In this document: positions 1 to 64,000 of the stretch, in pieces
Position numbering within the stretch: position 1 is the stretch's first letter
How the letters are laid out: each line of letters opens with the position of its first letter
Source of the DNA: Henricia sp. BOLD:AAB3569
Taxonomy: Eukaryota > Echinodermata > Asteroidea > Spinulosida > Echinasteridae
Direction of reading: 5' to 3'
NCBI GenBank assembly: GCA_037783545.1
Contig: JBBELK010000329.1
Location: forward strand, 2,184,501-2,248,500
Length of the DNA: 64,000 bases
Made by a program: the position numbers and the translations under genes
The notes under the pieces: generated by a model
What the model saw: the letters and a program-made list of their open reading frames with translations, nothing else
Told to the model about the DNA's origin: nothing
The model's database searches: none

Positions 1-1180
1 GTCGGCTAATCTCAGCAACAGATCCCTTTAGGGGATCACTCGAGAAGAAGAAGTTGGTGTGTTACAAAAATACTTCCAACACCAAAGTTTGGGAAATCCA
101 TTACCCATCTATTTCTTGTGCCTCAAAAGACCAAAAAATGCAAAAAGTGCAACTACCTATAAGGGGTGTTTCAAAATAAAGTGAAATTTCAAGTTCATGC
201 CCTTTAAAGGCACAGGCTCGTCAGCAATGCGCGCGCGCACGCAGCGAAATACGCAACTCCATAGCAAAGGCATAGAGCTGCATATTTCGTGGCACGAATT
301 TGGCGCGCGCGCAATGCTGACGAGTAACAGGCTGTTTAGCAATAACTGTCAGTTATTTCACCAGGTTTTTTTTAATATCTTGTTTGTTGGGCTTTGCCAA
401 GTTTATGTGCACCCACATTTCTTTCTAGAAATTTCGTTTTGGTAATAAATGTGCATGTGTGTCCCATGCGTAACACTTTTAGCGTCAACCAGAGAATGTC
501 CCATGCATAACACCAATTTTGCTGATTTGTCACTTTGATATATATTATCTTTAAAAAATGACCCTTTGGTTTAAAATCTGTGGAGATATGGTTAGGCCAA
601 ACAAAATAAATGGTGTGTTTACAGTGTCGGCCTAAAATAAATCCAGGTAGGTAGGTAGGAAAATAATTTTATATAAAAGATCGTACGTAGCGGAAAATTC
701 TGCGCAAAACAGGTGTACTTTAATAATTTTGTAGGCCAAATTTTGTCTTCGTGATTTTCGCATGCTTTATCACAGGTACCGGTATGTTTGTGTCAAATTA
801 GAGTCAGCTTCAAGTGTAGAAAATGTTATGTTCGTTGGAAATTATTGCAAATAGTGCTCATTTAAAATTATCAACTTGAATATTGGCAATAAAAAGTTTG
901 AGGTCAGCAATTTGGCCTCAAATTCCAGGTCGGTCGGGTTACCGTAAACACACTATTTGTTTTGTTTGGCCTTATTTAAAGTCACTTAAAATTTTAAAAT
1001 TCTGGTTGACAGATATTTCACGTTATTTTGAAACACCCCATCATGCACATCATTTCACTTGCTATATTCAAAATGATCGAAGTACCGAACATGATGAAGG
1101 AATAAATAGCACCAAAACCCATGGTCTTACTTTACATTATATTTTAAACTACCTGATTACATTAGACTTGGTAATCCTAC
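1..1180. other. Intron of the Tie-like gene, little recognised
   Basis: Contains one TTAA foldback element (204-337); otherwise AT-rich with no coding exon I can support. Confidence 0.5.
204..337. mobile_element. Foldback MITE family A, copy 1 (TTAA type)
   Basis: Inverted ends TTAAAGGCACAGGCTCGTCA and GCAATGCTGACGAGTAACAGG bracket a short centre with ATAGCAAAGGCAT. Copies 2 (6037-6180) and 3 (13653-13793) share the ends. The TTAA at the boundary suggests piggyBac- or Kolobok-type mobilisation. The right TTAA of this copy is eroded to TTTA. Confidence 0.65.
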
Positions 1181-1412
1181 CTATTGTACTGGTAGTTGCA
1201 GTCACTGTATCACTATGTTGACTGACCAAACTCTCTCGGTTTGTGAACGTCACGTAGACATCATACTGTGTACATGCTTCAAGAGAACCAAGTATGAGCG
1301 GAGTGGCACTAATGTCGTGTGTGGAAGCATTAAACGAGCTTTGGCTTAGCTTTTTGATGTGAACTTGGACACTCTGAAGGCTTTTACACTGCCAAGTGGA
1401 CTGTGCCGGCAA
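1181..1412 (-). CDS. Tie-like gene exon 11: second FN3, second half
   Basis: 232 nt, acceptor ttcattacccag, donor ATAG|gtagga, phase 0 in and 1 out. It carries VQVHIKKLS, then ILGSLEACTQYDVYVTFTNR (FN3 strands E-F: the L-x-x-x-x-Y motif). It completes the FN3 started in exon 10. No further exon is visible before base 1, so the gene continues to the left of the window. Confidence 0.78.
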
Positions 1413-1830
1413 CTGGGTAATGAAAATTTAAAAAAATGATGCTGTATATAAAAGAGTTCAATTTTGATAACAAACAAACTGTTAAAACATTATTCTGCTT
1501 AATTACAACAAAGACAGTTTTAGGTCCCAGCCTTTTGTTATTATATCCATTCTTGATAACAAGGTTTCTATAGTTTAGTTTGACTTGTCACTACATGTTC
1601 AACAAACAACTGAAAAAGCAGCATCACCACTTCAAGATTACAGCAGTATCATGCATGGACGTGACACAACATCCCTTCCAATAACAAGTTCAACTTACCG
1701 ATTGGAAAATGAATGCAAACCCTATTAATTTAAAACCAAGATGTGTACTTAACATCATGCATGGATGTGACACAAAATCACAAATGCAACTTATTACAAC
1801 TTTTAAAAAAAGACAAGGCTCTGTGCTTAC

Positions 1831-1898
1831 CACCCAAGTAAGGCGTAACTGAGAGACACTTTGTGTTGGCACATCAATGGTGGGTGATGCTGTGGGAG
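1831..1898 (-). CDS. Tie-like gene exon 10: second FN3, first half
   Basis: 68 nt, acceptor tttcatttcacag, donor GTG|gtaagc. It encodes TPTASPTIDVPTQSVSQLRL then TWV, the A and B strands of an FN3 domain. It enters in phase 1 and leaves in phase 0, splitting the FN3 just after the strand-B tryptophan, a common intron position in FN3 domains. Exon 11 supplies the rest. Confidence 0.75.
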
Positions 1899-2485
1899 CT
1901 GTGAAATGAAAGAAAATATGGCAGTTAAGTAATTAGCACAAAATACTGAACTGTGCTGCAATATAAGGCTGTCTGTATTTGCAACTTTCATACCAAAATA
2001 TGGGCAGTCATTCCCTAATGAATTAAAGCAAAGTGCACTTATTCAAAAACGTTGTTTATTTGAAGTCCGGGCTTATATTTGTTTCTTAAGTTGATTCAAT
2101 GAAATCATTTTCCCTGTATCATATCACAGGCATCTAAAAACCTTACTTATACTAGTAAGGTGCTTTTTATTATCGCACAGATTAATAATTTTTGTGATCT
2201 TTGACTTGAGAGTCATTTGAAAGAAAACTCAAGTCAAATTTATTTATTTACGTCCAGTATCGGAGTTACATGTACTTAAAGTCGCCAATAATTTGAGTTA
2301 TTACAACCCTGTTGACAGGGTAACTGGGTCTAAACATTTGCTGGCAAAATAAATTGTATATTGCTGGGACAGAGTTCACTGGTTTTAGTGCAGATCCAGT
2401 AATGTTGGCAACACACAAAGGGTGACATGTTCACTTTAGTACTCTATATTGCAATTATCATCTCAAATGAAAGTTATACGAATTG

Positions 2486-3250
2486 TAACTGAAGTAAGGC
2501 ACGTATGAATGAACGGGAGATATGATCTGTAAGGATGGAATCTCCTCTTTAAAATGACACCCTGATCATGTCATTATGTTTCCGGTTGACTGAGTAGTGA
2601 TCAATGTTATGCAAGGGTCTATATATGGATTTGCGCCACTTTCTTTAATGCATGGCATAGCCTGTTTGGACGCCGCACCAAGTATCCAGTAGCCAAGAAC
2701 GCCTCGGAAATTAACATGTCGATAAAAATGTTGGGGGGGGGGGGGGGGGGGGGGGAAAAACCTGCATTTTCCTACATGGAAATGCAGCGAGTTTTTGTTG
2801 AGTCCAAGGTCTGGGCGAAGGAGAACTGGTCGGTAATCCGAGAACATTAATGCAATTCAACAAGCCCTGCATGCAGCAGGGAGAACGCAGCAGTCATAGA
2901 CGAAATGGTTTAGCCGAGACTGGCCCTAAGCATGTTCAACACAATTGTTCGGTTGGACCCTTACAGAATTGTGGCTCGTAAGACATCAACTGCTTTCTGG
3001 CGATCTTCAGAGGCATCGTAGGTTTAGCCAATGGATACTTGATCGTCCAAACAGGCCATGCCATGGTTCAGGCCATGACTGGACGCCATTGAAGAAAGTG
3101 GCGCAAATCCCAAACTAGATCCTTGCATAACATTGACAACTGTTCAGTCAACCGGAAACATAATGACGTTTAGGGTGTCATTTTAAAGAGGAGATTCCAC
3201 CCTAACAGATGATATCTCCCGTTCATTCATACGTGCCCTACTTCAGTCAC
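2486..3250. mobile_element. Long inverted-repeat element
   Basis: Arms of about 190 bp (2486-2672 and 3050-3250) are inverted copies sharing blocks such as CACGTATGAATGAACGGGAG, AATCTCCTCTTTAAAATGAC and GTTTCCGGTTGACTGA. The centre holds a run of 23 G. No transposase; a non-autonomous foldback DNA element in an intron. Confidence 0.7.
2733..2755 (+). repeat. Poly-G tract (23 G)
   Basis: Uninterrupted run of G followed by five A inside the preceding element. G-quadruplex prone; exact length may be affected by sequencing. Confidence 0.9.
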
Positions 3251-3319
3251 AATTAGCAATAATATCTCGGTTTCGTTTTTTTTTATCCACCCTGTACACC
3301 CTGTAAAAAAAAAATAAAA

Positions 3320-3920
3320 AACCGAGACTTATCGATGTTTAATCATACTTTAATCTCAATCTTGAATAATAAATGACACATATTTAGAAAGCTTAGTTCC
3401 TCATCTTTCATTTGATACCACTCATATGATACATACTTCACGCATGAATGAATAAAGACAATATGAAGCAGGGCTACCAAAAAGTCGTTTGCACAACGAT
3501 ACCTGAATTTCAGGGGTTTCAACACGCGCGTTTTTAATGCACACGTGACTATCTCTGAATCCATTTATGCGAAAAATCGGTCAGGTGTGAAATGATTTTT
3601 AAAAAACATGGAAATTCAATCCATATTTAAATGCAGGATATCTGTCATCCCTGGCTCATTTTTCCTGACTGAGGTATCATACAAAAGGGCAGGAAATTAA
3701 CTTTTTAGAAATGTGATTATTTATTTGAAATTCAGGTATCGTTGTGCAAACGACTTTTTGGTAGCCCTGCTTCATATTGTCTTTATTCATTCATGCGTGA
3801 AGTATGTATCATATGAGTGGTATTAAATGAAAGATGAGGAACTAAGCTTTCTAAATATGCGTCATTAATTATTCAAGATTGAGATTAAAGTATGATTAAA
3901 CATCGATAAATCTCGGGTTT
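3320..3920. mobile_element. Second long inverted-repeat element
   Basis: Arms of about 190 bp (3320-3512 and 3733-3920) pair almost perfectly from ACCGAGACTTATCGATG inward through AAAGTCGTTTGCACAACGAT. It lies right beside the preceding foldback element, between FN3 exons. Confidence 0.75.
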
Positions 3921-4003
3921 TGTTTTTTCTAGGTTACCTTGTATTACTTCCAAAAAAAATATCAAATTTGTCGGGGTTTTTTAAGATATGAATGTTAACT
4001 TAC

Positions 4004-4315
4004 TGCCACATGTTGTCCTGATTGTCACCTCAGGACTTGGACGTCCTGGACCCCATGTATCCCCAACAACCACCACAGTGAAATTATACTCAGTGTCTGG
4101 CTCCAGTCCCGTTACATTAAGAGATGTGCCAGTGCTAGACACTATAGTTTTATCAGTGTCATCTGCGACGTCATTCTTGAGTCGATAATTGACCTCATAT
4201 CGTGAGACTGGTCCTTCACCCAGGTCTTCAATTGGTGTCCACATGCGCCATCTGACACTGATGCTGGTTGGTGTAACTTTACCAGAAGTTGGTGCAGACA
4301 CAAGAGATGGTGCTT
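4004..4315 (-). CDS. Tie-like gene exon 9: first FN3 domain
   Basis: 312 nt, phase 1-1, acceptor ttctaaaacag, donor GGCA|gtaagt. A complete fibronectin type III domain: EAPSLVSAPTSGKVTPTSIS, then VRWRMW (strand-B Trp), YEVNYRL (strand C), and GLEPDTEYNFTVVVV (the classic strand E-F Leu/Tyr motif). Spacing is typical for one FN3 of about 100 residues. Confidence 0.85.
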
Positions 4316-4415
4316 CTGTTTTAGAAAACAGTTTCAAAAGATGAATCGTTTAAAAATATAATAACACAATCCCTAAAATTGAGATTTGTTTAATTTTATT
4401 CCCCCACTTGAGTAC

Positions 4416-4534
4416 TGGGGGGCATTCAATAGCGCAATATGTATGCATATTGACAATACATTGTACCTTCAATGCTAAAGGTATAGAGAAAAACCGCATA
4501 ACGGCATACGTATTGTGCTATTGAGCTTGCTCCT
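4416..4534. mobile_element. Small foldback MITE family B, copy 1
   Basis: About 119 bp with inverted ends GCATTCAATAGCGCAATAT and TACGTATTGTGCTATTGAGC. The same family recurs at 46104-46222. Confidence 0.6.
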
Positions 4535-5240
4535 GGTTATACATGTATACCTTTACATTTAATATTGTAATATTCAAAAATTATATGTTTGTTGGCTTTG
4601 GTCACCATCAAATCGCGGTCTTATTGATTGCTTTTCGCGTCGTAGAACATCCAGAAATGTTAATTTGGGTGTCAGCGGTCGTGCGCGCGCCAACAGACGC
4701 ACATGAACATGCGTAAAAAATACTCACCAGCGTATTTTTATTCGAGAATGCCGCACACTTGCGTTGCGATACGTTAAAATTATTGGCCATTTAGTCAGCT
4801 TGTAAAAACGAAAGTGTTTTTACTTGATCACGATTTTTCGATGCAACAGCCATGACGCAACACCATAAAGCAAGGTTAAGCAACAGAGGCAAGTATAACC
4901 AACGCGCTTTTTTTGTAACGTGGGTCATGAAAAATGACATCCAAAATGGTGGATGGATGGCAAGGCGTCACCGGAAAGCAATCATTATAGGCAAATTTAT
5001 AAATATCTGCTGCATATTCCACCAAGTCATGCATAATGCACTTTAGATGTGTGATGCACTTGGGAGGAATTGTCCGTTCACAAATTACAGCACAGGCTTT
5101 GTGATAATGCATGGTGCACTATGCACACACATAATTTATTCATAGCCGGCCAAGGGAGCTCTACTTGCACAGAATGATGTGCAATTTTTGCAGGGCATTC
5201 AAACAATGACAGTTGACTCCGTCCATTTTGTCACTCTTAC

Positions 5241-5540
5241 CAAATACGTCTACAATGAGCTCTTGACAGAGTTGAGTTAATCCTTCTACACAACAAGTCA
5301 GCCGAGCTCCATCTCTTGAACCATCTCCAGTCAAACCATTTTTCACAGTTCTCCTGTAAGCATTTATCTCGTAGGATTCTTGGTTCAATTGAAGAGGTAA
5401 GGCTTTTCCATGGGAGTCCTTTACAATGACCTCATGTGAAGCAGGCAGGGGATTCCCCACGACCACGCACTGTACAAACACTGTCTGGCTGGCATTTGGC
5501 TTGTTATTTTGGATGAAGGTGACGATGGCTGTTGTTCCAT
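5241..5540 (-). CDS. Tie-like gene exon 8: third Ig domain
   Basis: 300 nt, phase 1-1, acceptor gtttgtgttag, donor TTTG|gtaaga. One hundred residues start GTTAIVTFIQNNKPNAS. VFVQCVVVGNPLP supplies the strand-B cysteine and ARLTCCVEGL the strand-F cysteine, so an Ig fold is likely. An Ig domain between EGF units and FN3 repeats is the feature that most favours Tie over other EGF/FN3 receptors. Confidence 0.75.
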
Positions 5541-5654
5541 CTAACACAAACAAAAGACAGCAGTACATACTAAATGTAATTTTTCTCAAGGTGAAGATTT
5601 TTTTTTCAGTGGCATACCAAAACATGTGATTTCCGTGATTTTTGCAATACTCAC

Positions 5655-5798
5655 TTTGGTTGCATGCTGGTCCAATGGAGCCGTCTGCACAGCCGTTACT
5701 ACATACTCCAGTGTCTTCATGACAGGACTGGTTATCACGGCAATTACATCTCTTATCACACAGCTCACCAAAGTAACCAACACGGCAGGGTGTTTGAA
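5655..5798 (-). CDS. Tie-like gene exon 7: EGF-like domain
   Basis: 144 nt, phase 1-1, acceptor acttgtgtacag, donor CAAA|gtgagt. It encodes VQTPCRVGYFGELCDKRCNC, RDNQSCHEDTGVCSNGC and IGPACNQ, another laminin/MEGF-type EGF of the same pattern as exon 6. It is the last EGF before the third Ig domain. Confidence 0.77.
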
Positions 5799-6036
5799 CT
5801 GTACACAAGTACATATGCAAAACACAATGTAGAGAAAGTATCAAACAAGCAGCAGAAACACAAGAATTTAGTGTTATAACTGTTTACACACAAACTTGTT
5901 CAAGTTGCACCATCTATTTGCCCAAGATTAGAGATGAGGAGTAAAGAAATTACCTGGGGTTGAGAAAATGATTCTTGCCAAGATATGTCACTTTTGATAA
6001 GTTCGGAATGAGCAAAATATTTCCATGAGCTAATTA

Positions 6037-6180
6037 TTAAAGGCATAGGCTCGTCAGTAATGCGGGCACAAACAATTCGTGCCACAAAGTACACAGTTCC
6101 ATGCCTTTGCTATGGAGCTGCGTATTCCGTCGCACGAATTTGGCATGCGTGCATTGCTGACGAGCCTGCTGTGCCTTCAA
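6037..6180. mobile_element. Foldback MITE family A, copy 2
   Basis: TTAAAGGCATAGGCTCGTCA on the left and TGACGAGCCTGCTGTGCCTTC on the right, inverted. The right TTAA has become TCAA. The centre (CATGCCTTTGCTATGG) is inverted relative to copies 1 and 3, as expected from a near-palindromic element that can insert either way. Confidence 0.65.
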
Positions 6181-6813
6181 ATGAGTTACATGCAACAAAT
6201 GTATACTTGAAATGCAATTGTGGTGATAGATAATTCATGAATTCTTTGACTGTGGTCCAGTTTTATGAAAATAATCTTGCCAAAATTTGTCCCTCCTGTT
6301 TAAGTTTGCAATAAGCAGAGTATCTCCTCTGTTTAACTTTATCATGGTGCGTCCATCTTTGTCTTGTTCCCCGTGCAGTTTGTAAATGACTGCATCACAC
6401 ACTGCCATTAGTCTGTACATTAGTTCCGGTTCCAGTACCGGTTCCGGCAGCGTGTGCGTGTGTGATGCAGCACTTACTACCGGATATTTCCTGTTTGGCA
6501 CGATCAGTGTGTCTGCACAATCGCACGATAGCGCGTGTAATCTTCCGTAGTTGTTTTGAGAGGAACAGTAATCTTCCTGCACATTTTCTTGATCACGCTT
6601 CGAATGTGTCATTGTGATGCACACAATGAACAATTTCAACACGGGACCAAACCATTTTTCCTGCAAGCCTCGCTTTGATTACGTTGATTTTAGGGGGAAA
6701 AGGGAAGATGGCCGCACCGTGATAAACGTCTATGAGCTTGTGCTCCAGTTTTAATCTACAAATAACAACTGCCACTATAACCTTGAGGCAATTGAATCCC
6801 CTCTTTGACAAAC

Positions 6814-6978
6814 CTTGGCAGTTCTGGCCCTTCCATGTCTTTGCACAGTCTTGGGGACAGTTGTTGGTAGTACATGACGAGTCGTAACATTCCCCAGTAT
6901 CTTTCAAACACGTGATGCCGTCAGCACAATGACAAGTCTGTGAGCAGTATGGGCCAAATGTGTTTGGTTGGTCACACT
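6814..6978 (-). CDS. Tie-like gene exon 6: EGF-like domain
   Basis: 165 nt, phase 1-1, acceptor aattcacag, donor CAAG|gtttgt. Fifty-five residues start ECDQPNTFGPYCSQTCHCAD, then carry GITCLKDTGECYDSSC and end WKGQNCQ. The FGPxCxxxCxCADGxxCxxxTGxC pattern is the laminin/MEGF-type EGF used in Tie and related receptors. Confidence 0.77.
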
Positions 6979-7519
6979 CTGTGAATTAATAACATACGAT
7001 ATGGTATAAAGTCACATGAAACTAAATTAAAACAAAGTACATAATAAAAATCGACCTCAGATAGAATATGATACGGCTTCATTATAGATTACTTTATTTT
7101 ATTTTATTTATTAATTCACATGAAGTCTTTTTAGGGCCCGGCTGGTTTCAACTTCAACACTCACAAATTGTGACCTCACGACAATGCTTAAAGATGTTAC
7201 CATTTGTAGAATGACTCATGTTGCTTGCTGGTTTGTACTCTGCCATTTGTGACCTGCGACCACAAAGTGAGCTAAAAGTCGGTCTAAAATTTGAAATCAA
7301 ATAGAAGAGTTACTCTTTCCAAATATTACAAAACCCTAAAATTGACCTCCTTCAATTTTGAACCGTTGTTATAGGAAATAGCCAAGTGCAATTTTACACT
7401 CATTTCGTTGTGACAGGTCACATTTAGTACATGTAATGTCAGACAGCCTGCCTTCACTACTAGCTAGTATAGGAACTTCAGATATTTACCCAAAAAGTCA
7501 ATTTTGGAAAGATACGAAC

Positions 7520-7675
7520 CTTGTTTACAGTCGATGCCCTTGTAGCCTGCTGCACATACACAGCCAAATGGATCTTGGAGACAAAACAAGCGCCCTCTAC
7601 ATGAGGTACCGTGACGTCCCTCTGTTTCATTGCATTTCAGGGTACCACTCAAGCCAAAAACATTCCTGCCATGTA
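7520..7675 (-). CDS. Tie-like gene exon 5: EGF-like domain
   Basis: 156 nt, phase 1-1, acceptor ttgttttgcag, donor CAAG|gttcgt (weak beyond GT). Fifty-two residues start VHGRNVFGLSGTLKC and contain SCRGRLFCLQDPFGCVCAAG then YKGIDCKQ. The CxxDPFGCxCxxGYxGxDC pattern is a variant EGF seen in Tie-like ectodomains. It lies between two other EGF exons. Confidence 0.75.
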
Positions 7676-8200
7676 CTGCAAAACAACAGCGTATATATCG
7701 GCAGGATTACAGCCAATGTCTAAGAACTACCGGTATTAAGCTGGATTCACACAAATATTTTTACGCCTTAAAGCATGTAAATTTGATGAGCATTATTTTG
7801 AGAAAAAGCAGCATGGATGAAACTTGTACACCTAGTACGATATGTGACAGAGGCACTCCCCCTACACCTCAACAGTCTTTCCTTTTGTTAACACACCAAC
7901 CCCCAAAAAACTCCCAACCCCCAAATTCCTTTGATGTTTGAGAAACAATGGGGGAACAATGGAAGGGGAAGCTTAGGGGAAACCTCTATCGTGCTGCATA
8001 TAAAACTTAGAGTAAAATGACGCACTGAAAACCACAGAATCAATTAATGTAGAAAGTGTGTTTCTGTGATTTTTCATTGCATCGTTTCACATCAAATTCT
8101 CTCAATCCACGCCGCTTTGCCTCAAAGCAACTCGCATTAAATTTATGCGCATTAACACATGAAAATGGCTGTGTGAATCGAGCCTTACATACTGGTATGT

Positions 8201-8300
8201 GGCAGTAATTCTGGGGCACAGATACATTAATTCACCAGTCAGATCACACACATGCCCCCCATGTAACACACCGGACATACACCATGACAGCCAGTTGACA
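8201..8300 (-). pseudogene. Decayed duplicate of EGF exon 4
   Basis: The minus strand repeats exon 4 almost base for base over about 100 bp (the CCAACTGGCTGTCATGGTGT, GTGTTACA and GACTGGTGAAT blocks) but with deletions and lost cysteine codons. It lacks an intact frame and a matching acceptor and is probably not used. It records a local tandem duplication of one EGF exon inside intron 4. Confidence 0.7.
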
Positions 8301-8330
8301 CATTGGACAGTCATGTATGAGATACCTTAC

Positions 8331-8468
8331 CCATGTGGCAGTTGGAACCACTGAATCCTGGAGCACAGATACATTCACCAGTCAGATCATCACACATTCC
8401 CCCGTTGTAACACACTGGACAAACACCATGACAGCCAGTTGACTTTCTGTACCTGTCAGCTGAACAAC
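8331..8468 (-). CDS. Tie-like gene exon 4: EGF-like domain
   Basis: 138 nt, phase 1-1, acceptor ctatattgcag, donor ATGG|gtaagg. It reads GCSADRYRKSTGCHGVCPVC then YNGGMCDDLTGECICAPGFS, ending GSNCHM: an EGF/laminin-EGF type unit with the CxCxPGFxGxxC end. It follows Ig2 directly, as the first EGF does in Tie receptors. A decayed copy of this exon lies just downstream (8201-8300). Confidence 0.78.
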
Positions 8469-8507
8469 CTGCAATATAGAGGTACAAGAACATTTTATAT
8501 GAGTCTT

Positions 8508-8753
8508 TCCACGGTAAAGGGGCCATTTTGGCAACACAGACAATATTTTCAAAAAAATACATGTACCTTTAATTTGTCCGTCTCAAAATTAAAAAAACCC
8601 TGTGTACAAATTTCCAATAAACATGTACCGGTACGCTCGTAACCGGGACGGCCTAAAATGTAACACAAGTGTCCGTCCCGGTTACAAGCACATATTTCTT
8701 CAAAAATATTGTCTGTGTTGCCAAACTGACCTCTTTATTACTGTGGAAAAACC
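8508..8753. mobile_element. Foldback MITE near EGF exon 4
   Basis: Inverted arms: TTTTGGCAACACAGACAATA with TATTGTCTGTGTTGCCAAA, and CGTAACCGGGACGG with CCGTCCCGGTTAC. It sits about 40 bp upstream of the exon 4 acceptor in transcription order, so it may lie within the branch-point region. Confidence 0.65.
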
Positions 8754-9168
8754 CATATCCGCTTCTAAGTGGGTCATATTTCTTGTTTTTTAACAATATA
8801 TAACAATAATGTATGAGTTGCACTTGTTTAGCACAATATATTTTGTTTGTTAGATTCCTTTAACCCTAATGGTACCAAATTGTTCAATTAGTACATAACT
8901 TTTCATAGAACCAAGGGGTTATAGGGTTAAGTGTATATAATGTATATCAACAATTTCAGTCAACCAATATTTGTTATAATTAAAATAAAAGCACAACTTC
9001 TGTGTATAACCAATTAGTCTCGCCACTACATGTATAGTGATGAGGAGCGATAATATTAGTGATGGTGATCTGTAAATAAAAAAAAGACTAAACAAAAGGA
9101 CTGTGCCTATAAATTTAAGGAGCATTGTGCAAATTTAGGTTTAATAAAAGTTGAAATTCCGTCATTAC

Positions 9169-9417
9169 CTCTTACGATAAGTTTAAAGATAGCATGTTGT
9201 CCCTTGGGTCTCTCTCCATATACGTGGCATTCATAAACTCCAGCATCAGCCACTGTGACTTGGCTAATACTTGGGGACTGATTGCCTTTCCATCTGCCAA
9301 TTTGAACGGTGTTCATTCTCCATCGCAAGTCTAATGTTTGGGGCAATGTGATAATGTTCAGGGTGACTGACTCTCTCACGTTGACAGTGATCGTCTGGCG
9401 TTCTGGTTTAACGGTGG
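9169..9417 (-). CDS. Tie-like gene exon 3: second Ig domain
   Basis: 249 nt, phase 1-1, acceptor catcaaatacag, donor AGAG|gtaatg. The 83 residues carry an Ig signature: a strand-F motif ADAGVYECHV, an LRWRM strand-C tryptophan and SVTLNI in strand B. The strand-B cysteine appears to be replaced, so the canonical disulfide may be missing. Corresponds to Ig2, which helps form the ligand-binding head in vertebrate Tie2. Separated from exon 2 by a 7.5-kb intron holding the GACGTC element. Confidence 0.75.
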
Positions 9418-10059
9418 CTGTATTTGATGTGGAAAAGAATCCAAGAACAAATTTTAACGTTCCAAAGTTTGACACTTCAGGTGTATAAAGATATGCATGT
9501 ATCACGTATTATCCTTGTCATCTGATTAGTTCATAGCAGGTCACATGTTATTCTACATTTAATGCTACATCACTAACCAGGCAGTTTTGTTCCATTTGCC
9601 ATGCAATTTTGTTCCATACATTTTTTTCGTTGCACGGTGCACCCATGCCCACTGTATTAATTCAGCGCGTGCGTGCGCGTGTACAGAATGTGACGACCCC
9701 TGACACAAAAACCTTTTTACAACTCACAAGCAACATGACGGACGATAAAATAAACTTGAAGGGTAAGCTTGAATAATTTGTAAACAAATATAGGATAACA
9801 AGGCTCTACTTGGCCAAAGAAAACTGTAAAATGATTATATGTACATTACAAGGATGCATTTGTTGTTGGTGGTGGTGTTGTTGTTAAAGTCCTTCCCCTA
9901 ATCTCTCTATAATGGAGGTCTAATCTCGTGATTCTGTTGAATGTCGCAGAAGGCAATCCCAGAAGGCACGAAGCGCTTGTGCCAGTGTTCACATAGACTA
10001 CTAGCGCCATGAGTAATTATTTGTATTAGAATGTGCGCTTTATAAATCTGTATTATAAA

Positions 10060-10202
10060 TCTTGAGACCGTCTCAAGACCTTTTTTAAGGTCTCGGTCTC
10101 GATCTCGGTGTTCTAATGTCTCGGTCTCGAGAGGGCTGGTCTCGGTCTTGGGGGAAAGGTCCTGGTCTCGGCTGTAAAAGTCTCGGGATTTTTCTTCGAG
10201 AC
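10060..10202. repeat. TCTCGG-rich low-complexity block
   Basis: Imperfect repetition of GGTCTCGGTCTCG with an inverted GAGACCGTCTC start. No coding frame supported. Confidence 0.6.
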
Positions 10203-11783
10203 CCGCCAAACCTCATTAAAATCCCAAAATTGAATAAAAACTAGTTGAACTTGATTCGGTATCACAGCGCCCATACAGACAATTCGACTCAACGACTTCG
10301 CGAGAGCATGCAACACTGCCTAAAAGTTAAGCCAACTCGACTTGCCAGCAATCTACCGTACCGTACCTTATTAAACATTAGAGGTTGAGTTGTCTTTTTG
10401 GACGACTTTCTGACCCTTTGCTTTGGTATAACTGGTACCCGTTTCTATGCCTCAGCTAGCTGGCCATACACTGGTCCACGTTCTTTTTAGACTGGTTCCA
10501 GGACCACATTTTCCACATATACACACGAATAATGAGGGCATATACCGGTACTGGATCATCGTAAAGCATCATTTGATTGGCTTTGACTGAACGATATCGA
10601 TGAATATTGAGAAATAATATGCACAATACAGTACGAGGCAAAAGATTGTGTTTGTTCCTGCATTGGAATTTCCGATACAAGCTCTTGATAGAACACAAGT
10701 CACCTTTTGATACGGAAAAAATGTGGTATTTTTCTAAAACCGGACCATCGGATCCGGAAAAATCAAACATGTTTGATTTGCTCCGGTCTATGGTGTATGG
10801 TCAGACCGGCCCGAATTATTTCAGTGCACACCTTTCCAGTATTGGTCCGATGATCCGGTAAATCGCAAAGGTGTGCGGCGGGCATTAGGTGGGTATAAGG
10901 CGCACATAACAAAACAGCTGTTTCAAATATTTTGTAATGAGCACTTAAAGAAGTTGCTTAGTAATACGCATACAAGTCCGTTTTATCCACGTCTAATCTC
11001 TAGATGCACACAAGCAGCTGTTAGACACCTTTCATAGTTACAGGCCATTATGTTTAAACAATCTACGCTTCCAAAATAAACTTCAACCTCTAAATAAATC
11101 AGGTATTCGTTTTCAAATCAAATCAAATCAAATCTAAATTGGTTGCACAATAAACTAATACACTGTTGTTGACCACTCTTAGCCCTCTCCAACAGAAATA
11201 CTTGTTGGCGCGATGTAGGCTATATAGTGAAACACCCGAGTTGCAGCAGCAAGGGGGCTTGGTGTACATGTATGTTGTCTAAAAATAGTACAGTCTCGCC
11301 AGATATGGTGTACAGTAAACTCTTGTTATAGCGCTCTTCGAGGAACTAAACTTTTGTAAGCGTTATATCCAGATAGCGCAGTAAGCGATGCGTAATACGT
11401 GTACACGTACACGCTACAAGATCAGAAAGAGTTGAGTTGGCAAACAGCCGAGTTGACTGTAAACTAAATTTGGGTCCGTGTCCAGACACGTGCAATGCAT
11501 GCTGGCAGCTAGCGATTGCGCTCGATGAATCGTTTTATGAATGCAACATGTGCGACGATCGCGAGTTGCCACTAACAAATATCAAGCTTTACACGCTTTA
11601 CAAAGGACCAGACCGCTATGTAAAACTCTCCCAGGTTAGGAGCGTTATAACAGGAGTCATTTTACACATAATGTATCGTTCCAGGGAATTGAAATGTTGA
11701 GCGCTATATCTGTAATAGCGCTGTAACCAAAGAAAAATTTACACAAACAATAGGGGAACGGCCGGGACTTCCCAGTGGGCACA

Positions 11784-12540
11784 AGACGTCGTTTAGACGT
11801 CGATATGACGTCAGTTATTGACGTCTTATTCAGGTCGTCTGGGGGTCGTATATGCAAAGCCAAAAGACGTCTCCATTTAGACGAGTAAAAGACGTCTGCA
11901 TTTAGACGAGTAAAAGACGTCTGCATTTAGACGAGAAAAAGACGTCTGCCTTTTTACGAGAAATAGACGTCTGCTTTTAGACGAGTAAAAGACGTCTTAT
12001 TTTTGACGTCTAATTTACGTCAAATTATTGACGTCTTATTCACGTCTTTTTGGGGTCGTATATGCAAAGCCAAAAGACGTCTGCTTTTTGACGAGTAAAA
12101 GACGTCTGCTTTATGACGAGAAAAAGACGTCTCTTATTGACATCGAATTGACGTAAATTATTGACGTCTTATTAACGTCGCTGTGGGGTCGTATATGCAA
12201 AGCCAAACGACGTCTGCATTTTGATGAGAAAAAGACGTCTGCTTTATGACGAGTAAAAGACGTCTGCTTTATGACGAGTAAAAGACGTCTGCTTTATGAC
12301 GAGAAAAAGACGTCTGCTTTATGACGAGTAAAAGACGTCTCTTATTGACATCGAATTGACGTAAATTATTGACGTCTTATTAACGTCGCTGTGGGGTCGT
12401 ATATGCAAAGCCAAAAGACGTCTGCTTTTTGACGAGTAAAAGACGTCTGCTTTTTTACGTCTAATTTACGTAAATTATTGACGTCTTATTGACGTCTTTT
12501 TGGGGTCGTATATGCAAAGCCAAAAGACGTCTTTTTCCTG
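11784..12540. repeat. AAAGACGTCTGC array
   Basis: Tandem units of about 24 bp around AAAAGACGTCTGC and TTTATGACGAGT, broken by a recurring GGGGTCGTATATGCAAAGCC block that appears about four times. The GACGTC core is a perfect palindrome. Confidence 0.85.
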
Positions 12541-12600
12541 ACTTCCTTTAGGCGTCTAAAAGATGTATTTTCCTGGATTCTGACGCCTTTTCCTGATGCC

Positions 12601-12722
12601 TCTTCCCGATGCCTCATACATTATCATACATTATCATACATTACCATACATTAACATTACGCATAGGCTACATATTCATACACTACTCATACACTACTTA
12701 TACACTACTCATACATTATCTT
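12601..12722. repeat. CATACATTAT short repeats
   Basis: About ten imperfect copies of CATACATTAT / CATACACTACT within the transposon interior. Confidence 0.7.
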
Positions 12723-13201
12723 TATGCGCGATTTATATTTATGCTCCACGAAAACTTGCACCCTAGAACCCATGGTTGGCACACACCTACTAACCGAATA
12801 CCAAATTTAATTATAATCACTCGTCACTTTGAGTTTGTTTATCCTTGACAATTGCCAATTTGCCTATTATCAAGCAACAACCCATTTACAAAAATCAAAA
12901 CAACTGCCAAAACTGAAGCAAATTAGCATTTTTACACGGTAAATCTGTTGAGTTACATGCAATCCCACAATGCATTGCATTCTTTTTAACAGCTAAAAAA
13001 AGACGTCTATAAGACGTCATTTATTGGTCACGACCACCATAAGACGCACGACTCAAAAACGACTGAAAAAAGACGTCTTTAACACGTCGTGTGCCCACAT
13101 GTTGCCGTTAACGTTGGATAAACGTCATGCCCCTCCGTCGGTGCGACGTATGCTTGCTGTCTGGGCTGTACATAGCACACCCGGTCTGAAAACGAATACT
13201 A

Positions 13202-14455
13202 TACAACTCGTACCCGGGACTACATGATTTTTTTTTTCAGATAAGAATGGGATGTGCACAACCATATTGCCATCGCTGTGAAAGGTATGAAAAGGAATGT
13301 TTCCGCAATGTGACATTCAAATTATCATGCTCATATTTTTTTGACATACTTTTGATTTCTATTTTCTTTGTTTGCAGATGGGAACTAGATGTGCATAGGA
13401 GAATATTGCAAGTGAAGTCAATACATCAACAATGAAGATCATGGATAAATTGATGGACCAAAATTTATTTCATATCCAACAGTGGAGATCCTAGAGATCC
13501 GCACCTACAGGGCTCATAAAAAATTAAATGCAAATTTAAAGAACAATTTTTTTTCATTAAAATTACCCGACAATAGAAAGAACATTTCAAAATAAATATC
13601 TTATAAGATAAAGTAAAGTAAAATTGAATAATTATAATTTAATTAAAATAACTTAAAGACACAGGCTGGTCAGCAAAGCGCGTGCGCCAAATTCCTGCCA
13701 CGAAATACGCAGCTCCATAGCAAAGGCATGGTGCTTCGTATTTCGTGGCACGAATTTGGCGCGCGCGCATTGCTGACGGTCCTGTGCCATTAACTAGTAA
13801 TAAATTGTAAAGAAAAATAAAATTAAGATAAAGTAAATAAATATGTAATTAAAATAAATTAAAGCTGAATTACGATAAAGTAAAAAAAAAAAAATTTAAT
13901 AAAAATATTTAATGAAAGTTAAATTTTGATTAAAAAAACCAATGCGATAATTAAAGAAAAATTTACTTTAGGTTCTAAGCATCACAATCGCGATACAGTT
14001 ACAAGGATGCCAGCAAAAAAAAGGGGCGAAATTTAATACTTTAACTCACCATTCCAATACATTTAGTAAAGGATTTACTTAATGTTTAAAAATGTTCTAT
14101 ACATTTTTAACTAACTTTATAAAAAAATCCAGATAAAATGACAAATATTTATGTAGGCTTCTACATGCAATTTAGAACAAAAGCTGGTATATTCTATCTC
14201 AAAACATCACATTTTTTTATATAAATTCCAATTGTAAATGGAAGGAACCCAATATGTATTTCATTGCTCTTTTTATTTATAATCTCCGATTTTGGCCTGC
14301 ATCTATCCTTCCCCCACTCGTCTCCTGAATCCTTCTTTCCTTGCCCGTCCATCTGCAGGAAAAAAAAGTTGACCCGGGTGCGAGTTGTCCCGGGTGTCTT
14401 TTTTTGGGTTCGAGTTGTCCCGGGTTCGAGTTGTCCCGGGTACGAGTTGTCCTGT
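13202..14455. mobile_element. Insertion with CCCGGGACAACTCG ends
   Basis: ACAACTCGTACCCGGGAC at 13202 is matched inverted by GTCCCGGGTACGAGTTGT at about 14433-14450, where the motif repeats four times. The element breaks the GACGTC transposon. The interior has short splice-like exon pieces (AG at 13241, GT at 13284, AG at 13378) but no protein I recognise. Confidence 0.5.
13653..13793. mobile_element. Foldback MITE family A, copy 3
   Basis: Bounded by TTAA on both sides (TTAA-AGACACAGG ... CCTGTGCCA-TTAA), supporting a four-base TTAA target duplication. Located within the larger insert at 13.2-14.5 kb. Confidence 0.7.
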
Positions 14456-14463
14456 TTCCCTTA

Positions 14464-16640
14464 AAACGATCGTAAAACGACGTCTTAAATACGTAATGTT
14501 TTTGTAGTTTTTGGCAGGTGGAGATGATGTTTCAGATAGAGAGAAATACGTCTTTAAAACGTCGTTTTTCTTCACCCGCTGTATTTTGTACCCACGATTT
14601 GCTAACGACGGTAAAACGACATCGTAAAGACGTCGTGTTTTTGTTGTTTTAGGCAGGTGGAGATGATGTATCAGATAGAGGAAAAAGACGTCTTTAAGAC
14701 GTCGTTTTTGTCCTTCCTGCTGTACGTAGCACAGATGATTTGATAACGACGGTAAAACGACGTCGTAAAGACGTCGTGTTTTTGTTGTTTTTGGCGAGTG
14801 TATAGATGATGTTTCAGATAGAGAAAAAAAGACGGCTTTAAGACGTCGTTTTTGTTTGGCCTGCTGTACATAGCACACACGATTTGCTAACGACGGTAAA
14901 ACGACGTCGTAAAGACGTCGTGTTTTTGTTGTTTTTGGCGAGTGTAGATGATGTTTCAGATAGAGAAAAAAAGACGTCTTAAAGACGTCGTTTTTGTTCG
15001 GCCTGCTGTACGTAGCACACACGATTTGCTAACGACGGTAAAACGACGTCGTAAAGACGTCGTGTTTTTGTTGTTTTTGGCGAGTGTAGATGATGTTTCA
15101 GATAGAGAAAAAAAGACGTCTTAAAGACGTCGTTTTTGTTTGGCCTGCTGTACGTAGCACACGATTTGATAACGACGGTAAAACGACGTCGTAAAGACGT
15201 CGTGTTTTTGTTGTTTTTAGGCGGGTGGAGATGTTGTTTCAGATAGAAAAAAATATGTCTTTAAGACGTCGTTTTTCCTCTCCCCGCTGTATTTTGTACC
15301 CACGATTTGCTAACGACGGTAAAACGACGTCGTAAAGACGTCGTGTTTTTTTTTTGGCAGGTGGAGATGATCTTCCAGATAGAGAAAAAAAGACGGCTTT
15401 AAGACGTCGTTTTTGTTCGGCCTGCTGTACGTAGCACTAACGACGGTAAAACGACGTCGTAAAGACGTCGTGTTTTTGTTGTTTTGGGCGAGTGTAGATG
15501 ATGTTTCAGATAGAGAAAAAAAGATGTCTTTAAGACGTCGTTTTTCCTCTCCCCTTTGTATTTTGTACCCACGATTTGCTAACGACAGTAAAACGACGTC
15601 GTAAAGACGGCTTTTTTTTTTTTTTGGCAGGTGGAGATGATCTTCCAGATAGAGAAAAAAAGACGGCTTTAAGACGTCGTTTTTGTTCGGCCTGCTGTAT
15701 GTAGCATACACGATTTGCTATAACGACGGTAAAACGACGTCGTAAAGACGTCGTGTTTTTGTTGTTTTTGGCGAGTGTATAGATGATGTTTCAGATAGAG
15801 AAAAAAAGACGTCTAAAGACGTCGTTTTTGTTCGGCCTGCTGTACGTAGCACACACGATTTGATAACGACGGTAAAACGATCGACGTCGTAAAGACGTCG
15901 TGTTTTTTGTTGTTTTTAGGCAGGTGGAGATGTTGTTTCAGATAGAAAAAAAGATGTCTTTAAGACGTCGTTTTTCCTCTCCCCTTTGTATTTTGTACCC
16001 ACGATTTGCTAACGACGGTAAAACGACGTCGTAAAGACGTCGTGTTTTTTTTTTTTTTTTGGCAGGTGGAGATGATCTTCCAGATAGCACATATGATTTG
16101 ATAACGACGTCATAAAGACGTCGTGTTTTTGCTTTTGTTACCTGGTGGAGATGATGTTTTAAATAGAGAAAAAAAAGACGTCTTTAAGACGTCGTCTTTG
16201 TTCTCTCTGTGGTACGTAAAACAAACGATTTGATAACGACGGTAAAACAACGTCATAAAGACGTCGTGTTTTTGTTGTTTTTGGCAGGTGAACATGATGT
16301 TTCAGACAGAGAAAAAAATACGTCTTTAAGACGTCGTTTTTCTTCTCCCTGCTGTATTTTGTACCCACGATTTATTAACAACGGTAAAGCGACGTCGTAA
16401 AGACGTCGTGTTTTTGTTGTTTTTGGCAGGTGGACATGATGTTTCAGACAGAGAAAAAAAGACGTCTTTAAGACGTCTTTTTTGTTCTTCCTGCTGTACG
16501 TAGACAGATGATTTCATAACGACGGTAAAACGACGTCATAAAGACGTCGTGTTTCTGTTGTTTTTGCCGGGTGAAGATGATGTTTCAAATAGAGAAAAAA
16601 AGACGTCTTTAAGACGTCATTAAGACGTCGTTTTTTGTCA
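14464..16640. repeat. About 140-bp tandem satellite with GACGTC
   Basis: Roughly 15 units of about 140 bp, each with TAACGACGGTAAAACGACGT, CGTAAAGACGTCGTG, TTTCAGATAGAG and a GTACGTAGCACACACGATTTG end. Spacing measured between starts is 142 and 140 bp at 14888, 15030 and 15170. The long open frames here are repeat artefacts, not genes. Confidence 0.85.
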
Positions 16641-16920
16641 CGACCACTATACGACGCACGACCAAAAAACGACCGTAAAAAGACGTCTTTAACACGTCGT
16701 GTGCCCACTGGGTTAGCTTTAGCTTTATATCGGAAAGAGCGTACTATCAGGGCGCGTTGTAACAAGAGTTTACTGTACATGTAGGTTTCAAGCAGGCACA
16801 AGAAGTTGTTTTTTTTAAATAAAATACGCAGATTTTGCATTATTTTCTTGGTTAGGTAATTGGAAACTGGCTTTTTTTTCTTGTGCTAAATTCAAAATTT
16901 AGGTTTACAATTGTACCTAC

Positions 16921-17268
16921 CAGTTGAGAGGAGTGTTACTGTTGTTATCTTGGTTGGTGTTTCCCCTGCTATCTGGCAGAAGAAAGCTCCAATTCGGTAT
17001 GCACAACGCCAGGCTGTTCTTTCGCATACGCAATGATTCCATGGACAATGCATCTCTTGTATGACTGATGAACCACGACGAGTTGCATCAGGCAAAGAGC
17101 AATTGCACCACTTTATGTTATCACCAGTTCCTGTAGAGACGGTCCTCCCGTATGAAACCTCAGACATTGTCAAATGGTGACTGCCCTTGTAGGCAGCAAT
17201 AACGCTGCTTGATGTACTTGCAGAAAGGACTGGGTTTTCATTGACGCATGTGAAGTCAACCAGCTCAG
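16921..17268 (-). CDS. Tie-like gene exon 2: N-terminal Ig-like domain
   Basis: Bounded by acceptor tttataacacag and donor G|gtaggt; 348 nt, phase 1 at both ends. It encodes about 116 residues starting ELVDFTC and rich in cysteine (KWCNCS, HCPWNHCVCERTAWRC, FFCQIAG). Position and size fit the first Ig domain of a Tie ectodomain, but the cysteine pattern is unusual and there is no clear DxGxYxC signature. The Ig assignment therefore rests mainly on position; the exon itself is well supported by open frame and splice sites. Confidence 0.62.
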
Positions 17269-17473
17269 CTGTGTTATAAAGAAATTTGAGTTACTGGCTT
17301 GGATAATCCAGAAGCTCGGAACGACTACTGAAGAAAACTACCGGTACAGTGATTGTACAAGTACATGTATAAAGATACATGTAAACTGCTTACAGATTAA
17401 ACGAAGTACCTCCTTTAAATACTCTATAGTGTGTATAAAATATTACATTGATTTAAAGGATTCAGGAGTGTTA

Positions 17474-17776
17474 AGGCGAGTTCACGCTATCGCGGAAAAA
17501 TCACACGTTCGCGCTGCGCTCACCGCATTGCATGAGCTCCCAATCGCCGATTATTCCAAAATAGAAAATTCCACTCTGGTAAATAGGGGCTTCACTGATA
17601 CCTCATTGGCTGCACGTTGGAAAGGTCAGCGCACCGCGGTCAAAGTTCAAAAATGTTGAACTTTGACCCAGCTCAAAACATTTTGCGCGTCGCGATAGGC
17701 CGCGCACAAGCAGCAAACCAGTTTGTGTGTAACCAATGGAACAGTGTGATTTTTCCGCGATAGTGTGAACGCCCCT
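17474..17776. mobile_element. PIF/Harbinger-type MITE family C, copy 1
   Basis: 303 bp with inverted ends AGGCGAGTTCACGCTATCGC and GCGATAGTGTGAACGCCCCT, flanked by TTA on both sides. A TWA target duplication fits PIF/Harbinger. Same family, opposite orientation, as 56285-56588. Confidence 0.82.
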
Positions 17777-17804
17777 TTAGGGTTAGTTTAAAATTTCTAT
17801 ATGA

Positions 17805-17950
17805 AGAGATGCAGCCAATTCCACAAATCCTTACGCACTGTGTAAGCCCACTTGCACAACATTCCTGTGATAATTACATAAGCCTATGCTTGTGCAATTT
17901 TCAAAAGTGGCGCAAGCTACAACATTTTTTGTAAAATCGGCTGCTGTGTG
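17805..17950. mobile_element. Diverged foldback, CAGCAGCCGATTT family
   Basis: GATGCAGCCAATTCC on the left and AAATCGGCTGCTGTG on the right are inverted. A worn relative of the perfect hairpins at 28378 and 31981. Confidence 0.5.
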
Positions 17951-18055
17951 GCCAGTTCTGATACAGACATATTTTATGCCCCTGCACCTTCTGGTCTACT
18001 CTTCTCATGTAAATTAGGTAAAGTCATTTACGAGCCCATACTGGCTCATATGGCC

Positions 18056-18385
18056 GGTACTCATCCCCGGTTTCCATGGCATGGAATGACTAGGAGCATT
18101 GCTACTCCCCCTGGATGGGATGCCAGTCCATCGCAGGTTTACCTCCAGCAGTTAATTAGTTGGGTTTCCCCAACATGTTGTTAGTTCTCATGGCATGGAG
18201 TGACTAGGAGCATTGCTACTTCCCCTGGATGGGATGCCAGTCCATCGCAGGTCTACCCCCAGCAATTAGTTGGAGTGAAGTGTCTTGTCCAAGAACACAA
18301 CGTGGTGCAATGATCCGGCTTCGAACCATGAACTTGATTCTTGACCAAAAGTCTGACGCGCTATCCACTAGACCACCAAGTCTCT
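18056..18385 (-). mobile_element. tRNA-derived SINE (minus strand)
   Basis: The minus strand begins GACTTGGTGGTCTAGTGGAT (box A TGGTCTAGTGG), then ATGGTTCGAAGCC (box B), then a body with GATGGACTGGCATCCCATCC. That body block occurs twice (18110-18145 and 18220-18255). Structure is a Pol III tRNA head plus LINE-like tail. Confidence 0.75.
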
Positions 18386-20531
18386 AAACTCTTCATCACA
18401 TGTACACAATGTAAAAACATGTATTGATTGGTTGCTAAATAAGGTTCTGTTTTTTTAAAACATAGCCCAAATAGCTGAATGACACTTTGGGAGGTTGCAG
18501 TTTTGTACAGGTACAGAACTGGAAATCAATTTTTATATTTTTTTTAATATATTTTTTTGGAGCATGGACCTAGATTGATCTACCATAGCTTAACGAGAAT
18601 TGCCCAACTTTAGTTTATGTGTGTGAGGTAATGCTGAACACCCAAAAGTTAACAGAATTGACTCAATGGGACTACAATTTAATTATATAATATCAGTGTC
18701 AAAATACAATTATTGGTTGCTCCATTTCAATGTCTAAAAATAAAGTAGCATTAGGTTATTGTAGTGACGTTGTTTAAAACTTTGTTGTCAAATGAAAAAG
18801 TTCTCATTTTCCGTAAACAATTTTTTAACGTCCGAAACAACTTCAATTTTGAAGTATCAGATAAATAGCTTTTGCCATTTCTATCTTATGGTTTTTTTGG
18901 AAGAATCTCAAGGCAGCTTCCTATCACCATGATCACAGCATAAATTAATCCAGTATCTGATTTTATTGCCGTAATAACAGTTGTAACATCCGAAACAAAT
19001 GTAATGTCCGAAACAAAAAAACACTGTTTTCAGCTAATAACTCAAAATAGAGGGTATCTGAGGTGAATCAATCATCATGAGATGTACAGTAATGTTGACA
19101 CATTTAAAACAATTCTGGATACAAATTTTGTCATTCATACCAAACAAATTTCTCTCAGCGCAGAAAATTTGTTTCGGACGTTACACAATGTTATTGCTAA
19201 CAAAAAATCAGGTGATTAGGCCAACAGCCCGATCACCTACATGTATTACTCTAGTACGATTTCTTTTTTTTGTTTTTTTTCCCCACTCATAACGATTCTA
19301 GAGCTTTTTTTTCAAAACGGTTCAACCTATCAACTTGAAACTTGGTAGGAACATCAATCCCCATGTGAAGGTGTGCAAACAAGTGTGACGTCACCGTGAC
19401 ATCATCAGGTATCAAACTACAACAAAAAATGATTAAAAAATGCATGTTTTAAAATGCTTCCGTCTGGAAAACCACGTGACCCATGATCTTCGTTTTTGGC
19501 AGGCTTATAGATCAGATCATGGCCTACAAATTTTGTTGTGTGGGCATTTTCATCCGACCCTTCCTTCTGGGGTCAATGTGAGGTCAACGTTCAACAAAAA
19601 CGAAAATCTAATTTTTTGCATTTATTTAGCAACAATGCCCATCAAACCAAGTTGAATCTTTAAGAAACTAAGTACAGTCATAGGTCCTACATGTATGGCA
19701 GACTTTCACCAGCGTGTATAATATTATGATGGCATCAAGCGCGACGTCATCAAGTATCAAATTACACCCCAAAAAAACCAAAATATGCATATTTTAAAAT
19801 GCTTCCCGTCTCGAAAACCATGTGACCCAGGATTTTCGTATTTGCCAGGTTTATACATGTAGATGACATTCTGAGCTTCAATTTTCTTTTAGTGAGCATT
19901 TTTATCTGACCCTTCCTTCTGGGGTAAATTGGAGGTCAAAGTTTACAGAAAACGAAAATCTGAATTGTTTCACTTACTGAGGAACAATGCCCATGAAACC
20001 AAGCTGATTTACTAAATTAGATACAGACATGTGCCCTATGGCATACTTTCACCAGCATGTATGTATATGATGACATCAAGTGTGATGCAATCGTGACGTC
20101 ATCAGGTGTCAACTTACAGCAATTCAAAGTTAAATATTTCAAAAATTCATATCTCAAGAACCGTGATAGATATTTAAATACTTCTTTCACAGCGTGATAG
20201 GTCTCAAAGAAGTGAATAAATCATACATTGACATGACCCCAACTTCCAGTTGAAACCGGAAGTTGTTTGAAAATGTGCCTTTTAATGCAAATAGAGCCCA
20301 AGTGGTAGGGAATTTGACCATAGTTCTACAAAATGCAATGATCCTACACATGTGGACTAATGAGATACCAATGGTGACTTCATCACATGTACACGGTGGT
20401 TACGTAATATGGTATTAAATTACGTAAGGTGTTAGAGCTGAATTGTTTTAAAATGCTGTATCTTGAGAACTACAATATATATTTGAACGATTTCTTCGCC
20501 ACATTTAAGAGCTTAACCCTTACAGAAATCT

Positions 20532-20990
20532 TCCAAGCTTGCTGCAAGCTTGCGGCAAGCTTGCAGACAAGCTTGTCTGCAAGCTTGCAAGGTTCCAAAA
20601 ATGCAAATGAGGGCAAGCTTGCTGCAAGCTTGCCGCAAGCTTGCCGCAAGCTTGCAGACAAGCTTGCCTACCTGCTCACAAGCAAGCTTGCGGCAAGCTT
20701 GCCATAAGCTTGCCGCAAGCTTGCTGCAAGCTTGCCATAAGCTTGCCGCAAGCTCGCAGCAAGCTTGCCGTATAGCTTGCCGCAAGCTTGCCGTATAGCT
20801 TGCCGCAAACTTGCCGCAAGCTCGCAGTAAGCTTGCCGCAAGCTTGCTGCAAGCTCGCAGTAAGCTTGCCGCAAGCTTGCCGCAAGCTTGCCGCAAGCTG
20901 GCTGCAAGCTCGCCTACATGCTTGCTGCAAGCTTGCCTACATGCTTACCTACCGCTCGCCAGCAAGCTTGCCCCAAACTTGCCGGGATTG
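20532..20990. repeat. Left GCAAGCTTGC array
   Basis: Several dozen copies of the 10-base palindrome GCAAGCTTGC, mostly one base apart, giving an 11-base period. Variants CCATAAGCTTGC and CCGTATAGCTTGC recur. Open frames in all directions here are artefacts. Confidence 0.92.
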
Positions 20991-22204
20991 GAATTTTTGA
21001 AATTTTGCAAGCTAATATATGTACCGCAGGGACAACTTAGAAAAATTTGAAGCTTTTGAGTTTTGTTGAGTAAACCTAACAAGATAAAACTGCATGTTCC
21101 TTGCTCTATGAGCAGCTGAAAGGAATGCATTAATCATGTTAATTGCTAAAAAATAAAACTCAGTCCTACAAAATGAATTTAGGCATAAATCAGAGGTGTT
21201 ATGAGAAGATCACAGCTAGTACACATGCAAAACCAAGGACATGACCGATTGAGAGTGCATGGCTATCCTGATACATGTATCACAGCATCTTTGTTTCTGC
21301 TAAATTTAAGCTAAACTAACTGCTTAATTTTTATGTCAAATTTACACTTCCTGACACTGATATCTAGTGATATTTGTAGGTAAAATAATTATCTAAGACT
21401 AAATAAAACTGTTTTGGCTAGTGTCCTACAATGAACAATGTTGTTCATTATATGTGAACATGATAATGAACAATACAATGGTTTGTCTATACACATACTG
21501 ACATAGGCCTACATGTAGCTCCATAGTCCATGGTCTACACAAGAAACAAATGGATCCTGCTCTGATCTGTGGCCAAATATCCATAAAATAAACTCTTCAT
21601 TATTTCAGTTTTGTTAATTTGTGCAAGTATTACCTTAGTAAAGTAAAAAGAGGCCTGATAAAGCTGATTTCAGATGAGAAATATCACCACATTTGGATTT
21701 CCAGCCCTTGCAACACTTTCAAACCAGCATGCAGTTACAAAAGTCTGGTTCCAGCTGCTACTGTATGCTCACTTGTTTAATGTTGGAGTCAGGGAACCAG
21801 AGATAGTGTATATCCCTAGACTGGTTCTCAATCTTCATTGTTAAAAGTGTAGGAGATTAGGCAAATAAATCATGGAACCTGGCATTGCATTCATTTTTTT
21901 CTTTTTTTGGTCTAAACAAATAAAAGTAAAAAGGTTCAATAATTTTATTATCAACTAGTCTTATTTATGTTGCTATAAGCTGGAAGCTTGTTTGTTTTCC
22001 AAACAAGTTTGGACAATTACTGTATGGACTACAGAACTTAAGGATTTATATTTTTCTTTCTAATTAAGGCAATTATTTGTTGCAGATCTAGAAATTAATT
22101 TATATGAAGAAAAGGTTTACAAAAACATTTGTAAAAAAATGCTATTGAATTGAGAAATTATTATACGCAGGAAATTATTATAGGAAATTATTTCTCATCA
22201 GGCA

Positions 22205-22805
22205 CATGTATGCAAGCTTGTACGCACATGTACATGTAGCTTGCTGCAAGCTCGCAGGCACACATACTAGCTTGCTGCAAGCTTGCAAACACACGTGCAA
22301 GCTTGCTGCAAGCATGCAGACTCACGTGCAAGCTTGCTGCAAGCTTGCACATGGCCTGCAAGTTTGCTGTAAGCTTGCTGCAAGCTTGCTGCAAGCTTGC
22401 TGCAAGCTTGCTGCAAGCTTGCAGGTGGCCTGCAAGTTTGCTGCAAGCTTGCACATGGCCTGCAAGTTGCCACGTGCACACGTGCAAGCTTGTGGCAAGC
22501 TTGCAGGCACACGTGCAAGCTTGTGGCAAGCTTGCAGGCACACGTGCAAGCTTGTGGCAAGCTTGCAGGCACACGTGCAAGTTTGTGGCAAGCTTGCAGG
22601 CACACATGCAAGCTTGCGGCAAGCTTGCGGCAAGCTTGCGGCAAGCTTGCAAGCTTGCGGCAAGCTTGCAGCAAGCCTGCAAGCTTGCCGCTAGCTTGCA
22701 CACAAGCTTGCACACAAGACTGCAATCTTGTACAAGCTTGCGGCAAGCTTATTAAGCTTGCAGCAATCTAATTACAAGCTTAATGCAAGCTTGCGGCAAG
22801 CTTAC
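22205..22805. repeat. Right GCAAGCTTGC array
   Basis: The same palindrome, here interspersed with GGCACACGTGCAAGCTTGTG units (itself containing palindromic CACGTG) and GGCCTGCAAGTTTGC units. Confidence 0.92.
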
Positions 22806-24648
22806 ATTTCTGTAAGGGAATGTTCAACAATTTGTTGAACAATTTTTGCACAGAATTGTGATGTTATGTCGTCACAGGTGTCAAGTTACAAGAATTCAAA
22901 GGTGATTATTTCAAAAATTCATATCTCAAGAACCGTAATAGATACTTGAAAAAAAAATTCCTGGCATATGTCTCAATCAATTAAACAAATCATTTAATGA
23001 TATGACCCTTGTGTGACCCCTACTTCCGGTCCAAACCCGAAGTTGTTCGAAAATGTGCTATTGTTTAGCATTAATTTTTAATGCAAATACTGTAGAGCCA
23101 ATGTGGTAGGGAATTTGACCATAGTTCTACTAAACGAAATGTTCCCACACATTTGCACTTTATGACTATACATGTAGCAATGATGGTGGTTACATAATAT
23201 GATCTCAAATGATAAAATCTTGAGAACTCTAGTAGATATTGGAAAGATTATTTTACCACATATACATATACATGTAAAAGAACTTGTTCTTCAGTACAAC
23301 CTTGAACAATTTGTGCACACTAATGACGTCATGATGAGATTTACTGTGTTTCTAATGACGTCATGATGAGATACACAATTTTAGCGTAGAAGAGTCAAAG
23401 AGTTATGTCTTGAGAATTCCAATACTAGCAATCGATATGTTATTGTTTCTTTTGCAACATCGACCAACTCAAGTTTTCAACCAATTTCAAAAGTGTGACG
23501 TCATCATAAGATGAATGTTCATGTCACCCGATCACCTTGCGTTTGTAAAAAAAAAAAAACGCTCAGTTCTAGTTGCATTTTGTTTTCAATATCAGTATTT
23601 TTTGTCATTTTATTTTTTCATCAGGTCAAGAAAACAATATTCTAATTATTTTATTCAGTTTCAAGTGTAAAACTAGCATGCATGATGCAAAAATTTAAGT
23701 TTTCTTCAATAATAAACTGGTAACAATGAAGTGTTTAAGATTCTTGTCAAATTCTCCTTGATTAATTTTGCAACTTTAGACATCTCTCCAAGACAAAAGT
23801 GGCTGCAGTATTTACTGTACTCCACTCACTACCGGTACATACAATGTACATTTTTAAGAAAGCTCTATGCCTGGTACAGATCTGCATTTATTGTGTTCTA
23901 CATGTTTATGTACCTTGAATTCTGAGTGAAGATGTTTACATGTAATTTCATGTACATGTACATGTACTCAAGCTGTACATTACTATTTTAATGGGTTTGT
24001 CTAGTTTAACATCCGATGTAACATCCGAAACAAGTAAAAGTAGGACTAACTGTACTGATCAAGTTGTCAAAACACAAAGCAAACAAATCAGAAACCTTCG
24101 CAAAGTTTGCTGAACTTGATGATCTGAATGAAATGTTATCATGTAACGTCCGAAACAGAATGGAGCAGTTATATCTTTTGTACCATACAAAGCATACTGT
24201 ATATTCAGTGCATTTTCAGGGTTTTGGATGATTGCTGCAATCAAGCTCATAATTTGCATTCATAAATACCTTGGACAGTTTACGCATCCCTATTGGCTGA
24301 AAGCACGTCACATGGGCAGTCTTAAATTAGCGATAAAGAATAGTGATAATGCCCGGCTGGCTGTCCCGCGTTTGTGCCGTAGTCAGCGCGTATGGAAAAC
24401 GCACATGCACAAAGAAACTGCACGCGCCTGAAAGCAAATTGTGCACTAATATCCATGTCGTGCGCGAGCAACGCGCCTGCGTTACTCGTAACGCGCGCGA
24501 TCGAACAAAAACAATATCACGCACAGCTCGCAGTTGTACGAACGCTGTGTTGACACTAGACTGTAGGCATAGGAAAGTGAATGCAAAATATGGCAAACCG
24601 ACGAGCTAATTTTGGTGAATTTTACCGATTTACACGAAAAGGTATATA

Positions 24649-24907
24649 TGGGTCATTCTATAAATTTGGGGTCCAGTTTTTCTGTCCCCTGTTACGTCTG
24701 ATATCTTGTAAAATGTTGGCTTTTGTAAATTCAGGACATATTCTTTAAATGCCTTTAATTTCAAAGAGTGATTACATAAAGTACAATTCATAAAAATATG
24801 TTTTGAAGGCATTTTTAATAATACTTGTATGGCAAATGGCAGTATGTCAGGTGTAATAGGGACAGGAAAATGTCACACGTTGGACCCCAAATTTATAGAA
24901 TGACCCA
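24649..24907. mobile_element. MITE with TGGGTCATTCTATAAATTTG ends
   Basis: 259 bp; ends TGGGTCATTCTATAAATTTG plus GGGTCCA, exactly inverted on the right. No coding. Target duplication not clear. Confidence 0.75.
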
Positions 24908-24916
24908 TTTATGAAT

Positions 24917-25083
24917 GGGATTAAAAGTAGGTTTGGCCAATCTTAAACAACCCGATTAAAACCAGCTAGGGGTCCTGGGCACTGATAATGCCCTCGCCTG
25001 GCGGCTCGGGCATTATCAGTGCCCAGGACCCCTAGCTGGCTTTAATTGTGTGTTTAAGATTGGCCAAACCTACTTTTAACCCC
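24917..25083. repeat. Long near-perfect hairpin
   Basis: Arms of about 75 bases: AAAAGTAGGTTTGGCCAATC and AGCTAGGGGTCCTGGGCACT blocks with their complements, around a 14-base loop TCGCCTGGCGGCTC. Foldback element directly after the preceding MITE. Confidence 0.85.
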
Positions 25084-26737
25084 TAAATCAAGTTCAACAT
25101 AAGCAGCGTTCAAAAACTAGATCTTAATTGAATGGATTGAGTTTACATTGACAAATATATCAGTTGATTTAATACATAAATTGACACTACTAAACTATTT
25201 GTGGGGCCATTTCAGTACAAACTTTGTTTTATTTTATATGTTAGTGCATTTTTGTCCAGAAAATATGCTAGAAACAGACTAATGATACCAATACAAAGCC
25301 GTAAAAGGACAAAAGCTGACATTTTTAACATAGTGTAACGTCCGAAACATACATACATGTACATGTATGTACTTTTCCCAATTTTGTTTCACTGTTTTGT
25401 ATTACCCATTGTACACGCAGCAAGTCTGATAAAAAAAAAAAACAGGCCAATTTTGCAATGCCAAACAAAAACTTTAATTGTGAAAACCATAATTATTTGC
25501 TATTTTTGCCTTTAAATCGGTGTAAAAAGTCCAATTTATGTGATAGTTATTGGCATTGCTAAAGTTATTGGCAAAACACGAGTTGAATATCACAACTATA
25601 AGTTATGTAACAGTTTGTACTCAAACGAAGAAATTTGGTTTCATTCATGAATGTTTTAACATTTAGAGTTAGAATTAAGCTCAGACCTTTACATGTACAT
25701 TTGTCGTAAATTCAAATATTCTTCATGACAAAACTACTAGTTTAAAGTGTGTTAACTTGTTTTAATTTGTTGCCCTCTTAGTTGACACAATTGGGCTATG
25801 TTTAAAAAAAAAACCAGAGCCTATAGCCTTTTGTACCCGGTAGATCCTCATTGGTTCAAAGTTTCTGCCACCAAAGTTCATCACTGTCATAGGTCCATAT
25901 AGGAAAGAACAGGAAAGAACAGCAAATAACCAAGGGCAATTTTATACAAATATCTGGCATTTCGGTTCTTTAACAGAAAATTAATATTCTTTCATTAAAG
26001 TAAGAATTTGTTTTACAAATTTAATTAAATTAAATTTTAAAGTTAAACAAAAGAGTTTCTGAAGAGAACATCAGAAGTGCCAAATCAAATATCTTGGGGA
26101 CCACAAAAATTATCAAGGAAATTTTTGAAGAAGACAGTACAGATGCTTCCTTGTTTTTTCAACACACCCAGCATGATTCACGTCCAAATTAAACAACTCT
26201 CATAAAACATTGCTTTATAAACGATAATCGGATGTGGTGAAGGCCATAGCTAATAGTGATGTCAAATGAACTTGAATTTAGACCGAGTTAGTTCCTTCTA
26301 TACAGACTGGGATTGCAAAGATAACGCTATCACCAGACTCCATCAATCACAGAAAGGAAACTGGGCCTGAGATCATATCAACAAAATTCAACCACTAATA
26401 TTGTTTTTAAAAGAGGAAGTTCACACAAAAATGTTCCCTTTCCTTTGTGTGAGAAAATAAGTCTAATTGTGCCAAAGTTGGCAATCTACTGGGAAGTTGG
26501 AGACTAACTTTGACCTGGATTGTGTTTGAGTCACAATATTTTGGACTTAAAATTGACTTGGATGATAATAAACACTTTCACGGTTATCGCCGCCATCTTG
26601 TCCACAGAGCAGTTCGAAAATACGATCCACGTGTGCCTACGTGGATCGTAATGAGTGCACAGTGACTTAACACAAAAACATGTGAGCATAGCAACGCGTG
26701 TTCTTTTGCCCCATGGGTTTATTCTAGGGTTTATTCT

Positions 26738-26830
26738 AGACCCAGTAACTGGGTCGTTGGCTTCTTTTTTGACGAAAAGAAAAGAAAACAAATCATCAAA
26801 AAAGGAGCCAACGACCCAGTTACTGGGTCT
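26738..26830. repeat. Hairpin with AGACCCAGTAACTGGGTC arms
   Basis: Arms of about 35 bases, themselves starting with the palindrome ACCCAGTAACTGGGT; loop rich in AAAAG. Confidence 0.8.
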
Positions 26831-26860
26831 GGGTTTTTTCATAAGTTGACTTTTATTATT

Positions 26861-28610
26861 AGGTGATCGGGCCAACAGCCCGATCACCTATTACTCTCGT
26901 ACGATTTCTTTTTTTTTTTTCTTTTTCTTCTTCCACTCAAACGTTTCCAGAGCTTTTCTTCAAAACGGTTCAAGCTATCAACTTAAAACTTGGTAGGAAC
27001 ATCAACCCCAATGTGAAGATGTGCATACAAGTGTGACGTCATTGTGACGTCATTAGGTATCAAATTACAAACCAAAAATGACCAAAATATGCTTGTTTTA
27101 AAATGCTTCCGTCTGGAAAACCACGTGACCCATGATCTTCGTATTTGACAGGCTTATATATCAGATCATGGCCTACAATTTTCTTCGTGTGGGCATTTTC
27201 ATCTGACCCTTCCTTCTGGGGTCAATCTGAGGTCAAAGTTCAACGAAAACGAAAATCTCAATTTTTGCACTTATTGAGCAACAATGCCCATCAAACCAAG
27301 CTGAATCTTTAAGAAACTAAGTACAGGCATAGGTCCTATGGCAGACTTTCACCAGCGTGTTTAATATTATGATGGCATCAAGCGTGACGTCATCGTGACG
27401 TCATCAAGTATCAAATTACACCTCCCAAAAAAACAAAATATGCATATTTTAAAATGCTTCCGTCTCGAAAACCACGTGACCCAGGATCTTCGTATTTGGC
27501 AGGTTTATAGATGACATTCTGTTCTACAACTTTCTTTGTGTGGGCATTGTCATCTGACCCTTCCTTCTGGGGTCAATTGGAGGTCAAAGTTCAACGAAAA
27601 CGGAAATCTCAGTTTTTACACTTACCAGTAACAATGCCCATCAAACCAAACTGAATCGTTAGTAAATTAGATACAGACATAGGCCCTATGACAGACTTTC
27701 ACCAGCATGTATAGTATCATGATGGCATCAAGTGTGACGTAATCATGACGTCATCAGGTGTCAAATTACAAAAATTCAAAGGTTATTATTTTCAAAATTC
27801 ATATCTCAAGAACCGTAATAGATACTTGAATAATTCTTTCACAACATGATAAGTCTAAATGAACTGAACAAATCATACGATGTCATGACCCCTGTGTGAC
27901 GCCTACTTCCGGTCCAAACCGGAAGTTGTTCGAAAATGTGCAATTTTTTAGCATTTTGAATGCAAATATATTCAAAGTGGTAGTGAATTTGACCATATTT
28001 CTACGGAACGAAATGTTTCCACACATGTGGACCTTTTGACTATACCATTGGTGACGTCATTACATGAACGGTGGTTACGTAATGTGGTGTCAAATTAGGC
28101 AAATTTGGAGCTGAATTGTTTTAAAATGCTGTATCTTGAAAACTACAACAGATATTGGTATGATTCCTTCGCCACATTTAAGAACTTGATGTTCAACATA
28201 TTGTTCAACAATTTGTGCACAAAATTGTGACGTCATGATGTCGTCACAGGTGTCACATTACAAGATTTAAAAGGTTATTATTTCAACAATTCATATCTCA
28301 AAACGGTGCAAGCTATCACAACCCCCAGCTATGGCGGATATGCAGGGAGGAGATATTAGTTACCGGATTAGTGTATACAGCAGCCGATTTCACGAAACTT
28401 TACGCAATTGCGCAAGTCCACTTACGCCATAAGTTATTGCGCAGGTAATGGCGTAAGTGGACTTGCGCAATTGCGTAAAGTTTCGTGAAATCGGCTGCTG
28501 AACTTCCATTTTTGCAATTCCACAGGTGATAACAACGTCTGAAATTCATCACAAAATGTTCATTTAGCCCGATCACCTGGCGTTTGTAACAACAAACGTC
28601 ATACCTCTAG
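26861..28610 (+). mobile_element. Helitron-like element copy 2
   Basis: Starts AGGTGATCGGGCCAACAGCC (hairpin with CCCGATCACCT) and ends hairpin GGCGTTTGTAACAACAAACG, then TCATACCTCTAG|T. Two to three internal blocks of about 370 bp. Carries at least six TGACGTCA octamers, often paired (gtgacgtcatcgtgacgtcatc). Contains a perfect hairpin at 28378-28500. Confidence 0.65.
28378..28500. repeat. Perfect 53-bp-arm hairpin
   Basis: Arms from CAGCAGCCGATTTCACGAAA to CACTTACGCCAT are identical on the two strands over 53 bases, with a 17-base loop. A foldback MITE inside Helitron-like copy 2. Confidence 0.92.
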
Positions 28611-29503
28611 TATTTTTTTTTTTTTTTTTTTTTTTCTTTTTCCACTCAAACGTTTCCAGAGGTTTTCTTCAAAACGGTTCAAGCTATCAACTTAAAACTT
28701 GGTAGGAACATCAACCCCAATGTGAAGATGTGCATACAAGTGTGACGTCATTGTGACGTCATTAGGTATCAAATTACAAACCAAAAATGACCAAAATATG
28801 CATGTTTTAAAATGCTTCCGTCTGGAAAACCACGTGACCCATGATCTTCGTATTTGACAGGCTTATATATCAGATCATGGCCTACAATTTTCTTCGTGTG
28901 GGCATTTTCATCTGACCCTTCCTTCTGGGGTCAATCTGAGGTCAAAGTTCAACGAAAACGAAAATCTCAATTTTTGCACTTATTGAGCAACAATGCCCAT
29001 CAAACCAAGCTGAATCTTTAGGAAACTAAGTACAGGCATAGGTCCTATAGCAGACTTTCACCAGCGTGTTTAATATTATGATGGCATCAAGCGTGACGTC
29101 ATCGTGACGTCATCAAGTATCAAATTACACCTCCCAAAAAACCAAAATATGCATATTTTAAAATGCTTCCGTCTCGAAAACCACGTGACCCAGGATCTTC
29201 GTATTTGGCAGGTTTATAGATGACATTCTGTGCTACAACTTTCTTTGTGTGGGCATTTTCATCTGACCCTTCCTTCTGGGGTCAATTGGAGGTCAAAGTT
29301 CAACGAAAACGGAAATCTCAGTTTTTACACTTACCAGTAACAATGCCCATCAAACCAAGCTGAATCGTTAGTAAATTAGATACAGACATAGGCCCTACGG
29401 CAGACTTTCACCAGCATGTATAGTATCATGACGTCATCAGGTGTCAAATTACAAAAATTCAAAGGTTATTATTTTCAAAATTCATATCTCAAGAACCGTA
29501 ATA

Positions 29504-31423
29504 CTGTTCCACAGACGGACTACTTCTGTTATCGTAAACAGAGAGCCCCATATACTCCACACACAGCGCCCGTGGTTACTGCACATTCCTATGGGCACAC
29601 ACAACTTCCGGCGAGTTCGTGTCAGTGGTACACACTTCAACGCTAAAACGAATCAGGCTAAATAAGATCGGAACACTTCGGGTAAAGATTTGCGCGTTCT
29701 GATTGGCCGGTTGGCTTAGAAACGTCATCATCGGAAAAGAGTATGTTTCCAGCTAGCCTGGGGTCCATTCGCGTACAAAATCGACCGCGGGTTGCAACAT
29801 TTGCGATCAAAAACATTTTTTCTCGTCCATAAAGCGATCCATAATCAACGTGAATCACCAAGCGACAAGGTATGTATACAAAAGTAGACATTAAACAATC
29901 CTACCATACTGACAAAAAGTCCGTAAGGCCTACCATTTGTCGCAAAAATGTACTTTTAGGAGGGCATGTTGAGCAGGAATCCGAGACTTCGCTCGCGTGC
30001 AATGTCCACACCGACGTACGACCGAGTTCCACGCCGTGTGTAGGGCCGGGACGTACGGCGGTGGTGTGCCCACTGCATACGCGATGATCTCGTAATTCCC
30101 GTGAAACAAGCAATGATGCAGCGTTAGAAAACCTGCGTTTTACGTCAATCTGTGCAAAATTGTGTGCCAATTTTGTAACTGATATTGAATTTATTAACAT
30201 TCAAAGACAATACGTGATATCAGATACACCAATTAAAGATATTTAGTTGTTACTTAACAAATGAAGGCAAATAATTTGTTGAGTAATATTATTCTTTGTC
30301 AATTATTTTTGCAGCTTTTCTGTGGTCCTCGTCCTGTGACATACCACCAGTGAGCCTGAAGATGAAAAAGGGTAGTACGAGTCCCTTGATGATGCAGAAT
30401 CGTCATCCATAGTTGAGCCTCCTGCCCGTAGTAACATCTGTAATTACTATTATTTGTAAAGATTTAAATATAACCTCTAGGCTCCACATCCGTTTGTTTT
30501 GATCAAAACATAAATTATTTATCTCTGAAGAATAATACGTCATTCTCTTCTCTGTTTTGTATTTAATGTAACTTTGTAAGCAATTTGGAAAGTTGTACAG
30601 TTTGTGTGTGGATGCGCTACCTGTCATTCTTTTTTGCTGCCCTCAATCCACACCTCTCCAAAATAGTATTGGCTTGGTAATTAACACATACAGTGATTGA
30701 TTATGTCAATTAAATTATTGATGCAAGTCCCAATCTTGACTATAGACAGATTTGATTATATCAGTATCTCTTATCAATCTATTTTTCAACATTAATTGGG
30801 GAAAAATAAGGTTCCCTTAACAATCAACATTTTTGCATAAATTATGCAAATTATGGGATTTCAATATAAATTAATTATCTGTAGTTAAGCAGGTTTGATT
30901 ATTACAATGTCTTGCATCATTTAATTAAAGTAAATACTTTAATTAAATGATGCAAGATGCATTGTAATAATCAAACCTGCTTAAGATAAATTTGAGAAAA
31001 ATGAGTTTTCCCTTGAAAATTGACCGTTTTTGCATAAATTATTAATTTATTATGCAAATGAGGTATTTAAAATATAAATTAATTATCTTTCCTTGTACAT
31101 ATATTAATAACTGTTGTTTGTACCAACTTTGGGCCATCCAGGATAGAGTTGAGCAAAGATATATAACCAAAAGTATAAGCCACAGTGACCATTGTCGGTG
31201 CCAAATTAGAAATAAAGAAAAACATAGGATAACCTTTGACCTGCCGATGAATTTTTACCCTGTTTTCAATTATCCAAACCGACTGTAGCTTCGCAATGCA
31301 AAATCCGATTTGAAAAAAATAAACAGATTTCTTCTAGTCAATAACCACTCTTTCAATTGACACTGATTTTAAATCGATGTGGGCTTTAAAATAAAAGGGT
31401 TGAAACTGCCTAAATTATAATTA
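29504..31423. mobile_element. 1.9-kb insertion flanked by TA
   Basis: Comparison with copy 2 (CCGTAATAGATACTTG) shows the break: CCGTAA-TA|ctgttccacag ... aaattataatta|TA-GATACTTG. The TA on both sides fits a TA target duplication, but the ends are not inverted repeats, so the mechanism is open. Interior has GC-rich sequence on the left, an AT-rich duplicated block, and a hairpin at 30885. Confidence 0.55.
30885..30984. repeat. Nearly loopless 100-bp hairpin
   Basis: TTAAGCAGGTTTGATTATTA...TTTAATTAAAGTA followed at once by its complement, with two or three unpaired bases. Flanked by a roughly 95-bp direct duplication (30780-30880 and 30985-31090). Confidence 0.85.
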
Positions 31424-31980
31424 TAGATACTTGAACAATTCTTTCACAACATGATAAGTCTAAATGAACTGAACAAATCATACGATGTCATGACCCCTGT
31501 GTGACGCCTACTTCCGGTCCAAACCGAAAGTTCTTCGAAAATGTGCAAATTTTTAGGATTTTTAATGCAAATAGATTCAAAGTGGTAGTGAATTTGACCA
31601 TATTTCTACGGAACGAAATGTTTCCACACATGTGGACCTTTTGACTATACCATTGGTGACGTCATGACATGGACGGTGGTTACGTAATGTGGTGTCAAAT
31701 TACGCAAATTTGGAGCCGAGATGTTTTAAAATGCTGTATCTTGAAAACTACAACAGATATTGGTATGATTCCTTCGCCACATTTAAGAACTTGATGTTCA
31801 ACATATTGTTCAACAATTTGTGCACAAAATTGTGACGTCATGATGTCGTCACAGGTGTCACATTACAAGATTTCAAAGATTATTATTTCAACAATTCATA
31901 TCTCAAAACGGTGCAAGCTATCAACCCCCAGCTATGGCGGATATGCAGGGAGGAGATATTAGTTACCGGATTAGTGTATA

Positions 31981-32103
31981 CAGCAGCCGATTTCACGAAA
32001 CTTTACGCAATTGCGCAAGTCCACCTACGCCATAAGTTATTGCGCAAGTAATGGCGTAAGTGGACTTGCGCAATTGAGTAAAGTTTCGTGAAATCGGCTG
32101 CTG
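31981..32103. repeat. Second copy of the CAGCAGCCGATTT hairpin
   Basis: Same hairpin at the same place in Helitron-like copy 3, with two changes (CCACCTACGC, AATTGAGTAA). It was present before the copies separated. Confidence 0.88.
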
Positions 32104-32215
32104 AACTTCCATTTTTGCCATTCCACAGGTGATAACAACGTCTGAAATTCATCACAAAATGTTCATTTACCCCGATCACCTGGCGTTTGTAACAACAAAC
32201 GTCATACCTCTAGTT

Positions 32216-32575
32216 ATTATTATTTCTTTCTGGTTTTCATACCAAGGATTCCTCAAAAGTGCCCATTTCACTGTCACTCGCAAGTGTGAGGAAACCCATG
32301 AAGAATTAGAAATGGCCAGAGATGTGCACAGGGGAATCCCCTTGCTTTTCACGAAAGAATGCTCTGGGATCTTTAAAGTGCATTACCGATACCAAACACA
32401 CTGGTCTAACAGCTTTACATCCCTTCTGAAGGATATATAGCAAGTGTGATTAAGTGCCTTGTTCAAGGGCACAGGTACCACAGCTGAGGGAGGTTCGAAC
32501 CCGCAATCCCAAGTCTTCACCTATGATTGCGAGTCAATGACCCAAACCACTCAGCCACGGTACCCCAATTTTACA
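32216..32575 (-). mobile_element. tRNA-derived SINE family D (minus strand)
   Basis: The minus strand starts GTACCGTGGCTGAGTGGTTT (box A), has GCGGGTTCGAACC (box B), then a GTGCCCTTGAACAAGGCACT segment, and ends in AATAATAA. The head resembles a type II tRNA with a long variable arm. A relative lies at 39282-39602. Confidence 0.78.
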
Positions 32576-33146
32576 AATCACTATTTTGTATAGATGTACA
32601 TGTACATGTATGTAAGCAGCATCATAAAATAAGTGCAATTTAAATAGAAAGACTCAAATTTAGATTTTACTAGGTAACAACTTTTTAGCCAATCACATAT
32701 TTTGTAAACGACATGTTTGAATTCATTTTGAATTCTTATTAAAAAAACACACATACATGTACACAACAGAAACAAAATGTTACCCCTAAATAGCCAGGCC
32801 ACAATAATATCAGACAAATCTACACACAGGTACATATGTACCAATTATGTGGCTTAGCGCTTAGTGTCTAATCATCCTTTTTATAAAAGCTTGGATGAAA
32901 AGTACCTTTTACAATAATATGGATGATGCAGATGGTATGTAGAATATAAAATGGAGTACCATAAAAGATCATATTTGTTTACAGACAGCCAATCTTTTTG
33001 TCACGGTCTAACACCCTGTTTACACTTGATCCCGAGCTCGGGGTCGAACACCGATCACAAACCGAGTGTAAACGCTCTCGGAACCAAATTGGCCCCGGAT
33101 CAGACCCCGAGATTTTGGTCTTGCATTGGCGGAGGGTTTGCGGTTA

Positions 33147-33922
33147 TACCCCCGTCAGACCGGATTGGCGGTGCCACTACGGTTTTTGGTCAAAACTGCC
33201 ATCAACGTAGTGACACCGCCAGTAGTTTTTCATAGTTTTCCCCTACCCGTCACACATGTGTTTTTCTTCGCGGTGCTTTCAATACTGACTGTCCATCTGA
33301 ACTGTTTGAAGACTTTTAGAACACTGACAATATGCCCGCAGTACATGTAGCACCGTGCAAGCACCTCAGTGCAACCTCAGTGGAAACGCCATTGCCGTAC
33401 AAGCACCTCAATAACACCGCCGGCACCGCCGTAGGAACGCAGTGGCACCGCAGTAAGATCGCCAAATTTTCTAAAATTCCTCCCTGGCTCCGCAGTGGCA
33501 CCCCCATACCCGCAGTGCTCCCGTGGTAGCACTGCCATAATCGCAGTAGAACTGCCACGGGATCGCCGTAGGGTCGCCAGTCTAATTTTTTGGCGATTGC
33601 ACGGCGGTTGTATACTGCGGAGGCACGGCAGTGATGGAGGTGCTACTGCGGTCCTTGTACGAACGGTCCCACGGCGGTCATGGCGGTGCCGCGGCGATCT
33701 CACTGCAGATTGGCCCAACCCGCGGTGGCACTGCGGAAGTTTTGAACATGTTCAAAGTTTCTGCCGTGCCACCGCAAAGGTCCGCGGTTTTGACAGTTTT
33801 CCGCGGTGCTACGGCGATCAATGGCGGAACCACTGCGGAACCACGGCGATCATGGCGGTGCCACTGCGGTTTATGCCGTACAAGCACCGCAGTAGCACTG
33901 CACCTCCGGTGTGACGGGGGTA
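33147..33922. mobile_element. GC-rich PIF/Harbinger element, copy 1
   Basis: Ends TACCCCCGTCAGACCGG and (inverted) TACCCCCGTCACACCGG, flanked by TTA on both sides. 776 bp. Interior is repetition of GCGGTGCCACTGCGG-like units in both orientations. Open frames inside are artefacts. Second copy at 54332-55145. Confidence 0.85.
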
Positions 33923-33925
33923 TTA

Positions 33926-36362
33926 GATAAGCAATTAATCTTTACTGCATCCGCTCCACAGCCGTGGGGTGGCCTTGTACACTGTACATGCACAACCTAT
34001 GCAGACATTGATCAGTACATGCAGAGAGCATGACCTTTGACTGCAACTTCTGGTACCGCGCTCGAGATCAACTACAGATGTAAACGCGACACTCGGGATG
34101 ATTTTTTTACAATATATAATACATGCATAATTATCTCTAAAAACGAAAAGATTGACTTGTCGGCTCAGAAAAGATCATGAATTTTTACATTTCGATTGCT
34201 TATTTTTAATTATATACCCCACTTTATCAATTGGAATGCAACATTTTATTTAGAGATACGCGTTTTGGGCCGTCTGAGTTTACAAAAACCTGCATAAACA
34301 AAATAATGCAAGAATTTCGCTCGCGACGTGCGTTGAAGAGATAGGGTCTTGTGCCCGGATATAACAGTGGTCTCGCGCGATCTTGTACGTTCGCAAGGTC
34401 AACTTACATAGTCTATATGGCAACTGTAACGTTTCCGTGTTCGGCAACTCAACAAAAAAAGAGCGCATTTGCAGGCAAAAATAGTGGAATGAAACATGTC
34501 AAAATGTGTTGTCCATTCAATTATCTAAATTTCTATCCGAGCTTTTTTTTTTAATGGCGACTTACACAAAGGATTTTTGTATTGCATTTTGTTAAAATGG
34601 ACCGAGAATAACATGCCGACTTGGGCGAAAAGACGACTTACAAATGCAGACTTAGAAACAAACATTTCAATGGAAATTTATGCATTGTAGACAATCGGGA
34701 CTTTCGTCGGACAGCCGACTTAGGCGATTTGCCGACTTGTTACGATGTTGACTTGGCCGGAGTCTACTGTACATGGACCCCTGTCCATGTGCGCTACGCT
34801 GCTCTCACTCATATACGACGAAGGGGAAGTAAATATGTGGACAGGGGACCAGTCTAGGCTTAACACAGTGTAAACAAAATTCATCCGCGTTGGTGGGACT
34901 AATTTCCTTTAGACGCTATAGCGAGAAGTACAGTCACCAATCTGTTTGATAATTGTCAAATTCTTCCCCAATTTTGCTCCATTTTATCGTTTTCTGATGT
35001 TTGAGGCATCATGGGAAAAGAACGACAAGGGTACAAAAGTCTTGAGATTACAAGGACCTCCATGGTGTGTTTTAAAATGTCTGATTTGGAATGTAAGGTA
35101 AGATTTTTGACAGAGGTTTTTGGACGAGTAAGGTCGTGTAGCTTGATTCACCACGGCGAATGGGGTTAAATTGGTAAAGGGCTAAAAGTGTAACATACAA
35201 AATGATAACGTCTCAATGTAAACGTCAGAAAATCACTTTTAGCCTTCTAAAAGTAGGTGGGGTGGCACAAGTAAGCCTGTCCCTATCACTATGTGCTTTG
35301 TTTTTCCCCTGCGCTTTTCAAATTTCCCGCTCCGTATACCACGCCCAATCACCTTTCAGATGCTCAAATCCCAGGGGTAGTCTGTGAGCTTTCCTTTCAT
35401 AAAGTGGATTGTTGTAATTTTGCCTCGAAATTAGAATCACACCAAAAAATTTCCTCCTAGTTGTGTCTTGCAGTGGTTTCAGATGTCCATGATTGGAAAA
35501 TGATTTTAAAAAAAGACTTACAGATATATCCGTTTTTGAAGCCAAAATTTCCTCTCGCGTGGAATCCGGACGAGGATTTTCTTCGTAACTGTAAATTCTG
35601 GACGCTAGAGGGCGCTGTTACGAATAAGTGGGTTGGGACAGAATTATTCTGTCTAGGGTGGGGGAAACAATTAAAAAAACACAATGACTTTCATTGCACT
35701 TTCACTGAAAAACTAATTATGCGCCCATAATGGCCAATTGCATGTGTGCACTTGTGATTCTAGTATGCACTTGTGTGCCCTGGAAGTTGCATTGGTATTT
35801 TTTTCGTATACATTGAACAAAGATTTAAAAATAAATTATTTTTAGATCACGTCTGGTAACCAATGCGCATTGGTATTCCTTTGTACACAGACTAAACACA
35901 GACTTTTTTAACACAACATAACAACCAGACAACGGCTAGGCTGTGAGCATACCGGTTTGTTTCGCTGGAATTGTTGGCTAAATATTCATCGTGGCTGGTT
36001 ATTTCCCTCAAGGACCTGCGTAGTGGTTATGCCTGGCAAGGTTTGGGTGAGTTCCAGGGGGGAATTAGTGTGTCACGGTGAGAAAATGACATTTGTTTTG
36101 TCCTGTTTTGTGATGGCGTGTTTATGTTAAAAGCTTCTCAGCTCTACTGGTGAAAAGACGACATCCCAATGAAAAATGATAAAGCAAGAGCTGAGATTAT
36201 CTTAGCTATTTTGTCGCAAATGTTACTTTTCTGTAGAAAAATTACATTTTCTTCTTAAAAAATTGCCTTCAGTTAGTGCACAAGATTCCATTCACGCGCA
36301 CGCGCAGCGCCCTCTGTGGTCGCGCTTACGCACAGACCGCTAGCCACGTCATTTTGTGCATT
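33926..36362. other. Intron DNA, little recognised
   Basis: I see no exon, TIR pair or long repeat I can support here, apart from short GTAAACGC/TTTACAC symmetries around the preceding insertion. Confidence 0.4.
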
Positions 36363-36366
36363 ACTT

Positions 36367-36596
36367 TGTAACGGCGCTATACACCATGACCTATGACCTG
36401 TATGCATATTAGTTGACCTTTGTACTTAGACAGTATGATGGGATAGAATCAAAGATGGCTGATTTACCGTGATCTTGGTGTTTGCCTAATCAGTTGAAGA
36501 TTATCTGGAATAAATGTAGATTTGTGATTGCATAATTGGAAGTCACTTGGTATTTGCAGTTATTCGAACCTGTGAATCGTGTAACGTCCCGTTACA
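36367..36596 (+). repeat. Left LTR
   Basis: 230 bp, TGTAACGGCGCTATACACCA to CGTGTAACGTCCCGTTACA. Only a handful of differences from the right LTR (for example GTTGACC/GTTTACC, AGATTTG/AGACTTG), so the insertion is fairly recent. Confidence 0.88.
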
Positions 36597-37391
36597 CTGG
36601 CGTAGTCGGCAGGATGCTGCTTAAATTGGGTGATTTCCGTGGATTGTGTTCGTTCGTGTTTGGTTCTGCGTGCGTGCCACATGACACGCTATGTACGGTG
36701 TCATTGACTGAGACTACTCGACTCTATATAACTAGAACTGCGTCAGCGTGTTAGCAATACTGTGCATTTGCAGAATGTCGGTGCACGCGGTGGACATTGA
36801 CATTGTCCTTTTTCTGTCTACATGTGTTTGTACGACCAAGTGAACTGCAACTGACTTTCTGAATTTATCGAGCTTGTCTACTTTTTGCTGTAATGCAGTG
36901 CAGTGTCGCGTCGACCTCACGCGCAAGTCTACCGTCTGCATAGGCTGAGTTGGGTTCGAGATTTAGGCCTACTGACTGGAGTCTTCGACTGTCTGGTAAC
37001 AAACATTGATGCGCCCTGTCGGTCTTTGTTTCCGTTACGCTATGACTATGTCAACGACTCGCGACTGGTGACAGCATGGATGCGCCCTGTCGGTCCTTGC
37101 TTCCGTCATGTTTTGTGACAATGCAGATGTGCCCTGTCAATCTACATTCCCGTCACGTACTAGCTGCTGGTACATGGTGACAAGAGGATTTCCCCCGTGT
37201 GCCTCGCCCGTCACACCCGACTGATAAGACATTACTGCACATTATTTGTAACATTCGACAACTGGAGATTTGTTTACAGAAACTTATTGTGCTTAAGCAA
37301 ACCTTGATTTCAAAGACACTTTAATAAGAAAAGATTGTGGCATTTAACAATACATCTCTTTTTTTCTATAGTTTTTTCTAGCGGAGGAGAG

Positions 37392-37621
37392 TGTAACGGC
37401 GCTATACACCATGACCTATGACCTGTATGCATATTAGTTTACCTTTGTACTTTGACAGTATGATGGGATAGAATCAAAGATGGCTGATTTACCGTGATCT
37501 TGGTGTTTGCCTAATCAGTTGAAGATTATCTGGAATAAATGTAGACTTGTGATTGCATAATTGGAAGTCACTTGGTATTTGCAGTTATTCGAACCTGTGA
37601 ATCGTGTAACGTCCCGTTACA
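37392..37621 (+). repeat. Right LTR
   Basis: 230 bp copy of the left LTR, same length and ends. Confidence 0.88.
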
Positions 37622-37909
37622 ACTTTCATGACTTTATGCAGTAATTTTATCATTTATTTATCTGTCAGAAATGCAACATTTGCGACGGAAGTGTTAGTGG
37701 GAAGTATATCTTAGAATTGAATAAGCTATCGATTCCAATATATAAAATCACCCAAATCCGTGTTCAATGTATATGACAAAAATTCCGTTGCATTTTACGG
37801 AAACCATTTGCATTAATATTCGGCAACGTTGCCGAATTTGGAGTTTTCCTGGAATGAGTTTCAGTTTGCGTAAACATAATTTCATACCACTTTGTAAAGT
37901 AATACTTAC

Positions 37910-37985
37910 CTTTAGACAAGCAAAAACTGGACAGTAACAACACGAAAACGAGCTCCAAACTCTTTCCTATCTTTCTCTTCACCAT
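37910..37985 (-). CDS. Tie-like gene exon 1: signal peptide
   Basis: An ATG in ACCATGG-like minus-strand context opens MVKRKIGKSLELVFVLLLSS and continues FCLSK. This is a basic n-region followed by a hydrophobic core, a typical secretory signal. The exon ends AAAG|gtaagta, a consensus donor, leaving one base (phase 1). The next exon (17268-16921) begins with two bases completing an Ala codon, so the frame joins. The join spans 20.6 kb and rests on phase, strand and signal character, not on transcript evidence. It could instead start another secreted gene whose later exons I do not see. Confidence 0.6.
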
Positions 37986-38015
37986 TTTACTGCTAAAATG
38001 TGCAAGTTTACGTTC

Positions 38016-38023
38016 GTATATAT
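38016..38023 (-). promoter_or_regulatory. Possible TATA box of the Tie-like gene
   Basis: The minus strand reads ATATATAC about 31 bases before the exon 1 ATG. If used, the 5'UTR would be only a few bases, so it may be fortuitous. The sequence upstream (38025-38110) is moderately GC-rich with ACGTGCACGT. Weak call. Confidence 0.25.
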
Positions 38024-38384
38024 TCGTGCTGACACTGTCACCGACTGTGACAAAACACGTGCACGTATATGAAATGCAATGCACATGCAGCATACACGTA
38101 CGTTTTTATCTCACAGTGAAAGTAAACATGGCGCATCCATTATTTTTATAGGGGTGCAACATGAAAATGTAAATGCTGTTAAACTGAACTTAGAAATGTC
38201 AGTGCCTGATAACCATAAAAAAAACGAAAATTCTAAAATAATATTTCATTGTTGAATTTTCACCGCATTTTTGTGACATTTTACACTTTTTTAATTTTTA
38301 TTTCAACATTTGCTTTTTTTTTTAGAGCACTATCATCCCTATTTATTTAATAGACGAGCTACATAAACTTGTAGACTGGTTCCC

Positions 38385-38845
38385 ATCCACGGCTACTTTC
38401 GAGCGCGGCACCAGGGATCCCTGGTGCACCATGGTGCTCGCCCGAAAGCGTGTTGGTGCACCAGATGGTGGCACCAACTGCTCCCGACCTCCGAGTCGTC
38501 GGGACAACTGGGAGACATGCGCAGATGCGCGTACTCATGCATGAATCGGCAAAAATGACTGGCGCGTCGTAGAATGATTCTGGAAATTTGGATTGATATT
38601 TTGAATGTTCAAGCTTCCACATCGAATGCAAATGTTGTAAATATTTTCATGATTTATTTTCATCAGATACCTGTGATTAATTTTGTGGAAAACTAAGCTT
38701 TTATTAGCGGGAATGTAATCTTTAATGACCGTGGTGCACCAGGGATCCCGATAACGCTTTCGGGCGCGATTGTGTGTACGCATGTGTGTGACGTAATGTT
38801 CCCAACGCCAATGTGCACCAGGGACGAGCGCTCGAAAGCAGCCCA
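38385..38845. mobile_element. MITE with GTGCACCAGGGATCC motifs
   Basis: Inverted ends GGCTACTTTCGAGCGC and GCGCTCGAAAGCAGCC. Near both ends are copies of CACCAGGGATCCCTGGTGCA-like palindromes. It starts about 400 bp upstream of the Tie-like exon 1. Target duplication not identified. Confidence 0.6.
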
Positions 38846-38857
38846 CACAAGAGAATA

Positions 38858-39281
38858 TCTGGGCCCATTTCCAAATCTCGACTCTGTCTCAGGCTCCAGC
38901 TTCATGCGGCTCCGGCTCCAACCGCCTCTGGCTTCACTTTAGCGAAGCCAAACAAAAAACCGTTTGGAACACTAGTCAGGCCTAGTAGGATTACCACTCT
39001 TTTTCAGCGGCTTTTTAAAAGCTCTAGCAGACGAGTTTTGTCGGCGGCAAAGTTTAGCAAACCTGCAAAAGTTCAAAGTTTTTGTTGCTGTCACGTGATG
39101 TTCTTGTTCATGACGTCACGAGGCCGGCCGAAGTCACCTCCAGTTGACTTCGTTTTGGAGCCTCATTTGGGCCAAAACGAAGCCTCAAAATGAAGCCTGA
39201 AGCTGAGTCGAAGTTTGGTATGCGGCATCAAGATGGCGGAACGGAGACGGAGCCGGAACCGAGATTTGGAAAAGGGCCAAG
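38858..39281. mobile_element. MITE with GGCCC-TTTCCAAATCTCG ends
   Basis: TGGGCCCATTTCCAAATCTC on the left, GAGATTTGGAAAAGGGCCAA inverted on the right. About 424 bp, no coding. A SINE starts directly after it. Confidence 0.6.
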
Positions 39282-39572
39282 GACAGGGCTGCGTTACAAA
39301 CACGCGGGTTCGAATCCGGCTGCGGTACCTGTGTCCTTGGGCAAGGCACTCAACCACACTTGCTCCATCCTTCGGAAGGGATGTAACGCCGTTGGTCCAG
39401 TGTGTTAGGTAATGGTAACGCACTCTAAAGATCCCGGAGCATTCTTTCGTGAGGAGCAAGGGGATTCCCCGGTGTCTCTGGCTATTTCTAATTCTTCATG
39501 GGTTTCCTCACGCTTACGAGTGACAGTGCAATGAGCACTATTGAGGAATCGTTGGTATGAATACCAGAAAGA

Positions 39573-39602
<30 letters not shown>
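39282..39602 (+). mobile_element. SINE family D (plus strand), 5' shortened
   Basis: Box B GGGTTCGAATCC at 39305, then TGTCCTTGGGCAAGGCACTC and GGAGCATTCTTTCGTGAGGA, ending in (AAT)n. The body matches the SINE at 32216-32575; the box A part is missing or altered. Confidence 0.72.
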
Positions 39603-39603
<1 letters not shown>

Positions 39604-40340
39604 CGTTGGCGCCAACGTTTGCTCAATGTGGAATAAATCGTTTGCCAAAATACATTGTCAAGATGGCGGCGCCCACAGTCACAGCTGTCGTACCAACGTT
39701 GTATGTAATGTGGCTCTCTGCTGCTTACCAAATTTTTGAGGAAATGTGACACGTTGCTATTGTTTGTGTACCGGCGCCAGCGATAAGGTAGACTTGATGT
39801 CAAGTCTGTAACTAGACCGGTTGTTTCGTAAACGGCAGCAGCGTAGTCGTGAATGGACTGGGAACAAGTCTAATCGACCTCTAGACAGGTTAGACTGGTT
39901 CCCACTCCACATATTCCACATACAACGACTGAATATGAGGACCGGCTACTGTGGTGTTTAAAATAGCACTTTAAGCATTACGTCATGCATTTATTTTTAG
40001 AAGCACATAACCGTTAATTTTCAAAGCGCGCTGCGCGCTATATGGCATGAGTGTACAACAATTTGAAAGGGGTTATTCTATATTTGACCAATACAAATTT
40101 AATATATTAACCTTAAAATATCAACTAGAGCTTATGTGCTTCACGAAGCACGAATATCAGCCTGAAATAGCTTTTATGAAAGGTTTTTATGACCTTTGAA
40201 CACTGCAAAAGGTTGGGGAATTTTTTGACTGGAAATATTATCAAGATGCTGATCCATAGACCATATCGCAAATCAGTTTCCACCAGCAGAGGGCGTCCTT
40301 TGCAATGCACTATTAGATTAAAAATGGGTCAAATTTGACC
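39601..40340. other. Intergenic DNA with a 20-bp palindrome
   Basis: Starts with the perfect palindrome AAACGTTGGCGCCAACGTTT. Related GACTTGAnnTCAAGTCT blocks occur at 39795 and 45850. No gene. Confidence 0.4.
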
Positions 40341-40349
40341 AAATGTAAT

Positions 40350-41131
40350 TACAATTGTCCTGCACTAGCGGGAATACAGCGTTTCCTTGATTACTGTACA
40401 GTCTATTGCAATTGTCCTGCACTACCGAAATAGCCAATACATCGTTTCCTTGATTACTTGTACAGTCTAGCAATTGTCCTGCATTAGCGAAATGGCCAAT
40501 ACGTCTTTTCCTTGATTACTGTACCTGCACTAGCGAAATGGCCAATACATCGTTTCCTTGATTACTATACAGTCTAACAATTGTCCTGCGCTAGCGAAAT
40601 GGCCAATACATCGTTTCCTTGAATACTATACAGTCTAACAATTGTCCTGCACTAGCGAAATGGCCAATACATCGTTTCCTTGATTACTATACAGTCTAAC
40701 AATTGTCCTGCGCTAGCGAAATGGCCAATACATCGTTTCCTTGAATACTATACAGTCTAACAATTGTCCTGCGCTAGCGAAATGGCCAATACAGCGTTTC
40801 CTTGATTTACTGTACAGTCTAACAATTGCCCTGCACTAGCGAAATGGCCAATACAGCGTTTCCTTGATTTACTGTACAGTCTAACAATTGTCCTGCACTA
40901 GCGAAATGGCCAATACATCGTTTCCTTGATTTACTGTACAGTCTTGCAAATGTCATGCACTAGCGAAATGGCCAATACATCGTTTCCTTGATTACTATAC
41001 AGTCTAACAATTGTCCTGCACTAGCGAAATGGCCAATACAGCGTTTCCTTGATTTACTGTACAGTCTAACAATTGTCCTGCACTAGCGAAATGGCCAATA
41101 CAGCGTTTCCTTGATTACTGTACAGTCTATG
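40350..41131. repeat. 61-bp minisatellite, about 13 copies
   Basis: Unit CAATTGTCCTGCACTAGCGA ... GCCAATACATCGTTTCC ... ACTATACAGTCTAA repeats every 61 bases, with one shortened unit near 40524 and ATCG/AGCG variants. Confidence 0.93.
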
Positions 41132-41446
41132 GCCCCTTACTAAAATGACCCGTACTGACCATAGGTAGCCGATGGCCAAATTCTGTGAACAACCCATATG
41201 TAGCTTGGTCCAAAGATGTTACTGACCACATTTGACATTAATTGGGTCAAGACTGTGGAAGAAGAAGCATTTTATAATTTTGAAGAAAATGACCAGTAGT
41301 GACCAGTCGTTGACCATTGACCTCACGTGGCGGTCACCCAAGATAGGACTCCGGTCAAGGAAGACTCTGTCCAAATCTGGTTGAAATCGGCCACGGCGTT
41401 TGGCAGTTATTAGCAGATATGTGATGTCACGTGACCGTTTGCCCGA

Positions 41447-41494
41447 AGAAAGAAAGAATTTAGAAAGAAAGAAAGAAAGAATTTAGAAAGACTT
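41447..41494. repeat. GAAA microsatellite, left of the LINE
   Basis: GAAAGAAAGAATTTAGAAAG pattern; the same AGAATTTAGAAAG block ends the right microsatellite (45252-45312), giving the likely target duplication. Confidence 0.85.
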
Positions 41495-41744
41495 TTTTTT
41501 TGACTTTTCCAAGAAAAACTTTATTACATCCTCAGTAAACAAAAGAACAATATTTACAAACTAAAAACAATTAACTTAAATAATTACACAAGGATGCAAA
41601 TAAGGAAAAACAAATTGTACTTTGAACAAAAGTATTTGTTAAACAGGAAATAATAAACAAGGATCATCAAATAAACAGAAACGGTACTTTCCGTTTTGAA
41701 AAAACAAGGAAATACAATCATGAAAAAAAGTAAGGACCACCCCC

Positions 41745-41985
41745 CCGGGCACAGCCCCGAGACGATCCCTGGGCGGAAAGCACCCCCTCCCCAGAGCAGT
41801 GGCCATTGCCATGTCTCGATTTCTCGAGCTGCTGCTCCAAAGAGAGAGCACCTCCAAAAGGGGCCAATCCCCGGACAGCACCCGGGAGGAGGTTCGTAGT
41901 GGGGCATCCTCTCCCCAGAGCAGTGGCATACGCCATGTCTCGACAGACTCGAGCAGCTGCCCCGGGGAGAAGAGACCCCAAAAAG
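41745..41985 (-). repeat. Duplicated block in the LINE 3'UTR
   Basis: CCCCAGAGCAGTGGC...GCCATGTCTCGA...CTCGAGC occurs twice, about 133 bases apart. Confidence 0.75.
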
Positions 41986-42005
41986 AAAAACAATATAGGT
42001 GGCGA

Positions 42006-43247
42006 TTATATCAGCCACGTCATTTCATTGTTAATACGAACTGCTTCCTTAGCGCGGCTCTTTGCATGCGGGATCAGCGCCCAGTAGACGTCGAAGGTGA
42101 GGTGAAGAGACGGCAGAAGACGATTGAGAAGAGTAGCGAGAAGACGTAAAGTTGGTTGGATGGCCGGACATTGGATAAAGAGATGTTCGATGGTTCCTCG
42201 CTCTCCGCACCATCCGCAGGTTGAGGCGATATCCGGGTAGATTTGATGAAGGACTGTCAGAGATGGAAGAAAATTGTGAAGAAGTCTGAACTGCACATCT
42301 CCTTCCTTTTTTGACGTTGGCAACCGAAAGATTTCACTCCACTGAATGTAAGTGGACGGGTCGATAAAGCCCAGTTTGTGCCAGTAGGAAGGAGATGGCG
42401 AAGCCGGTGGGTGCAGTGTGGTGACGAGGTTGTTGTAGACGATTTTAGATGGTGCGGAGAGTCCATTCTGTACGGATGACAGGCTGAAATTTACGGCGGA
42501 GACCGGATGTCTGGGGATGTTTCCAATTTCAGCCTGGGCGTGACGGAGTCCATCCGTACAGAAAATATCTGGAAAAGTTTGAAGACAGGAACGGAGATGC
42601 TGGAGGTCTTGATGTAGAGGACGGAGAGATGGAGGACGTAAACCAGAGAAAGAGGCGATGAGCGTTTGATTGTCTATCCAGTGTCCGGTAGAAAGATGCA
42701 GGACGTGGCGGACTAGCGAGACCCCGCACGCTTTGAGCCGCGCGGGTGGCGCCTCCCCATCAACAGCTGCATCGTCACCGCGGGCGCTATTAATTGGCAA
42801 ATTTATGACGTGGCTGATACCATCCGGACGTGTTTCTAGTCGCGCTCCGGAGGCCGTCCAAGCACACAAAATGTCGGCATAGAACACGGGAAGACTGGTA
42901 TGATATTTGGGGTCGGTTTGAAAATGGAAAAGTTCGTAATCATAATTGAGTTTTTGGTATTGTCGTAGGAAGTGAGCCATGAAGGAAAAGGCGTGATGAG
43001 ATGAGAGGTTTAGAAAGCGTTGAGTAGTACTGAATCTGAAAGTCATGATGCGTGCTTGGAGGCATGTTAGACCAAGTCCTCCATTGTCAGGTTTTCTATA
43101 TAACATAGGTGTTTTAAGGTAGTGTCGCTTGTTAGTAAATATTTGAACAGAGATATTTTTGATAGGGGAAGAACATCCCCCCGTTTTAAGTGTGAGCAGC
43201 GACAATGCCATGACGCAGGCCTTAAATACACGTAAGAAAGCATCCAT
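42006..43247 (-). CDS. LINE ORF2 C-terminal fragment
   Basis: 413 residues after an ATG, 21 bases downstream of the ORF1 stop. KPDNGGLGL near residue 50 matches the region just after the reverse transcriptase in L1/Tx1 ORF2. CGWCGERGTIEHLFIQCPAI near residue 345 is the C-terminal zinc-binding motif (CxxC...HxxxxC). The endonuclease and the RT core are absent, so it cannot itself drive retrotransposition. The deletion lies at or before the start of this frame. Confidence 0.8.
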   Translation of the reverse strand: MDAFLRVFKACVMALSLLTLKTGGCSSPIKNISVQIFTNKRHYLKTPMLYRKPDNGGLGLTCLQARIMTFRFSTTQRFLNLSSHHAFSFMAHFLRQYQKLNYDYELFHFQTDPKYHTSLPVFYADILCAWTASGARLETRPDGISHVINLPINSARGDDAAVDGEAPPARLKACGVSLVRHVLHLSTGHWIDNQTLIASFSGLRPPSLRPLHQDLQHLRSCLQTFPDIFCTDGLRHAQAEIGNIPRHPVSAVNFSLSSVQNGLSAPSKIVYNNLVTTLHPPASPSPSYWHKLGFIDPSTYIQWSEIFRLPTSKKEGDVQFRLLHNFLPSLTVLHQIYPDIASTCGWCGERGTIEHLFIQCPAIQPTLRLLATLLNRLLPSLHLTFDVYWALIPHAKSRAKEAVRINNEMTWLI

Positions 43248-43268
43248 TGAAGAAAGTAAAAAAGGTAC

Positions 43269-45017
43269 TTAGTTATCTAAACGTATAAGGAGCTTTTGTA
43301 TCCTCTGCTGCATTGCCTTGCCAAGGGGCGCGTAATTTCGTAGAGGTTTTAGTTGTTTGACCAGTCCAGGTATGTTGGAAGTGAATTTCTTTGCAACCTG
43401 GACTGGTTTCTTCCGGGATTTAACTGTGGCAAGGAATTTTATGAGCTCCACCGACGACAGGGGGCCATTGGATGCAGGGAGGATATCAGACGTCAGATCA
43501 TCATCCGTCTGAGTATCCTCCCATTGCATGGAGTCGGTGTCAGTGTTTCTATCGCCGGGAGTTGAAAGTGTTTGTGAGGAAGACATTGGGGTGAAGGGGG
43601 CGGGGGGAGTGGGGGAAGAGGGGCCAGGAATAGGGCTGGAAGGCACGGAAATGGGCGGGGCGGAGGCAGGGGTGGGCGGGACATGTGTAGGAGTTGGGGT
43701 GGCGACGGGGGAGGGGGCAGGTGTGGGGGAGGGGGCAGGTGTGGGGGAGGGGGAAGGTGTGGGGATGGGGACAGGGGAGAGGGAAGGGGTGGGGGAAGGG
43801 GTGGGGGAAGGGGTGGGTACGGGATGGGCAAAAGGAGATGGTGGGGGGACTTGGGTTTCATCCTGGGTTTGAGAAAGTGCACATTTTGGGCTTTCTGTCG
43901 TTTTGGCAATTTTGTGAACAGGGGATGAGAATTTGAGGGTGGTCAGTTTGAAAGGAGATGGAGAAGAATTTAAGGGAGGTTGTTTCCGTTTGGTGATGAC
44001 TTCGGAGAAAGTTCTCGAAGGAGGGGGAGGAGAGCCAAGAATATGCACATTCTCTTGGGAGAGGGTTGTATTTCCGCTGGCCGCGCTCGTACCAGGCACG
44101 GGGACGGAAAGGACCGGGGCCGGCGGCGCACCGGCACCCGGGACCCCGGCCGAGGACGGCCTGCCTTTCCCACCGGGGTGAGAGGACGGGCCGCCGGCAG
44201 GCACGGTCGAGCGGGGAGCTGGTTTGGGAGGAACGGGTTTGGAAGGGGCGGTCACAAAAGGGTTGGGCTGTTTAGGTTTTGAGACTTTGGGAGGGTGTTT
44301 GGGATCGGATTTTTTGTTTTTACCGTGCATGAAGACGGGTGGTGGATTGAGAGGGTTGTCATTGACGGGGTCAGGTTGATTGTCGGGATTAGAGGGGTTC
44401 TGTTTCTTGCAGTTTTTGCTAATGTGGCCAAGCTCCTGGCAAGAGAAACACCGAACCGACTCAGTAGACAGGAAAACTCGATAGTTAGTATTGGAATACG
44501 TAAAATTTATGTGATTGGGAGGGTTGACATTCGGGTTGAGGAGGACTTGAACCTGTCGTCGGAAGCTCATTACATGGGAAAGGTCTTTGTGTTTGAGTCC
44601 CAAGGGGATAGGCCTGATCTGCGACACTATCTTACAAAAGGAAGACAGGTTGGCCGCAATGACTCCATTCGGGATTTCGGGGTATATGTTCGAAAGGGTG
44701 AGGCGAGTTGTGGGTCGGACTAGAGGGGTCAGCTCGAGATAGGAGCCATCGTAGGACAGTCCATCTTGGACCGCCTCGATGACCGCCTGTCTCGAGCTGA
44801 GGTAGAAAGCAATTCTGCCATTAGAAATCCGTGAAGCGGAAACAATTGTTTGTGCGGATAGTTGTTTGGAGATGACGTCCATGTATTCCCGAATGGAGAC
44901 ATTGTCAGCCGCATTGAAAGACACGCCATTGTTCCTGGTGACACCCGTAAAAGGCTCGTCACCAGGAACAATGGAGCCAGCAGAGCCAGCCGTGCTAGTG
45001 CTGGGCTGACCCTGCAT
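43269..45017 (-). CDS. LINE ORF1 nucleic-acid-binding protein
   Basis: About 582 residues from the ATG at 45017 (context GCCATGC); the open frame extends further upstream only through a GTG. The N-terminal half has two weak RRM-like segments (SNGRIAFYLSSRQAV; RLTLSNIYPEI), then a CCHC zinc knuckle CFSCQELGHISKNC, then a long Pro/Ser/Thr-rich tail. This is the usual ORF1 layout of Tx1-clade and some L1 elements, where the protein coats the element RNA. No internal stops. No cellular role is implied. Confidence 0.82.
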   Translation of the reverse strand: MQGQPSTSTAGSAGSIVPGDEPFTGVTRNNGVSFNAADNVSIREYMDVISKQLSAQTIVSASRISNGRIAFYLSSRQAVIEAVQDGLSYDGSYLELTPLVRPTTRLTLSNIYPEIPNGVIAANLSSFCKIVSQIRPIPLGLKHKDLSHVMSFRRQVQVLLNPNVNPPNHINFTYSNTNYRVFLSTESVRCFSCQELGHISKNCKKQNPSNPDNQPDPVNDNPLNPPPVFMHGKNKKSDPKHPPKVSKPKQPNPFVTAPSKPVPPKPAPRSTVPAGGPSSHPGGKGRPSSAGVPGAGAPPAPVLSVPVPGTSAASGNTTLSQENVHILGSPPPPSRTFSEVITKRKQPPLNSSPSPFKLTTLKFSSPVHKIAKTTESPKCALSQTQDETQVPPPSPFAHPVPTPSPTPSPTPSLSPVPIPTPSPSPTPAPSPTPAPSPVATPTPTHVPPTPASAPPISVPSSPIPGPSSPTPPAPFTPMSSSQTLSTPGDRNTDTDSMQWEDTQTDDDLTSDILPASNGPLSSVELIKFLATVKSRKKPVQVAKKFTSNIPGLVKQLKPLRNYAPLGKAMQQRIQKLLIRLDN

Positions 45018-45250
45018 GGCGGGTTCCGCTTGACTGACCGTAACGGCCAGCCATAGCAAAAACCCAAAGGAATGAACCAAAATATACACTAAAATTACTA
45101 CAAAATGAGAAAACCTGACAAATAGAGGATGGTCTAGTTGAATCTGTATATCTAACCGGTCACAATAGTATACAATTTGTAACCGGAAAGCTTTAAAAAG
45201 CTAGGATTTTCTTACGTTTTCCGGAGCTCGATAGAAACACGACCGCCACG

Positions 45251-45251
<1 letters not shown>

Positions 45252-45285
<34 letters not shown>

Positions 45286-45312
45286 ATTTAGAAAGAAAGA
45301 AAGAAAGAAATC
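45252..45312. repeat. GAAA microsatellite, right of the LINE
   Basis: (GAAA)n with an AGAATTTAGAAAG interruption identical to the left side. Confidence 0.9.
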
Positions 45313-46103
45313 GGACGATCACAATATACCAGCGTGCTGCGCACGGCTGATATAAATATGCCCATTTTAATATACATGTATGCTAGCATCAAAAAGAAAA
45401 TTCAAACCTTGTCTGCATCACCATGATCACCCAGTAAGCTCCATTTTTTTAATCTGCTGTTGCAATCCCGTAACTATAGCCAATGACAGCCACTGGGTAT
45501 AGTTTTAAATCCGTGACAGCACCATAAATACACACGCAGCAGCGCAGCACGCGTGGGTACGTGCACGCGACGTCAATTCAAATTCTCGAAACAATGACGA
45601 ATTGTACCCGACGATTAACGGTAACGTCCGGACGACCGGACGTGCATTCGGGTAACTTCGGGAACCTTCGGAAAAAGGAGGAATTCCTCCTGTTTCAAAA
45701 TGGCGAAATTAGCGGCTGCCGGACCTTAAATTCAGTCTAGTCAAAAGATTTTTGGTCCGGGTACCAGACTATAGACAGGTACTATTCATAACAACGACTG
45801 TTGCGTGTGGGGATTATAGGCGTCAGGCGGACCAAATACGACTGTCTAGAGACTTGACCTCAAGTCTAGCGATAAGGGAGAAAACCACGAAAGGTCAAAT
45901 TTATTTGTTATTTTCCAAACTACAAACCATCGTCTGTCATCTTTCATGTCGCGCACGCCATTTTGAAATCACTCGCGAACATCGCGAACAATCCAAAAGT
46001 TTGTCGGCCAACGTATGCGGACGTTGGCGGCGCACAATTCGTTCCACTCGAAAAGTTCGCCAACGTTGCCAACGTTTGCAAACGTTTGCGTGTTTGGAAC
46101 GCA
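45313..46103. other. Intergenic DNA
   Basis: No gene; AACGTTGGCG/CGCCAACGTT short symmetries around 46020-46080 only. Confidence 0.4.
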
Positions 46104-46222
46104 GCCCAGGTGCGAGTTCAATAGCACAATACGTACGCCGGTATTGGGTATTTTCCTATACCTTCACCGTTGAAGGTATTGTCGGTATGCACGCGTATTG
46201 CGCTATTGAACAAGCCCCAGGT
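46104..46222. mobile_element. Small foldback MITE family B, copy 2
   Basis: CCCAGGTGCGAGTTCAATAG on the left, CTATTGAACAAGCCCCAGG on the right; centre TATACCTTCACCGTTGAAGGTAT. Same family as 4416-4534. Confidence 0.7.
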
Positions 46223-46512
46223 AAAGGCGCTTCATCTTGATCTGTGATTGGTCGTCTTTGCGCGTGCGCATTGTGTGTTTTATATTTAAAAATTGGCGAA
46301 GCCCTTTGCTTTAGGCAATGTACTTTTTTTCTCTAATGATGCTGCGCTTAAACGCGAATAAACCATTTTCTAACGCGCCTATACGCGCCGTCGCGCGCTG
46401 CGCACCTGTGAAAGTAAAAATACACTCTATATAGGCATATTTATAACACGCCTCTTTCTGATTCTCAATCCTGACTGGCTGAAACGCAGTCACGTGAAGT
46501 TCACTAATCTAG

Positions 46513-46640
46513 GGGCGTGTTTGTTTCGGACGAATCCGCCGATCCTGATCTGCGCAGATGGTTCAGCGCTATGCATTTTGGATCTATCTAACCATCTGCG
46601 CAGATCAGGATCGGCGGATTCGTCCGAAACAAACACGCCC
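46513..46640. repeat. Perfect 51-bp-arm hairpin
   Basis: GGGCGTGTTTGTTTCGGACG ... GCGCAGATGGTT and its exact complement, with a 26-base loop. A foldback MITE in young condition. Confidence 0.92.
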
Positions 46641-47437
46641 AAGGCTAGTGTATGAAATTTGCGCCAGCGTGAACTAGACGCGCGTATGAAGTTTCGGGCG
46701 CGAGCGTTAAGACTTCACGCGCGCGTGTTTCCCTGCTAGTGTTCCTGACCGGTCACTTGTCTCAAAAACTAGTGACCGGTTACTGCGCCCTCTGGAGGTT
46801 GCTTGTTAATGTATTAAATTGAATTTCATATGTACGTGTGTATTTTTGCCTGAGGCGTGTTTTAAAACACATACGGACTGGCATAATTCGGTCTCTAGTG
46901 CACGTCCATGTGCCCCTCGTGACTGTGAGTGACCACAAGAGGGTTACACATGTCAATACATAAAAATATACGCACTTACTAAAAAAAATAATAATAACCA
47001 CGTGACTACGGGCAGAATTCTGCCCGTCATGGCTGCCCTTTACCGATCCTTATATTTTCCCAATAAGCGATAGGATCCGAGTCGGGAACCAATCTACATC
47101 AACTTGCAGATATCGAAACAGCCAAATAACGTCATTTGTAGGAATAATTAGACTTTGTTCCAAGTCTGCACGAGTGAACGTAATAATGCACCCCTCCTCC
47201 ACCCCGGACCGCTTCCCCGCGCTGCCCCACCCCTTAGGTGGGGGTTTGATCACGTTTTTCGTGCCCCAGGGTGGGGATTTTGACCCATTGAAATACAAAT
47301 TTCTGTGCATAAATAGCAAGGCGTGCATGTTTTACACCCAATGGTGCGCCCTTATTGTCACCTAAATTGTGCCCATGGGGTAGGGATTTTGTCACGCGAA
47401 AGTGCAATCCCAACCTCTTGGGTGGGGCAGCCCGGAG

Positions 47438-47811
47438 GCGATATTTTTTTCCGTACCGTTGTTTAGCGAACATTGCTTCTGATTGGTTTAACCCCCATGC
47501 ATATGTTGAATACTGTTTCGTTGATTAACTACCTCAACATAACCCCACACCATACCACACTCTTTCCTCAATTAATAGTAAAAAAAAATTAATACGACTC
47601 TGAGGAGATTCGATCCTGCCATCTCTCGATTGATAGCACTACGTCTTAACCACTAGACTACCAACGACTCGACAAATCCTTAAATTTTCTTTCTTATATC
47701 CTTTTATTTAATAACTCTTGGAGGCGCTATATAGAAAATATGAATATTCATTTACAATGCCCCAATCGATGAAGCCCCATAGCGAATATGTGGTACGGAA
47801 AAAAATATCGC
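47438..47811 (-). mobile_element. TIR element with tRNA-like core, copy 1
   Basis: Perfect 20-base inverted ends GCGATATTTTTTTCCGTACC and a 9-base target duplication AGCCCGGAG on both sides (47429-47437, 47812-47820). 374 bp. On the minus strand the interior carries a tRNA-like unit: TAGTCTAGTGGTTAAGACG (box A) and GGATCGAATCTC (a weakened box B), followed by a T8 stretch. A 9-base duplication suggests a Mutator-type transposase. Confidence 0.82.
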
Positions 47812-48153
47812 AGCCCGGAGGGGGGTGGGGGAACAATACCCCAAAAACTAAATGAGTACAGATTCTTACAGAATGTAAGTTAGAAACAGCAATTAGTATA
47901 GTACAAACATTAAAATCAAAAGTGAGGTAAAGATAACATACTAAAAAACAATTGATCGACAGCCATATAATAAACAAATGCTTGTCTGTGGCATGCAATT
48001 AATAAAGAAATGAAAGTCAGAGCAGGCTAATTATTGAATCAGGCAAATATAACAGTAAAAATTTAACACAAACTAAATTAGGCAAATGATTTCTATAACA
48101 GGTTTCGAAAAGGCCGAGGGAAGGCTTAGTTATGATTGACTCGTCTATAGAGT

Positions 48154-48593
48154 TCCATATCACTGTTAACATTTCTCGGGTTTTTTTTACAGAACGTCCT
48201 GCAGCAAAATTACCGGAACATTTTTTTTTTCTCTGTAAATTTACGGAAGAATTCCGTTGCTTTGTCCGTAAAAATACCGATTATTCGACTATGTCCGTAA
48301 AATTACGGAGCTCGGTCCTTAAATAAACAGTGTGAATTCCGTAAAAATACGGAAATTTTGTTTTTAAAATCCGTAAACAAATTTTACGGGTTTTTCGGAA
48401 AAATTCCGGCAGCAAAATTACGAGAACTTTTTTTCTGCTAAATTCACGAAATAAATTTTACGGAAATACGTAATATTTTACGGCAATAGTCCGTTTATCA
48501 AATATGTTTGTACAATTAAAAATACGGATTCTACGTGTGCAAACCGTAAAATTACGGAAATGACCCTGACAATTCCGTAAAGTTGAACAGTGT
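48154..48593. mobile_element. CACTA-like element with CCGTAA arrays
   Basis: Ends CACTGTTAACATTTC and (inverted) CACTGTTCAACTTTACGG; CACTG starts fit CACTA/EnSpm, and flanks TAT/TAG could be a worn 3-base duplication. Inside are many TTCCGTAAAAATACGGAA-like units in both orientations. Confidence 0.6.
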
Positions 48594-48743
48594 AGGCGAA
48601 GTCCGTGGTACCTGAGGGTACGTTATACAAGGAAGAAGTTGTAACGGCCGTCCCGATCCACCAGCTGAGGGAGCAAGCACCGTTTCAAGGTGGGTCCGCC
48701 CGACGTGCTGAGGGCGCTATCACGGCTCCAACGGCGCCGGGTG

Positions 48744-49074
48744 GCGATATTTTTTCCGTACCACATATTCGCTATGGGGCTTCATCGAGGTGTTTGATTG
48801 GTGCATTGTAAATGAATATTCATATTTTCTATATAGCGTCGTTTGGTAGTCTAGTGGTTAAGACGTGGTACTATCAATCGAGAGATTGCAGGTTCGAATC
48901 TCCTTTGAGTCGTATTAAAGTTTTTCACTATTAATTGGGGAAAGAGTGTGGTATGGTGTGGGGTTATGTTGAGGTAGTTATCGACAAAACACATCAGTAT
49001 GCAACACATGCATATATGGGTTAAACCTATCAGAAGCAATGTTCGCTAAACAGCGGTACAGACAAAAATATCGC
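48744..49074 (+). mobile_element. TIR element with tRNA-like core, copy 2
   Basis: 331 bp, opposite orientation to copy 1. Left end GCGATATTTTTTCCGTACC, right end worn (GGTACAGACAAAAATATCGC), flanks CGCCGGGTG / AGCCGGGTG (8 of 9). The tRNA-like unit reads TAGTCTAGTGGTTAAGACG, then GCAGGTTCGAATCTCC (good box B), then TTTTT at about 48921. Confidence 0.8.
48838..48925 (+). ncRNA. tRNA-like Pol III unit inside copy 2
   Basis: Box A TAGTCTAGTGG and box B GGTTCGAATCT are about 40 bases apart, as in tRNAs, with a T5 terminator downstream. I would not call it a working tRNA: the arms pair poorly. Transcription is possible but not shown. Confidence 0.45.
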
Positions 49075-49280
49075 AGCCGGGTGGCGTGAGCCCCTGCTGG
49101 AGGATCGGGATATCCGTTCCGCGTGGGGACGCGATCCCCCCGCCATCTTTGTGTTTGGTTGTGAACCAGGAAGGAGTGTTGAAAATAAACGTGGAGAGTT
49201 TTGTGCCTGAATTGGAATTTCCTGTGTGTTCTTGCTTGTGTTGAGTTTCAATAACAAGTAGGATAAATTCTTGTTTTACA

Positions 49281-50974
49281 AAGTATTGGACTCAAAAGGC
49301 AGGAAAAGATTACTACGTGACCTAGTGAAGTGATGTGAGTCTAATGCACCCTGGAAAAGAAAGAAAAAAGACCATTAATCCATTTATACATAAACTTAAG
49401 AAACCTGTTTGAAGCTTATTAATATTAAAGATCGTAAGTGTCTTACGGGAAGTAAACAATGGTGCTGTATGATCACGAACGTGGGAATTGGTGCAGATTC
49501 CGCACGTAGTTTCTGAATAGTGTGGAGAGATTTTAGTTTATTCGTGGTTTGTTATCCATAGCGCCCTCTTTCGGCTTGTAAACTGTAGGGAAAGACCCTT
49601 TGTGCACAGGCGGCTATGACTAGAGGCAGTCACATACGCGTCATGTACGAGTAAGCACCTTGTGGATCTATTGTCACATCATTTAAATATGAAAACCTGC
49701 CCCCTGTCATGGCCGCCGGTGCAAAAGCTCTATTGGGTCATTCCATGTCAAATCACCCAAACATTTTGAAATGTCAAACCCTATACCTCTTAAAATTTGC
49801 TCAAATTTGGTTTATAGGGTAACTTTGACTCAACAAGCTCAAATTAAAAAAATTAAAATTCATCCGACCTACGGTTTTTACGATACGGCGCGCGGTTTTT
49901 CGACGATTTTGTCAAAATGAGCACGACCGTCAACATTCAAACGACCATAAATCAGTAACCCCTGGGTCAAAATGGCTGAAATTTATGTTTTTGGAAAGGG
50001 AATTGCCTAAGGAATCCAAATCTGCCATCAACATTTGACCTTCACTTTGACCTTCACTTTGACCTTGAATTTGACCTCGTGGATCACTTAATCCGGAGGT
50101 GAACTTCGGTGAACATTTTCCCCCATATGTTTTCTTCATAATATCAAAAAATTAGAGATATAATATTTTTTGTTTGCTTTCCAGCTCTTCTTAAATTTGT
50201 CATAATTAGTAAAAATGTAATATTCCTATGCAAAGTACATTACATGTGTACTCGCATAAGCATAGAGTTTTCAATGGGAAAACAAACAGGCCACCATGCA
50301 CCCATTTGTCGCTTACCGAAGGAACAGAAAACAAACCACGATCACAGACTTGGTACCACTGAAGTCTATAGTAGGAATACTTTCAATTCTTCCCCACGCC
50401 CCATCCCGGTCTGTCACTTTTTAGAGCAAATTCCCCACTCTGGGGAATGAAAAACGACAATGACAATTGACTTTAAAAGCCCTATATACATACTCATTCG
50501 CAAGATACAACTTATTGCAGGTTCGTCGAATATCGGAGTGTAAAATATCTAAGGAAGAATGTTGGTGAAGAAATTTTAGTGCTTCAGAAAACCTTGAAAA
50601 TCTGTATATGGATTGTGTGTACAAGACAGTGAATGTAGAAACCTTCGGTTGTCAATTTCCAGCATAAAATACAATTTTTAGCGGAAATAAATTCACGTGG
50701 TGTTTGTTACCATTGCTATCAACACTTTGAGTAAGGTCTTTCTTGTCAACTCATGAAAAACAAAATTGGGTCATTGCAAATGATACAATGGGCCTTTAAT
50801 GAGCATTTGACTTATAGGGGGGAAATCGGTGCACGATTTGGCCTGAACCCGGGGCTCGAGCTTTTTCGCGGAAATCATTCTTTAACTTGTTCCACATGCT
50901 ACGTAAACAAGTCTCGTATGGGCCAACTATCAGCAGCATACGAGGCATAAGCTGGCGGTTGTCTATGTAATGAG
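49281..50974. other. Intergenic DNA
   Basis: No gene recognised. Holds four TGACCT half-sites exactly 12 bases apart at 50036-50077. Confidence 0.4.
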
Positions 50975-53700
50975 TTGCCAAACGAGATACTAAAAGAACT
51001 TCTTCCTGGTAAGGGTGGTTCTAATCCCTGTAATATTGTTTCTTTAAATGGTAAAGTATTGGATGGTCACGTGGATATTGCAAATGCATTTTTTCTACTG
51101 TTGGTGAACGTATGGCATGCAACGTTCAATCAAGTTGAAATATGGCCTGACCTGAATGTTGCAAATGATGAAATCGGCATCAAGAAAATCAATGGGGGTG
51201 ATAAATTTCAACTTCCCCTTGTGACAGTGGAGTTTGTGCACAATTTTTTAAATTCTATGTTAGCCGGGAACGCAACAGGTTTAGACGGCATCAGCGTCAA
51301 ACTCCTGAAACTTACATGCCCATACATTGCCAACTCTTTAGCGCATGTATTAAATATGTCACTTAGCAGGGGTATATATCCTGACCAGTGGAAGCATGCT
51401 TCAGTAACGCCAATCCATAAGGCAGGGGATAAACATGACGTCAACAAAATTATTATAGGCCGATATCAGTCCTACCAATAGTGTCCAAGATTAGAGAGGG
51501 TCGTTCATAATTCGTTGTATAATTATCTTGACGAAAACAATATAATACTCCAATGTCAGTCTGGCTTTCGCCCATTACACTCCACTGAAGGTACCTTACA
51601 TGATTTTGTGAAAACTTGTTTATTTGCCATTGACAATGGTAAAATGACGGGCTTGGTTTTAATAGACTTGAGTAAAGCTTTTGATTCTGTGGATCATGGC
51701 GTTTTACTTCAGAAATTAAGTTGTTTTAACATGTCTTCCAGCAGTATGAATTGGTTTAAATCCTACCTGTTCAATATATTCCAGTCTGTTAGCTTTAGAT
51801 GAACCATTTCTAAGCCCATGCCTGTAAACATCGGGGTGCCTCAGGGCTCAATCCTAGGTCCTCTATTGTTTTTAATTTATACCGCCGACTTTGTGCATTC
51901 CTGCTAGTTGTAAATTGTTCATGTATACGCAGATGATTCCACGCTTACCTGTTCTTCATCTAGCAAGGCTGAAATCGAAAGAGAGCTTAATATTGCCTTA
52001 GCACGTGTATATGAATGGATAGTTAAAAACAAACTTACGATTAATACAACTAAGACAAAGTCCATGCTCATTGGCACTAAGGCTAAAATCTCCGGTAATA
52101 CTCTTGATGTCAGTTTAAATGGTTGTTCAATAATTATTACCCAAGTGTGTTCATATAAATATTTAGGTGTGATTATCGACAATGATCTTCTGTGGATATC
52201 ACATGTTCAGTCAGTTGTGAAGTCTGTTTCCGCAAAATTAGCATAACTTAGACGAATTCGTACATATGTGTCCCACAAAACACATTGCGCAATCTTTTTA
52301 TCAGCCTTATCTTGCCAAGTATAGACTGCTGCAGCACGTATGGGGAGACAGGCTTCACGTTCTATAGATGACGCCATGAACAAACTATTGCAAAGAGCTG
52401 CTCGATTAATTCTTAGTTGCCACTATCTTACACCTTCAGCAGATATGTTCCAAGAATCAAAATGGATGACATTCACACGAAGGGTACAATTTAAGAAAAC
52501 AGTCGTTGTTTTTAAGTGCTTGCACTCAATGTGTCCGGGTTACATGCAGTATTATTTTACTCTATCTATATAGTAATCGGCAAACAAGACAGTGCTCAAA
52601 TATGACATTAAAAGTACCACGAGTAAAAACCGAGTATTATGCTTCCAGCTTACCAGTAAGTGGTGCCGAAATCTGGAATAAATTGCCTGTAACCCTTAGG
52701 ACCACCTCTTCACTGTCTGTTTTCAAACTGTGCCTTTTTAAGCATTTTAGTGAACAAATTTAGTCTTATTGTTTTTATTGTTAACTGACAATTTTTGTTG
52801 TTTTGCATATATACACTCAACCAAAAAAGTTCTGTCACCAGTAAGACATTTGTAGATATTTTTTATTAAATTGGATTTAATGTAGGAAACTAAAATATCA
52901 AATTATAGCTGCACATATCCCTCAAAGGAATAGAGCTCAAGAGAGATCATGATGGCAAGCTTCACTGAAGAGGAATGCAACAAAGGAGTGTGGGGTCAGA
53001 ATGAAAAACACCAAAGAACAATGCAACTTGTGATTTAGGCAATTTGTTTGTAGACAATTAGGACATTTTTAAGTGAGTTTGGATTTATCAATGTCTTGTC
53101 AAAAACATCCAAATCAAAATGGTTAAATTGTTCAATCTGAATCGTGTCATTGCATTAGGTATGGTGGAAGCAAAATACTGAACTGTAACTCCCCTTGCTT
53201 GCGTGCAATAAAGTTGACATCGTTGTTTTTTTGTTGTTTTTTTTCATTCTGACCCCAGACTCCTTTGTTGCATTCCTGTTCCGTGAAGCTTGCCATTATG
53301 ATCTCTCTTGAGCTCTATTCCTTTGAGTGATATTTTCAGCTAAAATTTAATATATTATTTTCCTACATTAGATCCAATTTCATAATAAATATTTACAAAT
53401 GTCTTGCTGGACAGAACTTTTTTGATCGAGTGTATAGGCCTATAAGATATATACATAAGTTGTTCTGCTTTTTTCGTTTTATGTATACATGTGTATTTAT
53501 GTATTTTTCTTTTTTAAAACTTAGTTTTCTATAGTTTTTTTTATGTATATTCTCGATTTCGTTAAATATTTTAATTGTTTGATGGTTTTATAATTTTAAT
53601 TGTTTTTAGTTTTAAAATCCAAAACGGGGCCTTAATGGAAATCAGCTTTTGCTGTTTAAGCTAACCCTGTATAAATATGCGAAATAATATAATAATATTA
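50975..53700 (+). pseudogene. Decayed jockey/CR1-type LINE
   Basis: One plus frame from 50975 to about 52570 reads reverse transcriptase through several stops (near 51479, 51803, 51904, 51910, 52244, 52322). Visible motifs: [54 protein letters not shown] (the YADD active site) and YLGVIIDNDL. A frameshift near 52560 leads to AEIWNKLPVTLRTTSSLSVF, the usual end of CR1/L2/Rex-like ORF2. The 3'UTR continues after a MITE to CCCTGTATAAATATGCG and an ATAAT tail. No endonuclease seen upstream, so 5' truncated. Confidence 0.82.
52812..53434. mobile_element. Tc1/mariner-type MITE in the LINE 3'UTR
   Basis: TA-CACTCAACCAAAAAAGTTCTG on the left and CAGAACTTTTTTGATCGAGTG-TA on the right. The inverted arms run about 190 bases, through GAGCTCAAGAGAGATCATGA and ACTCCTTTGTTGCATTCC. 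TA on each side. Centre about 240 bp without coding. Confidence 0.85.
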
Positions 53701-54328
53701 CTTGTAATACTTGTGCGAATCATCTTATTCTGCATCATCTTTTCATATGCACAAAATTTAACTCTGAGGTTCATTATTTTGCTCCAAATCACTTAATTTT
53801 GTACAAAAATTAAACTTTAACAGCCCATCACGCCACACCGTGTTCCAATTTTCTCTCATTTCAAAAGCAATTTAATAAGTTATCGTTCACTAGGTCAGTC
53901 GATGCAATTTAGACGTAATTATGCCGATAAGACCGATTTATCGGTTCAGTTTGCACAAACTGAAATTAAAATTACTCATTAAAAGTAATTTATTAATCGA
54001 GACAATCGGAGTAACTGTGCCGTGTGTAAATGGAAATATGGCACCAAAATATGGCCGCATACCGGTAGAAAGCATAACTTGCATTTAGTTACTATTAAAT
54101 TGAATATTTTCAGGCAAAAGTTGTCTGATATTTTCTTGTGTTTTATTAGTAATTATCAACGAGTAAATAGCAAAAACGTTTTTTTATTTTATTATTTTAT
54201 TTCTCTCCACAATTGTTTTTCTCATATACCCGGTAAAATAAAGGAAAATAGCAACTAAGATTAATGTGGAGAGAGCCAGACCAAGGAGGGATTTTTTTCC
54301 CCTGTCACCAACAGGTTAAGTCTGCTAG
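53701..54328. other. Intergenic AT-rich DNA
   Basis: I see no gene or repeat structure to report. Confidence 0.4.
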
Positions 54329-54331
54329 TAA

Positions 54332-55145
54332 TACCCCCGTCAGACCGGATTGGCGGTGCCACTACGGTTTTTGGTCAAAACCGCCATCAACGTAGTGACA
54401 CCGCCAGTAGTTTTTCATAGTTTTCCCCTACCCGTCACACGTTTTTCTTCGCGGTGCTACTGTCGATCTGAACTGTTTAAAGACTTTTAGAACACTGAAA
54501 TTGAAGCAGAAACCCGAAGCCTTTATTCTACAAAATATGCCCGCAGTAGCACCGTGCAAGCACCTCAGTGCAACCTCAGTGGAAACGCCATTGCCGTACA
54601 AGCACCTCTATAACACCGCCGGCACCGCCGTAGAAACGCAGTGGCACCGCAGTAAGATCGCCAACTTTTCTAAAATTCCTCCCTGTCTCCGCAGTGGCAC
54701 CCCCATACCCGCAGTGCTCCCCCATACCCGCAGTGCTCCCGTGGTAGCACCGTGTTAGCACCGTGGTAGCACCGCCATAACCGCAGTAGAACCGCCACGG
54801 GATCGCCGTAGGGTCGCCAGTCTACTTTTTCGGCGATTGCACGGCGGTTGTACTGCGGAGGCACGGCGGTGATGGAGGTGCTACTGCGGTCCTTGTACGG
54901 TCCCACGGGGGTCATGGCGGTGCCGCGGTGATCCCAATGCGGATTGGCCCAACCCGCGGTGGCAATGCGGAAGTTTTAAACATGTTCAAAGTTTCCGCCG
55001 TGCCACCGCAAAGGTCCGCGGTTTTGACAGTTTTCCGCGGTGCTCCGGCGATCAATGGCGGAACCACTGCGGAACCACGGCGATCATGGCGGTGCCACTG
55101 CGGTATGCACCGCAGTGGCACCGCGCCTCCTGTGTGACGGGGGTA
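54332..55145. mobile_element. GC-rich PIF/Harbinger element, copy 2
   Basis: TACCCCCGTCAGACCGG start, inverted TACCCCCGTCACACAGG end, TAA on both sides. 814 bp. Matches 33147-33922 along its length, with an added GAAGCAGAAACCCGAAGCC stretch and a local duplication of CCCCCATACCCGCAGTGCTC. Confidence 0.86.
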
Positions 55146-55148
55146 TAA

Positions 55149-56160
55149 ATAGGCCTACTAGATGTCACATCAGTTACAGGTGTAGGCCCTATCCACAGAC
55201 AAATAAAAACCACAATATGGGTCTTTCCATACAAGATCTTAGGTCCCAGTTCAGTTTAAATGTCTTAATTTTATCTTTAAATTATCCAGCTAAACTAAGG
55301 AAATAACTTCTGCACGAAGGAGTAAGAAAAATAGTAGGCCTACTACAACATAGGCCTACATTTCTGAAAACCCCGTGCACAAATTTTGCTATTACGTATG
55401 TAACAAAGACAGAAAACAATGTCACAAAATGGTCTGTCCACGTTACATACGTAATAGGAAAATGTGTACACAAGCTTTTCAAAAATGCATGTTGTGGCAG
55501 CAATTTCTTACCTTTTTGGGCAAAAGTTATCTCCTGAGAACAGAACAAGGAAATCTTTTTAATTTTGGGATAAACTAAAGACATCTGAAAGTAATTATTG
55601 ACTTATTTTTCAAATGTACCCCACTATTGTGGAAAGACCCATTTGTAAAAAAGAAAAATATTTCGCTCGTTCCCACCGCCTTACAGGGCGCAGTGGGACG
55701 GGCTGATGTGCCTTCACAGATTTCTGTAAAGGTCACATATACAGACGCGCGGAGCATTGTGTGTTTTTTGCTTTGAGACGAATATTTGATAAATAGCATT
55801 GCTATTGCTTATAAATCCAGTGCAAAAATTATTCAAACGAATGAAATGAGTGTATGTACCGTGTGCGAAACCTGCCTTGCCTGCTGGGGAAAAACAAAAA
55901 TCGTTTTTACGTCCGTTTACAAGAGAAAAAGAGGTGGCCTCGCAGTAACGTACGTGTCGTATAAATTGTGGCCAATGAGGGCACAAATAGATCAGCCTGT
56001 CCCAATGCCCTGTATGTACGGGCGGTTTGTACGAGCGAAGGTCCACATGTGACTTTTGGTATGGTTGTCAAATATCAATCATCTGTATCTATCTTGTTTA
56101 TGTGGATATGAACTATTGACCCGAAATTTATGATGTGCGTGCGAGCAACAGCAGCCAATG
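55149..56160. other. Intergenic DNA
   Basis: Contains a short inverted pair around GTTACATACGTAATAGG / CTATTACGTATGTAAC (55390-55455). No gene. Confidence 0.4.
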
Positions 56161-56174
56161 AGCGACGACGTTGT

Positions 56175-56730
56175 TATAGGCCCTATTGATAGCTTTCTCA
56201 TGACGTCATGTCGTGTGTCAAACAACGCCGCGCCACTGCGGAAGCAATGCGCGCTCGCGCCGCGTGTGTCCATAGCACGCGTAAAGGCGCGTTCACACTA
56301 TCGCGGAAAAATCACACTGTTTCATTGGTTTGTACACAAACTGGTTTGCCGCTTGTGCGCGGCCTATCGCGATGCGCAAAACGTTTTCAGCTGGGTCAAA
56401 GTTCAAATTTGTTGAACTTTGACCGCGGTGCGCTGACCTTTCCAACGCGCAGCCAGTGAGGTATCAGAGAAGCCCCAAGTTACCAGAGTGGAATTTTCTA
56501 TTTTGGAATAATCGGCGATTAGGAACTCATGCAATGCGGTGAGCGCAGCGCGAAAGTGTGAATTTTCCGCGATAGTGTGAACGCCCCTTAACGCTCTGTA
56601 CGAAGGCTCCCATTGGTGAACTAAACCGCGCTACGCCCACTAGAGAGACACGCAACGCGCACGCACATCACTTCCACAATTATTTGACTTACAAAATGGC
56701 GTATTCGCACGTGTTCGAATACTATCTATA
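56175..56730. mobile_element. MITE family E, copy 1 (interrupted)
   Basis: From TATTGATAGCTTTCTCATGA to GTGTTCGAATACTATCTAT. It equals 58830-59070 except for the inserted MITE at 56285-56588. Weak inverted ends (GATAGCTTTC / GAATACTATC). Confidence 0.75.
56285..56588. mobile_element. PIF/Harbinger-type MITE family C, copy 2
   Basis: 304 bp, AGGCGCGTTCACACTATCGC to GCGATAGTGTGAACGCCCCT, TAA duplicated on both sides. The uninterrupted site CACGCGTAACGCTCTG is present at 58925, proving the boundaries. Confidence 0.92.
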
Positions 56731-57005
56731 GGCCGTATTCCTGAACGCGTGAGGGCGCTCGAACACGGTGATTTGAGGGAAAATGTCCATAGACGACAGT
56801 AGAAAAGTGGGGGTACGTGCATTCGTACGTACGTGGGGAAAAGTCACGTACGCGGAGCGCGCAGGCCTGTGGCGCGCGCACAGATTTCCATTCAAAATAA
56901 ACGTTTGAAAGGCGTGCGCGCGTAGCGTTTTTTTGTGTTCGAACATAACGCGCGATGGACGCGGACCACTTGACAGCGCCCTCACGCGTTCAGGAATACG
57001 GCCTA
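56731..57005. mobile_element. MITE with GGCCGTATTCCTGAACGCGT ends
   Basis: Inverted ends GGCCGTATTCCTGAACGCGT plus GAGGGCGC on both sides, with TA flanks. GC-rich interior (ACGTACGTACG). Confidence 0.78.
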
Positions 57006-57260
57006 TTGACTCCTTTCGAACACGTGCGAATACACCATTTTGGGAGTCAAATAATGCTGACTCATTGTAGAAGCGATGTGCGTGCGCGTTGTGTGTCTCA
57101 ATGGTAGGCGTAACGCAGTTTAATTCACCAATGGGCGCCTTAGTATAATAGCGCGTTACGCGTGCTATAGACACACACAACGCGCACGCACATTGCTTCC
57201 ACAATGACGCAGCATTATTTGACTCCCAAAATGACGTCATTGCCACAAGCTCAATAGACC
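57005..57260. mobile_element. MITE family E, inverted relative
   Basis: Carries TTCGAACACGTGCGAATACA near the left and AAAATGACGTCATTGCC near the right. GTGCGTGCGCGTTGTGTGTC and its inverse appear, so it is largely palindromic. Confidence 0.6.
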
Positions 57261-57698
57261 GCCGAAATGAACACGTCATCTTTTGTAAGTTGCCTATATG
57301 CAATGGCTTTACACTAAACATCACTAAACCGTGTCCCTGTGCTTTTGCAATGGTACTTTTTCCGACGGCCAGGATGTTTAGAGCCAATTACCATGGCGAC
57401 ACGTCACACTTCGGCTGTCTATAGACCATATAGGGCGCGGGGGCGGGGGGTGAGGCGGGCTGAGAGGAGGGTGAACGTGATACAGGCAGATATAGGAAAT
57501 AAAATTGGTTGCACATTAACGTCCCTTTGAACTCTCACCGTGTACAATTAGCGTACCCTGGGACTAATTGATTGGTAACGATTAGTTTAGGTAACTAATT
57601 ATACAAGATATTTCTAAAATAAACATGCGCGTTAATAGTTCCGCCAATTACCTACACGTGGCGTATTCCCCCACAAGATAAGATCCCGGACGAAAAAG

Positions 57699-57739
57699 CA
57701 TAAAAGTCGCAGCTATTGGGCCAACCCTATACATCAGTT
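57699..57739 (+). promoter_or_regulatory. Core promoter of the EGF-repeat gene
   Basis: CATAAAAG at 57699-57706 is TATA-like; CATCAGTT at 57732 is Inr-like, about 33 bases on. An ATTGG (reverse CCAAT) is at 57714 and AGATAAGAT (GATA-type) at 57676. Start site inferred. Confidence 0.5.
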
Positions 57740-57746
57740 GCAACCA

Positions 57747-57806
57747 CGCTCAACCAACCAACCAACCGACCAACCAACCAACCGACCAACCAACCAACCA
57801 ACCAAC
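57747..57806 (+). repeat. (CCAA)n in the 5'UTR
   Basis: CAACCAACCAACCAACCGAC repeats up to the base before the ATG at 57807, so the leader of the EGF-repeat gene is almost all CCAA/CCGA repeat with little secondary structure. Confidence 0.88.
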
Positions 57807-57837
57807 ATGTATCTTGCTATCCTTCTTCTCAGCTGCG
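57807..57837 (+). CDS. EGF-repeat gene exon 1: signal peptide start
   Basis: ATG opens MYLAILLLSC and the exon ends TGCG|gtaagt with one base over. With exon 2 this gives a signal peptide MYLAILLLSCASFAAA, probably cut near Ala-Ala-Ala-Glu. The start is supported by the hydrophobic core, TATA-like box and consensus donor. Confidence 0.72.
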
Positions 57838-58639
57838 GTAAGTTGTTCATCCTTCAAAACTCGTAATTGCAGTTACCCAACATTTTTCTGCAGACAATTA
57901 TTGTTTTTACCAATCATTCATGCACAAAAAACATGCATAGAATTTGTAGGTTTTCTGAAGTATATTACTGCATCTATGTGGCTGAAATTTCTACAAAGCA
58001 GTTATTAATAGATGTGTATGGGCCTACTATTCTTTAGGCCTATACTGCTGTTGTTCCTGTTTCTAAAAACTCTCATGTAGGCCTATCTTTAAAGGAGCGT
58101 GACCAGATCACATTTTTGAGCGCCCCATTTTTCCCATGGGTGATGAGATTTTTATACCATATCATGTGTCATATTTTTCTCTTTACCATTCTGAAATTTC
58201 GCGCTCTCAATCTGTATTTCCAGGGATATCGTCAAAAAATCACCAATTGTAAACTAATTTTTCTGACATAAAGCAGTGCAATGATTACACCATCCTCTTT
58301 GCCTCCACACCCAAATTGGGTATTGCAAATTTCATGTTTTTTTCCCTCATGGATAGTGTTTTTGGGAGGCATTTTATATGATTGTTAGGTTAGAACGAAA
58401 TCCGTTTTTCTTTTGAAAAAAATCTGGTACGCTCCTTTAACTAGTTCTGAATCAACGTAATACGAAATCACATTGCCGGCCGTCATTTTTAAAGATAGTA
58501 GGCCTATACATGATTGGTAAACTGTTACAAATAGTTTTATCCCCCTGTGTGATTGAAGATATGCATGATTAAAACCAACCTGAGCAAAAACCAGCTCCGC
58601 TTCGTCTAACTTTTGAGAAAACAGTCAAAAAAGGGTTTG

Positions 58640-58829
58640 CAGTCATTTCGCCCCAAAACCACTTCGCCCTGAACCATTTCGCCCTGAACCACGGCCTGTG
58701 CACGAAGTGGTTTTGGGGCGAAGTGGCATTTGGGCGATGTAGTGTTTGGACGAAGTGATTTGGGGCGAAATGGCACTCAGGCGAAGTGGTTTGGGGCGAA
58801 ATGGCACTTGGGCGAAATGGTTTTGGGGC
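58640..58829. repeat. TTTCGCCCC / GGGGCGAAA block
   Basis: CATTTCGCCCCAAAACCACT opens and GGGCGAAATGGTTTTGGGGCG closes; between are about ten 17-18 base units of ATTTCGCCCTGAACC or GGGGCGAAGTGG. Intron 1 of the EGF-repeat gene. Confidence 0.8.
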
Positions 58830-59070
58830 GTATTGATAGCTTTCTCATGACGTCATGTCGTGTGTCAAACAACACCGCGCCACTGCGGAAGCAATGCGCG
58901 CGCGCGCCGCGTGTGTCCATAGCACGCGTAACGCTCTGTACGAAGGCTCCCATTGGTGAACTAAACCGCGCTACGCCCACCAGAGACACACGCAACGCGC
59001 ACGCACATCACTTCCACAATTATTTGACTTACAAAATGGCGTATTCGCACGTGTTCGAATACTATCTATT
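58830..59070. mobile_element. MITE family E, copy 2 (uninterrupted)
   Basis: TATTGATAGCTTTCTCATGA to CGAATACTATCTATT; includes ATGACGTCAT. It gives the empty site for the MITE at 56285-56588. Intron 1 of the EGF-repeat gene. Confidence 0.8.
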
Positions 59071-59438
59071 GAATTTTCGTCTCATGAGACGAAAACTAAT
59101 TGTTTTACTCATTTCTCGAAGACTATAACACTTCAGACAAAACCATTTCAGGGGAAGTTCTGTACGGTCATCATGTTTATATTGTGTAAGTTAGGCGTAC
59201 AACTAGACTGTGAACATTTCTAATTTTCGAGATTACCAATGATGTATTTATTTTTATATCAAATTTTTGTAATGGCTGACAGCGTTCATAGAAACCCGAG
59301 TTTTTTTCACTTTGTATACATTTTCCAAATTTAACCAGTTTGCACGTTTCCCAACAGACAAAAAAAATCGATTCCGACTTGTTTTGCTCCATAACTTGAC
59401 TGTTTTTTTCTCTTCTTTTTCTACCTTTCGATATTTAG

Positions 59439-59465
59439 CCTCTTTTGCGGCGGCAGAATTCGGAG
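59439..59465 (+). CDS. EGF-repeat gene exon 2 (27 nt)
   Basis: Acceptor cgatatttag, donor GGAG|gttagt. Encodes ASFAAAEFG, the end of the signal peptide. A micro-exon, but both phases fit exons 1 and 3. It follows a 1.6-kb intron with MITEs. Confidence 0.65.
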
Positions 59466-59679
59466 GTTAGTAAAAAAAACATTTGTGTTCTAAAAGCCTT
59501 TTCCACATCCCCGTGTTTATTACATTACTCCCAATGATTTAGTTATCATTTCCCATAATTTGTGTACAAGCATATTTTATAATCACCACGGAAACGCAAT
59601 AACCAAATACAGATTGATTAAATCACCGCAAATCACGGAACAATTCACAAGTTGACTATTTTGTTGTTGTGATTTGCAG

Positions 59680-59796
59680 ATAACGTTCTGTGTAAGACAA
59701 CCGAACCATGCCAGAACGGCGGAGTTTGCAAGTCGTTCTTCTTTGAGAATTTTTGCTCCTGCCCAATAGGATTCAGCGGTACCCGCTGCGAAATCG
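59680..59796 (+). CDS. EGF-repeat gene exon 3: EGF 1
   Basis: 117 nt, phase 1-1, acceptor tgatttgcag, donor ATCG|gtaacg. Reads NVLCKTTEPCQNGGVC, then CSCPIGFSGTRCE: six cysteines in the standard EGF pattern with CQNGG and GFSGxxC. Lacks the DxD/N calcium-binding start. Confidence 0.88.
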
Positions 59797-60808
59797 GTAA
59801 CGTTTCACCCCCAAATTGCCATTTCGAACTCATTTTAAAGCCCATTAGCATAAGACCTACACACGATTTACAATATCCCAAATTTTAATCAACTATTATT
59901 TTTGACTGTAAAACACTCAAATAAGACATCCAAATGTCCAATATGATTCCGCATGAAATGATATCTATAAGAAAACGCTAGCTAAAGATGAATTTTTATG
60001 AATGTGTATGCACACACATCGTTCTATGGCGCCCTCATGTGAATGGAAATGGGCCCCTTGACTACCATGGTATAATAGGATGGTGACTTGGAACAATTTC
60101 TTGAAAGCATGGAAACAGTTTTTCTGAGAGTTATGAGCTTGGGCCAATTTCATAAAGCTGTTTAGCGGAAAAATTTGCTTAATCAAAAATTTGTTTGCTT
60201 TATAAAATGAGTCAATAGTCAAAATCTTATGTGATGTGTATTAAAATTAATTGGTGTTCTTTTTATTCTTGCTAAAAACACAAGTTAACATTGACTATTA
60301 ACCCATTTTTATAAAGTAAACAAATTTTGGACGAAGCCAATTTGTGTTTGCTAAACAGCTTAATATTGGCCCCTGAGGTACCGAGCTGACTTACGCGCAA
60401 TCACACATGAAGATAATATAACGCCGAAACAGTTCCCTAACATGTATAATCTATTTTAGCACTTCAGACAACATCATTTCAGGGGAGGTTTTCTACGGTC
60501 ATCTTAGGCGTAAATCTATGAATATTTCTGATTTTCGAGATACCAATGATGTTTACTGCCTTAACTATTGTGAAATCGAAAACTGGTAAAACATATATAT
60601 AAAAGGGTCAAAATATAGACTAGGATGATTGACACGAGTATTTCTTCAAAGCTTTCTGTTTGGATGCAATTGGCCGAAGATGCGGCTGTAAGTTTTGGAA
60701 TTAAAATTCAGCTCCCGAACATTTCAGTGCCAGTAATGTTTCATATTGCACGTGTGGGATTTAACTGAAATGTTGTTTGTATCTGTTTCTCAAAAAAAAA
60801 AAAATAAG

Positions 60809-60922
60809 ATCCGTGTGGGGGAGACCCATGCCAAAACGGCGGCACGTGTATTCGAGGCTTCTTTACGGACGCGTACGTGTGTCTGTGTCCACCTGGAGTA
60901 AGCGGGACCAACTGCCAAGTTC
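60809..60922 (+). CDS. EGF-repeat gene exon 4: EGF 2
   Basis: 114 nt, phase 1-1, after an A-rich tract ending aataag; donor GTTC|gtaagt. Reads PCGGDPCQNGGTC, YVCLCPPGVSGTNC. The acceptor lacks a pyrimidine tract (A12), which is unusual. Confidence 0.83.
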
Positions 60923-60997
60923 GTAAGTATCATGTGAACTGTTATAAAACTCAATTTAGTTCATAGGGAAAACCTGAGGGAGCATACATCTATGCCT

Positions 60998-61068
60998 TAT
61001 AACTCGGCTGGTAGAGCGTCTGCCCGGTGAGTCGGAGGTCTCTGGTTCGAGTCCCGTAATGGCCCTCA
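60998..61068 (+). repeat. tRNA-like sequence in an EGF-gene intron
   Basis: CTCGGCTGGTAGAGCGTCTG (box A) and CTGGTTCGAGTCCCG (box B) at tRNA spacing. The acceptor stem does not pair, so it is more likely a SINE head or tRNA pseudogene than a tRNA. Confidence 0.55.
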
Positions 61069-61206
61069 CGATTTTCCTTTGAACAGATCATTCCACCTGT
61101 TGTTTCTGAACTCGATGCTATAATAAATTACTTCGATTCATACTATTTTTCTTTAATACGAAACCAACGATTTTAAAGAAGTTGTTTGAATCTTCTTCTT
61201 TTGTAG

Positions 61207-61320
61207 ATCCTTGCAAGGACAGTCCATGCAAGAACAACGGGACTTGCGTCCCCTATTTCATCTTTGACCAATACACGTGCTTCTGTAAATACGGCTTCTG
61301 GGGCGATACGTGTGAAACTC
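61207..61320 (+). CDS. EGF-repeat gene exon 5: EGF 3
   Basis: 114 nt, phase 1-1, acceptor cttcttttgtag, donor ACTC|gtgagt. Reads [28 protein letters not shown]. Confidence 0.87.
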
Positions 61321-61828
61321 GTGAGTAAAAATAATGTTAAGGTCCAATATATATCATTTGTAATTACCAAAATGTTACCTCATAAGATGACAAAAAAGCA
61401 TGTTCAAAGTGTTGATAGCAAGCTTAACAAATACCACATGAATGTATTTTCGATGTCTACGCACATATTTTTCTACCATTCAATTTAAAAAAAACAAAAG
61501 AAGAACAGGCATTCATGTTGCTGACATTTCTGCAGGCTAGATTATACCAGCATTATTCTTTAGATATGCTATGCCTTTTTCTGGGAATCAATCAAACGTT
61601 TCATCTTCCAAACGATACATTGGGCTTTGAACCCTAACGGTAAATCCTCCAATCTCTACACGATGTTCCATAGGACCAAGGGGTTATGGTTAAGGGAGGA
61701 ATCATACTTGAAGCAATTTGTAGACTGCGATGTCAAATTTTCCTCAGTCTAAAGAAATCCCACAAGACGTTCTTCATATAGCTTTGTTTTCTGTTCTGAA
61801 TGGGTATTATTTTGTGTCGTTGCTGCAG

Positions 61829-61945
61829 TGGGTACCGCTTGTGTGGACAGACCGTGCCAGAATGAAGGCATATGCATACAACGCGGTGCCGACGAACGCG
61901 TCTGCAGATGCCCCCCGAACGTGACCGGTTCGGACTGCCAATACA
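61829..61945 (+). CDS. EGF-repeat gene exon 6: EGF 4
   Basis: 117 nt, phase 1-1, acceptor tcgttgctgcag, donor TACA|gtaagt. Reads ACVDRPCQNEGIC, RVCRCPPNVTGSDCQ. An NVT sequon suggests N-glycosylation. Confidence 0.86.
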
Positions 61946-63117
61946 GTAAGTCATCATTGAATTGCTCGTGCACCAGTTTAAACCAATAATCTATATACGA
62001 TTGAAGTCATCGTGCGCCATCTTACTACACTAATGTAGGTCAAAGCCTTGTCTACATATAACTGGAGTGCAAGCGATCGAATGGACTGGCAGTCTATATG
62101 CAAACAATTCAGTGCCTTTGTGAAGTAAGATGGCCGATGTGTTGCTTCGATTCTCGCATATATTAAAGGTACACACCGGCCTACTGTTTACATGATTTAG
62201 TGATGTAGCAGCATTGACAATACTTTTTTGATGGTCGTTGTGAAAAAAGATCATCAAAATATCCCGTAATTTACTAAAGAAGTGCAAAATTAACAAAAAC
62301 GGTCAAAAGACGGGTTATACGCTTTACAAGCCGTTGCAACTACGCGAGAGCCTCACGACTTTGTCACAAACGATTCGCTCTTCTCCTGCTCAGGATATCT
62401 TCAATTTTCTGCTCACGATTTTACTGGACAGCCCGGACGACCGAATAGGAATTTCCGTTTTCTTTTGAGGAGTTGGCATCATGTTTTTTTCTTCACGAAC
62501 GTACACCGAAGCAACACGCCTGTGTGTGTGTGCACTCAGGCTATTTGCCATGCTGCGCGGGGCAAATATCATACACTCCACGGTAGCCTGCCGTAGCACG
62601 CGCTCACTCCCGTTCTCCGGACTCTCGAAACAAATTATGTTAGAATTTTCATACTTATGTTTAACTTTGTTTCATACCTGTATAAATAGTCTTTTTTTTG
62701 TCAATTACTTATAAATATCGGGGGAAAATCAGAGTTGAATTTGGTGCAGTTCTGCAGTAACAAACTTTTATACGGCTGGAAATACAACTAACTCACAAGA
62801 CCACGTGACTTTTCGGAACCAGAATTTGGTTCCGAAACGTCACGTGACCTTGAATTTTTCAAAAGTGCTAAAAAACGGCCAAATTGGACGGCGTCTTTTC
62901 AGGATATATCTAATTTACTCTCGAAGGCGCTTCAGAATAATGTGTGGGTCTATTTCGAGCCCAAAATAGCCCAACAAAGCCGGTGTGTTCCTTTAATTTG
63001 CTATTACATTGTTCATGTGGTTTACACATACTGCGACTTGATGAGTGTGTACTATCAGATGGTAGACCTTTTTAGACTCGTAGACTAATGGTATAGCATA
63101 AGAACATCAGGTCCTTT

Positions 63118-63350
63118 TCCACGCCTTTTCAGCCCTCTCTGGAGGCGGTGGTTCATTTCCAGCCTTTCACCTCTGGCGTCCCGGGTTCGATTCCAGGGCG
63201 GGTATGTGGATTGGGTTTGCAGTCACTAATTAACTGCGTGGGGTTTCCCCAGGATATTTCTCTGGGGTTTTTCTCCTACTTCTAAAACTGCATCTCCTTG
63301 GCTTCTGTGTCATCTCAAATTGATACTAAAGTAAAGTTAAAGCTAATACC
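63118..63350 (+). mobile_element. tRNA-related SINE
   Basis: CCCGGGTTCGATTCCAGG is a good box B; box A is worn (GGCGGTGGTTCA). The body GGGGTTTCCCCAGGATATTT with CTCTGGGGTTTTTCTCC follows. In the intron before EGF 5. Confidence 0.6.
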
Positions 63351-63567
63351 ACTACTAATAGTAGATGACATAAAGAGTCTTAGTTGCCGAAGATGCCATA
63401 GAATTAGCAACAATGACCACGCCCTCTGGGATGGTTATAAATGGTTGGCTGCGTTCTGGCTAAACTAGTCAAACTTCAGTCAAACTCCACCGCATGATTC
63501 ATAAGCGAACCCCTCACAGCTCAGACACCGTTTCCTAAACTCGAAACCTTTCCATTATACCCTATAG

Positions 63568-63673
63568 AACCCTGTGCCTCTAAGCCATGTGGTGCTGGTG
63601 AATGCCGCGCTATGTCTGACCAGAGACACTTATGTAGATGCCTTGACGGCTACATCGGTACTTCTTGCGATAG
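63568..63673 (+). CDS. EGF-repeat gene exon 7: EGF 5
   Basis: 106 nt, phase 1 in and 2 out, acceptor ataccctatag, donor ATAG|gtaagc. Reads PCASKPCGAGEC, HLCRCLDGYIGTSCD. The change to phase 2 suggests that the pure EGF tandem ends here and a different domain follows outside the window. With exons 1-6 this gives 208 residues of a secreted or membrane EGF protein. The family (fibropellin-, Notch- or selectin-like) cannot be told from EGF repeats alone. Confidence 0.82.
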
Positions 63674-64000
63674 GTAAGCGTCTGGATCTTCTTTTAAAAT
63701 ATATACCATTTCACACAAAGTCTTCTACCATATTTAGATGAGACTATATATCAATATATTGACATAAGTTACTGACGTGACGTCATATCTGTCGCAGAGA
63801 TGCCAACATTCACGATTTAGGCGCAGTTTGTACAATTTATTGTTTCATCCAATGACGATCAGTATTGTGACATAATTATAGAATGCATAGCTTCAAATGT
63901 GGGGTTTAAATATGGCTTGGGTATAAAGTCATACAATTTCGTATCCAAACTCGGTGCCCTGTGACAAATTACAGTTTTTCAAAGTGTAATGTCGGCATCT

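Follow-up and report, generated by a model that had tools for sequence, protein, structure and literature searches.

Exploitation of Pol III factors is known chiefly in SINEs and in retroelements whose targets are Pol III genes. Mariner elements leave target site duplications (TSDs) unlike the 9-bp TSDs of the MITE family described here, which we designated the first family. In the account given in PMC6887750, MER6/MER6A is a Tc1/mariner MITE with a V-SINE body from which the tRNA-related head is excluded. To the extent of that account, MER6 resembles the first family in that a SINE-derived piece lies within a MITE, spread occurred by DNA transposition and the chimera predated amplification, but it carries the SINE body and tail, whereas the first family carries the promoter part with no SINE body recognized, and its terminal inverted repeats (TIRs) are unlike those of the first family. 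HzSINE1 of Helicoverpa zea, which appears as 'MITE-like' in a table of PMC9659126, joins SINE and MITE features in its name. tRNA-derived SINEs share with the first family a box A and a box B at the usual spacing, as far as the patterns in PMC10137851 go, whilst the first family differs from them in its TIR ends, 9-bp TSDs, internal T-run and absence of a retroposon-like 3' tail. The retrieved portions of PMC6947457 and PMC5139131 concern CENP-B boxes, and DINE-1 is presented without a Pol III promoter in the corresponding portion of PMC2374699. In a survey confined to papers, mostly at abstract level, we met no description of a DNA transposon that contains a tRNA-type promoter. The preliminary description of this locus had called the element a chimera not known by name; MER6, a MITE with a SINE body, qualifies that statement, which stands insofar as the PMC6887750 account leaves MER6 without the tRNA-related head.

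Two opposite MITE copies in the window

The window, i.e. the whole 64,000-nucleotide stretch of Henricia sp. DNA analysed here, contains two first-family copies and a related empty site. Predicted starts and the TATA-like position follow the promoter geometry given in the part of PMC10137851 that covers it.

46747..46755: GACCGGTCA, related empty site in a repeat of which another copy, at locus L006, holds a MITE at this place with a 9-bp TSD
47429..47437: copy 1 TSD, first, AGCCCGGAG, read from sequence, belonging to the 9-bp class
47438..47811, minus strand: MITE copy 1, full-length type, aligned with copy 2 and genome copies
47438..47457: copy 1 TIR, the element's right end, exact 20-bp inverted repeat
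47580..47588, minus strand: copy 1 T-run, candidate Pol III terminator, read from sequence
47606..47616, minus strand: copy 1 box B GGATCGAATCT, pattern match with one mismatch
47650..47660, minus strand: copy 1 box A TAGTCTAGTGG, predicted start ~47671
47694..47701, minus strand: copy 1 TATA-like stretch GGATATAA, at -31..-24 of the predicted start
47792..47811: copy 1 TIR, the element's left end, exact 20-bp inverted repeat
47812..47820: copy 1 TSD, second, AGCCCGGAG, read from sequence
48735..48743: copy 2 left TSD CGCCGGGTG, 8/9, read from sequence
48744..49074, plus strand: MITE copy 2, lacking consensus 90-146, from alignments
48744..48762: copy 2 left TIR, from alignment
48847..48857, plus strand: copy 2 box A TAGTCTAGTGG, predicted start ~48836
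48891..48901, plus strand: copy 2 box B GGTTCGAATCT, perfect pattern match
48921..48925, plus strand: copy 2 T5, candidate Pol III terminator, read from sequence
49055..49074: copy 2 right TIR, from alignment
49075..49083: copy 2 right TSD AGCCGGGTG, 8/9 against the left one, read from sequence

Copies 1 and 2 could be aligned end to end, with 87-89% identity across the BLAST pieces. The TIRs of copy 1 (GCGATATTTTTTTCCGTACC) are exact over 20 bp at both ends; those of copy 2 are imperfect, with one T missing on the left and two mismatches on the right. Given their differing TSDs (9/9 for the copy 1 pair, 8/9 for the copy 2 pair), the two copies are separate insertions. A stretch of 57 bp (consensus 90-146), directly upstream of the promoter unit, is present in copy 1 and absent in copy 2, and no window ORF of at least 120 aa overlaps either copy. 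When the window was scanned for box A followed by box B and T4, only copies 1 and 2 were recovered (two overlapping matches each), and 30 first-order Markov resamples of the window gave 0.1 matches per 64 kb on average and never more than 1. Alignment and sequence reading thus bore out the earlier report of two opposite copies with 20-base TIRs, duplications of about 9 bases, boxes A and B and a T-run. The range given there, 47438..49074, does hold the two MITE copies, but ~0.9 kb of it, separating them, is DNA unrelated to the MITE. Degenerate CCGTAAAATTACGG-like motif repeats occupy 48180-48600, between the copies.

Genome-wide copies, target sites and longer relatives

A search of the genome (740.7 Mb in 2104 contigs) returned 659 matches to the left terminus of the MITE at no more than 2 mismatches, partly from longer relatives and hence not all first-family MITEs; the control returned 0. 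Ninety loci from the list of left ends, some of them overlapping, comprised 67 with left end, core and right end, three with left end and core, two with left end and upstream spacer, and 18 with the left terminus alone. We then worked with 70 full-length copies, made up of the five best matches to copy 1, 63 copies from L009-L098 (exact left-end matches, taken in list order) and the two window copies. Copies were included if both ends were found, identical sequences were counted once, and L001 and L022 were skipped. The set contains L003/L005, one insertion seen twice, and L049/L050, one duplicated insertion, and the five best matches are a biased part of it because all five are undeleted. Lengths range from 288 to 630 bp, the longest copy having a nested insertion, and median divergence from the consensus is 3.1%. 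By its short non-coding make-up, TIRs at both ends and TSD of fixed length, the first family is a MITE. Another opposite-orientation pair of first-family copies, 17 bp apart, was seen at L004 (G000:C329:4103160-4103896). The copy at L093 is split at consensus 306 by an insertion of ~145 bp with inverted ends, and that at L010 by an insertion of ~250 bp inside box A.

The TSD measures 9 bp, and is perfect in 39/70 copies, with one mismatch in 12, two in 10 and more in nine; at least 7/9 positions agree in 61/70 copies, and a mismatched-pair control gave 0.7% perfect. The 39 perfect TSDs are all different; in every one, position 4 is C and position 6 is G, and C-N-G occupies positions 4-6 in 50 of the 51 sites matching at 8/9 or better. 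The related empty site lies in a copy of the repeat that is interrupted by the MITE at L006: the joined L006 flanks and window repeat 46642-46944 are identical at 294/303 positions, ungapped and with a single GACCGGTCA. Close by, at 46513-46640, is a perfect inverted repeat of 51 bp with a 26-nt loop which, compared with the L006 repeat, looks like a separate small insertion. Both promoter boxes, at no more than 2 mismatches, are retained by 63/70 full-length copies, whilst six retain just box B and one just box A. Since 63/70 copies keep both boxes, the perfect TSDs all differ and a related empty site exists, the promoter unit preceded the spread of the family, as the preliminary description had proposed; the converse situation, in which most members lack the core and the window pair is a local duplication, is contradicted by the copies read.

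Relatives that lack the core do exist, a point on which the earlier description had called for a check. In all seven longer elements with the same TIR start there was no match to the MITE core or right arm. Six of these (L021, L039, L040, L041, L099 and L100) measure ~1.1 to 5.1 kb end to end, and L101, covered in part, is ~11 kb by pattern positions. They resemble the first 28-59 bp of the MITE left end at both termini, or in L101 at its one terminus read, and their end motif has 118 matches genome-wide. Perfect 9-bp TSDs flank L021 (CACCCGGTT) and L100 (GGCCGGGAG), L039 has a TSD matching at 8/9, and no clear TSD was seen at L040, L041 and L099. No transposase family was recognized among 12 ORFs of the longer relatives, the one P-element HTH match (E=0.14) being below cut-off. 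Mutator-like elements (MULEs) have TSDs of the 9-bp size class. Their likeness to the first family comprises this TSD and MULE transposase domains somewhere in the genome (19 matches), with no transposase linked to these TIRs.

A predicted Pol III promoter cassette in two MITE families with different TIRs

Type-2 Pol III promoters are characterized, in the part of PMC10137851 that treats them, by box A TRGYnnARBGG and box B GGTTCRAnYCY, 30-40 nt apart. In the first-family consensus, box A is TAGTCTAGTGG and box B is GGTTCGAATCT; the two fit these published patterns with a spacing of 33 nt, and the element is on these grounds predicted to contain a type-2 Pol III promoter. With the predicted start set 11 nt before box A, the consensus has a TATA-like GGATATAA at -31..-24, and the predicted RNA would be ~90 nt long. 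Perfect pattern matches were present in 62 of the 70 copies for box A, 40 for box B and 35 for both. The TATA-like stretch is intact in 33/70, all three promoter parts are perfect in 11/70, and 20/70 carry the one-mismatch box B GGATCGAATCT. Of the 69 copies having box B, 68 show a T-run of at least 4 no more than 50 nt from it. The singleton mutation rate in the boxes is at least equal to that in the arms, and non-CpG singletons are slightly more frequent in the tRNA unit than in the arms (8.6 vs 5.5 per kb, p=0.028).

The unit had previously been termed 'tRNA-like', which is apt for the promoter boxes but not for any tRNA score or unusual fold. There was no match to the Rfam tRNA family in 47300-49200 at E up to 10, and no tRNA was called across the whole window by Rfam at gathering level or by ARAGORN at default; 355 ARAGORN calls at a relaxed score in the window were set aside as noise. 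Folding of two typed family strands was ordinary (z -0.37 and -0.75). A true tRNA gene is not supported, given the absent covariance-model match and the ordinary fold, and the TIRs and 9-bp TSDs do not fit a tRNA-derived SINE with retroposed ends. A viral-contig pattern scan gave no match.

Genome-wide, a 21-mer from the core has 1565 matches at no more than 2 mismatches, exceeding the count of left ends. Of six cores that lacked an exact first-family left end, five lay in a second family, designated MITE2, with ends GCGTAATTTTTTTCCCAGGATGG, and one in a left-truncated first-family copy; four further unpaired cores belonged to first-family copies whose left ends are mutated, an upstream deletion being obvious in three of these. 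None of these 10 cores was a free SINE, five lying in MITE2 and five in first-family copies. Among 100 listed cores 30 were unpaired, and the six of these that were read all lay in MITEs. In four MITE2 copies with both ends, the TSDs are of the same kind as those of the first family, being perfect 9-bp duplications in three (GCCCCGGTT, ATACGGGCA and GTCCGGGTA) and 8/9 in one, and the MITE2 left end has 98 matches genome-wide. Pairwise difference is 1.3-3.8% in MITE2 (six pairs from four copies) and 3.5% on average in the first family, and MITE2 may on this basis be somewhat younger.

The two families are identical at 156/165 positions of consensus 48-212, from the left arm to box B, and at 150/217 in the remainder. 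Identity is complete from the TATA-like stretch to box A (consensus 114-166, 53/53) and in box B (11/11), near-complete upstream (67/69 over -69..-1), and lower in the spacer between the boxes (27/33), just after box B (16/30) and in the TIRs (17/20 and 13/22). The TATA-like stretch and boxes show no significant excess conservation over the rest of the conserved block (30/30 vs 126/135, p=0.37), whilst differences are in excess in the spacer between the boxes (6/33 vs 3/132, p=0.002, a post hoc comparison). This pattern fits selection on the promoter rather than on the RNA sequence. The block could also stem from recent exchange between the families, which is disfavoured by the concentration of differences between the boxes, the sole point against it.

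Upstream deletions and the possible role of the promoter

Deletions of at least 6 bp within consensus 45-170 were found in 44/70 copies, or 44/65 without the five best-match copies, and represent 47 events, 44 of them distinct. Of 52 distinct deletions, 44 fall in this region, whereas 20000 random draws averaged 14.8 and never exceeded 27. Right breakpoints gather around the predicted start, with a median of -1 and quartiles of -14.5 and +4.5, whilst left breakpoints are spread (median -49). Microhomology at the deletions is slightly raised (mean 1.15 vs 0.79 random). A second indel hotspot at 207-232 was dropped, as it consists mostly of subfamily variants common to several copies. The share of deleted copies is flat across divergence quartiles (10/17, 11/18, 11/17 and 12/18), and a separate comparison by age was likewise not significant (2.7% vs 2.5% divergence, p=0.46; singletons, p=0.17). 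Only 2/44 distinct deletions were found in more than one copy, a smaller share than the 29/113 for substitution variants outside CpG (p=0.0018). Of the two intervals in question, one probably recurred, because it occurs in three subfamilies at a GAGT microhomology, an alternative alignment giving a longer deletion in L073, its third member; the other (L014 and L056) may be inherited. Copies that have lost part of the promoter signals thus seem rarely to spread further. An event that is linked to first-family transposition or post-excision repair and stops at the promoter would fit deletions that are frequent from the start, mostly unique to a copy and seldom inherited. That they are unshared would follow either if spreading requires the upstream promoter region or if few master copies were active.

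The distance from left end to core is altered in 0/16 MITE2 copies and shortened in 28/54 first-family copies (p=8e-5), a comparison that drew on 100 listed of the 659 left ends and 100 listed of the 1565 cores. Its MITE2 side rests on 25 of the 98 left ends, at no more than 1 mismatch and on contigs C1-C129, with one two-mismatch end on C2 excluded. Nine of these 25 have no exact core nearby, in the case of C34 apparently owing to a ~2.8 kb insertion upstream of the core (L106). Since MITE2 has the same boxes and near-identical upstream DNA, the deletions cannot be due to Pol III binding by itself. The two members of the duplicated insertion L049/L050 differ at the deletion hotspot, so some change there came after insertion, a difference that pure deletion at insertion does not predict.

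The explanation we prefer, held tentatively and as a whole close to an even chance, is that these are short non-autonomous TIR elements mobilized in trans by a transposase that would make 9-bp duplications at C-N-G-centred sites. A tRNA-derived type-2 promoter, made up of the TATA-like stretch, the two boxes and the T-run, was gained before amplification and spread to hundreds of copies; TFIIIC and TFIIIB would probably bind it and make the ~90-nt RNA, and the bound complex would probably keep the element open to transposase. In the first family, transposition-linked DNA repair may often fail close to the bound complex; the resulting deletions would end near the predicted start, and deleted copies would rarely spread. 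The structure, the TSDs and the presence of the cassette before the spread and in MITE2 are demonstrated, whereas we infer that the promoter is more than cargo and that Pol III factors bind it. A more demanding version, in which TFIIIC/TFIIIB assembly is needed for efficient mobilization, the promoter is kept while TIRs diverge, and repair deletions at the start site end spread, is doubtful as formulated.

A nearly as likely possibility, likewise short of an even chance, is that an ordinary MITE took up a tRNA or SINE-head fragment by chance and that a few intact masters spread it, the promoter being irrelevant. Few source copies would account for the unshared deletions, and the absent tRNA score, ordinary fold, frequent one-mismatch box B, scarcity of copies with all three promoter parts perfect and unreduced singleton mutations in the boxes are likewise in keeping with a passenger. 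Against this, every subfamily defined by 3' junction variants has copies with an intact upstream region, and the boxes and upstream flank are near-identical across two families that differ in other parts. We regard the promoter as a working part and the promoter as a passenger as about evenly matched. If the promoter aids movement, DNA transposons are able to make use of Pol III factors; as a passenger, it would still constitute a young, high-copy natural experiment, in which one promoter occurs in two TIR backgrounds, both with and without the upstream region, in one genome.

It is improbable that the upstream deletions reflect post-insertion fragility from Pol III transcription or fork stalling at the unit, although 35/47 events touch -31..-24, where TFIIIB would be expected, L049/L050 differ following duplication, and singletons in the tRNA unit slightly exceed those in the arms. 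tRNA genes are also described as fork barriers in yeasts in the relevant part of PMC5368702, which we counted in favour of fragility. The deleted share does not rise across divergence quartiles, however, and no shortened distance occurs in any of the 16 paired copies of MITE2, whose promoter is the same; fragility as sole cause is disfavoured on both counts. Finally, it is hardly credible, despite the 0.9 kb spacing and opposite orientation of the window copies, that a single copy containing a SINE was duplicated locally or that the element is a plain SINE whose terminal repeats arose by chance; both ideas are refuted by the differing TSDs of the two copies, the genome-wide left-end matches with fixed 9-bp TSDs, and the empty site.

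Elsewhere in the window, probable remains of a non-LTR retrotransposon were observed at 42006-45200, with a zinc-knuckle ORF and a weak, below-cut-off match to a reverse-transcriptase zinc-binding domain. On the minus strand, 3981-9508 contains exons with an fn3 domain, a weak Ig-like match and EGF-like cysteine patterns seen by eye, perhaps a receptor gene. The region 22149-22771 is tandem-repeat-like, with several frames open on both strands.
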